Positions 1 through 64,000 of a DNA stretch of 64,000 nt are shown here, in pieces. The stretch is from an uncultured Clostridia bacterium. GTDB taxonomy: Bacteria > Bacillota > Clostridia > Oscillospirales > Acutalibacteraceae. Under the pieces are notes generated by a model. That model had not been told where the DNA came from and did not search any database. It saw only the letters and a list, made by a program, of their open reading frames with translations. The first letter of the stretch is position 1. Each line of letters starts with the position of its first letter. The stretch spans positions 62,001 to 126,000 of the forward strand of contig CANQFC010000001.1 of assembly GCA_947598155.1 (NCBI GenBank), written 5' to 3'. Position numbers and translations under genes: made by a program.

Positions 1-41
1 TTAAAAAGATTTCACATCTTATAGAGGTTACTAAGGCTTAA
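1..41 (+). CDS. rpmD: 50S ribosomal protein L30, 3' end only
   Basis: Reading from base 3, the frame gives KKISHLIEVTKA and a TAA at 39-41. A HLIEV-type ending is the usual C-terminus of bacterial L30, and L30 directly precedes L15 in the spc operon. The gene starts outside the window. The call rests on twelve residues plus gene order. Confidence 0.75.
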   Translation, partial: KKISHLIEVTKA

Positions 42-53
42 GGAGGTGCTAAT

Positions 54-494
54 ATGAAATTGCACGAACTCGCTCCGGCAGCAGGTTCTAAGAAGGATGT
101 TAAACGCATTGGCCGCGGTCCCGCTTCAGGACAGGGCAAAACAGCCGGTAAAGGTCATAAGGGTCAGAAAGCCCGCGCGGGCAGAGGTATGCGTCCCGGC
201 TTTGAGGGCGGCCAGATGCCTTTGCAAAGACGCCTTCCCAAGCGTGGATTTAACAACATCTTCGCAAAGGAAATCGCGGCGGTTAACGTTTCGTCGCTTA
301 ACGTATTTGATGACGGCGCCGTTGTTGACGCTGAGGCACTCATTAACGCAGGCCTCATTAAGAAAACTCTTGACGGAGTAAAAGTTTTGGGAAACGGCGA
401 TATAAGCAAGAAACTTACTGTAAAAGCAAACGCTTTCTCGGAAGCCGCAAAGCAGAAGATTGAAGCAGTAGGCGGAAAGGCTGAGGTGATTTAA
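54..494 (+). CDS. rplO: 50S ribosomal protein L15
   Basis: Large-subunit protein L15, 146 aa, the normal bacterial length. The N-terminus ([18 protein letters not shown]) is typical. A Gly/Lys/Arg-rich stretch at residues 20-55 ([20 protein letters not shown]) is the rRNA-contacting extension, and the globular part ends in GGKAEVI. AGGAGGTG sits seven bases before the ATG. It lies between rpmD and secY, as in nearly all Firmicutes spc operons, and secY starts two bases after its stop, so the two are probably co-translated. Confidence 0.98.
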
Positions 495-496
495 CC

Positions 497-1837
497 GTGT
501 TCCGTACTTTTGCAAATGCCTGGAAAATAGCGGATATACGCAAAAAGATTATTTTCACAGGTATCATCATTTTGATTTACAGGATCGGTTCAGCACTTCC
601 TGTTCCATTCACAAATATTGCGGAAAATGGACTTTTCGGCAATGAAACCGCCGGTACGTTTGTTACCTACCTCTCAATGATGACAGGTAACGCTTTTAAC
701 TACGGCACTCTCTTTGCGCTTTCCATTACTCCGTACATCAACGCATCAATTATTATTCAGCTCCTGACCGTAGCTATCCGTTATCTTCAGGACCTTTCAA
801 AAGAGGGCGAAGAGGGCAGAAAGAAACTGGAAAGAATCACAAGATACACTTCTTTGGCTCTTGCCGTTCTTCAGAGCGTTGCGTATTTCTTCTTCATCAG
901 AGCGAACAATTATCTTGTTCCGATGACGGGAAGCGGCAAGCTGCACATCTTTTATGAGGTTTTTGAAGCTCTTGTAGTAATTCTTTGCTACACGGCGGGC
1001 ACAGTTATTGTTATGTGGCTCGGCGAGCGCATAAACGACAAGGGCATAGGAAACGGTATTTCAATTATCCTATTTGCCGGTATTGTGGCGCGTATGCCCA
1101 CAACAGTTACAAACCTGTATCGGTACCTTAATATGGGCGGCGCAAAGGGACGTTATTTCATCCTTGTACCGATTGCGTCTATTGCTCTTATCGCAATGAT
1201 TTTCTACATTGTTTGGATGGACAATGCGGAGAGAAGAATTCCTGTTCAGTACGCGAAGCGTGTTGTCGGCCGTAAAATGTACGGCGGTCAGAACACACAT
1301 ATGCCCATAAAGGTAAATATGTGCGGCGTTCTCCCGATCATCTTCGCCTCATCTGTTCTCTCAATTCTTCCGACAATCGCTATGTTTGCGCCCGGAACAG
1401 AGGGTAGCTTTTGGAATAAGCTCACTCAGGTTTGGCTTGGCCAGACTCACCCGTTCTACGGAACAATTTATTTCCTTTTCATAATATTCTTCGCATACTT
1501 CTATGCGGCAATTCAATATAATCCCATTGATATGGCCGACAACCTTCGTAAGAACAGCGGTTCAATCCCCGGCATTCGCCCCGGTAAACCCACTATCACT
1601 TACATCACAAAGGTTCTCAACAGAATAACGCTCTTGGGCGCTCTTCTTCTTTCAGTTGTTGCGCTCTTCCCGATTCTTTTCTCACAGTTTGCTTGGCTTG
1701 TGACTGTAAATCATACGGGAATGAACCTTGCTGTCGGCGGTACGTCAATTATCATTTTGGTAGGCGTTGCTCTTGAAACGCAGAAACAGCTTGAAAGCCA
1801 GATGATGATGCGTCACTACAAAGGATTCCTTGATTGA
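497..1837 (+). CDS. secY: Preprotein translocase subunit SecY
   Basis: Central channel subunit of the Sec translocon in the cytoplasmic membrane, 446 aa, with about ten predicted membrane helices. Family hallmarks include the first helix (GIIILIYRIGSALPVPF), the cytosolic ERIND loop, RRIPVQYAKRVVGR, and IQYNPIDMADNLRKNSG near residues 335-355. The GTG start two bases after the rplO stop is preceded by GAGGTGAT. This channel would export the many signal-peptide proteins of this window. The order secY-adk-map is canonical. Confidence 0.98.
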   Translation: MFRTFANAWKIADIRKKIIFTGIIILIYRIGSALPVPFTNIAENGLFGNETAGTFVTYLSMMTGNAFNYGTLFALSITPYINASIIIQLLTVAIRYLQDLSKEGEEGRKKLERITRYTSLALAVLQSVAYFFFIRANNYLVPMTGSGKLHIFYEVFEALVVILCYTAGTVIVMWLGERINDKGIGNGISIILFAGIVARMPTTVTNLYRYLNMGGAKGRYFILVPIASIALIAMIFYIVWMDNAERRIPVQYAKRVVGRKMYGGQNTHMPIKVNMCGVLPIIFASSVLSILPTIAMFAPGTEGSFWNKLTQVWLGQTHPFYGTIYFLFIIFFAYFYAAIQYNPIDMADNLRKNSGSIPGIRPGKPTITYITKVLNRITLLGALLLSVVALFPILFSQFAWLVTVNHTGMNLAVGGTSIIILVGVALETQKQLESQMMMRHYKGFLD

Positions 1838-1857
1838 TTTTCCGGAGGATACTGAAT

Positions 1858-2490
1858 ATGAATTTAATTCTTCTCGGCGCCCCCGGCGCAGGAAAAGGAA
1901 CTCAGGCGGAGAAAATCTGTGAAAAATACGGTATTCCCGCCGTTTCAACAGGCAATATCATCAGAGAAGCGCTTAAAAACGGAACTGATATGGGGCTTAA
2001 AGCTAAGTCGTATATCGACGCCGGCGCATTAGTACCTGATGAGGTAGTTATAGGTATTATCAAAGAAAGACTTGCTGAGGATGACTGCAAAAACGGTTTC
2101 ATTCTTGACGGTTTTCCGAGAACAATACCGCAGGCAGAGGCTCTTGACTCTATGGGCATAAATATTGACAGGGTTGTTGATATTGAAGTACCAGATGAGA
2201 AGATAACCGCCCGCCTTTCAGGCAGACGTGTTTGTTTAAAGTGCGGCGCTACTTATCATCTTGAGTACAAAAAGCCCCAAAAAGAGGGCGTCTGCGACGT
2301 TTGCGGCGAAGAGCTCGTTCAGCGTAAGGACGATAAACCCGAAACGGTCATTGACAGACTGAGGGTTTACCATGAACAGACAGAACCGCTTAAAGATTAT
2401 TATGCTGCAACGGGCAAGCTCGTTACAGTGGAAGGTCAGGAGGACGTAGCCGATACTACTGCTCTTGTCTTCAAAGCCTTGGAGGATTAA
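1858..2490 (+). CDS. adk: Adenylate kinase, zinc-lid type
   Basis: Interconverts ATP + AMP and 2 ADP in the cytoplasm. It is 210 aa from the ATG at 1858, which follows a GGAGG; an upstream in-frame ATG inside the secY end lacks an RBS. The P-loop GAPGAGKGTQ is at residues 7-16. The LID domain carries CLKCGATYH and CDVCGEE, the four-cysteine zinc site of Gram-positive adenylate kinases, and DGFPRT and DDKPETV (nucleotide-binding Arg region) are intact. It sits in the spc operon between secY and map. Confidence 0.97.
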   Translation: MNLILLGAPGAGKGTQAEKICEKYGIPAVSTGNIIREALKNGTDMGLKAKSYIDAGALVPDEVVIGIIKERLAEDDCKNGFILDGFPRTIPQAEALDSMGINIDRVVDIEVPDEKITARLSGRRVCLKCGATYHLEYKKPQKEGVCDVCGEELVQRKDDKPETVIDRLRVYHEQTEPLKDYYAATGKLVTVEGQEDVADTTALVFKALED

Positions 2491-2491
2491 C

Positions 2492-3241
2492 ATGATAGTG
2501 CTTAGAACCGCAAGCGAAATTGAGAAAATGCGAAAAGCTTGCATTATCTCTGCGGGAGCATTACAGGTAGCAGGTGAAGCGGTCAAACCGGGTATCACTA
2601 CCTATGAAATTGACCAAATTGCATATCGGTATATTAAAAAGCAAGGCGCTGAGCCAAACTTTTTAAATCTATACGGATTTCCTGCTACCGCATGTATTTC
2701 CATAAATGATGAGGTCATTCACGGTATTCCTTCCAAAAAGAGAGTACTGCAAGAAGGCGACATCGTAAGCATCGATTTAGGCGCAAAGATTGACGGCTAC
2801 AACGGCGATAATGCTGCCACTTTCGCAGTCGGGAAAATTTCCGAAGAAGCGAAGCGGCTGTGCGACACAACAAGGGAGAGCCTTTACAAGGGCATCGAGC
2901 AGGCTGTCGCTGGCAACAGAATCGGCGATATAGCGCACGCCGTTCAGTCCTATTGCGAAGAAAGAGGCTTTTCGGTGGTTCGTGAATATACCGGTCACGG
3001 TGTTGGAACGAAACTTCACGAAGACCCATCGGTTCCGAATTACGGAACACCCGGCAGGGGCCAGCGCCTCTTACCCGGAATGACCATTGCTATTGAGCCT
3101 ATGATCAATATGGGAAAGAAAGAAGTCAGGCAGCTTTCCGACGGTTGGACGGTTAAAACGCTTGACGGAAAATTGTCCGCGCATTTTGAACATACTATTG
3201 CCGTCACAAGCAATGGACCGCTTATTTTGACTCAAGTTTAA
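2492..3241 (+). CDS. map: Type I methionine aminopeptidase
   Basis: Removes the initiator methionine from nascent proteins. It is 249 aa and starts one base after the adk stop with GGAGG ahead of it. The metal ligands of the pita-bread fold are visible: YGFPATACIS and NDEVIHGIP (His), SIDLGAKIDGYNGDNA (two Asp), GHGVGTKLHEDPS (His), AIEPMINMG (Glu) and HFEHTIAVT (Glu). It lacks the N-terminal SEC-C zinc motif, so it is the short form. Its TAA shares a base with an ATG that could begin the next gene. Confidence 0.97.
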   Translation: MIVLRTASEIEKMRKACIISAGALQVAGEAVKPGITTYEIDQIAYRYIKKQGAEPNFLNLYGFPATACISINDEVIHGIPSKKRVLQEGDIVSIDLGAKIDGYNGDNAATFAVGKISEEAKRLCDTTRESLYKGIEQAVAGNRIGDIAHAVQSYCEERGFSVVREYTGHGVGTKLHEDPSVPNYGTPGRGQRLLPGMTIAIEPMINMGKKEVRQLSDGWTVKTLDGKLSAHFEHTIAVTSNGPLILTQV

Positions 3242-3258
3242 TGAGGTGGCACACTTTT

Positions 3259-3495
3259 ATGAAGTACAGTCACGGGCAGCTTGTGATTTGCCTTAAAGGC
3301 AAGGAAAAAGGCAGGCTGATGTGTGTTGTCGGAACGGACGAGAAATTTGTCTATCTTGCAGACGGCAGGGAGAGGACTTTTACGAACCCGAAAAAGAAGA
3401 ATCCCAAGCACGTTGAAAAGACGGGGAAAGATATTTCGCGTTTACTTCCGCTGACGGACAAAGAACTCAGAAAAATATTGTTAAGTGAGGTTTGA
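3259..3495 (+). CDS. KOW-domain RNA-binding protein (L14e-like)
   Basis: Small basic protein of 78 aa. Residues 3-35 ([20 protein letters not shown]) match a KOW motif, the RNA-binding loop of L14e/L24/NusG-type proteins, and the tail is Lys-rich. A gene of this type between map and infA is characteristic of Clostridia. The function is presumed to be ribosome or RNA association. The ATG at 3259 has GAGGTGG nine bases upstream. A second ATG at 3241 overlaps the map stop but lacks an RBS. Confidence 0.85.
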
Positions 3496-3499
3496 GGTT

Positions 3500-3718
3500 A
3501 TGGCAAAACAAGATATGATTGAAGTTGAGGGTACTGTTGTCGAGGTGCTTCCAAACACAATGTTTATTGTAGAGCTTGAGAACGGACACCGGATACACGC
3601 CCGGATTTCGGGTAAGCTTCGAATGAACTACATCAGGATTCTTGCCGGCGACAAGGTAACGGTTGAGCTTTCGCCGTATGACCTTAACAACGGAAGAATT
3701 ACATGGCGTTCAAAGTAA
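3500..3718 (+). CDS. infA: Translation initiation factor IF-1
   Basis: 72 aa S1/OB-fold protein that occupies the ribosomal A site during initiation. [15 protein letters not shown] and the closing [10 protein letters not shown] are near-invariant IF-1 sequence. The start at 3500 follows GAGG; the frame is open upstream (MRFEV) but that part overlaps the KOW gene and lacks homology. It precedes rpmJ as in the standard operon. Confidence 0.98.
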
Positions 3719-3751
3719 TTTTTGACAGCATTATTTAAGGAGGTAATAAAA

Positions 3752-3865
3752 ATGAAAGTTAGACCTTCTGTCAAGAAAATTTGCGAAAAGTGCAAAGTAA
3801 TTAAGCGCAAGGGTAAAATCATGGTAATCTGTGAGAACCCTAAGCATAAGCAGCGTCAGGGCTGA
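3752..3865 (+). CDS. rpmJ: 50S ribosomal protein L36
   Basis: 37 aa. It begins [20 protein letters not shown] and ends [11 protein letters not shown], the zinc-binding (C+) form with a CxxC, a further Cys and a His. TAAGGAGG lies nine bases before the ATG. Length and sequence are standard for L36. Confidence 0.97.
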
Positions 3866-4006
3866 GGTACGCCTTTAAATGCCGTCACTGCAGGGCGGTA
3901 TGCGGCTTAATCTCACACTAACGCTCAATCGTTCTTAAAGTACTAAAGAACGATACCTAAAATTCGGCTTTATGCCGACAGAATTAAAATGGAGGTACAA
4001 CAGTAA
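3866..4006 (+). promoter_or_regulatory. Structured leader before rpsM
   Basis: The longest non-coding gap inside the ribosomal cluster (141 bases) holds two hairpins. One has a perfect 9-bp stem (ATCGTTCTT at 3928-3936 with AAGAACGAT at 3946-3954). The second, at 3961-3983, pairs TCGGC with GCCGA and AATTC with GAATT, ending just before the rpsM RBS (GGAGGT). Neither has a T-run, so they are not terminators. Autoregulatory leaders controlling the alpha operon are known in bacteria; that this is one is an inference. Confidence 0.4.
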
Positions 4007-4375
4007 ATGGCTCGTATTTCAGGTGTTGACTTACCGAGAGAAAAGAGAGTTGAAATAGCTCTCACGTATATTTTCGGTATAGGCAGAAAAACAGCCAGCG
4101 ACATCGTTGCTGCAACAGGTATCAATCCTGACACCCGTGTTAAGGATCTTACCGAAGAAGATGTTTCAAAGCTTCGTGAGTATATCGATCACAACGTAAA
4201 GGTTGAAGGCGACCTCAGAAGAGAAACAGCATTTGATATTAAAAGACTTATTGAAATTGGTTGTTACAGAGGAATTCGCCACCGTAAAGGCCTTCCCGTA
4301 AGAGGACAGCGTTCAAAGACAAACGCGCGCACTCGTAAGGGTCCGAAGAAAACAATCGCTAACAAGAAGAAATAA
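4007..4375 (+). CDS. rpsM: 30S ribosomal protein S13
   Basis: 122 aa head protein of the small subunit that contacts 5S/23S and tRNA. It shows [21 protein letters not shown] at the N-terminus, the IGRKTASDI helix-two-turn region, [18 protein letters not shown], and a basic tail [18 protein letters not shown] precedes the start. It is the first gene of the alpha block (rpsM-rpsK-rpsD-rpoA-rplQ). Confidence 0.98.
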
Positions 4376-4393
4376 GCGGGGAGGGAATTGTAA

Positions 4394-4792
4394 ATGGCTA
4401 CAACAGCTAAGAAAGGCGCTGCAAGAAAGCGCCGTGAAAAGAAGAACATTGAAAAAGGTGCTGTCCATATTCAATCAACCTTCAATAACACAATCGTAAC
4501 AATTACCGACGTTCAGGGCAACGCGGTTTCTTGGGCAAGCGCTGGCGAAATGGGATTCAGAGGTTCTCGTAAATCCACTCCCTTCGCAGCACAGACAGCG
4601 GCGGAAACAGCGGCGAAAATCGCTATTGACCACGGTATGAAGACAGTTGAAGTATACGTTAAGGGTCCCGGTGCAGGCCGTGAAGCCGCTATAAGAGCGC
4701 TTCAGACAGTAGGTCTTGAGGTAACAATGATTAAAGACGTTACTCCCATTCCGCATAACGGCTGCCGCCCGCCCAAAAGAAGACGTGTATAA
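4394..4792 (+). CDS. rpsK: 30S ribosomal protein S11
   Basis: 132 aa platform protein. It has a basic N-terminal extension ([18 protein letters not shown]), then [15 protein letters not shown], and ends in [18 protein letters not shown], the conserved S11 C-terminus. The start is 18 bases after rpsM, with GGGGAGGG ahead. Confidence 0.98.
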
Positions 4793-4815
4793 CAGAATTT
4801 GGAGGTACAATAATT

Positions 4816-5442
4816 ATGGCAAGATATACCGGTTCGGTTTGTAAGCTTTGCCGCCGCGAGGGCAAAAAGCTCTTTCTTAAGGGCGACCGCTGCTACACAG
4901 CCAAATGCGCTGTTGAGCGTCGTTCATATGCTCCCGGTCAGCATGGCCAGAACCGTAAAAAGACTTCCGAATACGGCTTACAGCTTCGCGCTAAGCAGAC
5001 TGCAAAGCGTTATTACGGTATTCAGGAAGGTCAGTTTCATAAGTATTTCCTGATGGCAGAGCGCCGTCAGGGTGTTTCAGGTGAAAACCTTTTAAGAATC
5101 TGCGAAAGCCGTCTTGATAACGTTGTTTATCTTCTCGGATGGGCTTCATCCCGCGCGGAAGCAAGACAGCTTACAATCCACGCGCATTACCTTGTAAACG
5201 GTAAGAAGGTTGACATTCCTTCATACCTTCTTAAAGAAGGCGACGTTGTTTCAATCAAGGCAAAGAGCCTCGAAAGCGATAAAATAAAAGCAGTGCTTGA
5301 GGCTAACGCGTCCCGTCCCGTTCCCACTTGGCTTGACAAGGACGCAGAAAACAACTCTGCGAAAATCACAAGAATGCCCGAACGCGAGGAAATCGGTGTT
5401 CCCGTTGAAGAGCATCTTATCATCGAGTTCTATTCAAAATAA
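4816..5442 (+). CDS. rpsD: 30S ribosomal protein S4, zinc form
   Basis: 208 aa primary 16S rRNA-binding protein. It has a CKLCRREG...CYTAKC cluster at residues 9-31 (the zinc-binding C+ version), an S4 RNA-binding domain around residues 95-160 ([20 protein letters not shown]), and ends EFYSK. In many bacteria S4 represses its own operon, which makes it a candidate ligand for the leader before rpsM. GGAGGT precedes the ATG. Confidence 0.98.
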
Positions 5443-5507
5443 TAGACTGAGAGTATATTTAATTATTATCGCAGAGTATTTCTGCAATTTAGTTAGGAGG
5501 GTTTTGA

Positions 5508-6458
5508 ATGATAGGAATTGAGAAGCCCGGCATTGAAGCACTTGATCTTACTGCCGACGGAACTTATGGCAAATTCGTAGTTGAGCCCCTTGAAAGAGGC
5601 TACGGCACCACTTTGGGTAACTCCCTTCGCCGCGTACTTTTGTCATCGCTCCCCGGATACGCAATTACATCGGTAAAGATTGATGGTGTTCTTCACGAAT
5701 TCTCAACCATTGACGGGGTGAAAGAGGATGTAACTGAAATAGTTTTGAATCTTAAAGGCGTAATTCTTAAGATTCACGGCGACGCAGTTAAAACACTTTA
5801 CGTTGATGCAAGCGGAAAAGGCACAGTTACAGCCGGCGACATAAAGGCTGATTCTGATGTTGAAATTCTTAATCCGGAACACGTTATCGCTACCTTGGAG
5901 GAAGGCGCCTCTCTCAAGATGGAGCTTACCGCCGACAAGGGAAGAGGATATGTTTCCGCAGAGAGAAACAAACAGATTATGCAGCCCGTTATCGGCGTAA
6001 TTGCTATTGATTCAATTTATACACCCGTATTAAAGGTAAATTATACGGTTGAAAATACCCGCGTCGGTCAAATCACGGACTATGACAAGCTGTCAATAGA
6101 GATTTGGACAGACGGCACTATTTCAGCGCAGGAGGCAGTATCTCTCGGCGCAAAAATCCTTACAGACCATCTTAACCTGTTTGTCGACCTTTCGGAAGAG
6201 GCACGGGAAACAGAAACAATGATCGTTAAAAATGACGATTCAAAGGGTAAGATCCTCGAAATGGCTATCGAGGAGTTAGATCTTTCAGTTCGTTCCTTTA
6301 ACTGCTTAAAGCGTGCGGGAATATTTACAGTGGAAGAGCTTATCAGTAAATCAGAAGAAGATATGATGAGAGTCCGCAACCTCGGCCGTAAATCACTTGA
6401 CGAGGTAATTGCGAAGCTCGATTCTCTCAATCTTTCTTTGCGTAAGGAAGACGAATAA
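5508..6458 (+). CDS. rpoA: RNA polymerase subunit alpha
   Basis: 316 aa. The N-terminal domain (residues 1-230) has the dimerisation core with [29 protein letters not shown] linker follows, then the C-terminal domain (about 245-310) with [16 protein letters not shown] and [11 protein letters not shown], which bind UP elements and activators. AGGAGGG lies ahead of the ATG. Both domains are complete. Confidence 0.98.
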
Positions 6459-6475
6459 TAAAGGAGTGATTTTGA

Positions 6476-6823
6476 ATGCCCGGAACAAGGAAACTCGGCA
6501 GAACAAGCGATCACCGTAAGTCGATGCTCAGAGGTATGGTAACTTACCTTATTGAGAACGGTCAAATTGAAACAACGGTAACAAGAGCAAAAGAAGTCAG
6601 AGCAATGGCGGAAAAAATGATTACCGTTGGTAAAGATAACAGCCTTCATGCAAAAAGACAGGTTTATTCCTACATTACGAAGGAAGCTGTCGCAAAGAAG
6701 CTTATTGAAGAGGTTTCCCCCAAGTATGCTGACAGAAAAGGCGGATACACTCGCATAGTCAAGACCGGTCCCAGACGCGGCGATGCAGCTGAAATGTGCA
6801 TCATTGAGCTTATCAACGACTGA
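6476..6823 (+). CDS. rplQ: 50S ribosomal protein L17
   Basis: 115 aa. It shows [51 protein letters not shown] and a conserved C-terminal ELI. GGAG precedes the ATG. It is the last gene of the operon and is followed within 30 bases by a terminator. Confidence 0.98.
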
Positions 6824-6847
6824 CACGGTTAAAAGAAATATTAAAAC

Positions 6848-6882
6848 AACCCTGTTTCATAAAGAGGCAGGGTTTATTTTAT
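6848..6882 (+). terminator. Intrinsic terminator of the ribosomal operon
   Basis: Stem AACCCTG (6848-6854) pairs with CAGGGTT (6868-6874) around a 13-base loop, followed by TATTTTAT. It lies directly downstream of rplQ. Confidence 0.8.
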
Positions 6883-7137
6883 ATTTCTGAATTAAATAAA
6901 TTAAAAGCAGCAGTTTATGCGGCTTTTTTTAGTTTAATAATATCAGCTTTCTTTTGTGTGCAAACGAGCCTTGAATTTGCTTACAGCAGAAGATGCGGCG
7001 CAGATAAATTCCCGGAAAACGGTGATTGAAACGGACATTGCAACGCCGAGTGTTTTTATCTCATAAAGCTTTTGCTCCCATTTTTTGACATAAAAATCAC
7101 AAGTAATATGGTATTGTATTTTTAAAGACCTGAAAAG
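6883..7137. other. Intergenic stretch, no gene recognised
   Basis: AT-rich spacer between the convergent rplQ and the minus-strand membrane-protein gene. No frame with a plausible start and RBS was found on either strand, and no repeat copy is present. AAAAGC...GCTTTTTTT near 6902-6930 is a weak hairpin that could act as a second terminator. Confidence 0.4.
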
Positions 7138-7425
7138 TTATTCTTTATGCGTTGTTTCAAAAAACAGGCGAAATTCCTTATAAAAATATCTTGAACCGAG
7201 TATAAACGAAATAAAAGTCATAACTAAGGCGATAATAAACGCCGGTCGGTAGCACCACGCGAAATCGCTGTACAGTTTCATAAATGCAAATGTTTCGGCG
7301 GAAACTATCAGGGAAATCAGAGGAATGGCGTACGAAAGGCAAAAAACGACCTTGCCGTAAGTGGTTTTTCCGAATTTCCGAAATTCCTTTTTTAATTCTT
7401 TGTTGCTGAGCTCATAAACCGTCAT
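7138..7425 (-). CDS. Small two-helix membrane protein, unknown
   Basis: 95 aa with a charged N-terminus (ELSNKELKKEFRKFGKT), two hydrophobic segments at about residues 25-48 and 58-80, and a charged tail. I do not recognise the family. AAGGAG precedes the ATG. It is the last gene of a minus-strand set after the phosphoesterase and nagA, 12 bases from nagA, so it is probably co-transcribed. The topology suggests a helical hairpin in the cytoplasmic membrane. Confidence 0.7.
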   Translation of the reverse strand: MTVYELSNKELKKEFRKFGKTTYGKVVFCLSYAIPLISLIVSAETFAFMKLYSDFAWCYRPAFIIALVMTFISFILGSRYFYKEFRLFFETTHKE

Positions 7426-7437
7426 AATTTTTACTCC

Positions 7438-8583
7438 TTATTTAATGAATTTGCCGTTTACCATAACTTTTTTTATATTTATATCCCTGTCAAAAATAAC
7501 AAGGTCGGCGTCATAGTTTTCTTTAATAAAACCCTTGGTTGAGTCAACTCCGATTACCTTAGCGGGGGTCGACGACGTCATTTTTACGGCGTCGGTCAGC
7601 GGAATTCCGACATATTTAACGGCGTTTTTGAGAATTACGTCCATAGTTGAGGCACTGCCGGCAAGCCTTGAAAGGTCGGTTGTCATCATAACGCCGCCTT
7701 TGAACACGGCAGGTATGCCGTTTGCCTGGAGAACAGTTTTTCCCTCGGCCAAATCGGACGCGGAAAATTCAAGCCCGTCGGTTATGAAATACGCCTTGTC
7801 GGCTCCCTTGCACCTGTAAATCAGGCGGACAAGTCCCAAAGGAAGGTGGCGTAAATCGCCTATAACCTGAACGGTGTATTTGTCGTTAGTAAGCGCCGAT
7901 TCAACCGCGCCGGCAACACGGAACGCGCCCTCTTTGCGGGTAGAGGTGCTCGCGTTGTAGATATGCGTAAAATCGGAAAATCCGTTTTCGGCCGCGTCTT
8001 CCGTTTCGTCGAATGATGCGTTTGTGTGGCCGACAGCGACAGTGACGCCGTTTTCCGCAAATTTTTTGGCAAGAGTATGCGCGTTTTCAAGTTCCGGCGC
8101 CATAGTTATCATTTTAAGATTTTTCACAGATAAAAGGGGCGAATTTAAGTTCACGGGGCAAATCGAACCGCGGCTCTGCGCCCCGCTCATTTTGGGCGAA
8201 AGGTAAGGCCCCTCAAAATGAACTCCTAAAATATTTGAGTCCGCAAAACTGCTTGAAATATCCGCAATTCTGTCTGCGCAGTTTATGAGCGTCTCCTCGG
8301 GAGCGGAAAGCATAGTCGGCAAAACGGACGTTGTACCGCGAAGAGCGTGGGCGAGCGCCGCTTTTTTAATGTTTTCGGGGTCTTTATCCATAAACGAATA
8401 TCCGCCGCCGCCGTGAACGTGCAAATCAATAAAGCCTGCCGACAGATAAAGATTTTCACAGTCGACAGTTTCGCTGTCAAAGATATTATCCGAACCGATT
8501 TCAGCGATTTTTCCGCCGACAACTTTGATACTGCATTTTTTTATTTCATTTTCAAATATTACGTTTGCGTTTTTTAAAATCAT
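7438..8583 (-). CDS. nagA: N-acetylglucosamine-6-phosphate deacetylase
   Basis: 381 aa amidohydrolase-fold enzyme that converts GlcNAc-6-P to GlcN-6-P in amino-sugar and peptidoglycan recycling. Visible motifs are the metal-binding FIDLHVHGGGG (about residues 52-62), HFEGPYLSP with a substrate and metal Glu, VGHTNASF, THIYNAST, and the catalytic Asp in YFITDGLE. The ATG follows the TAA of the phosphoesterase gene without a gap, and GGTGGG lies inside that gene's end, so translation is coupled. No nagB is in view. Confidence 0.93.
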   Translation of the reverse strand: MILKNANVIFENEIKKCSIKVVGGKIAEIGSDNIFDSETVDCENLYLSAGFIDLHVHGGGGYSFMDKDPENIKKAALAHALRGTTSVLPTMLSAPEETLINCADRIADISSSFADSNILGVHFEGPYLSPKMSGAQSRGSICPVNLNSPLLSVKNLKMITMAPELENAHTLAKKFAENGVTVAVGHTNASFDETEDAAENGFSDFTHIYNASTSTRKEGAFRVAGAVESALTNDKYTVQVIGDLRHLPLGLVRLIYRCKGADKAYFITDGLEFSASDLAEGKTVLQANGIPAVFKGGVMMTTDLSRLAGSASTMDVILKNAVKYVGIPLTDAVKMTSSTPAKVIGVDSTKGFIKENYDADLVIFDRDINIKKVMVNGKFIK

Positions 8584-9051
8584 TTAATCCCACCTGCATT
8601 TCATATTTATACATAGAATTCCACCGTCCGTAATATCGACCGCCCCGTATTCCTCATTTGCGAGCGAGCCGGGGCAGTAAAGATGCACGCCGTCAATGTA
8701 TTCGTATTTTTGAATGTGAGTGTGTCCGTAAAGCGCAAGGACGCAGTTATATTGCTTTGCTTTTTCCAAGAGCCTTTCCGTGCCGTATTTAACCGTTTCT
8801 TTGTATCCGTGAGTTATATAAACACGGGCGTTTCCGACTTCAATAATCTGTGATTCGGGAAGATTTGAGTAAAAATCTCCGTTGCCTTTAACGGCATAAA
8901 CAAAAGGCGTTTTAATAAGGCCTTTGCAGGAGTCAAAATCGTATTCACCGTCGCCCAGAAAAACAACGGCGTCTGTGTTGGGCTGGTTTTTTATTGCCTG
9001 CGCGCAGGCAAATTTATTTCTGTGCGAGTCGGAAAGAACAAGAATTCTCAT
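8584..9051 (-). CDS. YfcE/MJ0936-type metallophosphoesterase
   Basis: 155 aa cytoplasmic phosphodiesterase of the calcineurin-like superfamily. Metal ligands appear as ILVLSDSHRN (DxH), VVFLGDGEYD (GD), VKGNGD (GNxD type), ITHGYKE and LYGHTHIQ (GHTH). These small proteins hydrolyse phosphodiesters in vitro, but the physiological substrate is usually unknown. Two ATGs are adjacent (9054 and 9051); the inner one is better spaced from GGGAG. It is the first gene of the set with nagA. Confidence 0.88.
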   Translation of the reverse strand: MRILVLSDSHRNKFACAQAIKNQPNTDAVVFLGDGEYDFDSCKGLIKTPFVYAVKGNGDFYSNLPESQIIEVGNARVYITHGYKETVKYGTERLLEKAKQYNCVLALYGHTHIQKYEYIDGVHLYCPGSLANEEYGAVDITDGGILCINMKCRWD

Positions 9052-9082
9052 CATATTACTCCCGTATAATCATATAATATAA

Positions 9083-9395
9083 CGTGGGCAAGATGTTCCC
9101 CGCCTCTGTAAGCGGCGGGTTCCATTTAGGAATCAGGGGGGCTCCCATCTGATTCCTCCGTGCGGCTGTTGCCGCACCTTGCCACATTGAATGACGGGTG
9201 CAAGCCCCTTATTAAGCGTGGGCAAGATGTTCCCCGCCTCTGTAAGCGGCGGGTTCCATTTCGGAATCAGGGGGTGGCTCCCCTCTGATTCCTCCGTGCG
9301 GCTGTTGCCGCACCTTGCCACATTGAATGACGGGTGCAAGCCCCTTATTAAGCGTGGGCAAGATGTTCCCTAACGTGGGCAAGCCCCTTATTTAA
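9083..9395. repeat. Dispersed palindromic repeat, two tandem copies plus solo form
   Basis: Two near-identical units (9083-9216, 134 bp; 9217-9352, 136 bp) begin CGTGGGCAAGATGTTCCC and end in GGGTGCAAGCCCCTTATTAAG. A truncated start (9353-9370) and a short fused form (9371-9395) follow. Each unit has three perfect hairpins: CCCGCC/GGCGGG, GGAATCAG/CTGATTCC and GTGCGGC-TGTT-GCCGCAC. Short open frames inside it are by-products. Related copies occur at 10356, 32735, 32783, 34450, 37985 and 46614. Confidence 0.85.
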
Positions 9396-9426
9396 TAATT
9401 ATACAATAAATTGGCGGTGGAAATCA

Positions 9427-9639
9427 ATGACCTATGGAAAATTCAGCAAAGAACAAGAGGAAATGATAAAGCAGATGAAAAAAGCGCGGTCGCAGGGCGA
9501 AATTCTTAACAGCATACCCGACGATATGAGAAAACGGCTCAATCAAATTATGAACAATGAGGCGGAGCTTAAAAAAATGCTCAATTCTGAGCGCGCGAAA
9601 GAGCTTTATAAAGCTATAAGCGAAGACGGGGACAGGTGA
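9427..9639 (+). CDS. Small helical protein, unknown
   Basis: 70 aa, highly charged and probably all alpha-helical (KEQEEMIKQMKKARSQGE). There is no signal peptide or membrane segment. GGCGGTGG lies about 8 bases before the ATG. It starts a three-gene set whose members overlap or abut (its TGA overlaps a GTG of the next frame), so the three probably act together. I do not recognise the family. Confidence 0.65.
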   Translation: MTYGKFSKEQEEMIKQMKKARSQGEILNSIPDDMRKRLNQIMNNEAELKKMLNSERAKELYKAISEDGDR

Positions 9640-9644
9640 AGAGT

Positions 9645-9956
9645 ATGACGGATATAGAAAGTTTGCTGTCATCTGTCAGCCCGGAGGATATGGAACGTCT
9701 GAAAAGCGTTGCCTCATCGCTTATCGGCGACGCGCAAAAAGGCAAAGAAGAGCAAAACGAAGATTCCTCGTTTTCAATGGAATCCTTAAAACCGATTATG
9801 GCGGCTATCAGCAAAATGAATGATAACGATGACAGAATAAAGCTTATTGCGCATCTAAAGCCGCTTTTAGGAGCGGAGCGGCAAAAGCGCGCCGATGAGG
9901 CTATCAAATTTCTTCATATTATGCAAATTTGGCCTGAAATACGGGGGTTGTTGTAA
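9645..9956 (+). CDS. Small acidic/helical protein, unknown
   Basis: 103 aa, cytosolic. The N-terminal part is helical (DIESLLSSVSPEDMERL), then comes a polar linker. The C-terminus (LIAHLKPLLGAERQKRADEA) ends in a predicted amphipathic helix pair. ATG 9645 has AGGTG six bases upstream; a GTG at 9636 overlapping the previous stop is an alternative. Its TAA shares a base with the next ATG. Function unknown. Confidence 0.65.
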   Translation: MTDIESLLSSVSPEDMERLKSVASSLIGDAQKGKEEQNEDSSFSMESLKPIMAAISKMNDNDDRIKLIAHLKPLLGAERQKRADEAIKFLHIMQIWPEIRGLL

Positions 9957-10333
9957 TGTCCGATATGGATTTTTTGGAGCGGCAGGCGTTAGAGCGTGCT
10001 ACATATATCAACAGGAATACATTAAGCGCAAGGGAAAATTCGGTTAATATGAGCAAGAGGGGCAAAAAAGAGGAGATAAGGCAAAAGGTTACAAGTATGC
10101 CCGTTGAAATTTCAGAAAGATACTCATACCCAAATTTTCAAACGGAATTCAGCAGAGAAAAAGAGCGCCGTATAAGTAAGAACGACGGAAAAGAAAATTT
10201 TCCCGCTAAAAACCGCCTTGGAGAGCTTTTGCGAGACCCTGAGGCGGCGATGCTGACCGGGCTTATAATGCTTTTGAAAAGCGAGGGCGCGGACGAAACG
10301 CTTTTGGCGGCGCTGGGATATATTTTACTGTAA
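9956..10333 (+). CDS. Small protein with hydrophobic C-terminus, unknown
   Basis: 125 aa. A basic, Ser/Asn-rich central region (SKRGKKEEIRQKV, EKERRISKN) is followed by LRDPEAAMLTGLIMLLKSEGADETLLAALGYILL, a weakly hydrophobic helical tail. The start overlaps the preceding stop by one base (TAATG), so translation is coupled. It is the last gene of the three-gene set and is followed by a repeat fragment and a terminator. Confidence 0.65.
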   Translation: MSDMDFLERQALERATYINRNTLSARENSVNMSKRGKKEEIRQKVTSMPVEISERYSYPNFQTEFSREKERRISKNDGKENFPAKNRLGELLRDPEAAMLTGLIMLLKSEGADETLLAALGYILL

Positions 10334-10355
10334 GGACAAATTAAAATTTAATTTC

Positions 10356-10384
10356 AATAAGGGGCTTGCCCCGTCGGTATATTA
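10356..10384 (+). repeat. Solo/minimal copy of the dispersed repeat
   Basis: CAATAAGGGGCTTGCCCC followed by GTCGGTATATTA matches the left end of the repeat fused directly to a short right end. There are no internal hairpins. It sits between the three-gene set and its terminator. Confidence 0.6.
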
Positions 10385-10427
10385 AAAAAACTGCGAAATA
10401 CTTTTTGATATGTTCGCAGTTTTTTTC
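10384..10427 (+). terminator. Intrinsic terminator
   Basis: AAAAAACTGCGAA (10384-10396) pairs with TTCGCAGTTTTTTT (10413-10426) around a 16-base loop, and the 3' arm is a T-run. It ends the 9427-10333 set and would also work in reverse. Confidence 0.8.
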
Positions 10428-10594
10428 TATGTGTATGCTGACAGAGTATTGATTTTTGCTGTGATGCGAGTAAAATAAAAGTAGTTAAAAGTAATTTTTC
10501 ACGTAAATTTAGGCAATTTGGCTAAATATTAGGCGAAATACCGAAAAAGTGGGATATAATATATAAAAAATATCAAATTTTCTAAAATTTTTTA
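10428..10594. other. AT-rich spacer, nothing recognised
   Basis: Very AT-rich DNA with short direct A/T runs. No open frame with an RBS was found on either strand. It lies directly upstream of a consensus promoter and could contribute UP-element sequence. Confidence 0.4.
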
Positions 10595-10623
10595 TTGACA
10601 ATGATAAAATTTTAAAATATAAT
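10595..10623 (+). promoter_or_regulatory. Sigma-A promoter of the surface-protein operon
   Basis: TTGACA (10595-10600), a 17-base spacer and TATAAT (10618-10623): both hexamers match consensus exactly. Transcription would start near 10630 and leave a leader of about 95 bases before the TTG start of the first gene. No other promoter of this quality is seen before 20980. Confidence 0.85.
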
Positions 10624-10723
10624 AATTCTGGGTATATTTCAGAAGTTGAAATTTAATTGTTAAATACATAAATTTCTTACTGAAATATTCGGCAAAAGGC
10701 AATAAAAAATAGAAGGTGTTTTT

Positions 10724-11557
10724 TTGGCTGATTTTAGAATAAAAACCGATAACCAATATTCTGCCATATACCGCAACGGTAAAACGGGTTTTTCCGTCGG
10801 CTATTACACTGCAAAAGAAATGAAAGATTTTTTCCCCGGCGGCACAATCAGAGTGGTGGGGCAGTTAGGGTACGGTAAAGACAAAGACATTGTCGGCGCC
10901 CTTGAGGTCGGCGGAGTAACTGAAAACGTATATAGGGTGCGCTCCGCGGCAAACAAAAAAGCGGCCGGCTACATTGAGCTTGAGAACGGCGCCTTTATCG
11001 CGGTTAAAAAAGACATTACGGCTTTGATTATTCTCTTTGTATTGCTTGGAGTGCTTGTACTGGCGCTGCTTATTGCCGGTATTACTTATGCGGTAAAGGC
11101 AAGCTCTCATTCCGGTGAAACGCAAACAGAGTCCGAGCCGTACGGCGAGCTTGCGGGCGACCAAGAGGAGGGCTTTGGTCAGCTTGATTTGCCTGAAAAG
11201 GCGGACGTTTCCGAAAAAGAAGTCACAATAATCGGTATTCCTGAAATGCACCTTAAAGCGGGTCAAAAACAGCAAAACTTTATTTTGTCCAATTCTTTAC
11301 AAAACGAGGGTATCTGTTTTATGGAATTTACCGTTTATATTGATAAAAACGGAGACAAAAAAATAGATGCGGGCGACGAACAGTTATATAAATCCGGGTT
11401 GGTCAGACCGGGTTACTCAATATCAAAATTCAATCTTAATCGAGAGCTTGACGCAGGTGAATATGACGGGCTTGTTATGGAACAGCCGTATTCTTACGAT
11501 AAAGCTCGGACGCCATTGAATAATATGGTAATTTCGACTAAGATTATAGCCGAATAA
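10724..11557 (+). CDS. Bitopic membrane protein, first gene of the surface operon
   Basis: 277 aa from a TTG preceded by AAGGTG. Residues 1-98 look cytosolic (no signal peptide; GKTGFSVGYY, FFPGGTIRVVGQLGYG). One membrane helix spans about 99-125 (TALIILFVLLGVLVLALLIA). The outside part (126-277) is acidic at first, then beta-rich. DKNGDKKIDAGDE near residue 215 has the D-x-N-x-D spacing of a calcium loop. I do not know the family. Being first before the giant protein suggests a membrane base, regulator or assembly factor for it; that is inference. Confidence 0.8.
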   Translation: MADFRIKTDNQYSAIYRNGKTGFSVGYYTAKEMKDFFPGGTIRVVGQLGYGKDKDIVGALEVGGVTENVYRVRSAANKKAAGYIELENGAFIAVKKDITALIILFVLLGVLVLALLIAGITYAVKASSHSGETQTESEPYGELAGDQEEGFGQLDLPEKADVSEKEVTIIGIPEMHLKAGQKQQNFILSNSLQNEGICFMEFTVYIDKNGDKKIDAGDEQLYKSGLVRPGYSISKFNLNRELDAGEYDGLVMEQPYSYDKARTPLNNMVISTKIIAE

Positions 11558-11583
11558 AAATATTATAGAAGGAAGATGGTAAA

Positions 11584-14500
11584 ATGAAAAGCAAAAAAAT
11601 CCCCAAGAAGATGCTTTCAGTGATTCTTGCTTTTATGTTGTTAGTTACTTCAATGCCGCTTATTATAACGCAGGCGGCCATAGTTAATCCCGGCAAGTTT
11701 GACCCTGTGCCGTACTGGTCTTTGGACCCTGACGGTGCTACCAAGAAGGACGCAAAGGAGATAATGTTCTCGGCGGTACTTAATGCCGACAACAGCATAG
11801 ATGTCTATTTCCCGAGGGCGTTCTCCGTAGACTTTCAAGACGGCGACCCGTCCACTCCTCCCACGCCCGTTAAAATGATGGGTTACATAGTTACCCTTAC
11901 CGAGATTGAGGACGGCCAAACCAATAAAAACCCCATTCTTGAGCAGTATTATCCTCTTGCAAATGTCGTACAGAATGATACGGGCACCTATGCCCGCCAG
12001 ATTACAATCAAGGCGGAAGATGTTGAAAAAGCTGTCCATTTGGGCGAAGAGGACGGCGGCTTTAAGACCAATGTTATATATGATGTAGGCGTAACCGCTG
12101 TGGATAATGAGTACTGGACAAGTGAGACTATCCACACGGTTCTTAACGACACGCCCTACTATAACCTTACCGGCGACTATTCACCCAATGAAGACTGGAT
12201 TGCCCGTGAAATGTTAAGGTTTGAGGAAAGATATACCGAGGATACAAAAATGAACGGCGGCGAGCTTTCCACAACCGGCACGGGGCTTACATACGGCGTT
12301 GACTACGCCGGAACACAAAGCGGTACGGCAGGCATCAATGTTGACGGTAAATTCCCCGAAATGGGCTGCGACAATTCCAGCTCCATGCACTTCTGGATAA
12401 GCGGTAATTATACAACTCCGTTCAGCTTTACCACCACATGGAGCCGTGGCCACTATGACTTTAGCGGCGCAGAGGAAGTTTGGTTCTATGTAGACTTCCG
12501 TGATGTTCGCTTTGACAAAATTTCATTTAACTTGACCGCCAACGAAAAGATAAGTGATAACCAAGCTGAAGGCGGCAGCAGTATTGAGCTTCTTTCCCGT
12601 TACGGCGCTTTGTATTCCACCAAGGCTGTCGGCGATGCAAACAAGGGTACTTTGGGCGGCATTTATTTCCAGGACGAGGCAGGTCTTTGGGAAGAAACCA
12701 CCATGACCGACGGTTGCCTTACCGATTTTGGCGGCTACTGTGGATTTATCCGTATTCCTCTTAAGTACTTCGTAGCGCAGGAAACAGAGTATGTTCTTTC
12801 CGATAACGAGGGACTTACCGAGGACTGGCGTCCCAGAAACGGTATCGGTATTCCACAAGCCCCCAACGAAGGCCAAACGAGAGAGCGTATCGCAAACCAC
12901 ACTTTCCCGACCAGTACATATAATACCGTTAATCTTCAGATAACGAAGGACGGCGTTACAACAACCCGTGCGGCTGTTCGTGATGACAGTGTTGCTCTTA
13001 TTCATAATCATGTGGGCAAGACCGAAACTATTTTCTCGTCTACTTCGACCGAAACCAAGAGCTTGTTTAAGCTCCCCGTAAACCCTGCCGGCACTCCCAT
13101 TACGGAGGCGGCGCTGCTTCAGGAAAGATTTTCATATTATGAAGGTAATATATTATCTGGTTATGCCCATCACAACTACAGCTACGGCTATATGCTTGCG
13201 GACGGCACCACCGAATCCGTTACAAGAGACGGCTCAACGGCTACCGTTGCAATCAATATGGACGACGGCTCTGTAAGAATGGCTATCGAGGATTTGTGCT
13301 CGGCAGGCTTTGAGGTTGAGGGCTGGACCGATGATTCCGTCAACAACTCGTTTGATATTGACCGCATAATCTTTATGCGTAAAGCGGATGAAAACTCGGA
13401 CGGCGATTACAACGCCGATACAGGCGCTGTTCTTGAAAGCGCACCCGTTCAGTTCCCGACAGAGTCCGGTAAATTCGCTACCGACCGTGGCTACAAAGTC
13501 GGTATCTACTACAACAGAACCTCTCAGATACCCACTGCCATAGCGAATTTCATTGACGAATATCTCGGCGATGTTCCATCTTTGCTCGACTACGACACAA
13601 TCAGATTTATCGAAAATGCCGTTGAGATATATAAAGACTGCTTCCCGAATGAAACGGTAGCTGAAAATTTGGCATGGCTCGGTACGCAGTACCCCGACGA
13701 GTACAACAAGTACTTGGCCGCCAAGGCATTTGTAAATAAGTATATCGGCACAGGAGACGGCGAAAACTATTATCAGGCGGCGTTGCTGTTTGAACAGCGT
13801 GTTGAGCTGCTCCCCGACCCCAATTTCCTTGATATGTCATCCGATACCATTAAGTCCGAAATTATTGAGCTTATGGGGCTTTACCAGAGCTTTGACATAG
13901 GTAAGCTTGACCTTATCGGAGACGGTACGGAGTCAAAATTCCTGCAAATTTACCGTATGATGGTCGGTAACGATATAAAGGCGGGGCACTCCATAGGCGC
14001 ATACCCCTATATCCCGTTCAATAACTTTGAAAGCAGATACTATTTGAATGAAACTGCGTTCAGATATTATAACGACGGCGGCAAGATATGGGATGCAGGC
14101 ACGAAGAATACCGACAGAAACAATGTAGGCAGCTTTACGGTTTACGGCGATAACGAGATTGTAGGCACAAAGGGCGATGCAAACGGCTGGTTCCCAAGAG
14201 CCTATAACCCGGCATCGGATGCGGGCGACGGTAGCTACGGTAACTTCCAAAACGGCACTTACTTCTCAAGAGTCAGCGCGCAGATTACCGCCAACGGCTT
14301 TAACGGCACTAAGGGCGCAAGCGTAAACTTTGACGGCGACGTTACAAACCATTACAATGTTATTTCCGTATCCTATCAGGGCAGAACGGCTCCTAACTTT
14401 TCCGAATTGCCGGGGCTTAATCTCTCCGCACTTCAGCTTTCAAACAAGTCAGCGGACGGCACCAGCGCCAACGATGAAAGCCGTTACGGCGGAAAATGGG

Positions 14501-17181
14501 CGAACTCGTTTGTAATGTACATTGACTATTCGCATGTTAAAGATGTTGCTATGAACCTCCAGTTTATTGTAGGCAGGGGCGGCACGGACGACGTATTCTA
14601 CTTCGCTACGGGTAACACCGGCGAGGACAGAATTTGGATGCTCAATGAAAACGGCGACTGGGTTGAAATACCTATCAATACCAACGCCGTGGGCAGCGAC
14701 TGCAGTACGATTATGCCGAACGACAGCAACCTTGACAACTCATTGCAGGGCTATAAGGGCTTTATACGTATTCCGCTTTCAAAATTCCGCAACAGCGCAG
14801 GCGACAGGCTTGACAATGTTCTTGACGACAATTTGACAATCAAGCGCGTGCATGTTGCTTTCTGGTCTGACGATAATACCAATGTCGGCGAGAGCGTAAC
14901 TGTTGACGGTATGGGCTTTACCTATGACCCGTCCGTTACGGGCAGAGTTTCCGCCGACCCGAGCGCAGAACTCATAAGCGACAACGCTTATGTTTCTGAA
15001 ATTCAGGATCTTGATAAATACTTTGCCGTTCAGACGGACGACGCCACAGCCTTTGCGCAGGCGGTATATTCGCTTGACGCCCATTCGGGCAAAGATAAGT
15101 TTATGGCGGATTACGAAAAAGCCAAGGCTATGTATGAGGCGCTTTCCGATTATCAGAAGTCTTTGCCCGATGTTAAGAGCGCATTGGCTTATGCTAACGG
15201 ATACGACGATCCGGACGAAACCATTAAAAACGATACGCACGATTATTTAGCGCTTCACGCGGACTATGACAACTTAATTACAACAGACGCCTGGGCGTCC
15301 ATTTTCGGCGATACCTCAGAGCTTAGCGCGGCTGTTGCGGCACTTCCCGGGCAGTTTAAAGACCCCGACAAATGCACGGAAGACAACCGAGTAAGCGATG
15401 ATGTTTACGATTACGACAAAGCGGAAATCAAATTCGATTTCTACGGCGTATCCGGCGCGGACGATGAAAATATTCAAAAGGCGATAGACGCTTACGAAAA
15501 GGGCTATATGAGGCTCAGCTACACAGAGCGCAAAGCCTATCAAGCAGATACAAGTAATTACAACGACCTTATCAATTCCTATAAGACCGCGCTTAGAATA
15601 AGGGAGTTAATACAAGACCGTGAGAATATTCAAGTATTCTACGACAAGGTTATTGCCCTGTACCCCATGCAGACGCAAACGCTGGACGGTTACGATATTC
15701 CTAAAGAACTTCAGATGAAGACCTTAAAGACCTATAAAGCAGATGGCGGTCAATATACAGACGAGCTTGACCCAGATATAGCAGATGCGATTTTGGACTA
15801 TTACTATATGTCGATATTCGCAAAGACCATGCTTGTTCAGTCAAATACCCCGACCGCTAAAGACCAAAATACCGCTTTAATGGCGGACGCATTGATAAAT
15901 GTTTACATCAATGCTCGCACAAGAAACGTCACCGACGTCTCCACAGGCGAAGAATACAAGGCGACGCACAAAGTCGGGACCAAAACAATCACTTATAAAG
16001 GCTTGCCCGGCGGTGTCAGGTATTATGTTGATATGACGCACGCGGAACACGAAGAAATATCGAGGAAAGTCAAAGACGGCGAGTACTTGAGCGCCGCAGA
16101 TTTGAATAAGATTGAGTATCTTATCCGTCAGTATGAGGCGTTCAGACAGCGTTTCCAGGCGATTGACCCTATGTATAACGAATACCTGCACTTGTTAATG
16201 CCGTTCCCGTCGGCGGATATTCAATTAAAAAGAACAAATTCCACCGCTTCAACGGATATAACTTCACGGGGATACATTTTCAATAAGGTAGACGACCCAA
16301 TGACGCACTATATTTACCTTGCACACGTTTGGGCGCGTTTGAACCACAGCGTAACACTGCGCGTGTATTCAGACCTTAAAATGAACCAGGTCGGCGGCGC
16401 CCCCTTTAGTGGAGAAGTTAAATTCACCGTTGATTTGCTCGACGGCAAAACGTTACAGGACGGTAAATATTACAGCGATTACATCACGCATGCAGACGGC
16501 AAAACGGAAGAATTTACAAACAGGTTTAGCGCAGGAAATCCGGCAGGCGAAAACTACTTAAAGTCAATGGCGGTTACGATTAAATGTGATACCGCAATAC
16601 CGCTTGAAACCACTTTTGAGGGTAAAATCTACATTGAGGCGTTTGACTCAGACGATATTGAGGCATATAACAGCGGCACGCTTACGGATTACAACGGAAA
16701 CAATATTGAACCCGAACCAATCGCAACAACGCAGGTTCCCGTTTTCTACAATTCGTCAGAAACATTCTATTCAGTAACATTCCCCGCAACCGTAGAGGTT
16801 CCTTTCAAAACATTGACCACCGCCGCAAACATCAGCGTATTAAGCTTGCTTAAAAACGGCGATCAGCTCAGCGTAAACTTGCTCGACCCGCCCGACGGCG
16901 GAGAACGCCAGATGAAACTTGATGAAAATAGGGTACCCAAAGGCGTTGCCATACCTGATCCGATTCCCACCATTCCGTACAAAGTAGGCGACGGAACCGA
17001 CACCTTTAATCAGTTTACTACATTTACAGTAAACGGAGACGGTTCAGGCGTAGTCAGCCGTCTTGACTGCCCATTCAACATTTGGGTAGACGAGGCCGAT
17101 TGGAACAAGTCTTATGTTAACAGTTACGTTGACGATAAGCTGACCTTTACGGTGGCATATAACACCGCAAGCGGCGGATAA
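11584..17181 (+). CDS. Giant multidomain secreted surface protein (1865 aa)
   Basis: The signal peptide is residues 1-30 (MLSVILAFMLLVTSMPLII). Two related beta-rich modules lie at about 190-400 and 800-1120; each has an xSG/GTKG-A-V-N strand, an FYVDF or MYIDY strand, and GFIRIPL before a variable loop, resembling carbohydrate-binding jelly rolls. Helical linkers follow at about 1150-1530 (ALSDYQKSLPDVKSALAYAN, SYTERKAY). A beta domain covers about 1540-1715. The last 145 residues (VTFPATVEVPF ... ADWNKSYVNSYVDDKLTFTV) are a copy of the module that forms the five small proteins downstream. There is no LPXTG or C-terminal helix, so anchoring must be non-covalent. Probably an adhesin or fibre tip; the function is inferred. 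Confidence 0.85.
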   Translation: MKSKKIPKKMLSVILAFMLLVTSMPLIITQAAIVNPGKFDPVPYWSLDPDGATKKDAKEIMFSAVLNADNSIDVYFPRAFSVDFQDGDPSTPPTPVKMMGYIVTLTEIEDGQTNKNPILEQYYPLANVVQNDTGTYARQITIKAEDVEKAVHLGEEDGGFKTNVIYDVGVTAVDNEYWTSETIHTVLNDTPYYNLTGDYSPNEDWIAREMLRFEERYTEDTKMNGGELSTTGTGLTYGVDYAGTQSGTAGINVDGKFPEMGCDNSSSMHFWISGNYTTPFSFTTTWSRGHYDFSGAEEVWFYVDFRDVRFDKISFNLTANEKISDNQAEGGSSIELLSRYGALYSTKAVGDANKGTLGGIYFQDEAGLWEETTMTDGCLTDFGGYCGFIRIPLKYFVAQETEYVLSDNEGLTEDWRPRNGIGIPQAPNEGQTRERIANHTFPTSTYNTVNLQITKDGVTTTRAAVRDDSVALIHNHVGKTETIFSSTSTETKSLFKLPVNPAGTPITEAALLQERFSYYEGNILSGYAHHNYSYGYMLADGTTESVTRDGSTATVAINMDDGSVRMAIEDLCSAGFEVEGWTDDSVNNSFDIDRIIFMRKADENSDGDYNADTGAVLESAPVQFPTESGKFATDRGYKVGIYYNRTSQIPTAIANFIDEYLGDVPSLLDYDTIRFIENAVEIYKDCFPNETVAENLAWLGTQYPDEYNKYLAAKAFVNKYIGTGDGENYYQAALLFEQRVELLPDPNFLDMSSDTIKSEIIELMGLYQSFDIGKLDLIGDGTESKFLQIYRMMVGNDIKAGHSIGAYPYIPFNNFESRYYLNETAFRYYNDGGKIWDAGTKNTDRNNVGSFTVYGDNEIVGTKGDANGWFPRAYNPASDAGDGSYGNFQNGTYFSRVSAQITANGFNGTKGASVNFDGDVTNHYNVISVSYQGRTAPNFSELPGLNLSALQLSNKSADGTSANDESRYGGKWANSFVMYIDYSHVKDVAMNLQFIVGRGGTDDVFYFATGNTGEDRIWMLNENGDWVEIPINTNAVGSDCSTIMPNDSNLDNSLQGYKGFIRIPLSKFRNSAGDRLDNVLDDNLTIKRVHVAFWSDDNTNVGESVTVDGMGFTYDPSVTGRVSADPSAELISDNAYVSEIQDLDKYFAVQTDDATAFAQAVYSLDAHSGKDKFMADYEKAKAMYEALSDYQKSLPDVKSALAYANGYDDPDETIKNDTHDYLALHADYDNLITTDAWASIFGDTSELSAAVAALPGQFKDPDKCTEDNRVSDDVYDYDKAEIKFDFYGVSGADDENIQKAIDAYEKGYMRLSYTERKAYQADTSNYNDLINSYKTALRIRELIQDRENIQVFYDKVIALYPMQTQTLDGYDIPKELQMKTLKTYKADGGQYTDELDPDIADAILDYYYMSIFAKTMLVQSNTPTAKDQNTALMADALINVYINARTRNVTDVSTGEEYKATHKVGTKTITYKGLPGGVRYYVDMTHAEHEEISRKVKDGEYLSAADLNKIEYLIRQYEAFRQRFQAIDPMYNEYLHLLMPFPSADIQLKRTNSTASTDITSRGYIFNKVDDPMTHYIYLAHVWARLNHSVTLRVYSDLKMNQVGGAPFSGEVKFTVDLLDGKTLQDGKYYSDYITHADGKTEEFTNRFSAGNPAGENYLKSMAVTIKCDTAIPLETTFEGKIYIEAFDSDDIEAYNSGTLTDYNGNNIEPEPIATTQVPVFYNSSETFYSVTFPATVEVPFKTLTTAANISVLSLLKNGDQLSVNLLDPPDGGERQMKLDENRVPKGVAIPDPIPTIPYKVGDGTDTFNQFTTFTVNGDGSGVVSRLDCPFNIWVDEADWNKSYVNSYVDDKLTFTVAYNTASGG

Positions 17182-17190
17182 ACGGTATAA

Positions 17191-17210
17191 ACGGGTAAAA
17201 CCTAACCCGT
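17191..17210 (+). promoter_or_regulatory. Hairpin between the giant gene and the small-subunit genes
   Basis: ACGGGT (17191-17196) pairs with ACCCGT (17205-17210) across an 8-base loop, followed by an A/T stretch without a T-run. It is too weak for a clean terminator. A hairpin here could stabilise or partly attenuate the mRNA so that subunits outnumber the giant protein. Confidence 0.3.
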
Positions 17211-17242
17211 ATATATAAAATTTAAAGTAAAGGAGAATGTTT

Positions 17243-17710
17243 ATGAAGAAATTTATTTCGGTACTTGTTGCGGCAACGTTTGTAATGCTCTCCTGCTTAC
17301 TCACTGTTTCCGCCGGTACCCTTTCTCCGACCGAACAACAGACAGGCTCAATGGTCATAAGCACCGAACGCACTGAAGATATTGCGGTGACTTATCCTGC
17401 GGACGTCAATATTCCTTATGGCTCCGAGGGTGATTATGCAATCGGCGAAATCAGCGCGGCAACAATGGTCATCGCTCCGAACAAAAAGGTGACGATTACA
17501 GTTGCGTCTGAAAATGACTATGCCTTTGTCAGCGGCGGAGGAAAAATTCCCTATACGCTTGGCGGCGCAAACGCGATTGAGTTTACGGAGGTCAACGACT
17601 CTTCCGTATTCCCGCTCACAGTTTCCGTCAGCAAGGCGGATTGGAATGCAGCCACGGCAGGTGAATACAGAGATGTACTCACTTTCACTTTAGCTTATGA
17701 AAATATATAA
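17243..17710 (+). CDS. Small secreted paralogue 1 of the surface operon
   Basis: 155 aa. The signal peptide ends about residue 24 (LLTVSA). The mature protein has a short Thr/Ser-rich N-arm (TGSMVISTE), then IAVTYPADVNIPYG, VTITVAS, IPYTLGG and the closing ADWNAATAGEYRDVLTFTLAY. This is a Cys-free, all-beta pattern of about 125 residues. The start at 17243 has AGGAG seven bases upstream; an ATG at 17237 is too close to it. The stop overlaps an upstream ATG of the next frame. It is closest to the giant protein's C-terminus (shared YPA/FPA ... IPY ... ADWN). Confidence 0.85.
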   Translation: MKKFISVLVAATFVMLSCLLTVSAGTLSPTEQQTGSMVISTERTEDIAVTYPADVNIPYGSEGDYAIGEISAATMVIAPNKKVTITVASENDYAFVSGGGKIPYTLGGANAIEFTEVNDSSVFPLTVSVSKADWNAATAGEYRDVLTFTLAYENI

Positions 17711-17730
17711 TGAAAGGAGTTGTGTGTATT

Positions 17731-18240
17731 ATGAAAAAAGTTCTTTCGCTTGTTTTAGCTATGGTAATGGTTCTTTCATTGGCTGTACTTGCGTTCGCGG
17801 AGGATAAAACCTTACCCGACGCCGAAGGCTATACTACAGGTCAATCTCAGATTCTTACCTCTGAAACAACATCAGAAGGCAAATCCGCTGTCAGCTTTGA
17901 GGTTAAGTACCCCGCGCAGACCACTTTTGATTGGAATGCCCTCGTTGCAGACGCTCAGGTTAAGTATTCCGCAAAGACACATTTGGCATATGGCAATAAG
18001 CTTACTGTAAGCGTTTCTTCGGCAAAGTCAAAAATGACTATTGACGGTAACGACAAGTACGGCCTTGCATACACCTTAAAGGACGACGCGGCAGGTTCAG
18101 CGCCTCTTAAAGACCTTGTTCTTAATGAAATAGACAGCGCGGAAAAGACCGTTTATGTTGATATTCCTCAGGCCCAGTGGGACGCCGCTCCTGTTGGCCA
18201 GTATTCCGATACTCTTACTTTTACAGCGAATGTAGCATAA
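17731..18240 (+). CDS. Small secreted paralogue 2 of the surface operon
   Basis: 169 aa. Signal peptide 1-23 (VLSLAVLAFA-ED). The mature part shows FEVKYPAQTTFDWN, VKYSAKTHLAYGNKLTVSV, LAYTL, and AQWDAAPVGQYSDTLTFT at the C-terminus. It has the same strand order as paralogue 1 and a 20-25 residue N-arm rich in Thr/Ser. ATG 17731 has AAAGGAG 12 bases upstream; an ATG at 17710 overlaps the previous stop and may couple translation. No cysteine in the mature chain. Confidence 0.85.
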   Translation: MKKVLSLVLAMVMVLSLAVLAFAEDKTLPDAEGYTTGQSQILTSETTSEGKSAVSFEVKYPAQTTFDWNALVADAQVKYSAKTHLAYGNKLTVSVSSAKSKMTIDGNDKYGLAYTLKDDAAGSAPLKDLVLNEIDSAEKTVYVDIPQAQWDAAPVGQYSDTLTFTANVA

Positions 18241-18259
18241 TTTAAGGGAGGAAATTATT

Positions 18260-18763
18260 TTGAAAAAAGCTTTATCTATAATTTTATCATTGATTATGGT
18301 TCTTTCTTTGAGCGTTATAGCTTTTGCAGAAGAAATCACAGGCGACGGCAGCTCTCCAGAACAGACAGCCGATTCAATTGTAAAGACACAGACCGTAAAT
18401 GAAAGAGGCGAAGATGTTACTAGCTTTACGGTAACTTATCCCGCAGAAACTACTATCCCGTGGGGAAAGACTGACGCTGTTGATGTTGCTTACACAATAA
18501 ACTCGCAACTCCTTTTCAACAAGAGACTTAAAGTTTCGGTTGCTAAGAAAGACGGCGAGGATGCTATGAAAGGCTCCGCAGGCAACGATGCAACCCTTGC
18601 TTACACTCTTGACGGTGATGTAAATGTTACCACAGAAGAGGCGGCTGTTTCAGGCCTCAGCAAAGCCGCTACGGTTGCTGTTGCTCAAGATGCATGGGAT
18701 GCAGCTCCCGTTGATACTTATCAGAGCAATCTTACATTTACTGTTGAAGTAGTGAGCGCTTAA
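18260..18763 (+). CDS. Small secreted paralogue 3 of the surface operon
   Basis: 167 aa, TTG start with GGGAGGAAA ahead. The signal peptide (SLIMVLSLSVIAFA) is nearly the same as in paralogue 2. Mature motifs are FTVTYPAETTIPWG, VAYTINSQLLFNKRLKVSV, LAYTLDGD and DAWDAAPVDTYQSNLTFTVEV. Paralogues 2 and 3 look like the most recent duplication, judged by shared signal sequence and WDAAPV. Confidence 0.85.
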   Translation: MKKALSIILSLIMVLSLSVIAFAEEITGDGSSPEQTADSIVKTQTVNERGEDVTSFTVTYPAETTIPWGKTDAVDVAYTINSQLLFNKRLKVSVAKKDGEDAMKGSAGNDATLAYTLDGDVNVTTEEAAVSGLSKAATVAVAQDAWDAAPVDTYQSNLTFTVEVVSA

Positions 18764-18808
18764 TTAAAAAAATCAATTAAAAAATCATTAAATAAGGAGT
18801 AATTTACT

Positions 18809-19330
18809 ATGAAAAAACTTATTTCAGTTGTTCTCGCAGTATTAATGATTTCCGCAATTTGTGTTCCTGCTTTCGCAGCACCAGCTGAACAAACAATTAC
18901 AACACCGACATCAGGCACAGCAGTAGTTAAGGTTAAAGAAGACTCACTTGACGCCGCAGAATGGTATGTAGTTAAAATCCCGGCTGACAAAGAAATCGCC
19001 TGGGACACAACATCCGTTGATATGAGCTATTCGGTTGCCTGCCAGCTTGAAGAAGGCAAATCTATTGATGTTACTGTTACCGACAGTGATGGAAATGAAA
19101 TGAAAGATACTAATCTTAGCGGTAAAGATACAATCGAGTTCACACCCACAGGCTTTACTGATGGACACTTTGATGCAGTTACAGGCACAGGCACAAGCGT
19201 TGGTGATGCATCACCTGTATCTCATACTGTTACACTTTCAATCCTTCCCACAGCTTGGGACGGCATCGCAATTTCAGTTTATCAGACCACGCTTACGTAC
19301 ACAGTAGCTGTAAATAATCCTGCTATTTGA
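18809..19330 (+). CDS. Small secreted paralogue 4 of the surface operon
   Basis: 173 aa. Signal peptide 1-23 (AICVPAFA-AP). The mature part contains GTAVVKVKE, YVVKIPADKEIAWD, MSYSVACQLEEGKSIDVTV, a longer Thr/Gly loop (GTGTSVGDAS), and TAWDGIAISVYQTTLTYTV. One cysteine is present in VACQL. A 44-base gap separates it from paralogue 3, and AAGGAG lies before the ATG. Confidence 0.85.
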   Translation: MKKLISVVLAVLMISAICVPAFAAPAEQTITTPTSGTAVVKVKEDSLDAAEWYVVKIPADKEIAWDTTSVDMSYSVACQLEEGKSIDVTVTDSDGNEMKDTNLSGKDTIEFTPTGFTDGHFDAVTGTGTSVGDASPVSHTVTLSILPTAWDGIAISVYQTTLTYTVAVNNPAI

Positions 19331-19356
19331 TTTCTGATTGCACAGAGGTAAATAAA

Positions 19357-19857
19357 ATGAAAAAACTTATTTCTGTTATTCTTGCGTCCTCAATGATAGC
19401 GGCGCTTGGACTTACCGCATTTGCGGATAATCCCATAACGCAGGCCTCCGGCTCTAAAAATTCGGAAGTAGTTGTTAAGACTGTTATTGAAGACAGCGAT
19501 GAAACTTACAGTGTCACAATTCCTGCCAACCTTGATATTGACTGGGGCGACACTACGGTTCACGATATGAACCCGAAGGTTACTTCACAGTTAAAGCTCG
19601 GCGCGAAGATTACTGTTACGGTTACTGATGAGGACTCAGACAAAAAGCTTAAAAATGAAGGCTGGCCAGCAGGGCTTGCATACACGCCCACAGGTCTCGA
19701 TGAAGCATTTGAATTTGGCGCGTTAAACACCGATGCAATTCCGAAAAGCGCCGCAAACACAGTTTCGGTAAAGGTTCCGAGCTTTGTAGGCGTTCCCATT
19801 GCGGTTTATCAGACCAAATTAACCTACACAGTTGAGTACACTGCGCCCACACCGTAA
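19357..19857 (+). CDS. Small secreted paralogue 5 of the surface operon
   Basis: 166 aa from ATG 19357 (AGAGGT upstream). A TTG at 19327 in the same frame overlaps paralogue 4 and has no RBS. Signal peptide 1-23 (LGLTAFA-DN). The mature part shows SEVVVKTV, YSVTIPANLDIDWG, SQLKLGAKITVTV, LAYTPTG and VPIAVYQTKLTYTVEY. The second conserved Trp is replaced (PSFVG), unlike the other four. It is closest to paralogue 4 in signal peptide and the AVYQTxLTYTV ending. Confidence 0.85.
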   Translation: MKKLISVILASSMIAALGLTAFADNPITQASGSKNSEVVVKTVIEDSDETYSVTIPANLDIDWGDTTVHDMNPKVTSQLKLGAKITVTVTDEDSDKKLKNEGWPAGLAYTPTGLDEAFEFGALNTDAIPKSAANTVSVKVPSFVGVPIAVYQTKLTYTVEYTAPTP

Positions 19858-19906
19858 TGTACTTCCCCCTTAGCATAAAAAATACTTAGTAAAGAGGGGT
19901 GATTCG

Positions 19907-20917
19907 TTGAAAAGGTTTTTATGCTTTGCTTTAACAGCTTTTCTTTTGCTGGCAATGAGTGTTTCGGGATTCTGCGCTGAGCCTACGGCCGATGAAACAA
20001 GCGGCGGAACAATGGTAATTACCACAAGTGTTCCCTCCAAGCATAAAATCACCGTGCATTACAATGATGACGGCGGTGCTGTTATGTTTAACGGTAAGCT
20101 TTGTCAGGATGGCACTGAAATAATTGTTGACAGATTTGATGGAATCAACCTTGACGTCATCTGCAAAAAGAATCATCATGTTAAGCAAATCGTTATAAAC
20201 GGCGAGGATGTTACCGAGCAATTTGTAAACGGTACTATCCAGCTTACTGATGTTGTTACGGACGTTTATATAACTTTCGATTTTGAGGACTGCTCGTCAG
20301 ATCCGAATGATGACTGCTTTAAGTTAAACTCGGAAGGCACGGTTTACCTTGGAGATAAAAAGGTTTCGGGCGCCGATTTGGATTTTGATTTTGGAAGTTT
20401 TTCCGCAAAAACCGATAAAAACGGCAGATATTTTGTAGAAGATTTGTCGGAAGGGCGCCATACCGTTACTGTAACAAAGGACGGAAAAAAACTTGGCACC
20501 TGTGAGTTTGTCGTTTCAGTTTCCGAAGATGCCGATAAGGTTAGCGTTCAAACTCTTCCCGACGGTACCCAGCTTGTAGTTGTACCGAAAGGAACGGATA
20601 AGGTCTATTTGGATTTTGTTATTGACGATGAAAATGGCGACGGAATTCCCGACATAGACCCTAATTTGACCGACCCGACAGTTCCACCGGAAGGCGGATT
20701 CAACGGTTCGGACGGCGGTAAAGGCAATACAGGTATGCACATAAGTTTAGGCTCCTCAAAGCCGGAGAAAACACCGCCTAAAATTCCTATAACCGACACG
20801 CTTACATCTGCATACTTCTTAATTCCGGTTGGCATAATGCTTGTAAGCCTGTGCTTTATTCTACTTCTTGCCCTCAAACGCAAAAAGGATGAGGAAAAAG
20901 AGCAGATGAAAGGCTGA
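19907..20917 (+). CDS. Secreted protein with C-terminal membrane anchor, end of the surface operon
   Basis: 336 aa from a TTG preceded by AAGAGGGG. It has a signal peptide (residues 1-23) and a short N-arm TSGGTMVITTSVPSKH, similar to the arms of the five paralogues. A middle region (about 125-205) resembles a carboxypeptidase-regulatory/transthyretin-like fold (GTVYLGDKKVSGADL, FSAKTDKNGRYFVEDLSEGRH). Then come an Asp-rich calcium-type loop (DDENGDGIPDIDPN), a Pro/Gly stalk, a membrane helix at about 300-323, and the basic tail KRKKDEEKEQ. PKIPITD precedes the helix but is not an LPXTG site. Likely holds the structure at the membrane (inference). Confidence 0.8.
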   Translation: MKRFLCFALTAFLLLAMSVSGFCAEPTADETSGGTMVITTSVPSKHKITVHYNDDGGAVMFNGKLCQDGTEIIVDRFDGINLDVICKKNHHVKQIVINGEDVTEQFVNGTIQLTDVVTDVYITFDFEDCSSDPNDDCFKLNSEGTVYLGDKKVSGADLDFDFGSFSAKTDKNGRYFVEDLSEGRHTVTVTKDGKKLGTCEFVVSVSEDADKVSVQTLPDGTQLVVVPKGTDKVYLDFVIDDENGDGIPDIDPNLTDPTVPPEGGFNGSDGGKGNTGMHISLGSSKPEKTPPKIPITDTLTSAYFLIPVGIMLVSLCFILLLALKRKKDEEKEQMKG

Positions 20918-20943
20918 TTTATCAATACTTTAATAGTATTTTC

Positions 20944-20981
20944 GGGGCATCCTCCGTAAGGGGGACGCCCCAAAATTTTTA
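20944..20981 (+). terminator. Intrinsic terminator of the surface operon
   Basis: GGGGC...CCTCC pairs with GGGGGACGCCCC (20961-20972) with one bulge, followed by AAAATTTTTA. It closes the 10.3-kb plus-strand unit. Confidence 0.7.
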
Positions 20982-21061
20982 TCTCAAATTACGTCTTGTA
21001 AATTCAAGTTTAATGATGTAAATTTATTTGTAAGCAAAATTTAAAAAAGTTTGAATTTTAT

Positions 21062-21090
21062 TGAAACATTTTCAGGTTTTTATTACTCTA
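21062..21090 (+). promoter_or_regulatory. Possible ECF-type promoter of the sigma/anti-sigma pair
   Basis: TGAAAC (21062-21067) is a common ECF -35 element. It is followed after 18 bases by CTCTAATT. The -10 match is weak. Self-activation is usual for ECF operons, so this is worth testing, but the call is tentative. Confidence 0.3.
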
Positions 21091-21121
21091 ATTAAGTGAA
21101 AGCGCAAAAGAGGTGGAAAAT

Positions 21122-21613
21122 ATGACGGATGACATTTTAAAGCTTGTAGTCTATTCAAAGAGCGGTGACAGAGAGGCTTACGGCAAGCTGTATGAATATT
21201 ACTCAAACGATATGTATAGATTTGCTTTAAGCATTTGCAGAAATCAGTCGGACGCCGAAGACGCCGTTCAGGAGGCGGCGCTGTCGGTTTTTAAAAGCAT
21301 AAGATGCTTGTATGACCCGACAAAATTTAAATCGTATCTCTTTACGGCGCTTTCAAATGCCTGTAAAAAAACTTTCCGTGAAAAAACAGAGCAACCTCCT
21401 GAAACTATTGCCTACGAAACGGAAAATTATATTTCAGCGGACGTAAAAAAAGCTCTTGACCTGCTTGACTCGGTCTCTCGGGAGATAGTCCTTTTGTCGG
21501 CAGTCGGAGGATTTAAGTCGGGTGAGATAGGAAAAATTCTTGATATGTCGTCTGTTACGGTACGCACAAAGAAAAGAAGAGCGCTTTCAAAAATGCAAAA
21601 GGAGTTAGAGTGA
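21122..21613 (+). CDS. ECF-family RNA polymerase sigma factor
   Basis: 163 aa sigma-70 family protein. Region 2 (residues 10-75) has DREAYGKLYEYYSNDMYRFAL and NQSDAEDAVQEAALSVFKSI. Region 4 (about 110-160) has LLDSVSREIVLLSAVGGFKSGEIGKILDMSSVTVRTKKRRALSKM, the helix-turn-helix for -35 recognition. ATG 21122 sits behind AGAGGTGG; a GTG at 21113 overlaps that RBS. The next gene begins at the stop (TGATG overlap), the usual arrangement with an anti-sigma partner. It follows the surface operon directly, so control of that operon is possible. Confidence 0.92.
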   Translation: MTDDILKLVVYSKSGDREAYGKLYEYYSNDMYRFALSICRNQSDAEDAVQEAALSVFKSIRCLYDPTKFKSYLFTALSNACKKTFREKTEQPPETIAYETENYISADVKKALDLLDSVSREIVLLSAVGGFKSGEIGKILDMSSVTVRTKKRRALSKMQKELE

Positions 21614-23640
21614 TGAAAAAAGATATAGAAAAATATATAAACGACAATATTAAAGCTCAAACGCCGCCCTCTCTTTCAAAAGAAAATATCGACAGAATGA
21701 TTGACTCTTCTTCGGAAGAAATTGAGCCTGTAAAATTCGGGGAAAAGCGAACAGCGTATAGATTGGCCGCGGCTGCCGCGGTGCTTGCCGTTGTGCTCGG
21801 CGCGGTTTCGGTTTACACGGCGTTAAATAAGCCGAAAAGTATTCCGCTTGACAATAGCGGTATGCTGAGCGTTTCGCCAGATAAAAATTACGGTGAAATT
21901 TACTCAAGGCTGAAGAAAATGCGAGATAATTTCAACGCTGACGAATACGACATATACGGCGCCGACGGCAGTATAGAAGAATCGGCCTCTGAAATATTTA
22001 ACGGAGAAATAAACGATTACACACAGGGCGGAAACTCAGACGCGAACCGTTTCGGCACAACAAATACGCAGGAGGAAAATGTTGACGAAGGCGATATTAT
22101 CAAGACAGACGGGGAAAATATTTACCTTGCGGACAGGAATAATAACTGCGTATATATCGTAAACGCCGACGGCGGTAAAATAAGCAAGCTCTCTGAAATT
22201 AAGCTGAGCGGCGATGTGTTTGTTCAGGAAATATATCTTAAGGACGGCAGGCTGGCGGTTATATATTCCGAATACGACTATTCAAAACAGCCTGCGGGCG
22301 GCGACGCGCGTTATAACGGTCAGGATATAATCAGCTTTAACGGCTTTTGCGCCGCTTGGGTCTATTCGGAAACAAAAGTTAATTTCTATGATGTTACCGA
22401 CCCTAAAAACGCAGTTTTAATATCTGATTTTTCACAGTCGGGTGAATTTGTTTCAAGCAGATTGAGCGACGGCAGGTTATACATCGTTTCTGATTTTTGC
22501 GTTGATCTTTCATCAAAGGACTACCTGAAAAACGGAATCCCGGAAACAACTGAAAACGGCGGCAAAAAACGTATTCCGGCGGATAAAATCTTTCTTGTTA
22601 ACGATACTGACGCGCCGACCTACGCGGTAATATGCGCATTTGACTTTGCGGGAGCCAAAAAAACCGATTCCTCGGCAATCTTCGGAGACCCGACTAATGT
22701 TTATGCAACGGAAAACAGCTTTTACCTTGTTGAAACAAAATACGACAGCGAAAAATATGACGAGTATTTGAACATTCTTAAATTTGAATTTACCGAAACG
22801 GGACTTAAGTATATTGGCTCTGCCAAAGCTCAGGGAAGTCTCAACAGCAACCTTTCAATGAGCGAATACGGCGGATATTTCAGAATCGCGACGACCTGCG
22901 CGGTAACAAAGCAAAACGGTAAAACAGTTTCATATATCGGCGAGACAAATAAGCTGTATATTTTTGACTCCGAAATGAGGCAAACGGGAATTATCGACGG
23001 ATTTGCGAAAGACGAGCAAATTCGCTCGGCAAGGTATATTGGCAATTACGCTTATATTGTGACTTTCCGTCAGACAGACCCGTTATTTGTTATAAACTGT
23101 TCAGATCCCAAAAATCCTAAAATTGAGAGCGAGTTAAAACTTCCCGGATTTTCAAGATACCTGCACCCGGTAGGCGGCGGTCTGCTTGTAGGAGTAGGCA
23201 ATGACGGAGATGAAAACAACTCCGACAACAATATGAAGGTTTCGCTGTTTTCAGTGGTTGACCCCAAAAATCCGAAAGAGCTTTCATCAGTAAGAGTGGG
23301 AAATAAGGACGATTACGTTCAAAGTAATGTTTTCTATTCTTATAAAGCGTTTGTATCTCTTCCGAACGGCGAATTTGCGGTTCCGCTCAGCTTGAATTAC
23401 AGCAGAAACCAAATGTTTATACGTTACAGCGTATCTGACGGCGCTGTCTTAGAAACAGCCCGCTATGAATTGGGCGGCGCGGCAACCGAAATTATAGGGG
23501 GAACGTATATAGGAAATTATTTTTACATTTTTTCATCGGAATTTATCGACGGAGGAACAAGCGGCACAGTCGATTGGCGGCCAAGGATTACTTCATTTGA
23601 TATGACGAAAAATGTAAAGAATGAAGAGATTGAGCTTTGA
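21613..23640 (+). CDS. Membrane-anchored beta-propeller protein, likely anti-sigma
   Basis: 675 aa. Residues 1-55 are cytosolic and charged (KDIEKYINDNIKAQ, ENIDRMIDSSSEE), followed by a membrane helix at about 54-76 (LAAAAAVLAVVLGAVSVYTAL). The rest is extracellular and matches the secreted Beta_propel family, with its hallmark NVDEGDIIKTDGENIYLA at about residue 155 and repeated blades. The N-terminal segment is where an ECF-binding region would lie, though no ZAS zinc motif is seen. One-base overlap with the sigma gene implies equimolar production. It may sense an extracellular signal; that is inference. Confidence 0.85.
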   Translation: MKKDIEKYINDNIKAQTPPSLSKENIDRMIDSSSEEIEPVKFGEKRTAYRLAAAAAVLAVVLGAVSVYTALNKPKSIPLDNSGMLSVSPDKNYGEIYSRLKKMRDNFNADEYDIYGADGSIEESASEIFNGEINDYTQGGNSDANRFGTTNTQEENVDEGDIIKTDGENIYLADRNNNCVYIVNADGGKISKLSEIKLSGDVFVQEIYLKDGRLAVIYSEYDYSKQPAGGDARYNGQDIISFNGFCAAWVYSETKVNFYDVTDPKNAVLISDFSQSGEFVSSRLSDGRLYIVSDFCVDLSSKDYLKNGIPETTENGGKKRIPADKIFLVNDTDAPTYAVICAFDFAGAKKTDSSAIFGDPTNVYATENSFYLVETKYDSEKYDEYLNILKFEFTETGLKYIGSAKAQGSLNSNLSMSEYGGYFRIATTCAVTKQNGKTVSYIGETNKLYIFDSEMRQTGIIDGFAKDEQIRSARYIGNYAYIVTFRQTDPLFVINCSDPKNPKIESELKLPGFSRYLHPVGGGLLVGVGNDGDENNSDNNMKVSLFSVVDPKNPKELSSVRVGNKDDYVQSNVFYSYKAFVSLPNGEFAVPLSLNYSRNQMFIRYSVSDGAVLETARYELGGAATEIIGGTYIGNYFYIFSSEFIDGGTSGTVDWRPRITSFDMTKNVKNEEIEL

Positions 23641-23676
23641 CGGAAATTTCTCAAAAAATCCGTTATCTAAAAAATA

Positions 23677-23712
23677 AAGGGGCTGCCTTAGCGCTACAGC
23701 CCCTTAAATTTT
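23677..23712. terminator. Bidirectional terminator
   Basis: AAGGGGCTG (23677-23685) pairs with CAGCCCCTT (23697-23705), flanked by A-rich and T-rich sequence on the two sides. It serves both the propeller gene (plus) and the alcohol dehydrogenase (minus), which converge here. Confidence 0.8.
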
Positions 23713-23720
23713 ACAAATTT

Positions 23721-24929
23721 TTATTCGGAAATCATAAGCGATTTTACAAGCTCCGTCATCTCGGGCTCATCCCAAATTACGGGAACAGGGTAAAGCGGAT
23801 TGCCCTCTTTGAGCGCGCGCTCAACAATAATCGGAATATCCTCTTCTTTAATCTGTGTAAAGCCCTTTGGAATATTCATTCTTTCGTTCATTGCGTATAT
23901 TTCGGCAATAAACATCTTCGCTTTTTCTTCCTGAGTCTGACCGGTTATTCCTACAATATCTGCCAAAGACGCAAGCTGCGGGTAAATGGCGCTGCCGAAC
24001 TTTTCAAGCACAACCGGAAGGATTACTGCGTTCGCAAGACCGTGAGGTATTCCATACTGACCGCCAAGGTTGTGAGCGACAGCGTGAACATAGCCTACAT
24101 AAGCCCTTGTAAAGGCCATACCGGCGTAGAAAGACGCCATAAGCATATTATTTCTCGCCTCAATGTTTTTGCCGTCGTTATAAGCGGTTTCAAGGTTTGA
24201 GAATATAAGCGCGGTAGCCTTTTCAGCATAGTTTCTTGTAGAAGCAACATTGCTCTTGCCTATGTAAGCCTCAACCGCGTGCGTAAGCGCGTCCATACCC
24301 GTTGTAGACGTAATATGGGGCGGCAGGCCGACAGTAAGCTCCGGGTCAAGAACAGCGTATTTCGGCCTCAAAACCGGGTCGTTGCAAGCGTTCTTTTCGT
24401 GAGTTTTAGGATTTGAAACAACCGCCGCAAGCGTTGTTTCCGAGCCTGTGCCTGCCGTTGTGGGAACGGCAAAGAACGGCGGGAGCTTTTTCATAATCTT
24501 CATAACTCCGCGCATTTTAACTACCGGCTGATTAGGCTTAACAACTCTTGCTCCCGCGAGCTTTGCACAGTCCATGGGAGAACCGCCGCCGAACGCTATG
24601 ATGCCCTCGCATCCGTTATCAAGATACATCTGTTTCGCTTCCTCAATATTGTCTATCGAGGGATTCGGCTGAACGCCGTCATAAACGGCATAGCCTATAC
24701 CGGCGTTTTTAAGTTCCTCAAAAAGCCCGTTCGGAAGGCCAAGCCCCGTAAGCCCTTTATCAGTAACTACAAGCACCTTTGTAAGCCCCTTTTCTTTAAT
24801 AAGAGCGGGGAGCTTTTTTACCGCGCCGGGGCCCGTAAGCAACTGAGGCTCTGACCAGTCAAGGAAGCATTGAAATATAAAAAAGACTTTTTGGTAAACT
24901 CTGCAAAACGCTTTTTCCAATGCCAACAT
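23721..24929 (-). CDS. Iron-containing alcohol dehydrogenase
   Basis: 402 aa, group III (Fe-dependent) NAD(P)-linked dehydrogenase. It shows GGGSPMDCAK (coenzyme pyrophosphate site), TTAGTGSETT, and the metal ligands in GMDALTHAVEAYIG and VHAVAHNLGGQYGIPHG. The substrate cannot be told from sequence; butanol/propanediol/lactaldehyde-type enzymes share this fold. It has a 20-residue N-terminal extension before the typical PQLLTGPGAVKKLP. It lies 31 bases downstream of ribF but has its own AAAGGA. Confidence 0.92.
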   Translation of the reverse strand: MLALEKAFCRVYQKVFFIFQCFLDWSEPQLLTGPGAVKKLPALIKEKGLTKVLVVTDKGLTGLGLPNGLFEELKNAGIGYAVYDGVQPNPSIDNIEEAKQMYLDNGCEGIIAFGGGSPMDCAKLAGARVVKPNQPVVKMRGVMKIMKKLPPFFAVPTTAGTGSETTLAAVVSNPKTHEKNACNDPVLRPKYAVLDPELTVGLPPHITSTTGMDALTHAVEAYIGKSNVASTRNYAEKATALIFSNLETAYNDGKNIEARNNMLMASFYAGMAFTRAYVGYVHAVAHNLGGQYGIPHGLANAVILPVVLEKFGSAIYPQLASLADIVGITGQTQEEKAKMFIAEIYAMNERMNIPKGFTQIKEEDIPIIVERALKEGNPLYPVPVIWDEPEMTELVKSLMISE

Positions 24930-24960
24930 TCAAATCAATCCTTTCATTGTAAATAATATT

Positions 24961-25848
24961 TTATATTGAGACGCCGAAAATTTCAGCGGCTTTTTTACTG
25001 TCCTGTTTTACCTGCGCCGAAAGAGCGTCAACGCTCGCAAACTTTTTCTCACAGCGCAGGAATTTTATAAATTCCACTGAAAGCTCTTTTCCGTATAAAT
25101 TCCCGTCAAAATTCAAAATAAATGTCTCGCTGACGGCCTCACCGCTGTCAGAAACGGTCGGCCGCACGCCGATATTTGTAACCGAGGGGTAAATTTTGCC
25201 GTCTATCGAAACTGCTGTGGCGTAAACGCCGAATTTCGGGAGGACAAATTCATCGGGTATTTTTTGATTGGCCGTCGGAAAGCCCCAAACGGCGCCGTTT
25301 CCTTTGCCGTGATTTACGGTGAAATTATAGAAAAACCGCCTTCCGAGCATTTCGTTTGCCTTTTCAATTTCGCCATTCCCGATATACGCTCGGATTCTGG
25401 ACGAGCTTATCGGACGTCCTTCGTAGCATTCACTCGTTGCCGTGTGGAATATTATACCATATTTTTGGCATAACTCAAACAAAATTTCAACACTTCCCGA
25501 AGAATTTTTTCCGAAGTGAAAATTTTCACCGCAAATTAAAGCCTTTGCTCCGAGTTCTTTTGTAAGCAAAACAAATTCTTCCGGTGAAAAATCTTTAATT
25601 TTTTCAAATTGCACATTTACGGGAAAAATGCCGTTTTCCCTAAAAATTCTGTCTTTGTCGGACGGCGATAAAAGCAAAAAATGCTTTTTGCCGGATAAAA
25701 CCTCTTGCGGATGCCGGTCAAACACCAAAGCTGAGGGCAAAAGCGATTTATTTTCAAGTTTTTTTGCCTCGTTAAGCACACTGAAATGCCCTTTGTGAAG
25801 TCCGTCAAAAGTTCCCAAAGCCAACGCTAAATTATTCACCTGAGACAA
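24961..25848 (-). CDS. ribF: Bifunctional riboflavin kinase/FAD synthetase
   Basis: 295 aa. The N-terminal nucleotidyltransferase half has ALGTFDGLHKGHFSVL (HxGH) and SSSRIRAYIGNGEIEKA. The C-terminal kinase half begins at about 180 with FTVNHGKGNGAVWGFPTAN, then GVYA and NIGVRPTV. It makes FMN and FAD for the flavoproteins. A TTG (25848) is used here; a GTG at 25839 is an equally possible start, and both overlap the truB end. It is the last gene of the infB-rbfA-nrnA-truB-ribF run. Confidence 0.95.
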   Translation of the reverse strand: MSQVNNLALALGTFDGLHKGHFSVLNEAKKLENKSLLPSALVFDRHPQEVLSGKKHFLLLSPSDKDRIFRENGIFPVNVQFEKIKDFSPEEFVLLTKELGAKALICGENFHFGKNSSGSVEILFELCQKYGIIFHTATSECYEGRPISSSRIRAYIGNGEIEKANEMLGRRFFYNFTVNHGKGNGAVWGFPTANQKIPDEFVLPKFGVYATAVSIDGKIYPSVTNIGVRPTVSDSGEAVSETFILNFDGNLYGKELSVEFIKFLRCEKKFASVDALSAQVKQDSKKAAEIFGVSI

Positions 25849-26737
25849 ACACCCTCTTTGGTTTTAAAATCCCGCTTTCCGTGTCGGCCTCGCAAAGACC
25901 TAAAAATACATTTTCAGGCGAAAAGACGCGGTAAAGCTTATTTTCAAATTCTTTATGTATTCTGTTAAGGCTTAAAGCTCCGCCGTTGCAAAAACGCGCG
26001 CTCTGCGCTGAAGATACCGTAACGGATTCATAGCAGGAAAGGGCGTCTTCAACGGGCAAAATAAACCGTTCAATACTGCCGTCTTTAATGTAACGCTCAA
26101 TTTCATCTAATGTGAGCGAGCGTTCCAGCCCAAACCCGTTTGCCGCAGTTCGGCAAAGCGATGTAAGGCACGCGCCGGAGCCTAATTTTTCGCCTATATC
26201 AGACGCGAGCGAGCGGATGTAAGTGCCTGCCGAGCAGGTTATGTCCATATAAAACGATATTCCGTCAAAGCCGTATATATTTAACTGTTTAATATTGATT
26301 TTTCTGGGTTTACGCTCGACCTCAATTCCTTTTCTCGCAAGGTCGTAAAGGCGCACGCCGTCTTTCTGTACGGCGGAATACATAGGCGGAACCTGCATGG
26401 TTTCGCCGAGAAAACCTCGGCAGACCTTTTCTATGTCGTTTTGGGTCGCGTTTACGTTTCTTTTTTCCAAAACAGCGCCCGTAATATCCAGCGTATCTGT
26501 TTGCGTTCCGAGGAGTACCCGCGCCGTGTAGCTTTTGTCGCTTTCCGGCAGAAAATCAATAAATCGTGTACAAGAACCGAGCATTATCACAAGAACGCCT
26601 GTCGCTAACGGGTCAAGAGTGCCCGTGTGACCTGCTTTTTTTACGCCTAAAAGGCGCGAAACCTTTTTTACGGCGAGGAACGATGTGATATTTTCCGGTT
26701 TATTAAGGCAAATGATGCCTGAATTTATGCTTTTCAC
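25832..26737 (-). CDS. truB: tRNA pseudouridine-55 synthase
   Basis: 301 aa. It converts U55 of the T-loop to pseudouridine. Catalytic Asp is in AGHTGTLDPLATGVLVI; ITCSAGTYIRSLASDIG is the second conserved motif. The GTG start overlaps the nrnA stop (GTGTGA), so expression is coupled to nrnA. A C-terminal region of about 60 residues follows the catalytic domain. Confidence 0.95.
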   Translation of the reverse strand: MKSINSGIICLNKPENITSFLAVKKVSRLLGVKKAGHTGTLDPLATGVLVIMLGSCTRFIDFLPESDKSYTARVLLGTQTDTLDITGAVLEKRNVNATQNDIEKVCRGFLGETMQVPPMYSAVQKDGVRLYDLARKGIEVERKPRKINIKQLNIYGFDGISFYMDITCSAGTYIRSLASDIGEKLGSGACLTSLCRTAANGFGLERSLTLDEIERYIKDGSIERFILPVEDALSCYESVTVSSAQSARFCNGGALSLNRIHKEFENKLYRVFSPENVFLGLCEADTESGILKPKRVFVSGE

Positions 26738-27681
26738 ACTATTTTTTCTCCGATAAATCCCAAAAGAGCTTTTTTGGTTTCTTCAAGCGAGCATTCAAAT
26801 TCACAGCCTGCCGCGCGGTTGTGGCCGCCTCCTCCGAAATGGGCGCATATCTCAGCCGCGTCATAAGGCTCAACAGTCCTTATTGAAACTTTATAATTCC
26901 CGTTTTCCTTTTCGCGGATTGTAATTCCTATAAGCACACCCTCAATTTTACGGGGGAGGGAGGCAATTCCGTCACATTCGCCGTCATTGGAGCGGCTTTC
27001 ACGGAACATATCCTGAGTTATTTTCATCACGGCGCATTTTCCGCCGAAATGAAGCTCGATTGTTGAGAGCGCCATTTGCTCAAGCTTTAAGTACGAAACG
27101 GTTTTAGTTTCAAACATTTTTCTGTTGACAAGGGCAAAATCGGCGCCTTTGTCAATAAGTACAGCGGCGGTTTTATGCGTTTCGGCTGTCGTATTGGTAA
27201 AAAGGAAACAGCCCGTGTCGGTCGCAGCGCCGCAGTAAATGCAGGTGGCGATACCTTTGTCAATATCAATGCCCATTTCGTTTATAAGGATAAAAATATT
27301 TTCTGCATTTGACGCATTGCCGAGCAAAAATGTGTTTTCCGCGTAATCTCTGTGTGAAAGGTGATGGTCAATAGCCAGAACTATTTTATCGCCGAATTCT
27401 GCGTTGATTTTGTCGCCCAAAAGCTTGCGGTCTGCGACGTCTACGGCAATAACCGCCTCAAAATTTACCGGGTCGTTTGTTATACCGTCCCATAAAAACG
27501 AGTATTTCCGCGGAATTTCATCGTTGCAAACGACCTGCGACGGTTTTCCGATTTTCTGAAGCGCGCGCTTTAACGCAAACGCACTGCCAAGCGTGTCGCC
27601 GTCGGGACTTGCGTGCGTCAATATAAGAAAACTGCGGTATCTGCCTAAAATATCGGCGCAATCTTTAAGAGTTATTCTCAT
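26734..27681 (-). CDS. nrnA: DHH-family oligoribonuclease/pAp phosphatase
   Basis: 315 aa. It degrades nanoRNA and dephosphorylates pAp in Firmicutes. The DHH domain has THASPDGDTLGSAFAL and AIDHHLSH; the DHHA1 domain carries CAHFGGGGHNRAAGCEF. ATG 27681 follows GAGGA; a TTG at 27696 is further into rbfA. The start overlaps rbfA by 17 bases. Confidence 0.92.
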   Translation of the reverse strand: MRITLKDCADILGRYRSFLILTHASPDGDTLGSAFALKRALQKIGKPSQVVCNDEIPRKYSFLWDGITNDPVNFEAVIAVDVADRKLLGDKINAEFGDKIVLAIDHHLSHRDYAENTFLLGNASNAENIFILINEMGIDIDKGIATCIYCGAATDTGCFLFTNTTAETHKTAAVLIDKGADFALVNRKMFETKTVSYLKLEQMALSTIELHFGGKCAVMKITQDMFRESRSNDGECDGIASLPRKIEGVLIGITIREKENGNYKVSIRTVEPYDAAEICAHFGGGGHNRAAGCEFECSLEETKKALLGFIGEKIV

Positions 27682-28030
27682 TTCTTTTATCCTCAATGCT
27701 TTCTATTTTGCGGAAGATTTCCATACCGTGTTCAACGGAATCATCGGCAATAAAGGCAATTTCGGGAGTTTTGCGGAGCTTTAGCTTTGAGCCGACTTCG
27801 CGCCTTATAAGCCCCGAAGCGCTTTTAAGACCTTTAACGGCCTCTTTTGCGTCGTCAATTCCGTTAACCGAGCTGACGTAGACCTTTGCGTAAGACAAAT
27901 CCGAGCTTACGTCAACGCGGACGACCGTTAAAATCTTATCTTTTACTCTGGGGTCTTTAAGACTGCGGATAACGACGGCAATCTCACGCTTAATGTCCTC
28001 CGCAACGCGGTTTGTTCGATAACCTGCCAT
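27665..28030 (-). CDS. rbfA: Ribosome-binding factor A
   Basis: 121 aa KH-type protein for 16S 5'-end maturation and cold adaptation. It shows YRTNRVAEDIKREIAVVIRSLKDPR, VVRVDVSSDLSYAKVYVS, and LRKTPEIAFIADDSVEHG. It begins 15 bases after infB. Normal length. Confidence 0.95.
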   Translation of the reverse strand: MAGYRTNRVAEDIKREIAVVIRSLKDPRVKDKILTVVRVDVSSDLSYAKVYVSSVNGIDDAKEAVKGLKSASGLIRREVGSKLKLRKTPEIAFIADDSVEHGMEIFRKIESIEDKRNENNS

Positions 28031-28045
28031 AAAAGATACCTCTTA

Positions 28046-30436
28046 TCAATCCTTATATTCTTCGGTAATAAAGGCCTCAAAAATATCGCCCTCTTTAATA
28101 TCGTTGAATTTTTCAAGCCCTATTCCGCATTCATAGCCGGCCGCTACCTCTTTAACATCGTCTTTAAATCGCTTGAGCGACGCGATTGCGTCATCTATAA
28201 TTACTACGCCGTCACGCACAACGCGTATTCTGGAGTTCCTTGTGACTTTACCCGAAAGCACATAACTGCCCGCAACGGTGCCTGCCGAAGAGAGTTTGAA
28301 TACGTTTCTTACTTCTACTCTGCCAAGCTCAACGTCGCGGAACTTGGGAGCGAGCATACCGTTGATAGCGTCTTGGATTTCTTCAATGCAGTCATAAATA
28401 ATTCGGTACATTCTCATATCGACTCCGTCGCGCTCGGCAATTTCGGCGGCAACAGGGTCCGGGCGGACGTTAAATCCGACAATAATCGCGTTTGATGCGT
28501 TTGCGAGCATAACGTCCGACTCGTTCACTGCGCCTACGCCGCCGTGGATAACCTTAACGGCAACTTCGTCGTTTGTAAGCTTTTCAAGGCTTTGCCTTAC
28601 TGCCTCAACGGAACCCTGTACGTCTGCTTTGACAATTATGTTGAGAGTTTTTATTTCGCCTGCTTTAATTGTTGAGAAGAGGTTGTCGAGGGTGACTTTC
28701 TGATATTGGCTGAATTTTTCTTCTTTAGCGTCGTTCCTTCTTTGTTCAACGAGCGCCCTTGCGAGCTTTTCGTCCGAAACCGCGTTGAAAATATCGCCTG
28801 CCTGAGGCACTTCGTCAAGGCCCATAATCTCAACCGGGACGGACGGCCCCGCTTTGTTTATTTTTCTTCTGTTGTCGTCAACCATAACGCGGACTCTGCC
28901 CACAGCCGAGCCTGCGACTATTGTATCGCCCGAATTGAGCGTGCCGTTCTGAACGAGGAGCGTTGCGACCGGCCCTCTGCCTTTGTCAAGACGGGCTTCT
29001 ATTACTATACCTTTTGCGGCTCTGTTCGGATTTGCTTTAAGTTCGCGCATTTCCGCGACAAGGAGTATATTTTCAAGCAGCTTGTCGATATTCATATGCG
29101 TTTTTGCCGAAACCGGTACGCAGATAACATCGCCGCCCCACTCTTCGGGAACAAGCTCATATTCGGTGAGCTGCTGCATAATTCTGTCAACAGAGGCGTC
29201 CGGCTTATCCATTTTATTGATAGCGACGATTATTGAAACCTCAGCGGCTTTTGCGTGGTTGATTGCCTCAATCGTCTGCGGCATAATTCCGTCGTCGGCG
29301 GCTACAACTAAAACCGCGATGTCGGTCGCCATAGCGCCTCTGGCGCGCATAGAGGTAAACGCTTCGTGACCGGGTGTGTCAAGAAACGTGATTTTTTGCC
29401 CGTTAAGGTCCACTCTGTAAGCGCCGATGTGCTGTGTAATACCACCGGCCTCCGTCTCGGTAACGGAAGAATTTCTGATAGCGTCAAGAATTGAAGTCTT
29501 ACCGTGGTCAACGTGACCCATAACACACACAACCGGGTCGCGGGGAACAAGGTCCTCGGCGCTGTCCTCCGAATCGTCTATAATTCTCTCCTCAATGGTG
29601 ACAACGACCTCACGGTTTACCTTTGCGCCCAGCTCGGTTGCCAAAATTTCGGCTGTGTCATAGTCGATAACGTCGTTGATTGCCGCCATTTGACCGAGGG
29701 AGAATAGCTTTTTAATAACTTCTGCCGCAGTCATTTTAAGGCGGGATGCAAGTTCGCCTACGGTGATTTCATCGCCCACCGTGATTACCGGCGGTTTCTT
29801 TGCGCGCTCAGCCGCAATTCTCTTTAAGCGCTCAGCCTCAGTTTCTTTTTTACCGCTGTGAGTACCTTGGCGGCGGTATTGCTGGGATTTTTGCTTGAGC
29901 TTTTGCTTTTTAACAAGGTTATCGGAGTTGTTTGAGCTTGCAGGAGCGATATTTTCATATTTTTCGTTGTATTTTTCCGCGTCAAAAGAGTTTGCACGGG
30001 TGTTGATATGCCTTATTTCGCCCTTTGTCCTTGACTGCATTGGGCGGTTTTCCTTATCTTTTTCCTTCTTATTATTTTTATTTTTATTTTCTGCCTGATT
30101 TTGGGCGGCAGGCTTGCCGTTTGTATTGCTTTGGGGTTTGCCGCCTTGCGCCTTTGCGGCGTGCTCTTCCTGCTGCTTATTTGATTTTTCCTGCGGTTTA
30201 TTAACCTGTTTTTTCGGTTTTTCCTCCGCGGAAGAAAAATATGCGTCAAAATTGTCTACGCTGTGGTCCTTGGTAATAAGGTCGAAAAGAATTTCAAGGT
30301 CTTTTTCCTCAACTGATGTTGAGGGTTTCTTTTCTCCGTCCGTAAATTTTGAAAGTATTTCAATTATTTCCTTGCTCTGTAATTCAAAATTTTTCGCAAT
30401 GTCGCTGACCTTGAATTTTTTTGCTGCAATAGCCAT
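28046..30436 (-). CDS. infB: Translation initiation factor IF-2
   Basis: 796 aa GTPase that brings fMet-tRNA to the 30S. An N-terminal IF2_N segment ([21 protein letters not shown]) is followed by a low-complexity Lys/Gln/Asn linker (about 85-205), a second IF2_N near 220, the G domain with GHVDHGKT at about 306, DTPGHEAF and NKMDK, and C-terminal domains II-IV. Its ATG overlaps the ylxQ stop by one base. The polar linker is species-variable and normal. Confidence 0.97.
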
Positions 30437-30756
30437 TATTCATTACCTCCCGTTAAATCGCTTTCAAGCATATCGGCAAATCCTTTGTCATTGATTGTAA
30501 AGACCTTTGGCTTAGCGCCGATATAGTAATAAATTTCGTCCGATGTAATATCTGCCGTAATAAAGCGAACATTTCTGCCCGCGAAACCGCATTCATCACG
30601 TATCTCTGCAATAAGCCTTTCGGAGGCGTCTTTACAGCAGACCGCTAAAAACGCTGTTCTTTTTTTTATCTGAGTTACCGCCGCGTCGTGCCCTAAAGAC
30701 ATTTTGCCGGCCCTGCGGCACAGCCCCAGATGTCCTCTGATTTTGCTGTCAGCCAT
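30436..30756 (-). CDS. YlxQ-type L7Ae-family RNA-binding protein
   Basis: 106 aa. It has the L7Ae/L30e fold with [18 protein letters not shown] and [13 protein letters not shown]. Family members bind kink-turn RNAs; the role of the copy in the nusA-infB operon is not settled. The start is ATG 30756. The longer upstream frame translates the end of ylxR and shows no homology. Confidence 0.88.
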
Positions 30757-31027
30757 TATTTTTAAGCTGTTCCTCCAATTGTTCATAAACCTCTGAGGGT
30801 ACGGCGCATTCAAATACCTTGTCAATACGCTTTGTTTTACGCGCTTTTCTCAGGCACTCGGCGTTGGGGCAGATGTAAGCGCCTCTGCCTGCCGCTTTGC
30901 CCGTAACGTCAAGGCTGATTTCGCCGTTCGCGTTTTTTACTATGCGCACAAGCTCTCTTTTGTCTTTCTGTTCGCCGCATCCGTTGCATTTCCTTAAAGG
31001 AATTTTTTTCTGTTTCAATTTATTCAC
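30749..31027 (-). CDS. ylxR: YlxR/DUF448 RNA-binding protein
   Basis: 92 aa. It shows KIPLRKCNGCGEQKDKRELVRI and GRGAYICPNAECLRKA, the CxxC and GRGAY signature of YlxR. It is positioned between nusA and ylxQ as in Bacillus, overlapping the latter by eight bases. Proposed roles concern RNA binding/RNase P; the exact function is not established. Confidence 0.92.
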   Translation of the reverse strand: MNKLKQKKIPLRKCNGCGEQKDKRELVRIVKNANGEISLDVTGKAAGRGAYICPNAECLRKARKTKRIDKVFECAVPSEVYEQLEEQLKNNG

Positions 31028-31039
31028 TCCGATTCGGGT

Positions 31040-32113
31040 TTAACCTTCGTAAAAACCGCTTTCAGGTTTAATATCTATATTCCAGCCGGTAAGCTGAGCG
31101 GCCAGACGCGCGTTTTGCCCCTTGTTGCCTATCGCAAGCGAAAGCTGATTGTCCGGAACGGTGACCGTGCAGGATTTTTTCGCCCGTTTGTCTTCGGGGT
31201 CGGCATCGTCAATCTCAACCTTTAAAACGTCTGCTGGGGCGAGCGACGCGGATATAAATTCCGAAGGATCGTCACTGTATTTAACGATGTCGATTTTTTC
31301 GCCGCCGAGAATTTCAACTATCTTGTTGACGCGTGCGCCCCGCTGGCCTATGCATGCGCCTATCGGGTCAACATCGGCGTCGTTTGAGCTTACGGCCATT
31401 TTTGTGCGGCTGCCTGCGTCGCGTGAGATTGCGTTAACGGTTACTATACCGTCGAATATTTCGGGAACTTCCTGCTCGAAAAGCCTTTTTACAAAGCCGG
31501 CTTTCGAGCGTGAAATCATAACCCTGGGGCCTCTGTCCGTATCCTTAACTTCAACAACGTAAACCTTAATTGATTCGCCCTCCGTAAAGGTTTCGCCGGG
31601 GATTTGCTCAGATTTCGGAAGAACTGCCGAACCGTTGCCGATTTCAAGCGTTACGTTGCCGTTGACGGGGTCGATTCTGCCGACCTTCGCGCTGACAAGG
31701 TCTTGGCTCTTTGACTGAAATTCACGGATAACTTGGCTGCGTTCGGCTTCTTTAATGCCTTGACGGATAACGTGCTTTGCGGTCTGAGCCGCGATTCTGC
31801 CGAATTTCATTGTATCAAGGTCATATTCTAAGTACTCGCCGGGCTGCGGATTCTCTATATACTGCTTTGCCTCATCAACGGAAGCCTGTGAAAACGGGTC
31901 AACGTAATCTTCCTGAGCGACAATGGGCTTTTTGACATATACTCTGAAAAGCTGTTTTTCAGAGTCAATATCGCAAAATACAACGTCGGCTCCGTTGTAG
32001 TCCTTTCTTGCCGCTTTGACTATTGCGTCGGCAATTTTTTCGCAAAGGTACTCGGCAGGAATACCTTTTTCTTTTTCCATTAAAGCAACAGCTTCAAAAA
32101 ATTCCTTATTCAT
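31040..32113 (-). CDS. nusA: Transcription termination/antitermination factor NusA
   Basis: 357 aa, the short Firmicutes form without the acidic C-terminal repeats. The N-terminal RNAP-binding domain (NKEFFEAVALMEKEKGI) is followed by an S1 domain at about 135-200, then two KH domains (ACIGQRGARVNKIVEIL, AIGNKGQNARLAAQLTGW). ATG 32113 is chosen; an upstream in-frame ATG lies in rimP. Overlaps rimP by eight bases. Confidence 0.97.
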   Translation of the reverse strand: MNKEFFEAVALMEKEKGIPAEYLCEKIADAIVKAARKDYNGADVVFCDIDSEKQLFRVYVKKPIVAQEDYVDPFSQASVDEAKQYIENPQPGEYLEYDLDTMKFGRIAAQTAKHVIRQGIKEAERSQVIREFQSKSQDLVSAKVGRIDPVNGNVTLEIGNGSAVLPKSEQIPGETFTEGESIKVYVVEVKDTDRGPRVMISRSKAGFVKRLFEQEVPEIFDGIVTVNAISRDAGSRTKMAVSSNDADVDPIGACIGQRGARVNKIVEILGGEKIDIVKYSDDPSEFISASLAPADVLKVEIDDADPEDKRAKKSCTVTVPDNQLSLAIGNKGQNARLAAQLTGWNIDIKPESGFYEG

Positions 32114-32585
32114 TTTCTTCAAAACCTCCAAAATCGTCAGCCTTAATAAACGAGGCCTCTTTCTTTTTTATATTTATCTCCGTTTCACCGTCCGGAGAAA
32201 TGGTTACCGATTCGCCGTCATAATCCAAAAGAACGCCTTTAAAATCGCGAACTCCGTCATATGGCTTAATGAGCCTTACCCAGACCTTTTCACCGATATA
32301 TGCCTCGAAATGGAAATCACGTGTAAGCTCTCTTTCAATACCGGGGGACTGCACCTGCAAATTGTAGCTTTGCTCAATAGGGTCGGCGTCGTCAAGGGGA
32401 GCGTCAATGGCGTGATGCATTTCAACGCAGTCGTCAATAGTTACTCCGCCCTCTTTGTCAATCGTTATGCGCAGATACCACTTTGCGCCTTCCTTTAAAA
32501 ATTTAACGTCCCACAGCACAAGACCGAGGGAGTCGGCAATGGGCTTTGCAATATCCCACACAACCGACGCGGTGTTTTTTTTCAT
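32106..32585 (-). CDS. rimP: Ribosome maturation factor RimP
   Basis: 159 aa. It shows DSLGLVLWDVKFLKEG, LRITIDKEGGVTIDDCVEMH and QVQSPGIERELTRDFHFEAYIGEKV, the RimP N-terminal and SH3-like domains. ATG 32585 has AAGGAG 11 bases upstream; a TTG at 32594 is too near the RBS. First gene of the operon, with a sigma-A promoter about 90 bases ahead. Confidence 0.95.
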   Translation of the reverse strand: MKKNTASVVWDIAKPIADSLGLVLWDVKFLKEGAKWYLRITIDKEGGVTIDDCVEMHHAIDAPLDDADPIEQSYNLQVQSPGIERELTRDFHFEAYIGEKVWVRLIKPYDGVRDFKGVLLDYDGESVTISPDGETEINIKKKEASFIKADDFGGFEENE

Positions 32586-32674
32586 AATTTTCAAAACTCC
32601 TTGACAGTTTCGCTTATAAATTTAAGAGAGCGGGTCGCCCCACTCTCAACAAAACGGATATTCGTGCTTAACAT

Positions 32675-32703
32675 ATATTACCATACTATAATAAATAAAT
32701 CAA
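32675..32703 (-). promoter_or_regulatory. Sigma-A promoter of the rimP-nusA-infB operon
   Basis: On the minus strand TTGATT (32703-32698), a 17-base spacer, and TAATAT (32680-32675). The start would be near 32668, giving a leader of about 80 bases before rimP. Confidence 0.6.
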
Positions 32704-32734
32704 GACTTTTTACAAAATATTATGCAATTATTTA

Positions 32735-32865
32735 ATAAGGGTTTGCCCGTCATTATATAATATTGTATATAAAATTTTTTCAACAAGGAGCTTGCCCGTC
32801 ATTAAACTTCCGAAAACGGAACCAGCCTCAGGAGGCGGGGACATCTCTTGCCTAAGTTATAAATC
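32735..32865 (+). repeat. Dispersed repeat, one partial and one short copy
   Basis: TTAATAAGGGTTTGCCCGTC (32734-32753) is a left end only. From 32780, CAACAAGGAGCTTGCCCGTC, TTCCG-AAAA-CGGAA (short hairpin), GCCTCAGGAGGC and CATCTCTTGCCTAAGTTAT reproduce the order of the longer copies with parts missing. It lies between the rimP promoter and a small gene. Confidence 0.65.
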
Positions 32866-33039
32866 GTCCGCGTCCTGCTGAGGTTCTCCGCCGTCCTTGG
32901 GCGTTCCCGTGTAGCTTCCGTTGACGTCGGACGGAATATCCGGGTCATCCTCATTCCACATTTTTCCGAGTTCTTTGTTTAATCTTTCCATTTTTCTTCT
33001 TGCGAGAAACATTTTTTCTTTTTTTGATTTGCCAAACAT
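32857..33039 (-). CDS. Small conserved clostridial-type protein, unknown
   Basis: 60 aa. A basic helical start (MFGKSKKEKMFLARRKMERL) is followed by LGKMWNEDDPDIPSDVNGSYTG and an acidic end GGEPQQDADDL. The short PSDVxGSYTGT...DADDL pattern is one I associate with small clostridial proteins of unknown function. It has a very strong RBS (TTAGGAGGTG, six bases from the ATG), and its last codons abut a repeat copy. Confidence 0.75.
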   Translation of the reverse strand: MFGKSKKEKMFLARRKMERLNKELGKMWNEDDPDIPSDVNGSYTGTPKDGGEPQQDADDL

Positions 33040-33149
33040 TTTTGCACCTCCTAAAAAATTGCCTGCAATAATATTTTGTCCTCAATAACGGCGTTTATAA
33101 CACGGCAAATATTTTAAATAAAAAACGGCTTTATTTTAATAAAATTGTG

Positions 33150-33178
33150 TTGACATTGTAAAATTTATATTGTATAAT
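33150..33178 (+). promoter_or_regulatory. Sigma-A promoter of the NPDTG surface protein
   Basis: TTGACA (33150-33155), 17 bases, TATAAT (33173-33178): full consensus in both boxes. The leader is about 58 bases. Confidence 0.85.
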
Positions 33179-33241
33179 GATGAAGAATAAAGGTGGAATA
33201 CCTTAAATTGCAAATTTCAAAAACGAAAGGAAAATGTGATT

Positions 33242-34288
33242 ATGAAAAAAATAATTGCGATACTCGTTGCTTTGGCAATGGTGTTATCAATGTCGGTTTT
33301 GGCTTTTGCCGAATTTAATGGCGTAAAAGCCCCTGATGAGATGCAGAATGTTTACAGTCAGGAAGATTATGACAAAGCGGCAACACTTGAAAACTGGCAG
33401 CTTGAAGATTATGGAAACTGGTGGAGACAAATTCAAGCTCGCGATGATATTAAAGCACAGGGCATTTATACTAAAGAAGACGGCAGCTTAATGAATTGGG
33501 AAGAGTCTTGGAAAGCGTATTATGTTTACGTACTTCAGAACGCCAGCAGCGATATGGGTACAGCCGCTACTGAAATCGTAAGTATAGTTCAGGAAGGCTA
33601 CATTCCGGCAGGCGACGCTATCTCTATTGCAGGTGAAACTGTAATGGGCGGCATCGGCGGCGACGGCGGCAGCGGCGATTTGTCAGGCGTTATAGATGAA
33701 CTTCTCGGCACAATTACCGGCGGTAACCAAGATCCCGAAATTTCAACTCCCGATTATGTTGATGAACTTGCGGAGCTTATCAACAACGGCGCGTCTTTTG
33801 ATGAAATTGCACAGAAGATTTCCGATGATATTGCAAGCGGTAAAATCGTTGTTTCTCAGCTTCCGGACATTGCCAACGAATTAACTGAACGTGTTACGTC
33901 AGGCGAAATAGCCGGCAATGAAACAGTTCAGCAGATTCTTGGATTCTTGAAGGGTCTCGGCTCAGGCAGCGAAGGCGGCGGTTCAAAATTCCCGTCATTC
34001 GGCGATATTACCCTTCCTTGGGACAACGACAACTCATCATCCGGCAGCTTCCTTGATACGCTTCTCGGAATTATCGGCTCAATAGGCGATCTCTTTAATC
34101 CTTCTGACGATCCCGAAGAGAATCCCGGAACTTCCGATCCTTCGGACGAATTTAGCGGCGACGACAATATGGGTGAAGGTGAAAATCCTGACACAGGCGA
34201 TATTTCATTCGTAGCAGTTGCGGCGGTTGCGGCAGTTGCGGGCGCGGCATTGATTCTTACAAGAAAAAAGAATGACGACGCCGAATAA
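33242..34288 (+). CDS. Cell-wall-anchored surface protein with NPDTG sorting signal
   Basis: 348 aa. Signal peptide 1-22 (LVALAMVLSMSVLAFA). An N-terminal region (25-110) is rich in Trp/Tyr and acidic residues (ENWQLEDYGNWWRQI). Gly-rich loops follow (GGIGGDGGSGDLSG), then a low-complexity Ser/Gly/Pro stalk. It ends with NPDTG at about 315, a hydrophobic helix and RKKNDDAE, a sortase-type sorting signal with Asn for Leu. It ends up covalently on peptidoglycan if a matching sortase exists; none is in the window. The function of the outer domain is unknown. GTG 33236 is an alternative start. Confidence 0.8.
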   Translation: MKKIIAILVALAMVLSMSVLAFAEFNGVKAPDEMQNVYSQEDYDKAATLENWQLEDYGNWWRQIQARDDIKAQGIYTKEDGSLMNWEESWKAYYVYVLQNASSDMGTAATEIVSIVQEGYIPAGDAISIAGETVMGGIGGDGGSGDLSGVIDELLGTITGGNQDPEISTPDYVDELAELINNGASFDEIAQKISDDIASGKIVVSQLPDIANELTERVTSGEIAGNETVQQILGFLKGLGSGSEGGGSKFPSFGDITLPWDNDNSSSGSFLDTLLGIIGSIGDLFNPSDDPEENPGTSDPSDEFSGDDNMGEGENPDTGDISFVAVAAVAAVAGAALILTRKKNDDAE

Positions 34289-34312
34289 TTAAAATTAAAT
34301 TATTCAGTTACA

Positions 34313-34350
34313 TAACGGAAGTCTTAAACGGCTTCCGTTATTTTTTTTTT
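34313..34350 (+). terminator. Intrinsic terminator
   Basis: AACGGAAG (34313-34320) pairs with CTTCCGTT (34331-34338), followed by A and ten Ts. It ends the NPDTG-protein transcript. Confidence 0.88.
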
Positions 34351-34389
34351 GCAATTTTTTAAGAAAACAGATTTATTTTTATTTCCCTA

Positions 34390-34418
34390 TTGACAATATT
34401 AAATTTTACTGCTAAAAT
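34390..34418 (+). promoter_or_regulatory. Sigma-A promoter before the lysis cassette
   Basis: TTGACA (34390-34395), 17 bases, TAAAAT (34413-34418). The start is predicted near 34425. Confidence 0.75.
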
Positions 34419-34429
34419 AGAAAATGTAA

Positions 34430-34447
34430 ACCGAACATTCGTTCGGT
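34430..34447. promoter_or_regulatory. Operator-like dyad at the start site
   Basis: ACCGAAC (34430-34436), ATTC, GTTCGGT (34441-34447): a perfect 7-bp inverted repeat just downstream of the -10 box. Size and sequence style resemble TetR-family operators. A bound repressor here would block elongation. No TetR gene is in the window. Confidence 0.5.
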
Positions 34448-34449
34448 AA

Positions 34450-34475
34450 AACAACTTAGGCAAGCTCTTATTGAA
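34450..34475 (-). repeat. Solo copy of the dispersed repeat
   Basis: ACAACTTAGGCAAGCTCTTATTGAAT, read on the minus strand, joins the left end (TCAATAAGAGCTTGCC) directly to the right end (CTTGCCTAAGT) of the longer repeats through one CTTGCC. Confidence 0.6.
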
Positions 34476-34476
34476 T

Positions 34477-34506
34477 AAAAACGCCAGTTACGGCGTTTTT
34501 TGTTTT
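34477..34506 (+). terminator. Terminator-like hairpin between promoter and first lysis gene
   Basis: AAAAACGCC pairs with GGCGTTTTTT around AGTTAC. The stem, A-tract and T-run fit an intrinsic terminator. It lies 60-80 bases after the promoter and before the first gene, so it would act as an attenuator or end a short RNA. Confidence 0.7.
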
Positions 34507-34531
34507 ATCTGAATTTGAAGGAGGAACAGCA

Positions 34532-34936
34532 GTGTACGTTTCATCAAATGAAAACAAAATTAAATATTTGGGAATAGACGAGTATTTTTTTTTGACGGAA
34601 AATCTTGAATTTGCCGATAAATCGGAAGTTCAAAGCGCAATGGGCTTTATCATTATCAACAAAAAAAGATGCTTGAAAAAAACCGTGAGAAGTATAATTG
34701 AAAATGAGCTTGACGAAACAGAAAGAGCTGTGATTAAGCTTTTTTATTACAAAGGATTTGATACGCTTTCAATATCAAAAATGTGCAGTCTGTCCCGTTC
34801 AAGTGTTTACAGAAACCTTAAAAGCGGAATGAAAAAAATTGAAAATTCAATAAAATATGTTTTGGAATATGAGGGATTTTCCTCAAAAATGTCATCGGAA
34901 GAGCTGATTGAGTATGTAAAGGGGGTTGTCAGTTGA
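34532..34936 (+). CDS. Sigma region-4-like HTH protein, phage-type regulator
   Basis: 134 aa from a GTG with AAGGAGG seven bases upstream. The C-terminal half (about 60-120) has NELDETERAVIKLFYYKGFDTLSISKMCSLSRSSVYRNLKSGMKKI, a region-4 style helix-turn-helix like those in ArpU-type phage late regulators and small sigma-like proteins. Region 2 is not recognisable, so it may be an activator and not a complete sigma factor. It heads the lysis cassette and may control it. Confidence 0.75.
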   Translation: MYVSSNENKIKYLGIDEYFFLTENLEFADKSEVQSAMGFIIINKKRCLKKTVRSIIENELDETERAVIKLFYYKGFDTLSISKMCSLSRSSVYRNLKSGMKKIENSIKYVLEYEGFSSKMSSEELIEYVKGVVS

Positions 34937-35196
34937 ATAAAGACAAAACGTTAAAAGCTCTTGGCGAAGAATACATTGAATATATAAAGCTCAACCGGCA
35001 AAACATAGAAATTTGCAAGGAAAAAATTAAAAAAGCGGGTTCGGACGAATTGAAAAAATCAGAGCTGCGCAGAACCCTCAGCGTGCTGTATGAAATATCC
35101 AGAGAGCTTAAAGCAAATTCAGAACATTTAATTAAATATTATACAGATAATTCCCGGCAAACATATTATGTTAATAATAAAACAGAAAAGGAGTGA
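34933..35196 (+). CDS. Small coiled-coil protein, unknown
   Basis: 87 aa, TTG start overlapping the previous stop (TTGA). Almost entirely helical and charged (YIEYIKLNRQNIEICKEKIKKA, ELKKSELRRTL). No signal peptide or membrane helix. Its place between regulator and lysin suggests a cassette-specific role, otherwise unknown. Confidence 0.65.
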   Translation: MNKDKTLKALGEEYIEYIKLNRQNIEICKEKIKKAGSDELKKSELRRTLSVLYEISRELKANSEHLIKYYTDNSRQTYYVNNKTEKE

Positions 35197-35200
35197 TACT

Positions 35201-36073
35201 ATGGAAGTCTACAAGGGAATCGATGTTTCAAAATGGCAGGGCGAGATAAACTGGTCCAAGGTTAAGAACGACGGAATAAATTTTGTTATGATAAGAAGCT
35301 CCTTTGGGGGCACTAACGGTCAGAAAGACCTTAAATTTGAATACAATTATCAAAAAGCGAAAGAGGTTGGAATTAACGTCGGCGCTTATCATTTCGCATA
35401 TGCCACAACGGTAGGCGAAGCTGTAAAAGAGGCGGAATACTGCCTGTCGGTTATTAAAGGCAAAAAATTTGAATATCCTATCGCGTACGATTTGGAGGAC
35501 AGCCGAATTCAAAAGCTTGGCAAGGAGAAAATTTCCGAAATTGCGAACGCTTTTTGCGAAACGTTGGAGAAAAACGGATATTACGCAATGATTTATTCAA
35601 ACCTTTATTGGTTTAATAACTATTTTACAAATGAGATTTTTAAGAAATATGATATATGGCTTGCCCAATGGAACGATAAACCGACATTTCAAAGGCCGTA
35701 CGGAATATGGCAGAAATCGTCAAAGGGAAAGATTGACGGTATATCAACGTTTGTCGACCTTGACGAATCTTATAAAAATTACCCTGCCATAATGAAATAT
35801 AACGGGCTTAACGGATACGGCAGAGAAGAGGAAACACCGAAGCCTTCGAAAGGCTATAAGGCGGGGCAAAAGGTCGTTCTTAAAAACGCAAAGCTTTACT
35901 CAAGCGCCTATACAAAGCGTGTTTCCAATACAATTTCGGGGACTTATTATATTTATGACGGCATTTACCTTGACGGCAGGTACAGAGTGACCAATTCGCT
36001 TAAAAATGTTGAGCGCGTGCCGATTGCCAAATATGTAACCGGTTTTGTGGAAAGAAAGGATTTAGGTGATTGA
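35201..36073 (+). CDS. GH25-family lysozyme (phage-type endolysin)
   Basis: 290 aa muramidase cleaving the MurNAc-GlcNAc bond. Residues 4-195 form the GH25 barrel: YKGIDVSKWQGEINW (catalytic-site Asp), IRSSFGG, GAYHFAY, YDLED near 95-100, IYSN, DIWLAQW and FVDLD. The last 75 residues (KAGQKVVLKNAKLYSSAY, ISGTYYIYDG) look like an SH3-type wall-binding domain. There is no signal peptide, so export depends on the holin, as for phage lysins. ATG 35201 has AAAGGAG eight bases upstream. Confidence 0.92.
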   Translation: MEVYKGIDVSKWQGEINWSKVKNDGINFVMIRSSFGGTNGQKDLKFEYNYQKAKEVGINVGAYHFAYATTVGEAVKEAEYCLSVIKGKKFEYPIAYDLEDSRIQKLGKEKISEIANAFCETLEKNGYYAMIYSNLYWFNNYFTNEIFKKYDIWLAQWNDKPTFQRPYGIWQKSSKGKIDGISTFVDLDESYKNYPAIMKYNGLNGYGREEETPKPSKGYKAGQKVVLKNAKLYSSAYTKRVSNTISGTYYIYDGIYLDGRYRVTNSLKNVERVPIAKYVTGFVERKDLGD

Positions 36074-36328
36074 TTGAACGATTTTGAGTCTTTAGAGCTA
36101 CGTGTTTCAAAGTTAGAGGCGCAGGCCAAGGAAATTACGGGAAATTTAAACGCAATTACCCTTGAACAGGTGCGGAGCGTAACAAAGCTTGATATTGTTC
36201 TGACATCTCTCGCTGAACTGAAAGAGGGGCTTGAGTCTCTTAAAAAACGTCCGGGTCAATTTTGGGATAGGCTCATAGTGGCGGTTATATCCGCTGTTTG
36301 CGGTGCGCTTATGAGCCTGATTTTTTAA
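36074..36328 (+). CDS. XhlA-like holin-associated membrane protein
   Basis: 84 aa, TTG start adjoining the lysozyme stop. Residues 1-58 are a coiled coil (ELRVSKLEAQAKEI) and residues 63-84 a single membrane helix (LIVAVISAVCGALMSLIF). This layout matches the XhlA/hemolysin family of phage lysis cassettes. Confidence 0.75.
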   Translation: MNDFESLELRVSKLEAQAKEITGNLNAITLEQVRSVTKLDIVLTSLAELKEGLESLKKRPGQFWDRLIVAVISAVCGALMSLIF

Positions 36329-36341
36329 TGGAGGAGAAAAA

Positions 36342-36587
36342 GTGACGCAATATATCACGGAACACGCGCTGATACTCATTCCCGTGCTGAATATTATAGG
36401 TATGATAGTTAAGGGATTTCAGAAAATTCCCGATAAATATATTCCGCTAATCCTGCTGTTTTTCGGAATAACGGGAGCCGTCGCGATAATGGGATTTAAC
36501 GCGCAGGCGGTAATTCAGGGCGTTCTGATAACAGGAACGGCAGTTTACGGGAACCAGGTATTGAAGCAGTTAAAAAAAGAAGAATAG
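36342..36587 (+). CDS. Phage-type holin
   Basis: 81 aa, GTG start with GGAGGAG ahead. Two or three hydrophobic segments (ALILIPVLNIIGMIV, YIPLILLFFGITGAVAI, VIQGVLITGTAVYG) and a basic tail (KQLKKEE). Size, topology and position after a GH25 lysin and XhlA-like protein fit holin family 5. It would form the hole that releases the signal-less lysozyme. Confidence 0.8.
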   Translation: MTQYITEHALILIPVLNIIGMIVKGFQKIPDKYIPLILLFFGITGAVAIMGFNAQAVIQGVLITGTAVYGNQVLKQLKKEE

Positions 36588-36611
36588 CGCAATTTTGCGC
36601 ATAAATAATTT

Positions 36612-36650
36612 GCCCTTAGAGATTGAATGAAATCCCTAAGGGCGTTTTTA
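36612..36650 (+). terminator. Terminator of the lysis cassette
   Basis: GCCCTTAG (36612-36619) pairs with CTAAGGGC (36636-36643), followed by GTTTTTA. It lies between the convergent holin and plsC genes. Confidence 0.75.
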
Positions 36651-36664
36651 TGTAAATTACCGTG

Positions 36665-37435
36665 TTAATGTCCGATTTTTTCTGCGCTGTATTTTTCGTT
36701 AAATTCTTTGGCAAAATCCGAAATTACTTCATATACTTTTTCATTGAGCTGTTGCATATCCGCGCGGGTCAGCGTACCCGTTTCAATGGGGTCTAAGAAA
36801 TTGACGGTAACGTCGGCTGGGGTTACCATACAACCGTTCCCCTCATAAGAATAATGCACGTTGTGCAGATAAATCGGGACAATCGTAACGCCTGTTTTCA
36901 TAGCTATTTTGAATGCGCCGTTTTTAAATTCGGCGGGGAAGTTGTTAAAGCTCCTTTTACCTTCGGGAAAAATGACAAGGGAACGGCCGTTTTGAATTTC
37001 CTCCGCCGCAAGATTGACCGATTTTGCCGCAGAACGCATATTTGATTGGTCAACGGGTATGCAGTGCATATATTTAAGGTAATCGCCTATAAAAGGTATG
37101 CCCAGCATTGTGGATTTAAGAATAAAACCTACGTTATGATCTTTAAGCGCATGGATAATTACGGGAATATCGCCGTAGCTCTCGTGATTTGACACAAATA
37201 GCAGGGGACCCTTTTCCGGAACCTTTTCAAGGCCCGTTACCGTAAACGTCAGCTTGCCGGTTTTAACGCATCTTTCGGCCCATTTTCGCACTGTTTTAAA
37301 GGCCTCCTGCTCGGCTTTTTCGGCGCCGTATTTTTTTTCTGTATGCCGAAGAACTAAAATTTTGGGTACCATATAGAAAAGGCAATGTAAAATAAATGTA
37401 CCCCACCACTTATACCAAAATAAAACTCTTTTCAT
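36665..37435 (-). CDS. plsC: 1-acyl-sn-glycerol-3-phosphate acyltransferase
   Basis: 256 aa. It acylates lysophosphatidate to phosphatidate at the membrane. Motif I NHESYGDIP (HxxxxD) at about 85, motif II around CIPVDQSN, motif III FPEGKRS, and motif IV VTIVPIYL. There is an N-terminal hydrophobic segment (WGTFILHCLFYMVPKILVL). Its ATG overlaps the TGA of the decayed vanY gene (ATGA), so it was once translationally coupled to it. Confidence 0.93.
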   Translation of the reverse strand: MKRVLFWYKWWGTFILHCLFYMVPKILVLRHTEKKYGAEKAEQEAFKTVRKWAERCVKTGKLTFTVTGLEKVPEKGPLLFVSNHESYGDIPVIIHALKDHNVGFILKSTMLGIPFIGDYLKYMHCIPVDQSNMRSAAKSVNLAAEEIQNGRSLVIFPEGKRSFNNFPAEFKNGAFKIAMKTGVTIVPIYLHNVHYSYEGNGCMVTPADVTVNFLDPIETGTLTRADMQQLNEKVYEVISDFAKEFNEKYSAEKIGH

Positions 37436-37936
37436 ATTTCACCGTCCAGATATGCAATGTACTCCTCAAGGCACATATTTTTGCTGTTTATTATTTTTGC
37501 GTTTTCAACGCCTACATAGCGGAAATGCCACGGTTCATACATTATTCCCGTAATATCGATTTTATCTTTCCCGTATCTTAAAATAAAACCGTATTTCTCC
37601 GCGTTTTCCATAAGCCATTTAAACTGAGCCGTTTTTCAATGCTTTCGGAAAGAGTCCAGTTACCCTTTTCCAATATGTCAAATCCCAAGCCTACGTTGCG
37701 CTTTCGGAAACTGTAAGCGTTTGCGACGACTGACTCGGCTTTGAGCTTATGCTTTCGGATGCTTTTTCGCTCTCTTTAACGCTTTCGACGCTTTGCGGGG
37801 AGCTGTATTCGGGAATTGTCGGCGCTTCGCCGTCTTTGTGTATCTGCGCGGCGACAACGGTTAATATTATCAACGCCGCCAAACAAACCGCAAGCAATAT
37901 TAGCAGTAATTTTGATTTTTTATTCTTCATAATCAA
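37432..37936 (-). pseudogene. VanY-type D-Ala-D-Ala carboxypeptidase, decayed
   Basis: The N-terminus is intact: MKNKKSKLLLILLAVCLAAL membrane anchor and a Ser/Glu-rich linker to SQTLTVSESAT, then a stop at 37691. Beyond it another frame gives NVGLGFDILEKGNWTLSESIEK, and after a one-base shift at an A-run (37632-37637) KTAQFKWLMENAEKYGFILR and IMYEPWHFRYVGVENAK, which is the VanY C-terminus with the catalytic/metal EPWH. The central ~100 residues with the SxHxxG...D site are missing. Repeated TTTCCGAAAGC at the breakpoint suggests a slippage or recombination deletion. Confidence 0.8.
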
Positions 37937-37979
37937 TTACCTTTGTCTTAAATTCAAAAACGAATTTAATATCAATTTT

Positions 37980-38120
37980 ATTTTAAATATGGGGCTTGCC
38001 CCGCCAAGCGGCGCGGCAACAGCCGATTGCGAAAATCGTAAGGGGAGCTAACACCCTCATGATTTTAAAATGTAATCCGCTTATAGAGGCGTGGACACCT
38101 TGCTTAAACTATATTATAAC
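37980..38120 (+). repeat. Dispersed repeat copy
   Basis: It starts TATGGGGCTTGCCCCGCC, then GGCGCGGCAACAGCCG, a CGATTTTC-type arm (GATTGCGAAAATCG), GATTTTAAAATGTAATC, and ends GACACCTTGCTTAAACTATATTATAAC. Same order of blocks as 46614 and the reverse complement of 9083, more diverged in the middle. Confidence 0.65.
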
Positions 38121-38231
38121 AGAAACCGAGTTGAAATTTCAATAATATTATAGACAATTATATGTAATATATTTTGTGCATTTGGGAAATAATGATATTG
38201 TCAAAAAAATTTGAAAGGTATCGGTGATAAA

Positions 38232-38666
38232 ATGATAGAACAGGATACAATAAAGCTTCTGCGTGAATGTGACGCGGGCGTAAAAATGGGAATTTCGTCA
38301 ATAGACGATGTTTTGAGCAAGGCAAAAAGCCGTAAGCTTTTGGATTTTCTAAATTCCTGCCGTAAGGAACACGAAGACCTGCGCGAGCTTATAGAAAAAA
38401 TGCTCTCGGAATACGGCGATGAAGGTAAAGAGGCCAATCCTGTAGCTTCGGGAATGTCAAAAATAAAGACCGAATTTAAATTAGCTATGGATATGAGCGA
38501 TGAAACTATTGCCGACTTAATGACGGACGGCTGTAATATGGGGGTAAAATCGCTCAACAGATATTTAAACGAATATGCCGCCGCAGAGGAGCGCGCAAAA
38601 GACATTTGCAAAAAGCTAATAAAGCTTGAGCAAAAGCTTGCCGACCAAATGAGGGCGTATCTTTAA
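38232..38666 (+). CDS. Helical-bundle protein, unknown
   Basis: 144 aa, no signal peptide. Predicted as four long helices (LRECDAGVKMGISSIDDVL, KLLDFLNSCRKEHEDLREL, MSKIKTEFKLAMDMSDETIADL, AAAEERAKDICKKLIKLEQ), similar in outline to ferritin-like DUF2383-type proteins, although I see no full set of metal ligands. ATG 38232 follows GGTGAT. Followed by its own terminator. Confidence 0.65.
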   Translation: MIEQDTIKLLRECDAGVKMGISSIDDVLSKAKSRKLLDFLNSCRKEHEDLRELIEKMLSEYGDEGKEANPVASGMSKIKTEFKLAMDMSDETIADLMTDGCNMGVKSLNRYLNEYAAAEERAKDICKKLIKLEQKLADQMRAYL

Positions 38667-38705
38667 TCCGAAAAACAAATTTACCTTTTTTAACAAATTT
38701 TGCCT

Positions 38706-38736
38706 AAATCCTGTCTTACGGCAGGATTTTCTTTTG
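38706..38736 (+). terminator. Intrinsic terminator
   Basis: AAATCCTG (38706-38713) pairs with CAGGATTT (38722-38729), followed by TCTTTT. Confidence 0.75.
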
Positions 38737-38755
38737 GCCTTTTTAAATATACCTA

Positions 38756-38784
38756 TTGACTTTTTTCGATTTTTGTTGTAAATT
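38756..38784 (+). promoter_or_regulatory. Sigma-A promoter
   Basis: TTGACT (38756-38761), 17 bases, TAAATT (38779-38784), 38 bases upstream of the next ATG, behind AGAAAGGGG. Confidence 0.65.
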
Positions 38785-38821
38785 TATAAGGTAAAGAATT
38801 AGAAAGGGGATATTTATACTT

Positions 38822-39775
38822 ATGGCTAAAAAACTTATTACACCTGAAGAGTATAAATCTAAAATGGATAAAAAAGTTGAAAAGAGAAAACGTTTCGGCA
38901 AAGCTTTCTTAACAACTTTTGCTTATGCTCTTGCCTGCGTGATCGTATTTGCTTCAATGGCGATTGCGTTCACACCCAAAAGTACTGTAAGTGTAGCTGC
39001 GGGCGGCACCGGCAACGGCAACGCAGTACAGTCCAATTCAAACGATGTTGATTCAAACGGCGACGGTGCGGGCGAGGACGCCACATCCGGCGGAGATGAA
39101 GCTGAAGCCCCCGGCGATGACGCCAACAATGGCAAAGAAGAAAATAAAGGCGGCGCAAGCGAGCAAAAGAACGACGCTACGCAACAGGCTATCGACCTTT
39201 ATAAGAAAGCTATCGTTAAGGCAAGGTCATCTGCTAAAACAGTTACGCACACTAAGACAGGCGCGACTAACTATAAGAATATAGTTGAGGCGGGCGCTCT
39301 TTCAAGCGCTGCGTCCACACTCATGGGCTTATTTATGAAAGAAAGCGAGCCCAATGAAGCTATTGATAAGTCAGAGCTTCCTCCCAAGGGCGGCGCGAAT
39401 AAGCTGACAAAAGCAAACGTTAAGTCGGCCACCGTTAAAGAAGAAGGCGGCAGCAATGTTGTTACCATTAACTTTAAGGACGCTGTAAATCCCGTTAACG
39501 GTTCTGACGGCATCGGTTCCGCTGTCAATGTTATTGAAGAGTCGCAGATTACCGGCTCAATATCATCAGTTCCCGGCCTTAAACTAAGCAATATCAAGGT
39601 TGCTTATGAGAATGTTTATATAACCTGCAAGATTGATAAAGCGTCCGGCAATATGACTTATTTGTTTGTTGACGCTCCCTGCATTCTCTCACTTGACGCA
39701 AAACTCGGTTTCATATCAGTTGACGGCGCTAAGGTCGGCATTGAGTGCAAAGACGAGTACACAATAGCATACTGA
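38822..39775 (+). CDS. Secreted or membrane-tethered protein, unknown
   Basis: 317 aa. The cytosolic N-terminus is basic (KKVEKRKRFGK); one hydrophobic segment spans about 25-50 and may be a signal or anchor. Then comes a low-complexity Gly/Asn/Asp/Glu stretch (60-125), a helical piece (QQAIDLYKKAIVKARS), and a C-terminal beta-rich domain (about 180-317) with VVTINFKDAVNPVNG, ITCKIDKASGNMTY and AKLGFISVDGAKVGIE. I do not recognise the family. Monocistronic, with promoter and terminator. Confidence 0.75.
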   Translation: MAKKLITPEEYKSKMDKKVEKRKRFGKAFLTTFAYALACVIVFASMAIAFTPKSTVSVAAGGTGNGNAVQSNSNDVDSNGDGAGEDATSGGDEAEAPGDDANNGKEENKGGASEQKNDATQQAIDLYKKAIVKARSSAKTVTHTKTGATNYKNIVEAGALSSAASTLMGLFMKESEPNEAIDKSELPPKGGANKLTKANVKSATVKEEGGSNVVTINFKDAVNPVNGSDGIGSAVNVIEESQITGSISSVPGLKLSNIKVAYENVYITCKIDKASGNMTYLFVDAPCILSLDAKLGFISVDGAKVGIECKDEYTIAY

Positions 39776-39816
39776 TAAAACCGTCAAATTTGACAGTTTG
39801 GTTAAATGTACTTATT

Positions 39817-39850
39817 ACCGCTCCGGTTTCGGGGCGGTTTTTATTTTTAG
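39817..39850 (+). terminator. Intrinsic terminator
   Basis: ACCGCTCC pairs with GGGGCGGT across GGTTTC (one G-T pair), followed by TTTTATTTTT. Confidence 0.75.
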
Positions 39851-39873
39851 CGTATGAATATAACTTTAATTTA

Positions 39874-39902
39874 TTGACAATTTATTCGCCTTTGTTTATA
39901 AT
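39874..39902 (+). promoter_or_regulatory. Sigma-A promoter of the epimerase-zinc ribbon gene
   Basis: TTGACA (39874-39879), 17 bases, TATAAT (39897-39902): full consensus. Confidence 0.85.
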
Positions 39903-39973
39903 AATTACATAATGTTTTGATGTGACTTGTTCTCTGAGAATCATTAAAAAATAAAATGTTGAGGTGGAAATTT

Positions 39974-41539
39974 ATGGCAGACAAAAAAACCGTAATGCTT
40001 ACAGGTGCATCCGGCAATATGGGCTTTCATGCATTCAAAGAGCTTTACGCAAAGAAAGACAAGTTTAACATTGTCCCGCTTTTAAGAAAGAGCGCTAAGA
40101 ACGAAGAGATGTTTAAGGATTATATGAATGATCCTGCTGTTAAAATTGTTTGGGGCGACCTTACCGATTATGACAGCATTATGCAGGCTGTTACGGGCGC
40201 CGACTATGTTCTTCATATCGGCGGTATGGTTTCTCCCGCTGCCGACTGGAAACCGTACAGAACTCAGAAAACAAATATCGGCGCCGCCGAATATATTTGC
40301 AAGGCGGTTTTGGCACAGCCGAACGCTGATGACATCAAGGTCTGCTACATAGGTACGGTTGCCGAAACAGGCGACAGAAATTATCCCATTCACTGGGGCA
40401 GATGCGGCGACCCGCTTAAAGTTTCCGTCTATGACCATTACGCGGTTTCAAAATGCCGCGCCGAGGCGGTTTTCGTTGAGAGCGGGCTTAAAAACTGGGT
40501 TGTTATGCGCCAGTCGGGTATTCTTTATCCCAACATTCTTAAAAATATGGACCCGATTATGTTCCATGTTCCGATTAACGGCGTGCTTGAATGGTGCACG
40601 GTTGAGGATTCGGGCCGCTTAATGGCTAATCTTTGCGATGAAGACGCAAAAGGCAATCTCGGCGCGGATTTTTGGAATCATTTTTATAACATCGGTTCAG
40701 GTAAAGAATACAGAATTTCCAACTATGAATTTGAAGTTCTTCTTCTCGGAACGCTTGGGCTTGCCGGCCCCGAAAAGCTGTTTGACCCCAACTGGTTCAC
40801 GACGAAGAATTTCCACGGTCAGTTCTACGCGGATTCCGACAAGCTTGAGGAATACCTGCATTTCCGTGAAAATCTTCCTGTTAAGGATTACTTTAACCGT
40901 CTTGCCGACCAAGTCGAATTTTACTTTAAAATTCCGCGCTATCTTCCGAAAGGCATTGTTGCCGCGTGCGCAAAGCCGTTTATGAAAAAGATAGCGTCAA
41001 CCCCCGATTTCGGCACTCTTGACTGGGCAAAGAAAGACAATAAGGTTCGTATGAGCGCTTATTACGGCTCAAAAGCCGAATGGGAAAAAATTCCTACAAA
41101 GTGGGAAGATTTTGAGTTAATTCAATTCGATAAAGATACCGAGGCCGCCGAACAGTTTAAGCTTGACCACGGTTATGACGAATCAAAGCCCGAATCCGAG
41201 CTTGATATTGACGATATGAAACAGGCGGCTGAGTTCCGCGGCGGCGAGTGCCTGTCGGATAGTATGACAAAAGGCGATATGGCCTCAAAGCTGAAATGGA
41301 AATGCGGTCATTGCGGAGCAGAATTTGAGGCAAGTCCGGCGCTTATCCTTTTAGGCGGTCACTGGTGCCCCGAATGCTACATTCCGCACAAGTCTTGGGA
41401 CTATGACTCCATAGCAAAGACAAATCCTTTCTTCGCGCAGGTTTGGTACACCAACCACAGCAAGGATGAGCACAATAAATACGACTTTGACGCGCTGTTC
41501 CACATTGACGGCATCCCGTGGGACGATATTAAGAGATAA
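39974..41539 (+). CDS. NAD-dependent epimerase/dehydratase fused to a zinc ribbon
   Basis: 521 aa from ATG 39974 (GAGGTGG six bases ahead). The N-terminal Rossmann domain has VMLTGASGNMGFHAF; YAVSKCRAEAVF is the YxxxK catalytic pair of extended SDRs. From about 440, WKCGHCGAEF and HWCPEC give two CxxC pairs 17 residues apart (Cys 444, 447, 465, 468), a treble-clef or rubredoxin-like ribbon, then a short acidic tail with Trp/His. The substrate is unknown. Two further SDR-type genes lie at 44670-46566 on the other strand. Confidence 0.8.
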   Translation: MADKKTVMLTGASGNMGFHAFKELYAKKDKFNIVPLLRKSAKNEEMFKDYMNDPAVKIVWGDLTDYDSIMQAVTGADYVLHIGGMVSPAADWKPYRTQKTNIGAAEYICKAVLAQPNADDIKVCYIGTVAETGDRNYPIHWGRCGDPLKVSVYDHYAVSKCRAEAVFVESGLKNWVVMRQSGILYPNILKNMDPIMFHVPINGVLEWCTVEDSGRLMANLCDEDAKGNLGADFWNHFYNIGSGKEYRISNYEFEVLLLGTLGLAGPEKLFDPNWFTTKNFHGQFYADSDKLEEYLHFRENLPVKDYFNRLADQVEFYFKIPRYLPKGIVAACAKPFMKKIASTPDFGTLDWAKKDNKVRMSAYYGSKAEWEKIPTKWEDFELIQFDKDTEAAEQFKLDHGYDESKPESELDIDDMKQAAEFRGGECLSDSMTKGDMASKLKWKCGHCGAEFEASPALILLGGHWCPECYIPHKSWDYDSIAKTNPFFAQVWYTNHSKDEHNKYDFDALFHIDGIPWDDIKR

Positions 41540-41555
41540 CTTAATTTTAGTATAG

Positions 41556-41588
41556 AAAAAAGGACTGCAAACCGCAGTCCTTTTTTTG
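41556..41588 (+). terminator. Intrinsic terminator
   Basis: AAGGACTGC (41560-41568) pairs with GCAGTCCTT (41574-41582) around AAACC, flanked by A5 and T7. Confidence 0.88.
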
Positions 41589-41665
41589 CGCGCTGTAATT
41601 TGTGTATGTAATAAATTCCCCTATTTTCCCGTATTTTGCAATTTGTATTAAAGGGAGTTTATGAT

Positions 41666-41764
41666 ATGCGAGCAGGAGGAGGGGCAAGGGGATTTGCGCT
41701 ATTTAAAAATTTCGGTGTAGCTGTTAAATACGGCTCTGCCGTGTTTAAAGCCTTTTTGCGTTAA
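41666..41764 (+). CDS. Possible 32-residue cationic peptide
   Basis: The frame starts MRAGGGARGFALFKNFG and ends SAVFKAFLR. It has six Arg/Lys, no acidic residue, and alternating hydrophobic residues that would form an amphipathic helix. AAGGGAG lies nine bases before the ATG. No promoter or partner gene is evident, and the surrounding DNA is full of hairpins, so it may be chance. An overlapping ATG at 41661 gives a short frame of different composition. Confidence 0.25.
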   Translation: MRAGGGARGFALFKNFGVAVKYGSAVFKAFLR

Positions 41765-41899
41765 ACGAGATTTTTCCCCGCCGCTCGGCTTAAAACTGCT
41801 CTGACGGCTCACAGCGCTTGTTTACAGCCGATATACGAGCGGGTGTCAGCTTGCAGAAAAGTGCGCGCTACTAAGCATATGCACAAAATGGATAAGATT

Positions 41900-42056
41900 A
41901 TGGGGAACCCCCGGCGAGGGTTCCCCACCGAAAAACAGTCCACCGGACTGTTTTTCGCCCCTCCTGCGCTTTTTAAAGTATAAGCATTTCGCAGTCTGCG
42001 GACTGCGATGAGGGCGTTGCCCCTCAACCCCACCGCCTTTTGAAAAAGGCGGGCGA
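41900..42056. repeat. Array of perfect hairpins, non-coding
   Basis: Five stems in a row: GGGGAACCC/GGGTTCCCC (41902-41926), GAAAAACAGTCC/GGACTGTTTTTC (41930-41956), CGCAGTC/GACTGCG (41990-42007), GAGGGC/GCCCCTC (42010-42026) and CCGCCTTTT/AAAGGCGG (42033-42052). It is different in sequence from the dispersed repeat. No gene is convincing between 41765 and 42104. This type of element is probably present elsewhere in the genome (inference). Confidence 0.6.
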
Positions 42057-42104
42057 AAACTTTTAGTTATTTTGCTATCGCAAAACAGTTTATCGACAAA
42101 CAAA

Positions 42105-42132
42105 CACCCGCAAAGCCGAGGCTTTACGGGTG
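42105..42132 (-). terminator. Terminator of the IPNTG surface protein
   Basis: CACCCGCAAAGC pairs with GCTTTACGGGTG with one mismatch. Read on the minus strand it is followed by TTTGTTTGT. It lies 45 bases after the stop of the minus-strand gene. Confidence 0.65.
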
Positions 42133-42175
42133 CCTGTTTAGAATAAATCAGGAAAAAAGTTAAGATTTTCTCGGA

Positions 42176-44389
42176 TTAGTCATTGTTCTCTTTTTTCTTT
42201 GCACGAACGGACATTGTAACAAATGCCGCGGCCGCCGCAACAGAAATGGCAGAGATGCTTGTTATAGCGATTCCTGTATTAGGAATGTTAGGTCCGCCTG
42301 CGTTCGGTTTATCAGCAGCGCCTTTAGTCTCTTTTACGCCGCATACTGTGCAGGTTCTTACCTGTTTGCCGTCTTCATCTTTCCAGTCGCCGAACTTGTG
42401 GCCTGTGGCCTTAACGGTCGGGTCGAAAGACTTATTGTCGGCAGCGTCTGCCTCTGTCTTAAATGCAAGACCGCAGTCGTCACAGCGATAATACTCAACG
42501 TTGCCGGCCTCTGTGCAGGTTGCATCCTTAGCGTCAACCTTTGTTACGTGGTGACCCTTAGCAGGAGCAGCAATAGATGTCAAAGCTGTTTCATCGGGTG
42601 CATACATATCATCCGTAGCGAAATCAAGTCCGCAATCGGGGCAATGATAATAAGCGATTGTGCCGGCCTCTGTGCAGGTTGCGGGTTTAGCCGCAACAGC
42701 CTGAAGGTCGCGGTGATGATGAACTTCGTCCATTTCAGCAACCAAAGTAATAAGGTGATCGGCAAGAGGCTCTCTGTCGGTCTTAAGAGCATTCAGGATT
42801 TCATCCTCTATATCCTTCGGAATATCCGTCTTGAGTACACGCTCAATAAGGCTCTGATTTCCAATAGGAGTGAATGCCGTTTTGAGTAAGTCGTTGGTTT
42901 CTCTGTAACAAATGAGGTTATCGTAGAGATAATCATAAACTATCTTAACAACGTCCGCGTGAGATTCTGCCTCGGCAACGCGGTCAAGAATCATATGTCT
43001 GAATTTAAGGCTTATCATCGCATCGCTGGCAAGAGGCATAACATCAGACTGTGCGGAGATGTTCAAAAGCCCCTTCGGCGCTTTGCCGTCGCCTTCCTTG
43101 CGCTCAACAAATTCAAGCGCAAGTGTGCTGGGATCAACAAATTGACCAATCAGGAAGTTAACCAAGCCTTCAATGTCAAGTCTTTCTTTGTCTGTATCAG
43201 GATCAAGAGTCGGGATAGACTGGAAGATGGTGTAGATATTGTGAAGCGTTGCGGCAATGCTGCCCTCTTTATAGGTACCGTCTTTATTTGTACCAAGCTG
43301 TGCGCCGAACGGGCAATTGACAGCGTCCTCTAAGGCATTTACAATTTTATTTACGCCTTTGTAAATCTGAGCGCCGCTCTCCGTAACTACAAGGCTCTGA
43401 ATAGCGCCTACAACATTGGTAGCAAGAGCACCGTCTTTGAACAAAGCGCTTACAATATTTTGAACATATGTGGTAGCCGCCTTTAAGTCGGGGAGCCAAG
43501 ACACAGATGTGTGCGCAGAGTTCCACTCAACAAAACATGCGGTTGCTTTGGTAGGCTGCTCAATTCCGAGACCTGCGCAGATGTCATCAAGCCCTTCAAA
43601 TAGAGAATAGAGCGCATCCGGTGCGCCGCCCGAAGCAGGGATAACAAAACTGCCATAATCTTCTGCCGGAGTATATTTAGCACCTAAAGCACTAATCAGG
43701 CCAAGACCGTCCATAAGAACCGTGGCAACTATATTGTTGATTTCGTTTTTGAAATCATCCAAAGAATTAACTACAATGGGATGATCCTTGAAGAATCTGG
43801 TGAAAGTACCTTCTGTGGTAATATTGCCGTTTTCGTCTTTCACATCTTCAACGATATTACCTTGGTTATATCTACCCACGCCGGTATATTCTTTTTCGCC
43901 ATTATATTCTTTGGCACCGGTGTTCGGCATATTATCCTTAAAATTCTGATCGCCGTAATCCTTCAAATTGGCAAAGCGCTCTGCGTTCAACTCGGTTGTC
44001 GGCGTGGAAATATAAGGATTTACCTCGTACTCGTATACCGTCATTTGTGTTCCCGGCTTCTTCGGGTTATCTTCCTTGTGACTTCCTGTCATCTTTGGGT
44101 CTCTGTTCCAGATGCCTTCAGAGTAAAACTCAACGTCCTTGGCTTTGCCTATTAACATTGTAAGGCCGGGCAAAGCCTTATAGATGGACTCGATTACCGA
44201 GCCTGTCAAGACTTTTGCGCTTAAAACGGTGTCAACGTCTTTCAGCAAAAGCTCAACGTCTTTTTCTGTTACATCATCATTGTATGTGGGTTTGTACGGT
44301 GCCGCCGCCTGTGCCATAGTCGCGGCAAAAACGGAAATAACCATAACAAACGCCAACAGTACGCTGAGAAGTTTTACAGGTTTTTTCAT
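42176..44389 (-). CDS. Cell-wall-anchored surface protein with IPNTG sorting signal
   Basis: 737 aa. Signal peptide 1-28 (LLSVLLAFVMVISVFAATMAQA). A large mostly helical region (30-560) follows. Then come three Cys/His repeats at about 570-690: PATCTEAGTIAYYHCPDCGL, DATCTEAGNVEYYRCDDCGL, and GHKFGDW...CTVCGV, a pattern common in clostridial surface proteins. IPNTG at about 702, a hydrophobic helix and AKKKENND complete a sortase signal. The outer domain's ligand is unknown. AAAGGAG precedes the ATG, and the promoter abuts an AT repeat. Confidence 0.82.
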   Translation of the reverse strand: MKKPVKLLSVLLAFVMVISVFAATMAQAAAPYKPTYNDDVTEKDVELLLKDVDTVLSAKVLTGSVIESIYKALPGLTMLIGKAKDVEFYSEGIWNRDPKMTGSHKEDNPKKPGTQMTVYEYEVNPYISTPTTELNAERFANLKDYGDQNFKDNMPNTGAKEYNGEKEYTGVGRYNQGNIVEDVKDENGNITTEGTFTRFFKDHPIVVNSLDDFKNEINNIVATVLMDGLGLISALGAKYTPAEDYGSFVIPASGGAPDALYSLFEGLDDICAGLGIEQPTKATACFVEWNSAHTSVSWLPDLKAATTYVQNIVSALFKDGALATNVVGAIQSLVVTESGAQIYKGVNKIVNALEDAVNCPFGAQLGTNKDGTYKEGSIAATLHNIYTIFQSIPTLDPDTDKERLDIEGLVNFLIGQFVDPSTLALEFVERKEGDGKAPKGLLNISAQSDVMPLASDAMISLKFRHMILDRVAEAESHADVVKIVYDYLYDNLICYRETNDLLKTAFTPIGNQSLIERVLKTDIPKDIEDEILNALKTDREPLADHLITLVAEMDEVHHHRDLQAVAAKPATCTEAGTIAYYHCPDCGLDFATDDMYAPDETALTSIAAPAKGHHVTKVDAKDATCTEAGNVEYYRCDDCGLAFKTEADAADNKSFDPTVKATGHKFGDWKDEDGKQVRTCTVCGVKETKGAADKPNAGGPNIPNTGIAITSISAISVAAAAAFVTMSVRAKKKENND

Positions 44390-44447
44390 GTTTTTTCTCT
44401 CCTTTTTAATTTTATGATTCTTAAGGCAGAATCTTAAGATCTGTTTA

Positions 44448-44508
<61 letters not shown>

Positions 44509-44610
44509 TGTTAAAACTGCACAAAACGCGTTTGAATTTAACGTCAATTTGATGTTTGCTAAAAGCAGACAGCCTTTGTTTAAGGGCGGTCGGGCGCATC
44601 CGCGACAGCA

Positions 44611-44650
44611 AAAAAAGGGCACGGCCATTCGGCCGCGCCCTTAAATTTAA
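44611..44650 (-). terminator. Terminator of the SDR pair
   Basis: AAGGGC-A-CGGCC pairs with GGCCG-C-GCCCTT around ATTC, with an A-run at the left that reads as TTTTTT on the minus strand. It lies 20 bases after the stop of the minus-strand epimerase. Confidence 0.75.
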
Positions 44651-44669
44651 TTTTACCCTATTTTAAAAA

Positions 44670-45695
44670 TTATTCGCCCTTCATTTCAAGCAGCTTAACC
44701 TTGCCTTCAAACGCCGCCTGAGAAACCTTGATAGAATCTGTTATGGCCTCTTTAATGTCGTCTTCCTCAACGCCGAGCTCAAGGCAATATTTCCTGTCAA
44801 TGAAAAGGTTGTAGTCCATAATGTCGGGCAGCTGCATCGGGTCCATACCCGAATCAATGCCGCGCTTTTTATAGTCCTTAACAATTTTTCCCATACCCAT
44901 TCTCATCATCCACGGGGCAACGGTAAGAACCTTTCTGCCGTGCATTCCGCGTGCGTCAAACACAATGGCAAGAAATTCTTTCCAATTCATATTGTACATA
45001 CCTATCGGTATAGCCTCAAAACCTGTTTTGCCGGCCTTGTTTTCAGCCGCACCCGCTATAACCTGCCCTACCTGACGGCAAGTGAGCATAGCCGTGCCGC
45101 CTTTCGGGTACATGGTGCATGGCCATTTGTCCATAAACTCGATTTGCTCAATAAGAACTGTCCAAACAGGCTTTCTGCCGGGCTGTGTGCCGAATATGTA
45201 CGGAAGTTCCAAAACGCATGTTGAGAAATTCTCATCGCAAGCGTCCTCACAAACCTTTTCCTGCTCCATACGGGATTTCATATACGGGTTTCTCTCCGTA
45301 AGTTTCATCTCGGGCTTAATCTTATTAAGATACGCAAAATATGAGCCCAAAACAACCGCCCTCTTAACACCCGCCTTTTTGCAAAGCGGGAAAATCCTCT
45401 CAAGAGGGGCAATGTTGAATTTGTAATAGTAATCCATTACAGGCGCGGGGAACTCAACCCTCTCATCAACGCCGGCGGCAAATATGAAAACATCACAGCC
45501 CTTAAGCATAGATTCAATTTCTTCATCTGTTTTCTTGTTGATGTCTCCAAAGATAATTTCCATTTCCTCAGGGATAGGAGCGCCTTCCGGAAGGGGAGGA
45601 AGAGCAACGCTTGTTACCTGATGTCCTCTTTTAATAAGAGTTGTCGCCGCCTCACAGCCGAGAAGCCCCGTGCCGCCTATCATAAATACTTTCAT
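44670..45695 (-). CDS. NAD-dependent epimerase/dehydratase
   Basis: 341 aa from ATG 45695 (GGAGG eight bases ahead; a longer frame upstream lacks RBS and homology). It has the Rossmann motif MKVFMIGGTGLLGCEAA and FGDINK, FIFAAGVDE. The YxxxK motif is poorly matched (LNKIKPEMKLTERNPYMKSRMEQEKVC). It is an extended or atypical SDR of unknown substrate. It follows the classical SDR gene by 37 bases on the same strand. Confidence 0.78.
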   Translation of the reverse strand: MKVFMIGGTGLLGCEAATTLIKRGHQVTSVALPPLPEGAPIPEEMEIIFGDINKKTDEEIESMLKGCDVFIFAAGVDERVEFPAPVMDYYYKFNIAPLERIFPLCKKAGVKRAVVLGSYFAYLNKIKPEMKLTERNPYMKSRMEQEKVCEDACDENFSTCVLELPYIFGTQPGRKPVWTVLIEQIEFMDKWPCTMYPKGGTAMLTCRQVGQVIAGAAENKAGKTGFEAIPIGMYNMNWKEFLAIVFDARGMHGRKVLTVAPWMMRMGMGKIVKDYKKRGIDSGMDPMQLPDIMDYNLFIDRKYCLELGVEEDDIKEAITDSIKVSQAAFEGKVKLLEMKGE

Positions 45696-45732
45696 AACAT
45701 AACCTCCGATTTTTATATAATTTTTATTTTGC

Positions 45733-46566
45733 TCAGTCTTTAAATACCGCGTCAAACAGCGGCAGTTTAGACATCTTCATAACGTTTGAAAACAGCCTGC
45801 CGCCTAAGACGGGCATAACCCTGCCGAAATAGTTCATAAACGCGGCGTCAAACCCGTGAACGCCCAAAGCCTTTTTCGTCTTTATGTCGTTCATAATCAT
45901 TTTTACCATTTTATCGCACGGGGTGCTCACCATATTAAGCATCTTTTGACCCTTGGCGTCAGTCGAATCCTGATTTCTGAAAATATCGGTCTTTGTAAAT
46001 CCGGGGCAGATTATGCCGACATAGCACTTACCGCGGAGCTCCTCGCGAAGAGCCTCGGAAAGCGATTTAAGAGCCGCCTTTGAGGCGGAATATACCGACG
46101 TGCCCGCAAGAGTCATAAGCGCGGCGGATGAATCCACATTTATGATTGCCGGAGAGTCGGATTCAAGAAGCAGGGGGAGAAGCGCGTGAATTGAATAAAC
46201 CGCCGAGTAAAAGTTAATATCCATAGCGCTCTTTATGTATTCAACGGTGTAATTTTGAAATTTGCTGAATTTCGGCAAAATGCCTGCATTGTTAATGAGA
46301 ACTTCGGGTTTAATGTTGTTTTCGTTGAGATAGTTTACAAAATCAGCCCAATTCTGCTCAACGGCAACGTCAAAAAGACGGTATGAGAATTTGCCCGCGT
46401 AATCGCCCAATTCCTCAACAACCTTTTTCATCTTTTCTTCACTTCTGGCTATACCTATTACGGTACAGCCGTGCTCTTTAATGAGCTTTTCGGCAACGCC
46501 CTTGCCCATACCGCCTGAAGCGCCCGTGATTATTACGGTTTTGTTGTCTATCCAATTTTTGCCCAT
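45733..46566 (-). CDS. Short-chain dehydrogenase/reductase
   Basis: 277 aa classical SDR. It shows KTVIITGASGGMGKGVAE (TGxxxGxG), VLINNAG, and S with SVYSASKAALKSL (catalytic Ser, Tyr, Lys). ATG 46566 has AAGGTGGG eight bases upstream. The frame stays open for another 55 codons but those translate a dispersed repeat copy and are not coding. Substrate unknown. Confidence 0.85.
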   Translation of the reverse strand: MGKNWIDNKTVIITGASGGMGKGVAEKLIKEHGCTVIGIARSEEKMKKVVEELGDYAGKFSYRLFDVAVEQNWADFVNYLNENNIKPEVLINNAGILPKFSKFQNYTVEYIKSAMDINFYSAVYSIHALLPLLLESDSPAIINVDSSAALMTLAGTSVYSASKAALKSLSEALREELRGKCYVGIICPGFTKTDIFRNQDSTDAKGQKMLNMVSTPCDKMVKMIMNDIKTKKALGVHGFDAAFMNYFGRVMPVLGGRLFSNVMKMSKLPLFDAVFKD

Positions 46567-46613
46567 ATGTACGCCCACCTTTATCATTTTGTGCGGCAAA
46601 TCTGCCGTATTAT

Positions 46614-46775
46614 TTTTCAATAAGGGGCTTACCCCGTCATTAAACGCGGTAAGGCGCGGCAACGGCCGCGCAAAGAAATAAGAAAAGAACCCGACCCCTC
46701 CCGATTCCGCAACGGAACCCGCCGCCTGCAAAGGCGGGGAGGGAGGACGCCTTACTTAAACTATATTATAACGCA
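46614..46775 (+). repeat. Full-length dispersed repeat copy
   Basis: Left end TTCAATAAGGGGCTTACCCC, then AAACGCGGTAAGGCGCGGC, GGCCGCGC hairpin, ATTCCGCAACGGAAC, CCCGCCGCCTGCAAAGGCGGGG, and right end GACGCCTTACTTAAACTATATTATAAC. GGTAAGGC near the left and GCCTTACT near the right can pair, enclosing the element. Confidence 0.75.
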
Positions 46776-46823
46776 ATAATTGTTTTATTTCAATAGTTTT
46801 AACGCTTTTTTAGACGGATAATG

Positions 46824-46852
46824 TAAAAAGGCCCCGTAATAAATTACGAGGC
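46824..46852 (-). terminator. Terminator of spoVT
   Basis: On the minus strand GCCTCGTAAT pairs with ATTACGGGGC, followed by CTTTTTAC. A second inverted repeat (TATCAGAAAACCT / AGGTTTCCTGATA) at 46908-46941 lies between it and the gene. Confidence 0.65.
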
Positions 46853-46985
46853 AGGCAATATAGAAACGCGGCAGGGATTTTCGTCTTTTTAATTTTGCAA
46901 AGAGCAATATCAGAAAACCTATTATTTAAGGTTTCCTGATACTGCTTTTAACGGCTTTGCGCCGTAAAAACGGAGGTTAAAATTA

Positions 46986-47525
46986 TCAGCTTTCAGTCTG
47001 CTTGCCTATAAACCTTGACGCAACCTCAATAAGCTTAATATCCGAAACGGACGGTGTGTAATCGTCGCGGTTCTGAAGCAGAATAACCGCTCCCGAAACG
47101 TCGCCGTTGCAAAGTATTGTGTACGAGGCCGCGGCGCATTTGTCAAAATCGGCTACCGGGCAAAGAGGCTTTTTATCTGCCGATTTAACGTAATTTTCAC
47201 GGCTCTCCATCAAATTTTCAAGCTCGGGAGAAATGCGTTTCTCTATTATCTCACGCTTTCCCAAGCCTGCCGCCGCAACAATGCGGTCGCGGTCGCTTAT
47301 TAGCACAGGCTCGCCGATTGCTCTGTAAAGAACATCTGCGTAATCAGCGGCAAATTCACTCATTTCCCCCATAGGTGAATATTTCTTAAAAATAACCTCG
47401 CCGTCAACAGCCGTGTATATTTCAAGAGGGTCGCCCTCGCGAATACGCATCGTTCTGCGAATTTCTTTGGGAATGACAACTCTTCCAAGGTCGTCAATCC
47501 GTCTGACTATTCCCGTTGCTTTCAT
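46986..47525 (-). CDS. spoVT: Stage V sporulation protein T
   Basis: 179 aa transcription factor of the forespore. The N-terminal AbrB-type swapped-hairpin domain (MKATGIVRRIDDLGRVVIPK, RTMRIREGDPLEIY) binds DNA; the C-terminal GAF-like domain (about 60-178) senses an unknown ligand (ADYADVLYRAIGEPVLISDRD). ATG 47525 is chosen; the upstream frame includes a non-homologous extension. A sigma-G-like promoter lies about 40 bases ahead. Supports a spore-forming host. Confidence 0.93.
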   Translation of the reverse strand: MKATGIVRRIDDLGRVVIPKEIRRTMRIREGDPLEIYTAVDGEVIFKKYSPMGEMSEFAADYADVLYRAIGEPVLISDRDRIVAAAGLGKREIIEKRISPELENLMESRENYVKSADKKPLCPVADFDKCAAASYTILCNGDVSGAVILLQNRDDYTPSVSDIKLIEVASRFIGKQTES

Positions 47526-47561
47526 AATCAATCTCTTCCTTAATTTCAAAATTGTCACTAA

Positions 47562-47591
47562 TATTTTGCACTTGTAATCAGTTTATATTCA
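47562..47591 (-). promoter_or_regulatory. Sigma-G/F-like promoter of spoVT
   Basis: Minus-strand TGAATA (47591-47586), a 17-base spacer, CAAAATA (47568-47562). It resembles the forespore sigma consensus (TGAATA / CATACTA); spoVT is sigma-G-dependent in Bacillus subtilis. Confidence 0.45.
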
Positions 47592-47648
47592 AAAACATTT
47601 TGGAAGATTTTTGTAAAAATTTGCAGATAAAAATACTGTTTAAAATGC

Positions 47649-47676
47649 AAAAATAGGGCGGCTTTACGCCGCCCTG
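47649..47676 (-). terminator. Terminator of the GH3 gene
   Basis: AGGGCGGC (47655-47662) pairs with GCCGCCCT (47668-47675) around TTTAC. On the minus strand it is followed by ATTTTTGC. Confidence 0.8.
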
Positions 47677-47740
47677 TCAAAGTAAACCGTTGATTTTAAA
47701 TAAAGCAAAATAAATTAAAATCAAGATAACGGAAACGAGG

Positions 47741-50188
47741 TTAAATTTGTTTGAGCCTGCCGAGCTTTTTGATTCCGCCCTTAAAGAGGAACCCGCCTAT
47801 CATCTTGCCCAGAGGTCTCCAGAATTTGCCCTCGTTGAGCATCATAAGAAGACCGTCTGCCATTTCGGGGCTGAAAATGCCAAAGCTCATTGAAATGAAA
47901 TTCTTAATCGGCGTCTGAAGTGCAACCGCGCCCATCATTGTCTCAGCTCCGAGAAATTTTGTGAGGAGTCTGCAAAGTCTGCCGCCCCATTTTGTGTCAT
48001 AAGCGTCTTCAAGAGTGTTAAGAATGGTGAGAGGCTGGCTCTTATCACGCTGATTTGCAGGTATCTCATGGCCGAGAACCGCTCTAAATTCGCTGTCGCT
48101 TACGTTCATAATATCGGCGCTGTAATAAGACGGAGCGGATTCCTTGTAATCGGGAACGGCAAAATTATCGGTCGACTCAACGTTAACGCTCGCCGTGAGC
48201 CTTATGTCTTGGCTGGACGCGCCTACCAAAATCTTAAATTCGCCGCTCTCAACCTGCCAAGACTGCGCCTCAACATTGTAGAACGCGAACGCGCGCTTTG
48301 AAAGGCAAATCGACACTTCTTTTTCCTCGCCCGCTTTAAGGAATACTTTTTTAAAGCCTTTAAGCTCTTTTACGGGTCTGAAAATTGTGCTTTCAACATC
48401 TGAAACGTAAAGCTGCGCAACTTCGGCGCCGTCCGCACTGCCGGTGTTTTTGATTTTAAATGTAACCGTCAATGAGTCGGTATCTTTAATGCTGTTTGCC
48501 GAAACGCTAATATCGCTGTACTCAAAGGTCGTGTAGGAAAGGCCGTATCCGAACGGGAAACGGACGGGTACATTGGCGGAATCGTAATATCTGTAACCTA
48601 CATAAATACCCTCTCTGTATTCGACCGAAACGGACGTGCCGGGGAAATAGTTAGCGCTTGAATTGTCTTCAAGGGCAAAGGGATAAGTTTCGGCAAGTTT
48701 GCCCGACGGGTTAACATCGCCGAAGAGTATATCGCAAACGGCACTGCCGCCCGCCTGACCGGTAAGAAAACCGTTGAGTATTGCCGGCACTTTGTCCGCC
48801 CAAGGCATTTCAATCGATGAACCGCCCGAAAGAACTACAACAATGTTTTTATTGACGCGGAGAACCTCCTCAACAAGCCTGTTGTGAAGGGGCGGTATGC
48901 GCAGGTGCTTTCTGTCGTTGCCCTCTGTTTCAAACTCATCGGTAAGACCGATAAAGAGGAGCGCTACCTCGGCGTCTTTTGCCTTCGCGACCGCTTCAGC
49001 CACAAATGCGTCATCGGAAATCTTATTTTTCTTTGCGGTGCTGTAACCTGCCGCATAATCGTAATTTATGCCCATTTCGGTGAGGGTGTCGCAAGCGTTA
49101 TCCAGCTTTATGGGGTTTATGAGCGATGAGCCTGCGCCCTGATAGCGCGGTTTCTTTGCCATTTCGCCGATAACCGCGATTTTTTGGCTCTTTTTAAGTG
49201 GAAGAATACCCCCGTCATTTTTCAAAAGAACCATACACTGACCGGCAATTTCTCTTGCAAGCTTGTGATGCTCGTCGGAGTCGTATGTATAATCGCCCAG
49301 AGTCGCGGTCGCTTTATCTGCCAAGCTGAGCAAAAGGTCAACGGCGTGGTCCAGAACAGCCTCGTCAAGAGTGCCGTCTTTTACGGCCTCAACGATAAGC
49401 CTTGTGCCTTCGCCGGACGATGTCGGCATCTCAAGCTCCTGACCGGCTTTAAGGCCGGGGACTCTCTGATTTTCCGCGCCCCAGTCCGTAACAACGAGGT
49501 TTTCGTATCCGAAATCGTTGCGCAGAACGTCTGTCAAAAGCCATTTGTTTTCCGCGCAGTAGTAACCGTTAAGCCTTTCATAAGCGCACATAACAGTCCA
49601 AGGCTGTGCCTTTTTAACCGCAATTTCAAAGGGGCGCAGGTAAATCTCACGGAGAGTTCTCTCGTCGACAACGGTATTAACTGTCATTCTGCGGGTTTCC
49701 TGATTGTTGGCGGCGAAATGCTTTAACGATGTGCCGATGCCTTTTGACTGAACTCCGTTGATAAATGAAGCGGCCATTTCGCCCGCAAGCTCGGGATCTT
49801 CCGAGAAATACTCGAAATTTCTTCCGCAAAGCGGCGAGCGCTTGATGTTTGTGCCGGGCCCCAGCAGTACGGAAACCTTTTCCTTTCTGCATTCGTCGCC
49901 CAAAGCCTCGCCCATTTTTCTGATAAGCTCAGTATCCCAAGAGCAAGCGGTAGCGGACGCTGTCGGGAAGCAAATCGCGGGGACGCCCATAAGAAAGTCG
50001 TCGCCCTTTTGCTTTGCGGCGTCAGGGTCGCCTTTTTTACGGATTCCGTGAGGGCCGTCGTTAAGACTTATTGATTTAATCCCCAAGCGCTCAACGGGCT
50101 GGCTGTGCCAGTAGTCAAGACCGTCGCACATACTTGCCTTTTCTTCAAGCGTCATCTGCGCGATAAGGTCAGCGTGTTTTAATGCCAT
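47741..50188 (-). CDS. Glycoside hydrolase family 3 beta-glucosidase
   Basis: 815 aa, no signal peptide, so probably acts on imported oligosaccharides or glycosides. The (beta/alpha)8 N-domain has ISLNDGPHGIRKKG and the nucleophile in VVTDWGAE near 235. The second domain (about 330-560) has GGSSIEMPW and the FGDVNPSGKLAETYP motif. The fibronectin-like C-domain (about 580-670) follows. An additional 100-residue C-terminal tail (DSEFRAVLGHEIPA, RLCRLLTKFLGAETMMGA) of unknown role is seen in some clostridial GH3 enzymes. Confidence 0.92.
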   Translation of the reverse strand: MALKHADLIAQMTLEEKASMCDGLDYWHSQPVERLGIKSISLNDGPHGIRKKGDPDAAKQKGDDFLMGVPAICFPTASATACSWDTELIRKMGEALGDECRKEKVSVLLGPGTNIKRSPLCGRNFEYFSEDPELAGEMAASFINGVQSKGIGTSLKHFAANNQETRRMTVNTVVDERTLREIYLRPFEIAVKKAQPWTVMCAYERLNGYYCAENKWLLTDVLRNDFGYENLVVTDWGAENQRVPGLKAGQELEMPTSSGEGTRLIVEAVKDGTLDEAVLDHAVDLLLSLADKATATLGDYTYDSDEHHKLAREIAGQCMVLLKNDGGILPLKKSQKIAVIGEMAKKPRYQGAGSSLINPIKLDNACDTLTEMGINYDYAAGYSTAKKNKISDDAFVAEAVAKAKDAEVALLFIGLTDEFETEGNDRKHLRIPPLHNRLVEEVLRVNKNIVVVLSGGSSIEMPWADKVPAILNGFLTGQAGGSAVCDILFGDVNPSGKLAETYPFALEDNSSANYFPGTSVSVEYREGIYVGYRYYDSANVPVRFPFGYGLSYTTFEYSDISVSANSIKDTDSLTVTFKIKNTGSADGAEVAQLYVSDVESTIFRPVKELKGFKKVFLKAGEEKEVSICLSKRAFAFYNVEAQSWQVESGEFKILVGASSQDIRLTASVNVESTDNFAVPDYKESAPSYYSADIMNVSDSEFRAVLGHEIPANQRDKSQPLTILNTLEDAYDTKWGGRLCRLLTKFLGAETMMGAVALQTPIKNFISMSFGIFSPEMADGLLMMLNEGKFWRPLGKMIGGFLFKGGIKKLGRLKQI

Positions 50189-50258
50189 TGTCTTTCCTCC
50201 TAATTTTTCATATATATAATATGATAAAACAAACTACTTAAAAATGCAACATTTTTCC

Positions 50259-51566
50259 TTAATTTTCATCATTGGACGGCGTAAAAGTAAGGTCGTCCGA
50301 CAGCAATTTTTCCGCAGACGCGGAATCAAGCGCCTCAACAGTGCGAAGTTTTTTCTGAATGAGAGCGTTTCTTGACTGTGCGTCGTCAATGTTTTTGCCC
50401 GCCTCGTCAATTTTTTTGCGCGCCTTTGAAAGCAAAACGTCAAATTTGTCGTATTGTGATTTAACTGCCGAAAGAAGCTCCCTTACCTCGTTTGCCTTTT
50501 CGTTTATTGCAACAGTTTTGAAACCCATGGAAAGCGAATTAAGAAGCGCGGTTATTGTGCTGGGGCCTGCAATCATAACGCTGTAATCTTTTTGAATTTT
50601 TTCGGGAAGTCCGCTTCGCGACGACGCGATTTCAGCGTAGAGCCCCTCCGTGGCAAGGTACATAATGGCGAACGGCGTTGTGTTCGGAATGTGAATGTAC
50701 TTTGAAACGTCCTTTGCCTCTTTAAGCACGCGTGATTCAAGCGCTTTGCGGGCCTCTTTAAGGGCCTCGGTATCCGCGTTGTCGGCGGCGTCGCTCAGGC
50801 GTATGTAATCTTCCATGGGGAATTTTGAGTCGAGCGGAAGCAAAATGTCATTGGCTCCTTTTTCGGATGAGGGAATTTTAATCGCAAACTCAACTCTTTC
50901 CAAGGAATTCGGCACAGTTGCAACATTTGTTTCGTACATACCGGGAATCGTCTGGTCAAGAATACCCTGAAGCTGAACCTCCGCCCAAGTTCCCCTTGCC
51001 TTGACGTTTGTAAGCACGCGGTTGAGGGCGGATACGTTTTCCGTAACCCCCGATGAAAGCGTTTGCATTTCGCCGAGAGATTTGTAGAGCTTTTCAAGCT
51101 GTTCCGAGACGGTTTTAAATGAAGAATCAAGGCGTGTTGTGAGAGTGGATGAGAGTTTTTCGTCCACAGTCGCTCTCATTTCTTCGAGCTTTTTCTCATT
51201 GGACTCCTGCATTTTGGCTATTGAGCTTTCCAAGGTTTTGTTTTGCCTGTCCGCGTTTTCCGTGTTTTTGTCACGTATATTTATGAGCATTTCAACGGTG
51301 CTTTTGCTTTGCGCGTCTATCTTCTGCGACATAACGTCAAGACTTTGGCGCACTTCCTCGCGGACAGCTTTGCCGGAATTTGCGTTTTCACTGCGCATAC
51401 GGCTGAATTCATCTCCGAATATTTTTTGCATTGAATCAATTTTACTGTCAACGGAAGAATTGTCCGCAGATTTTTTAACCTTGCCGTACAGCGTGATAAT
51501 CATTATCGCGGAGAAAAACGCGGCAATAAAAATCAGACCTAAAATAACATAAATAACAGCGTTCAT
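50259..51566 (-). CDS. rmuC: RmuC-domain DNA recombination protein
   Basis: 435 aa. An N-terminal membrane helix (VIYVILGLIFIAAFFSAIM) is followed by long coiled coil (30-155) and the RmuC nuclease-like domain (about 180-390) with GTWAEVQLQGILDQ, LPLDSKFPMEDY and MIAGPSTITALLNSLSMGFK. RmuC limits inversions at short repeats in E. coli. GGAGGAAC precedes the ATG. Confidence 0.92.
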   Translation of the reverse strand: MNAVIYVILGLIFIAAFFSAIMIITLYGKVKKSADNSSVDSKIDSMQKIFGDEFSRMRSENANSGKAVREEVRQSLDVMSQKIDAQSKSTVEMLINIRDKNTENADRQNKTLESSIAKMQESNEKKLEEMRATVDEKLSSTLTTRLDSSFKTVSEQLEKLYKSLGEMQTLSSGVTENVSALNRVLTNVKARGTWAEVQLQGILDQTIPGMYETNVATVPNSLERVEFAIKIPSSEKGANDILLPLDSKFPMEDYIRLSDAADNADTEALKEARKALESRVLKEAKDVSKYIHIPNTTPFAIMYLATEGLYAEIASSRSGLPEKIQKDYSVMIAGPSTITALLNSLSMGFKTVAINEKANEVRELLSAVKSQYDKFDVLLSKARKKIDEAGKNIDDAQSRNALIQKKLRTVEALDSASAEKLLSDDLTFTPSNDEN

Positions 51567-51593
51567 ATAAGTTCCTCCCTATTTTACCGCTCT

Positions 51594-51602
51594 ATTATAC
51601 CA
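51594..51602 (-). promoter_or_regulatory. Extended -10 promoter of rmuC
   Basis: Minus-strand TGGTATAAT (51602-51594), an extended -10 with consensus TATAAT. The -35 region is weak, as expected for this class. Confidence 0.6.
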
Positions 51603-51697
51603 AACCCGAAAAGTAAAATCACTATTTTTATAAAAATTTTTAAAAATATATGGCGAAAAAACTCTTTTTTTGATATACTCTAAAAAGGTGGTTTTTA

Positions 51698-53293
51698 ATG
51701 AAAAGATTTTTATGCGTTTTTTTGGCGCTCGTTTTATGTATGGGGCTTTTTAGCTCCTGCGGAAAAAAGGAGACGTCGGGCAAAAATTTTGCCGCGGCGG
51801 TTTCCTCTCTGCCTAAAACGTTTGACCCGCAGATAGCTTGCGCCGATGTTGAAAAAACGGTGGCGCTTAATTGCTTTGACACGCTTTTGCGCCCCGACGA
51901 AAACGGAAAACTTATGTGCCTTGCGGCGGAAAGCTATACGGTTTCGGACGACGGTCTTGTTTATACATTTAAAATACGCCGAGGATTAAAATATTTTACC
52001 CCCGCGGCAACTAAAAAATTTATCGAGGAAAAGGGCGGCGCGGTGCCGCAGGATATAACGGCGGACGATTTCGCGTTCGGCATAAAGAGGGGGATACTTC
52101 CCGAAACGCAGGCCGCGGACTACTCTCTTCTGTCGAGCATCAAAAATGCCGACGCGGTTCACAGCGGCACGGCGGACTCCGATTCGCTGGGAATTAGCTC
52201 CGACGGAGGGCAAACGCTCACAATAACGCTTGAAAAGCCCGACAAAAATTTCCTCTTTGCGCTTTCTCAACCTATTTCGGCTCCATGCAACGAACAGTTT
52301 TTCAATTTAACGGCGGGAAGGTACGGGCTTGAGCAAAAATACACAGCATTCAGCGGAGCGTTTTATGTATCGGGAATGTCGGATGAAAAATCCGTTACTA
52401 TTTCCAAAAACAGCGAGTACGGCGGTGTAAGCGCGGCTGTTCCGAATTCCGTCACGTTTTATCTTAATGAGGATTATTCGCAGACGGCCTCAAAGCTGAA
52501 AAAAGGCAATTACGACTGCGGGTTCGTTGACGACGCCTCCAAAAACGGCGTCGGCGGAAAGACGACAGAAAAAAATCTGAGCGATATAACCCTTTGCCTT
52601 GTATTTAATTTCGCGCGGGAAAAGTTTTCGTCGCTCAATTTGAGGAAAGGGCTTGTCAGCGCCATAGATTTTGATTCGCTGACGGACAGCAGAGCGAGCG
52701 GCATTGTAGCTCCTGATTACTTTTTGTCAGGCGAAAAAATTTCCAATTCGGGAGTAAGCTCGGCTCGGCTCGACGTTAACGGCTCAAGAAAGTATTTAAC
52801 CGACGCTCTTTCCGAACTTAAAGAATCAACTCTCACCGTAGATATAATCTGCACTGAATATACCGAGCAAATTGCAAAGAATATAATAAATTCGTGGCAA
52901 AAAAACGTCGGCGTTGAGCTTAACGGAACAGTGTCCGTATTGAAGGAAAAGGAATTTGACTCCGCAATAGCCAAAAAAGATTTTGACATTGCCGCTTACC
53001 CGCTTTCCTCATCTTCGTCTGACGCGAAATCGCTTTTGGCCGCGTTTACAAGCGAAAGCCGCGCGAATTTCACAGGCTACTCTTCCGAGGAATACGACAG
53101 GATATTCGCCGATTTAACCGCGAATCCCACTCAAAAAAATCTTGCTTACGCGCAAAGTTTTCTGATTGAAAACGCGGTCGTAATTCCGCTGCGGTTTGAT
53201 TCGCATTGGTTTATCTGCGCCGAGGGCGTCAGCGGAATTTATTTTGTTTACGACACGGCGAATATATATTTTTGCGGCGGAGAAAAACAATGA
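51698..53293 (+). CDS. Peptide-type solute-binding lipoprotein
   Basis: 531 aa. The lipobox GLFSSC ends a 22-residue signal sequence. The family 5 extracellular solute-binding fold (DppA/OppA type) shows LPKTFDPQIACADVEKTV near the start and YTFKIRRGLKYF. The permease and ATPase genes are not in the window, so the substrate is unknown. AAGGTGG precedes the ATG. Its TGA overlaps the next start (ATGA). Confidence 0.85.
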   Translation: MKRFLCVFLALVLCMGLFSSCGKKETSGKNFAAAVSSLPKTFDPQIACADVEKTVALNCFDTLLRPDENGKLMCLAAESYTVSDDGLVYTFKIRRGLKYFTPAATKKFIEEKGGAVPQDITADDFAFGIKRGILPETQAADYSLLSSIKNADAVHSGTADSDSLGISSDGGQTLTITLEKPDKNFLFALSQPISAPCNEQFFNLTAGRYGLEQKYTAFSGAFYVSGMSDEKSVTISKNSEYGGVSAAVPNSVTFYLNEDYSQTASKLKKGNYDCGFVDDASKNGVGGKTTEKNLSDITLCLVFNFAREKFSSLNLRKGLVSAIDFDSLTDSRASGIVAPDYFLSGEKISNSGVSSARLDVNGSRKYLTDALSELKESTLTVDIICTEYTEQIAKNIINSWQKNVGVELNGTVSVLKEKEFDSAIAKKDFDIAAYPLSSSSSDAKSLLAAFTSESRANFTGYSSEEYDRIFADLTANPTQKNLAYAQSFLIENAVVIPLRFDSHWFICAEGVSGIYFVYDTANIYFCGGEKQ

Positions 53294-53760
53294 CGGTAAA
53301 TAGAAAAGTCTATATTATAATTTCATACGCGCTTGTGTTGGCCGCCGCCGTTTTTATATTCCTTATGTCGGCGGCGAACGGAAATTCCTCATCTCAAATG
53401 AGCAATTCTCTGATTTTGAAAATTATGGAGATTACAGGGCTTGAGTTTTCGCATTATTTTATACGAAAAGCGGCGCATTTTTGCGAATTTGCACTGCTCT
53501 CGTTTTTGCTTACCAATGCGGTTTTTGCGTCATTCAAAAATAAAAAAGCGTGTGTATTTGCATTCACGGCATCCTGTGTTTATGCGGTAACGGACGAGTT
53601 GCATCAGCTTTTTTCCGATGGGCGCGCGTGCAGTGTAAAGGATATGCTAATTGACTCTTTCGGGGCGCTTTTGGGCGCGGTGTTATGCTCGTTAATAATT
53701 TTAATATACATAAAAATTACTGAAAGGAACAAAGAGAATGGCGATACTAAGACCGTTTAA
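53290..53760 (+). CDS. VanZ-like membrane protein
   Basis: 156 aa, four hydrophobic segments. FIFLMSAANGNSSSQMSN, HFIRKAAHFCEFALLSFLL and AVTDELHQLFSDGRACSVKDMLIDSFGALLG match the VanZ family; the KxxHF...DE(xH)Q core is complete. VanZ confers low-level teicoplanin resistance in enterococci; for most homologues the role is unknown. Start overlaps the lipoprotein stop. Confidence 0.85.
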   Translation: MTVNRKVYIIISYALVLAAAVFIFLMSAANGNSSSQMSNSLILKIMEITGLEFSHYFIRKAAHFCEFALLSFLLTNAVFASFKNKKACVFAFTASCVYAVTDELHQLFSDGRACSVKDMLIDSFGALLGAVLCSLIILIYIKITERNKENGDTKTV

Positions 53761-54982
53761 GGCTATAAGACCCGTGCCGCAGAAGGCGGATAAAGTCGGC
53801 GCGCTCCCATACGACGTAATGAGTTCAGACGAGGCAAGAGAAATGGTTAAGGGGAATCCTTATTCATTTCTGCACGTTGACAAGGCTGAAATAGATTTGC
53901 CTGAGGGCACTTACATATATGATGAAAAGGTGTATAAAAAGGCGAGCGAAAACCTTAAAAAGCTAATATCCGACGGCATATTGACTCAGGACAGCAAACC
54001 TACACTTTATATTTACCGGCAAATTATGAACGGCAGGGCGCAGACGGGGCTTGTCGGGTGTACCGCCGTCGACGATTACATTGACAATATCATCAAAAAG
54101 CACGAATTTACCCGCGCCGACAAAGAGGCGGACAGAATACGCCACGTCGATATTTGCAACGCGAATACGGGGCCTATTTTCCTGACTCACCGTGAAAATA
54201 AGACAGTGTCCGAAATAACGGAAAACTGGAAGAAAAATAACGCGCCCGTTTACGACTTCGTGAGCAGTGACGGCGTTTCCCAGACCGTTTGGGTTATAGA
54301 TGACGACAGCACTGTGGACGCTCTTATAAGAGAATACGCAAATATTCCTTACCTCTACATTGCCGACGGCCACCATCGCTGTGCCTCGGCTGTCAAGGTG
54401 GGGGAGAGCCGCCGGGCAGGCGGCGAATATGATTGTAACGCAGAATTTAATTTTTTCCTCTCCGTAATTTTTCCCTGCAACGAGCTTAAAATTATGGATT
54501 ATAACCGTGTGATTGCCGATTTAAACAATCTTACAAGCGAAGAGTTTATATCAAAGATAGGCGAAAAGTTTGATGTGCTTAAAATCGGCAAAGAACCTTT
54601 TTCTCCAAAGGAGCGCCATACTTTCGGAATGTATCTTGACGGCGAATGGTACCGCCTTACGGCAAAAGGCAGGTTTATTAGCAAAGACGACCCCGTTGAG
54701 AGCCTTGACGTTTCAATTCTTCAGAACAACCTTATTTCGCCCGTACTCGGCATCAGCGACCCGAGAACCGACAAACGCATTGACTTTGTCGGCGGAATCA
54801 GAGGGCTTTCGGAGCTTGAAAAAAGAGTAAACGACGGAATGAGAGTTGCCTTTTCAATGTACCCGACCTCAATTTCGGAGCTTATGAACGTCGCTGACGC
54901 GGGCAAAGTTATGCCGCCGAAATCCACTTGGTTTGAGCCTAAGCTTTTGTCGGGTCTGTTTATTCACAGCCTGTCGGACTGA
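53738..54982 (+). CDS. DUF1015-family protein
   Basis: 414 aa cytosolic protein. VRP-type start (MAILRPFKAIRPVPQKADKV), PYDVMSSDEAREM, YIYRQ, and YIADGHHRCASAVKV are the hallmarks of DUF1015. HHR suggests a nucleotide or metal site, but no activity is established. Overlaps the VanZ-like gene by 23 bases, with GAAAGGA inside it. Confidence 0.88.
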   Translation: MAILRPFKAIRPVPQKADKVGALPYDVMSSDEAREMVKGNPYSFLHVDKAEIDLPEGTYIYDEKVYKKASENLKKLISDGILTQDSKPTLYIYRQIMNGRAQTGLVGCTAVDDYIDNIIKKHEFTRADKEADRIRHVDICNANTGPIFLTHRENKTVSEITENWKKNNAPVYDFVSSDGVSQTVWVIDDDSTVDALIREYANIPYLYIADGHHRCASAVKVGESRRAGGEYDCNAEFNFFLSVIFPCNELKIMDYNRVIADLNNLTSEEFISKIGEKFDVLKIGKEPFSPKERHTFGMYLDGEWYRLTAKGRFISKDDPVESLDVSILQNNLISPVLGISDPRTDKRIDFVGGIRGLSELEKRVNDGMRVAFSMYPTSISELMNVADAGKVMPPKSTWFEPKLLSGLFIHSLSD

Positions 54983-55001
54983 AATTTAACATAAAAACAC
55001 G

Positions 55002-55030
55002 AAAAAAGCAGGGCAAACCCTGCTTTTTAT
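55002..55030. terminator. Bidirectional terminator
   Basis: AAAAGCAGGG (55004-55013) pairs with CCCTGCTTTT (55018-55027) around CAAA. It lies between the convergent DUF1015 gene and the CooT-type gene. Confidence 0.85.
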
Positions 55031-55103
55031 TTTTAGTAAGTGCTTTACCCTTATTGAATTGCAATGTGAGAATTAACCTATTGCAAAAACGGATAAGCGT
55101 TTA

Positions 55104-55301
55104 TTACCGCGCAGACGGCGTCTTAACGGTAATTACGTTTTCCATAAGGTCTATGCAGTCGATTTCGGCGTCTATTTCGGTTTTAACGCCCAAAATATTT
55201 ATCAGAATCAATTTGCCGTTTTCCATTCTGACGCCGGCAACGTTTTCCTGAATAAGTTTTTTATCGTTTCCGTTTAACGAATAAACTGCTGAAAGGCACA
55301 T
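55104..55301 (-). CDS. CooT-family nickel-binding protein
   Basis: 65 aa. MCLSAVYSLNG at the N-terminus, with Cys2 as the presumed metal ligand, and VAGVRMENGKLILINILGVK match the CooT family (homodimeric Ni(II)-binding). It is two bases downstream of the His-rich gene, forming a pair that suggests nickel delivery. No nickel enzyme is in the window. Confidence 0.78.
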   Translation of the reverse strand: MCLSAVYSLNGNDKKLIQENVAGVRMENGKLILINILGVKTEIDAEIDCIDLMENVITVKTPSAR

Positions 55302-55303
55302 TT

Positions 55304-55540
55304 TTATTCTCCTTTCATTATTTTAAGCGCTTCGCAGAGCTTATCGTTTCCGGCGGCCATAAGCTCGACCGCTTCGTCGATAAGCGCGGCCGCCCGGGGT
55401 TCTGACAATAAAGCGATTTTTTTAAGTTCCTCGGCGTGGTGGCGGTTATGCTCTGCCATATATTCAAGCAATGCGAGCGTTTCTTCGGGAGAAGACGCAT
55501 TGCCGTGCGAATGTTCGTGCGAATGATTGTGATTTTCCAT
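55304..55540 (-). CDS. Histidine-rich small protein, likely metal binding
   Basis: 78 aa. The N-terminus MENHNHSHEHSHGN has six His in 13 residues, and HNRHHAEEL adds three. The remainder is helical. The His clusters and the adjacent CooT-type gene suggest a nickel reservoir or chaperone. GGAG precedes the ATG. Confidence 0.75.
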   Translation of the reverse strand: MENHNHSHEHSHGNASSPEETLALLEYMAEHNRHHAEELKKIALLSEPRAAALIDEAVELMAAGNDKLCEALKIMKGE

Positions 55541-55554
55541 TTTTAAAACTCCTC

Positions 55555-55932
55555 TCAGTCAATATCGTATTTTTTCATAGTTTCGTCGGTTCTGAATTCG
55601 TGCTTTTCGTAATATCCGATAAGTTCTCCTTCGTCATCACGCAGTGCAACCATATATATGTCTTTATTAAGCTTAACATTTTTAAAGGTGTAAACAAGAT
55701 TGTTGTTTTTATCTTTTTTGAACCACTCGACTGTTTTCAGAATCATATTTCGGGATTTCTCGCTGTGGCAGTCAAGAAGACTTTGCCCCAAAAGCTTTTC
55801 CCCTCCGTATTTTTCGTAATTTTTGACTGCGGCAGGGTTCATATAGACTATTTTGTGCGAAAGGTCGCATAATACAATAGGAGCTCTGTCCTGCTGTAAA
55901 ACGCTTTTAAACAATAAATAATTATCCATCAT
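55555..55932 (-). CDS. PAS-domain protein
   Basis: 125 aa, essentially one PAS domain: APIVLCDLSHKIVYMNPAAVKNYEKYGG, LLGQSLLDCHSE, and a C-terminal EFRTDETMK. No output domain is attached. It may bind a small molecule or haem/flavin; this cannot be told. Two ATGs (55932, 55929) and a GTG (55938) precede the domain; AAAGGTG favours the ATGs. Its start overlaps the GH31 stop. Confidence 0.8.
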   Translation of the reverse strand: MMDNYLLFKSVLQQDRAPIVLCDLSHKIVYMNPAAVKNYEKYGGEKLLGQSLLDCHSEKSRNMILKTVEWFKKDKNNNLVYTFKNVKLNKDIYMVALRDDEGELIGYYEKHEFRTDETMKKYDID

Positions 55933-58231
55933 AATCACCTTTTTCCTTTATTATAAGCGCCCTTAAGTCGCCGTTTGCGAGCGCAAATTTCGGCTCAAAG
56001 GGAGTATCGCCTGTGTTTTCATAATAAACAGTTACCGTATTTTCACCGCATTCAACCTTAATATTCAGATTTACACACTTGTTTTTCAGATAGTCGAAGG
56101 TCTTGCCGTCGTCAAAGAAAAACGAGTCGGTAAAAGAGCCCTTTTTTAAGGGATAAACTGTTAAAATTATGTTTTCGCTCTTGTTAAATCCCGTCGCTTT
56201 GTTGTACGGAATAACACTTCCGCACCTTACAAAATATTTCATTTTGCCAAAAGCCGATATTTCTGCTTTAACTGTGGTTCCGCCCTTAAAAACGGAGCCG
56301 TCAAAATACCAGCTGTCGCCTTTCGGAAGTCTGACTGTAACCGTATCCGCGCCCTCGTCCAAAACGGGGGCGACAAGTATATTCCTCCCGACAAGAAATG
56401 AGTCGGATTCTCTGCTCTCGCCGCCGTAATAGAGAAATACGGGCGAGTTTATCGGTTCGTCAAATTCTACCGCTCTGTAAGCGCAGTTGTAAAGGTACGG
56501 CACCAATTCCTTTCGCTGAGCGAATATTTCCTTTACATACGGAATAATATCGGGGTAGCTCCACGGCATTGTTGCAGACCCGTCCGAATTCCACGAATGA
56601 ATGGTAAACCTCGGCTCAAAAAGCCCAAGCTGAAGCCAGCGAAGAAGCAGTTCCCGCGACGGCATTCCGCCTGAAAATCCGCCCAAGTCGTGCCCGTAAA
56701 AATAAAATCCGGATAAAGACATCGTAAGTCCGATATAATGGCAGAATTTAAGCGAACGCCAATCTGTGCTGTTATCTCCGGACCAAGTCTGCGCAAATCT
56801 GCGCACGCCGATATTTCCGCTCCGTGTAGAGATAAACGGCCTTAAATTCGGGTACTTTCGGGTCTGCGCGAGATAAGACGAATAAACCATTAAGTAGGTA
56901 AAAATCGGTCGGATTCGCGAAGCGCTTACGGCTGAACCGAATCCGTAAGCGAGCGCGTTTTCATCTTTTATGTCAAATTCGTTGTTGTCGTTCCAAGTGT
57001 ATTTAATTCCTTTGGAAAGAAGCTTATCGCCGACATTTTTTATCCAAAATTCGCGGGCGTCTTTGTTCGTGAAATCAAGGTAACTGCCTTGTCCGTCCCA
57101 AAAACGCGTAATAAACGGAGTACCGTCCGCGTTTTTTACAAAAAGACCTTTTTCGGCAATTTCAGGGTACATGGGGTGGTCTGTAAGAAAAGCCGGCTTA
57201 ATATTCGGAATTAAATCGACGCCTGCGCCCTGAAAACGCTCGATAAATTTTTCGGGATTAGGAAATTTTTCGTTATTCCAGTTAAAAACGTACCGTTTTT
57301 CTCCTATTGACGTGTAACCCGATGAAAGGTAAAACCCCGCGCAGTTTAAGTCGTGTTTTCGGAGCTGTTCAAGGAACATATTCATCTGCTTTTCCGAATC
57401 GGGAGCGTCGGTGTAAGCCATTGTGCTGGCGCAGTAATCAAAGCTGCTCCGCGGGGGAAACATCTGTTTTCCGCAAATGTGCGAAAATTGCTTTACTATC
57501 TCAAGCGGGCTGCCGAAAATGACATAGTAGACGAGCGTGTTATCCCGAGTCCTGAAATATTTGTACGGCTCGTAATAGTTGTTTATCTCTTTGCCGAAGT
57601 CAAAATAAGACGTGTCGGAGGTATCGTAAAAAATACCGTAACATCCGGCGCTGTTTTCGCAGATAAAAAACGGCGTATGTTTATAAAGAGGGTCCGTCGT
57701 TTCGGCGTTGTACCCCATGGAATCGGAGGTTTCTATTCTGTAAGAATTACCGGATTTATCAAGCTTTCCGCACTTGTCGCCCAGCCCGAAAATCCGTTCG
57801 CCGCACTCCCTTGAAATATAGTGGTACGTACTGTTCCCAAATTCGCCGCCAAAGTTGTAGGCAAGGGGAGAGCGGTCCGAAAACAGCGTTTTGCCGTCTT
57901 TTTCATATTTCAAAAGAAAATTATGCCGATTGACGGCTACATTTACTCCGCATTTGAGCGAAAAACAGTCGTATCCGCCTCTCGTTTCGGCGCTGACATT
58001 AACAGCCGAAAATCCTCTGCGGGAAAGCTTTTCTCTGCCGGCGACGCCCAAGTCCGCCGAATCGGGATTGATGCAAAAAGTCGGGAGCATTTCATCGCCG
58101 TCGCAAAAAAGGGCAACTCTTAAAAGCGATTCTCCCAAAACGTCGATACGGGCATTTTGACTGCCGCATTTATACAGTAAAAAATTTTCATTATTCTGTT
58201 TTTCAAAATCATAGCTGAATTTCAATGACAA
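55922..58231 (-). CDS. Glycoside hydrolase family 31 enzyme
   Basis: 769 aa, no signal peptide. N-domain 1-250, then the catalytic barrel with the nucleophile in KYTWNDNNEF near 413 and the acid/base in QTWSGDNSTDW near 480; GHDLGGF and EPRFTIHSWN are also typical. Alpha-glucosidase or alpha-xylosidase-type activity is likely; the exact specificity is not deducible. TTG starts at 58231 and 58225 are both possible. Confidence 0.88.
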   Translation of the reverse strand: MSLKFSYDFEKQNNENFLLYKCGSQNARIDVLGESLLRVALFCDGDEMLPTFCINPDSADLGVAGREKLSRRGFSAVNVSAETRGGYDCFSLKCGVNVAVNRHNFLLKYEKDGKTLFSDRSPLAYNFGGEFGNSTYHYISRECGERIFGLGDKCGKLDKSGNSYRIETSDSMGYNAETTDPLYKHTPFFICENSAGCYGIFYDTSDTSYFDFGKEINNYYEPYKYFRTRDNTLVYYVIFGSPLEIVKQFSHICGKQMFPPRSSFDYCASTMAYTDAPDSEKQMNMFLEQLRKHDLNCAGFYLSSGYTSIGEKRYVFNWNNEKFPNPEKFIERFQGAGVDLIPNIKPAFLTDHPMYPEIAEKGLFVKNADGTPFITRFWDGQGSYLDFTNKDAREFWIKNVGDKLLSKGIKYTWNDNNEFDIKDENALAYGFGSAVSASRIRPIFTYLMVYSSYLAQTRKYPNLRPFISTRSGNIGVRRFAQTWSGDNSTDWRSLKFCHYIGLTMSLSGFYFYGHDLGGFSGGMPSRELLLRWLQLGLFEPRFTIHSWNSDGSATMPWSYPDIIPYVKEIFAQRKELVPYLYNCAYRAVEFDEPINSPVFLYYGGESRESDSFLVGRNILVAPVLDEGADTVTVRLPKGDSWYFDGSVFKGGTTVKAEISAFGKMKYFVRCGSVIPYNKATGFNKSENIILTVYPLKKGSFTDSFFFDDGKTFDYLKNKCVNLNIKVECGENTVTVYYENTGDTPFEPKFALANGDLRALIIKEKGDYDG

Positions 58232-58261
58232 GGCGCCCTCTTAATTTTACCGATTTATCTT

Positions 58262-58290
58262 ATTGTAACATTACTGCCGGATTTTTTCAA
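58262..58290 (-). promoter_or_regulatory. Sigma-A promoter of the GH31 operon
   Basis: Minus-strand TTGAAA (58290-58285), 17 bases, TACAAT (58267-58262). It is divergent from the promoter at 58293-58321. Confidence 0.65.
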
Positions 58291-58292
58291 GG

Positions 58293-58321
58293 TTGCAATC
58301 TGTTACAATATAGTTTATAAT
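58293..58321 (+). promoter_or_regulatory. Sigma-A promoter of the XRE/DtxR operon
   Basis: TTGCAA (58293-58298), 17 bases, TATAAT (58316-58321). Its -35 lies three bases from the -35 of the divergent GH31 promoter, so one regulator could control both. The XRE protein encoded just downstream is a candidate. Confidence 0.7.
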
Positions 58322-58369
58322 ATTGATATACTGATATATTGTGGAATATAGCGCTTTTTCGGAGGGAAT

Positions 58370-58732
58370 ATGGACACTTATATAAAACTTAAAATTATCA
58401 GGCTTGACAACGGGTTGACTCAGGAAAATGTCGCAAAGGCGCTTGGAATAACCCGTTCGTCTTATTGCAGTTATGAAATAGGCAGGCGGAAAATGAGCAT
58501 AAATATGCTTGAAACTCTTGCGAAATATTACCGTATGCCGATAAGCGTTTTTTTCAACGATGACGTTAAAACGGTCAGCGACAGCGAGCATTACGATGAA
58601 AAAGCGGTATATTTATCCTCTCTTTCCGATGAGGAAAAGAAAATTGTTTTTGCGTACAGACTGGCGGATGAAAAGAAAAAAAGTAAAATTATGCGGGCGG
58701 TTGAGGAAAATGAAAATGACGGAAAAGAATAA
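58370..58732 (+). CDS. XRE-family transcriptional regulator
   Basis: 120 aa. HTH in residues 1-60: LKIIRLDNGLTQENVAKALG, SSYCSYEIGRRKMSINMLE. A short helical C-terminal region (LSDEEKKIVFAYRLADEKKKSK) follows, with no recognised ligand domain. GGAGG precedes the ATG. It overlaps the DtxR-type gene. Confidence 0.88.
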   Translation: MDTYIKLKIIRLDNGLTQENVAKALGITRSSYCSYEIGRRKMSINMLETLAKYYRMPISVFFNDDVKTVSDSEHYDEKAVYLSSLSDEEKKIVFAYRLADEKKKSKIMRAVEENENDGKE

Positions 58733-59114
58733 TTCGGAACCGAAATTAAATATGACGGCCTCGCTTGAGGATTATCTTGAGGCTGTTTTTGTGCTGTCCG
58801 GGAACAGCGGCGAGGTGCGCCTTACGGATATTGCCGCAAATCTCGGCGTTTCCAAGCCGAGCGCGAACAGAGCTGTCAATACCCTTACACAGAATGGATT
58901 TTTAAAACACGAAACCTACGGCGCTATAACGCTGACGCCGGAAGGGGAAACTTATGCCGCGAGCGTTTTGCACAGGCATAAGCTTTTAAAGCATTTTCTT
59001 AACGGCACATTGGGCGTAAACGAGGCAACCGCAGAAGAAGACGCCTGTAAAATGGAGCACGTTATGAGCGCGGAAACTATTGAAAAGCTTTACGATTACC
59101 TTGAAAGGCAGTGA
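58716..59114 (+). CDS. DtxR/MntR-family metal-dependent regulator
   Basis: 132 aa. Winged helix TASLEDYLEAVFVLSGN, VRLTDIAANLGVSKPSANRAVNTL, and metal-site/dimerisation region HRHKLLKHFLNGTLGV, EEDACKMEHVMS. It lacks the SH3 domain. Metal-dependent (Fe or Mn) repression is expected. ATG 58716 has GAGGA eight bases upstream. A long upstream frame is the +1 translation of the XRE gene. Confidence 0.88.
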   Translation: MTEKNNSEPKLNMTASLEDYLEAVFVLSGNSGEVRLTDIAANLGVSKPSANRAVNTLTQNGFLKHETYGAITLTPEGETYAASVLHRHKLLKHFLNGTLGVNEATAEEDACKMEHVMSAETIEKLYDYLERQ

Positions 59115-60367
59115 AAAAAGTGACAAATGTCGCCGTTATCGGCGGCGGCGCTTCGGGACTGTGTGCCGCTGTTGAACTTGTTAGCAATGCGACCGACAAA
59201 AACGGGATTCAGGTCACCGTTCTCGAAAAAATGACGAGAGTCGGGAAAAAACTTCTCGTTACGGGCAACGGCAGATGCAACCTTACAAATATGAACGCGG
59301 CCGTTTCGGGGTACAGGGGCGATACCGAATTTGCAGAAACGGCTTTAAAGCGTTATACCCCCGAAAAGAATATCGAATTTTTCAACTCTTTGGGTCTTTA
59401 CACAAGAACCGAGGAGGACGGCAGGGTATATCCTCTTTCAAATCAAGCTTCATCTGTGCTTGACGCATTGCGTTTTGAATGCGAACGGCTCGGAGTAAAG
59501 CTCGTCTGTGATTACAGGGCGGTGCATCTTAAAGAGGTAAGCACCGCTTTTACAAGAAAAATAGTTGTAAACAACCGCGACAGGTTTGATTATGTAATTG
59601 TAGCCGCCGGGGGAAAAGCCGCAAAAATACACGGTACGGACGGCGACAGTTACGACCTTCTGAAGATGCTCGGCCATACCGTAACATCCATAGCCCCTGC
59701 GCTTGTATCGCTTAACTGTGAAAACTTCACAAAATCGCTCAAAGGAATACGCTCTGTATGCGGCGTTGAGCTTGTAATCGACGGAAAATCCGAATATAAA
59801 AATTCGGGAGAGGTGCAGTTTACCGATTACGGTCTGTCGGGAATTCCCATAATGCAGCTTTCGCGCTTTGTTTCGATGTCCCCGTCAAACGATATACAGA
59901 TAATTCTTGACTTAACGCCCGATTTCTCGGAAGAAAAACTGTTGTCATATCTGATTTCAAGGCGTGAAAAAGATACGGGGCTTTGTGAAAATATGCTGAG
60001 CGGCATAATCAACAAGCAAATCTGCATAACAATAATGAAAGAATGCGGCATTGCCGTAAACGGAAGGGTAAACGGTTTGAGCGACGAACAGATTAAATCG
60101 CTCTGCACGATATTGAAAAGATGGAAAATAAACGTCAAAAACTCACGGAGTTTTGATTTTGCGCAGGTTACGGCAGGCGGGTTAAATTGCTCTGAATTTA
60201 ACCCCGAAACAATGGAATCAAGGCTTTGCAGCGGAGTTTACTGTTGCGGCGAGGCTTTGGACGTTGACGGCGACTGCGGCGGATATAATCTTCAGTGGGC
60301 GTGGAGCTCGGGCAGAACGGCAGGCAAAAGCTTGGCGGAAAGGATAAACAATGCTCAGAATAAGTGA
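59111..60367 (+). CDS. BaiN/HI0933-type flavoprotein
   Basis: 418 aa. FAD-binding motif VAVIGGGASGLCAAVEL (GxGxxG), KKLLVTGNGRCNLTN, and VTAGGLNCSEFNPETMES near the C-terminus match the HI0933 family, which includes BaiN of bile-acid pathways. The assignment to bile acids is not supported here. GTG start overlaps the DtxR stop. Confidence 0.88.
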   Translation: MKKVTNVAVIGGGASGLCAAVELVSNATDKNGIQVTVLEKMTRVGKKLLVTGNGRCNLTNMNAAVSGYRGDTEFAETALKRYTPEKNIEFFNSLGLYTRTEEDGRVYPLSNQASSVLDALRFECERLGVKLVCDYRAVHLKEVSTAFTRKIVVNNRDRFDYVIVAAGGKAAKIHGTDGDSYDLLKMLGHTVTSIAPALVSLNCENFTKSLKGIRSVCGVELVIDGKSEYKNSGEVQFTDYGLSGIPIMQLSRFVSMSPSNDIQIILDLTPDFSEEKLLSYLISRREKDTGLCENMLSGIINKQICITIMKECGIAVNGRVNGLSDEQIKSLCTILKRWKINVKNSRSFDFAQVTAGGLNCSEFNPETMESRLCSGVYCCGEALDVDGDCGGYNLQWAWSSGRTAGKSLAERINNAQNK

Positions 60368-61946
60368 TATTAAAATGAGCCTTGAAAGCGGGTTTGAGGA
60401 CATATGCGAGGCGGCTGTCGGGGAACTCAAAATCAAAAGAGATAATATTATCAGCGCCGAAATTTACAGGCGAAGCATTGACTGCCGCCGTGATAAAGTC
60501 CGTTTCGTTTACACTGTTGACGTTACCGTAGACGGCGATGAGGACTGCCTTCTGAAAAAGCTTAACGACCCTAAAATAGTAAAATGCGAAAAATATGCTT
60601 ACGTCATCCCGGAAAACAGGCGGAGCAATAAATACAGACCTGTTGTTGCGGGATTCGGCCCCGCCGGAATGTTCGCGTCGCTGATACTTGCGAGGAGCGG
60701 GTGCGACCCGATAGTTGTTGAACGTGGTACCGATATAGACGCAAGAACTGCCGACGTACTGAATTTCTGGAATAACCGTATCCTTAACGAACGCTCAAAT
60801 ATTCAGTACGGCGAGGGCGGTGCGGGCACGTTTTCAGACGGCAAGCTGACTACGGGCATAAAAGACAGCAGATGCAGATTTATATTTGAGGAATTTGTTA
60901 AGCACGGCGCTCCCGACGACATTTTGGTAAATGCAAAACCGCATATCGGCACGGACAATCTTAAAAGCGTGGTTAAAAATATCAGAGAAGAAATACTGTC
61001 TTTGGGCGGAAAAATTTGCTTTGAAACACGGCTTTCCGACATCATTGTCGCTAACGGCTTTGTACAGGGCGTAACTCTTACCGATAAAAACGGAAAAACA
61101 ACCGATATTGAGACCGACGCTTTAATTGTTTCGATAGGGCACAGCGCAAGGGATACCGTTGAAATGCTGTTATCCCACGGGATAAATATGATGCAAAAAC
61201 CGTTTTCGGTAGGAGCAAGGATAGAGCATCCTCAGGAATTTATAAACGAAAGGCAGTACGGCAAATTTAACGGGCATCCGCTTTTAAAGGCCGCCGATTA
61301 TAAAATGGCCTGCCACCCGCCGCACGGCAGAGGCGCTTATACGTTTTGTATGTGTCCGGGCGGAACGGTTGTGTGCGCGTCCTCCGCAAAGGGCGAAATA
61401 GTTACAAACGGTATGAGTGAATATGCCCGTGACAGGGAAAACGCAAATTCTGCGATACTTGTGGGAATTGAGCCTGAGGATTTCCCTGACAAAAGCGTTT
61501 TATCCGGCTTTGACCTGCAAAGTCAGATTGAGAGAAAGGCGTTTTTGCTCGGCGGTGAGGATTACAGCGCGCCCGCACAGCTTGTAGGCGATTTTCTTGA
61601 CGGCAGAGCCTCGGTTAAAGTCGGCTCTGTCAAACCGTCGTTCACAACGGGGGTCAAAATGGGCGACATATGCGAGTGTCTGCCGAAAAAAGTGACGGAT
61701 ACAATGCGTGACGCCCTTAGGCAAATGGACAGAAAAATAGAGGGCTTTGCTATGAAAGACGCCGTTTTGACCGCTCCCGAAACGAGAAGTTCTTCGCCTG
61801 TGCGCATTCTGCGCGATGAGTTCCGCCAAACAAATATCCGCGGAATTTACCCTTCGGGCGAGGGAGCGGGCTATGCCGGCGGTATTGTGTCGGCGGCGGT
61901 CGACGGCGTAAAATGCGCCGAAGCGGTGCTGAATAACGAATCGTAA
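60351..61946 (+). CDS. FAD-dependent dehydrogenase (COG2509-type)
   Basis: 531 aa. An N-terminal 80 residues precede the FAD domain (VAGFGPAGMFASLILARSG), then NIQYGEGGAGTFSDGKLTTG and SVGARIEHPQEFIN; PSGEGAGYAGGIVSAAVDG near the end. It is of the family called uncharacterised FAD-dependent dehydrogenases. It overlaps the previous gene by 17 bases. Both flavoproteins and ribF co-reside in this window. Confidence 0.88.
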   Translation: MLRISDIKMSLESGFEDICEAAVGELKIKRDNIISAEIYRRSIDCRRDKVRFVYTVDVTVDGDEDCLLKKLNDPKIVKCEKYAYVIPENRRSNKYRPVVAGFGPAGMFASLILARSGCDPIVVERGTDIDARTADVLNFWNNRILNERSNIQYGEGGAGTFSDGKLTTGIKDSRCRFIFEEFVKHGAPDDILVNAKPHIGTDNLKSVVKNIREEILSLGGKICFETRLSDIIVANGFVQGVTLTDKNGKTTDIETDALIVSIGHSARDTVEMLLSHGINMMQKPFSVGARIEHPQEFINERQYGKFNGHPLLKAADYKMACHPPHGRGAYTFCMCPGGTVVCASSAKGEIVTNGMSEYARDRENANSAILVGIEPEDFPDKSVLSGFDLQSQIERKAFLLGGEDYSAPAQLVGDFLDGRASVKVGSVKPSFTTGVKMGDICECLPKKVTDTMRDALRQMDRKIEGFAMKDAVLTAPETRSSSPVRILRDEFRQTNIRGIYPSGEGAGYAGGIVSAAVDGVKCAEAVLNNES

Positions 61947-61958
61947 CAATTTTGTAAT

Positions 61959-61987
61959 TTGACTTTACAGTAACTCTGATATATTAT
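61959..61987 (+). promoter_or_regulatory. Sigma-A promoter of the pseudokinase gene
   Basis: TTGACT (61959-61964), 17 bases, TATTAT (61982-61987), 34 bases upstream of the ATG; GTGAG precedes it. Confidence 0.7.
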
Positions 61988-62020
61988 TCTAAATAGATAA
62001 TAACAGTAAGGTGAGAGCGT

Positions 62021-63712
62021 ATGAATATTGACAATCTTTGTATGGGCTGTATGAATGAGCTTTTCGGAGAAGAAAAATGCCCTAATTGCGGTTTCTATGT
62101 AAATACGCCGCAAATTTTACCGTATCTTCAGCTTAAAAGCCAAATAGGCGACAGATATATTATCGGAAAAATGCTGAATGCCAATTCCGAGGGCGCAACG
62201 TATATGGGTTACGACTCGGTACGGCAATCGCCTGTTACCGTGCGTGAATTTTTGCCCGAGCGTTTTGCGGAGAGAACGGTCGACAGCCCAATGCTTTTTG
62301 TAAAAGCGGGCTGTGAGTCTTTGTTTGAAAAATATCTGGGAAAGTTTCTTGATATGTGGCGGAAACTCGCAAGGCTCAGAGGGCTTTCGGCTCTTATTCC
62401 CGTTGTCGATATTATTGAGGAAAACAATACGGCTTATGTTATTACCGAATATGTTGACAGCATAACTCTGCGCGAATTTTTGCTCAAGAGCCAGACGGGG
62501 TACCTTAACTGGAGCAAAGCAAAGGTACTGTTTATGCCTGTTCTTTCAACGCTTTCAAGCATTCACGACGCTGGCATAATCCACGGCGGGATAAATCCCG
62601 ACAATTTACTTATCGGGCGTGACGGAAAACTTCGTTTAACGGGATTTTCAATTAACGAGGCGCATTTGGAGGGGAGCGATTTAACTCCTGAACTGTTTGA
62701 CGGATATACGCCCATTGAACAGTACAGATATGAATATAATTTCGGTATATGGTCGGATATTTATTCTTTCTCGGCGGTTATTTACCGTTCGCTTGTCGGC
62801 ACCGTTCCGCAGGACGCCGTTTCACGCGCCGTCAACGACCAGCTTATAATTCCCGCGCGCTATGCGGAGATAATCCCGATTTACGTTATAAACGCGCTTA
62901 TGAACGGATTGCAGATTGAGCCTAACGACCGCACACTTGACGCCGAAACCCTCAGAGAAGAACTTTCGGCAACTCCTTCTAACGTTATTTCGTCTTTTTC
63001 AGGGTCAAGTGTGCCGCCGAAAAATGTTTCCGCACCCTCTTCACAGCCGAAAACTCAGGATAATCAGGAATCTTCGGCGGCTAAAATCGTTCTTATTACA
63101 TTTTTGGTTATTCTCATAACGGGTCTGTTGGCATTCGCAGGCTATTTGGCATATGAGCATTTCTTTACGGATAAACCTGTGCAGACGCCCGAAAACAGCG
63201 TTGAAGAGGTTAAAACCTTTGTAGTTGAGGATTTTCGCTACGGTACAGCAAGCCAAAACCTTACCTATAATCAAATTCTTAACAGCCAGCAAAAACGGTT
63301 CAACATAACCATTAAAGAAGTATACAGCAAAGATGTTCCGAAAGACTACGTCATTGAGCAGAGCATAGCGCCGAATGAGGTTGTTCCCTATGGCACGGAG
63401 CTTGTTTTGACCGTCAGCAAGGGCAAGGAATATGTCAGCATTCCAAACGTTATGGATTATAATGTTGACAATGCCGTAAGCGCTCTTGAAAGCGCGGGAT
63501 TCAAGGTGTCCGTTATTGAAGATGAAAATGACGGAACCCATACAGCGGACAGCGTGTATCAGATAACTCCCGAGGCGGGCGAGAAAGCCGAAAAGGGCTC
63601 AACCGTCTGCATCCATATTTACGGCAAACCCCCGGAAACGAGCACGGAAAAGCAGGAGAGCGGACTTGTCGGGCGTCTTCCCAGTATTTCGGATTTACTT
63701 TCAAGAAATTAA
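62021..63712 (+). CDS. Zinc-ribbon/pseudokinase/PASTA membrane protein
   Basis: 563 aa. Zinc ribbon Cys7, Cys10, Cys20, Cys23 (CMGC...CPNC). The protein-kinase-like domain spans about 45-320, but the conserved Lys is Arg75 (VTVREF), the HRD motif is HGG at 188-190 and DFG is TGF at 207-209; only the catalytic-loop Asn (NPDN) remains. A membrane helix spans about 354-378, then two PASTA-like repeats, about 397-468 and 469-537 (YVSIPNVMDYNVDNAVSALE). So it is a receptor-like pseudokinase sensing peptidoglycan, probably a scaffold and not an enzyme. Confidence 0.82.
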   Translation: MNIDNLCMGCMNELFGEEKCPNCGFYVNTPQILPYLQLKSQIGDRYIIGKMLNANSEGATYMGYDSVRQSPVTVREFLPERFAERTVDSPMLFVKAGCESLFEKYLGKFLDMWRKLARLRGLSALIPVVDIIEENNTAYVITEYVDSITLREFLLKSQTGYLNWSKAKVLFMPVLSTLSSIHDAGIIHGGINPDNLLIGRDGKLRLTGFSINEAHLEGSDLTPELFDGYTPIEQYRYEYNFGIWSDIYSFSAVIYRSLVGTVPQDAVSRAVNDQLIIPARYAEIIPIYVINALMNGLQIEPNDRTLDAETLREELSATPSNVISSFSGSSVPPKNVSAPSSQPKTQDNQESSAAKIVLITFLVILITGLLAFAGYLAYEHFFTDKPVQTPENSVEEVKTFVVEDFRYGTASQNLTYNQILNSQQKRFNITIKEVYSKDVPKDYVIEQSIAPNEVVPYGTELVLTVSKGKEYVSIPNVMDYNVDNAVSALESAGFKVSVIEDENDGTHTADSVYQITPEAGEKAEKGSTVCIHIYGKPPETSTEKQESGLVGRLPSISDLLSRN

Positions 63713-63718
63713 CAGTAA

Positions 63719-63752
63719 CGGCGTTAAGTGAAAACTTAACGCCGCTGTTCTT
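63719..63752 (+). terminator. Intrinsic terminator
   Basis: CGGCGTTAAGT (63719-63729) pairs perfectly with ACTTAACGCCG (63734-63744) around GAAA, followed by CTGTTCTTT. It ends the pseudokinase gene. The tail is less T-rich than usual. Confidence 0.65.
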
Positions 63753-63938
63753 TCAATAAGAGGCGGTAAAGGCGCATAAAAAATCTCCGCACGACAGCAG
63801 ATAATTCTTTTACACTAAAAACGGCAAATGCGTGTTAAATGTCTGCGGTGCGAAAAAGCTTTTGGCAAAGCCTTAATAAAATGATTTTTGAACGCGCACT
63901 TTTAATATTTACGCTTAATGTAATCCCGCATTCTTTTA
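63753..63938. other. Intergenic stretch, no gene recognised
   Basis: TTTCAATAAGAGGCGG at 63751 may be a remnant of the dispersed repeat's left end. No convincing frame on either strand. Confidence 0.3.
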
Positions 63939-63967
63939 TTGACTTTTTTGTGATATTATTGTATAAT
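63939..63967 (+). promoter_or_regulatory. Sigma-A promoter of a gene beyond the window
   Basis: TTGACT (63939-63944), 17 bases, TATAAT (63962-63967). The transcript would leave the window to the right. Confidence 0.75.
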
Positions 63968-64000
63968 TTGTCTTGCTTGTTGTGCGTTTGCCGCTTTCAG

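Follow-up and report, generated by a model that had tools for sequence, protein, structure and literature searches.

Sortase-assembled pili of Gram-positive bacteria are surface fibres with a tip and a base. Chaperone-usher pili, including those of the archaic Csu type, CFA/I and type 1, have several pilins per operon, each with an N-terminal arm, and a tip-like protein that ends in a pilin domain. The TasA fibres of Bacillus subtilis are supported by a second protein with a subunit-like N-terminus, according to the parts of PMC10151520 and PMC9674648 used here; in the part of PMC10151520 concerned, the N-terminus of TapA is said to resemble that of TasA, and TapA is proposed to start the TasA fibres. 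WxL gene clusters of lactic acid bacteria, as presented in the part of PMC10599100 used here, encode a small protein made of the module only, a large protein with a C-terminal module and a membrane-anchored Ig-like partner, WxLIP (DUF916-DUF3324), and strand insertion is predicted.

The ten-kilobase locus analyzed here lies within the window, a stretch of 64,000 nucleotides from an uncultured Clostridia bacterium. An earlier note, made from the letters of the window, had described the locus as one operon for an apparent extracellular fibre or surface layer. Eight genes, all with open reading frames, lie in one block on the + strand. The first encodes a bitopic membrane protein (BIT) and the second a giant that is secreted; five genes for small secreted proteins come next, and the last specifies a protein anchored at its C-terminus (the anchor).

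10595..10623, + strand, sigma-70-type promoter match TTGACA-17-TATAAT, 12/12 positions
10724..11557, + strand, BIT, bitopic membrane protein, 277 aa, TTG start
11584..17181, + strand, giant secreted protein, 1865 aa, putative tip adhesin
17243..17710, + strand, small module protein 1, 155 aa
17731..18240, + strand, small module protein 2, 169 aa
18260..18763, + strand, small module protein 3, 167 aa, TTG start
18809..19330, + strand, small module protein 4, 173 aa, structure modelled
19357..19857, + strand, small module protein 5, 166 aa
19907..20917, + strand, C-terminally anchored protein, 336 aa, TTG start
20938..20976, + strand, terminator-like hairpin, then T-rich sequence

The intergenic gaps measure 19-61 bp and a purine-rich stretch lies 5' of the start of each of the eight genes. 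The promoter scan gave a perfect 12/12 match starting at 10595. Promoter-like matches of at least 9/12 numbered 23, compared with a mean of 18.1 in shuffled sequences, so the only notable one is the 12/12 match. The hairpin within 20935-20985 (-23.5 kcal/mol, z -4.59) was equalled in none of 200 shuffles; it was absent from the list of a simple terminator scan. An ECF sigma factor and a beta-propeller protein encoded at 21113-23640 were considered as operon members and rejected. Neither has a relative at 18 related loci, and the unit is therefore bounded by BIT and the anchor. The beta-propeller protein, which follows right after the operon and is preceded by the ECF sigma factor, matched PF09826 with an E value of 1.9e-123. 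None of the operon proteins matched Pfam or NCBIfam above any family's cut-off, and no description of this operon was found among the titles and abstract beginnings of the papers that searches of an open-access library listed.

The giant was present in 20 of the 147 genomes searched and was restricted to the genus, where it occurs in its own genome and in 19 of the 38 other members. Eighteen of these 19 were examined, the frame of the remaining one (G026) being cut at a contig end. In the window and in all 18, small module genes stand in tandem behind the giant, with 5-10 in each of the 17 uncut operons among the matches listed; the two operons cut by contig ends (L045 and L057) have at least three. 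BIT lies upstream of the giant wherever this could be tested (17/17 with the window, 16/16 other genomes). The script itself recorded 16/19, to which L057, with BIT at about 1 kb, was added, while L046 and L050 have no upstream sequence. The anchor follows the small genes in 16 of 17 testable operons including that of the window (15/16 other genomes), the exception being L044. The conservation of the gene order in other genomes of the genus rules out a chance arrangement. The single operon of the earlier note was thus upheld by the positions of its eight genes, by the promoter match and hairpin, and by the order kept across the genus.

The five small proteins have pairwise identities of 20-40% over 123-140 aligned residues. 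When they were aligned with the end of the giant, V-x-x-P-A past the first strand and a terminal Y-x-x-x-L-T-x-T were invariant in all six modules. A profile (A2) of 102 of the 110 small frames of the genus, with giants excluded, matched the C-terminus of the window giant with an E value of 4.7e-12 and the ends of other giants with values from 5.3e-20 (best) to 2.0e-6 (weakest among the matches listed). This profile was relied on instead of another (A1) that included the end of the giant and matched its six founders by construction. The alignment and the 102-protein profile show that the small proteins are one family, as had been proposed, and that the giant C-terminus is a further member, which the first reading of the sequence had missed. 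Small protein 1 is a distinct, shorter subtype that adjoins the giant in the 18 operons with sequence listed. In the N-terminal arm of the 102 small proteins, one column is hydrophobic in every sequence and a Thr two columns further along is present in 92%.

The possibility was considered that these are independent secreted beta-sandwich proteins, each with its own ligand, which are co-transcribed for convenience and do not assemble. Many beta-sandwich folds are ligand binders, the identities are just 20-40%, and the number of small proteins differs between species among the matches listed. However, the order is fixed, from the giant at the front to the anchor at the end, the giant ends in the same module, the arms are conserved and BIT is tightly paired with the module, all of which favours interaction. 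This explanation is considered improbable.

Outside the genus, profile A2 was of limited use, as it retained the signal peptides. An order-wide tally of 180/394 genomes was dropped because many of the listed matches outside the genus cover the signal peptide alone; it was replaced by the following of loci that matched over the mature module. The PDB sequence matches of A2 were also dropped, since they are led by antibody chains matched via the signal peptide. A match on the protein at window position 33236 is restricted to its signal peptide. This secreted 350-aa protein (33236-34288) carries NPDTGD as a sorting signal, so that sortase substrates of canonical appearance are encoded in the genome. 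In other families, among the matches listed, the module does terminate larger proteins of different types. In the genome of the window, it forms the C-terminus of a 484-aa secreted protein of LRR type (by eye) on contig C4, far from the operon (E 2.6e-36; G000:C4:134491-134910; L040 1492-2946, L058). This protein may be a second adhesin that shares the same fibre or dock. A hand-picked set of 32 modules (A4) was also assembled, to which L095 contributed the end of its large protein, placed by eye.

Structure models were made for small protein 4, one of the five small proteins, and for the giant from residue 815. The model of small protein 4 matches chaperone-usher pilins with moderate scores, and the giant is predicted to have the following parts toward its C-terminus.

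14026..14943, + strand, jelly-roll domain resembling CBM11 and CBM4, giant residues 815-1120, predicted model, partly low confidence
15001..16206, + strand, mostly helical stalk, giant residues about 1140-1541, predicted model
16207..16722, + strand, penultimate pilin-like domain, giant residues 1542-1713, predicted model
16723..16752, + strand, linker strand, candidate intrachain donor strand, giant residues 1714-1723, model
16765..17178, + strand, C-terminal small-family module, giant residues 1728-1865, alignment and profile

The linker at residues 1714-1723 is predicted as a strand (block mean pLDDT 88; aligned ranges reach 912). In the model it lies between the two pilin-like domains and completes the first of them in the manner of a donor strand. 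Structure comparison of the giant model returned non-pilin matches as well. By sequence, no Pfam or NCBIfam family was found for the giant at the thresholds used, and a phmmer search of the PDB returned nothing better than E 0.5. A G-[FI]-I-R-I-P-L pattern, recognized by eye, is common to giant residues about 190-430 and 815-1120. Pilin-like domains were predicted in both models. The statement of the earlier note that nothing in the operon matches known systems is not supported at the level of the predicted fold, given the pilin-like model of small protein 4, nor in other families, where anchor-like proteins with sortase signals occur.

The preferred reading, for which the chances appear about even, is that the operon builds an adhesive surface fibre by donor-strand complementation and without an usher, with the giant as the tip and the anchor as the base. 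Each small protein would be a pilin of Ig-like fold that is incomplete by itself and has a flexible arm at its N-terminus; successive subunits would be joined by insertion of the arm of one into the groove of the other. The giant would present a carbohydrate-binding-like domain on its helical stalk and end in the two pilin-like domains. Its linker would fill the groove of the penultimate domain, and the last groove would accept the arm of a small protein. The anchor, with an arm but no groove, would close the base and fix the fibre to the membrane or wall. BIT would hold free subunits at the membrane and hand them on, or serve as a platform. The giant has a C-terminal pilin-type domain, as tip adhesins do, and would occupy the tip; two carbohydrate-binding-like domains are suggested, of which the second was modelled, and sugar binding would be their putative role. 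The mixed fibre of the earlier note, with a giant tip and an anchored base, is thus still the best reading, now with donor-strand complementation as its proposed mechanism and with putative polymerization and polarity.

The anchor has IPITDT at the place where relatives have a sorting-signal-like site, followed by a transmembrane helix and a KRKK tail. It also contains a CarboxypepD_reg-like stretch that scores below the family cut-off. Its candidate donor strand follows the signal peptide.

20009..20032, + strand, N-terminal arm of the anchor, residues 35-42, candidate terminal donor strand

The arm of the window anchor (TMVITTSVP) is similar to that of small protein 1 (SMVISTERT). A profile of the 18 arms of small protein 1 reached at least 1.0 bit in 12/16 anchors vs. 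15/320 shuffles and 0/27 other N-termini. With all 102 arms, the counts were 9/16 anchors, 27/320 shuffles and 4/27 other N-termini at 1.0 bit or more, and 6/16, 3/320 and 1/27, respectively, at 4.8 bits or more. The profile of the 84 other arms, again at 1.0 bit or more, found 1/16 anchors vs. 22/320 shuffles and 4/27 other N-termini. Since the anchors are themselves homologous, the counts lack independence. Should the likeness of the arms be real, the anchor would be a donor without a groove, for which TapA is the published parallel.

An alternative to non-covalent assembly is a sortase-dependent surface structure, in which one of the five sortases encoded in the genome would attach subunits, or the anchor, through covalent bonds. 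Signals of the type (S/N/E)PxTG were seen by eye in anchor-like proteins at five or more loci outside the genus, in other families: SPQTGD (L094), NPGTG (L096), EPDTGD (L167), SPQTGD (L168) and SPPTGD (L178), with the variants IPMQTGE (L095) and DVPTGD (L149). The proteins of L149, L167, L168 and L178 were called anchor-like by eye. A related site before the transmembrane helix is kept in the genus, again by eye (ISQTGA, FPNTDA, LPNLGA, IPVMGA), and looks like a decayed sorting signal. However, no sortase gene is present in the operon, neither LPxT[GAN] nor xPxTG occurs in its eight proteins, and xPxTG was found in 0/16 tails of genus anchors. The covalent structure is therefore regarded as very improbable, although wall attachment of the anchor may be the work of a sortase that would have no part in building the chain. 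The earlier note was correct that LPXTG and sortase are missing from the operon; all five sortase genes lie outside the window. It was also correct that the operon has no SLH domain. An S-layer was rejected, as the sole SLH protein of the genome is on another contig and no wall-binding family reaches its cut-off in the operon proteins.

BIT has, by eye, an N-terminal region of ~98 aa inside the cell, one transmembrane helix and an extracellular domain of ~115 aa (about 11207-11554). The extracellular domain is conserved across several families, well beyond the genus. A sample of 394 genomes of the order contained it in 62 (41/168 genera) and a sample of 398 genomes of the phylum in nine; three of these nine are the genome of the window and two others from its order. 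A module gene lies downstream on the same strand for 29 of 44 BIT genes (46 loci). At L138-L153, which were picked by BIT score, a module gene was found within -45 to 76 bp in 15/16; L094-L107 were picked by module matches and carry no weight for the linkage. The module protein is upstream of BIT in L099 and L103, and in L099 the BIT domain is carried by a lipoprotein (by eye). Outside the order, a recognized module adjoins BIT at 3/6 loci. Among the 14 weakest BIT matches, 12 have no recognized module, and several such loci among the matches listed have a small secreted protein adjoining (by eye). Furthermore, the complete arrangement, in which BIT is followed by a large protein ending in the module, then by module genes and the anchor, recurs in two families (L095 and L096).

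Several of these loci have additional genes. In L141 and L143, the module is fused to a heme-binding-like domain (NEAT-like, by eye), with BIT upstream and an iron/heme ABC transporter adjoining, which suggests a possible role of the pair in iron uptake in these two relatives. In L142, L147, L179 and L180, the gene before BIT encodes a short protein like a zinc ribbon (by eye). In L180, a phage tail-tape-measure-like frame (by eye) is nearby, which raises the possibility that the BIT-module pair may be carried on mobile elements.

BIT pairs with a single recognized module gene at many other loci, which favours a role as a chaperone in assembly or as a dock over the place in the base that the earlier note gave it. 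When a BIT profile was compared with nine PapD-type chaperones of E. coli K-12, the probability was 14.5% (E 0.0019), with the match in register with the mature N-terminus of the chaperone; the best of 20 shuffles gave 0.5% and the reversed profile 0.1%. The 14.5% is no proof, since 25.6% was obtained for a control pair of chaperone and pilin that matched in nothing but their signal peptides. In the PDB search, FimC (E 1.2) ranked after penicillin-binding proteins (0.2-0.9), and one of 16 hand-picked BIT domains (A5) matched a Pfam PapD-like family at 0.0036. The homology of BIT to PapD chaperones is thus weak.

It is doubtful, on these data, that the operon belongs to an usher-less chaperone-pilin system of Clostridia. 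In such a system, BIT would be a tethered PapD-like chaperone and the module a true relative of chaperone-usher pilins. Together they would assemble and display donor-strand fibres, and the cassette would be reused for lectin-like, LRR-type, heme-binding-like and other surface proteins.

Docking of the WxL kind was considered as well. BIT or the wall would hold one module by strand complementation, and the proteins would stand side by side without forming a chain. The logic of the cluster is that of WxL loci, as far as the part of PMC10599100 used here describes them, BIT occurs with one recognized module gene at many loci, and the module also ends the LRR-type protein and other large proteins in other families. 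For BIT with one module outside the genus, docking and a homopolymer fit equally well. In the operon itself, however, 5-10 diverged modules and an anchor, present in all but one of the uncut operons listed, exceed the needs of simple docking, and the linker of the giant is placed like a donor strand. Moreover, no WxL match was found in the genome and neither DUF916 nor DUF3324 in the BIT domains. Docking is the main rival of the fibre, although rather unlikely. The non-pilin matches of the giant model and the arm controls lowered our confidence in the fibre and in the chaperone-pilin system and raised it for docking.

The families that define the known systems were searched for in the genome. 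The usher (PF00577), the PapD-type chaperone (PapD_N, PF00345) and TasA/camelysin (PF12389) had no match at E<=1, with an E. coli control matched by the usher family. WxL (PF13731) had none at E<=0.001, with a Lactococcus control matched, and the 16 BIT domains matched six families, neither DUF916 nor DUF3324 among them. As none of the defining families (usher, PapD_N, TasA, WxL) was found, the operon was assigned to none of these systems; it may nonetheless work like one of them.

The closest likeness to chaperone-usher pili is in the predicted pilin fold, the N-terminal arm, the several pilins per operon, the tip-like protein with a terminal pilin domain and the possible Ig-like partner. In contrast to those pili, the host belongs to the Clostridia, usher and PapD_N matches are lacking, the partner is membrane-anchored, an anchored base protein would fix the fibre, and the sequence similarity is marginal. 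Like TasA-TapA, the operon would specify a Gram-positive donor-strand fibre, as proposed here, but its subunits are many and diverged, it adds a giant tip and a protein anchored at the C-terminus, and TasA/camelysin was not matched. The gene content is strikingly parallel to that of WxL clusters as outlined in the part of the source used; however, the operon has up to ten module genes, and its alignment lacks the dual Trp-x-Leu motif. The likeness to sortase pili is in the sortase signals on the anchor-like proteins of relatives, whereas the operon has neither pilin sorting signals nor a sortase gene.

The donor-strand principle is already known, and the parts of the operon are unnamed in the family libraries searched. 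The word 'Lapin' appears in the record names of two relatives, from which the rabbit gut is inferred as the home of the group. If the proposed fibre is real, this group of Clostridia would have an overlooked adhesive fibre and thus another way of holding on to surfaces, with a tip that looks suited to polysaccharide. The donor-strand principle, for which TasA-TapA is the Gram-positive precedent, would then be extended to a multi-subunit pilus with a tip and a base, and whether usher-dependent pili and the system encoded by this operon share an ancestor would become a question.
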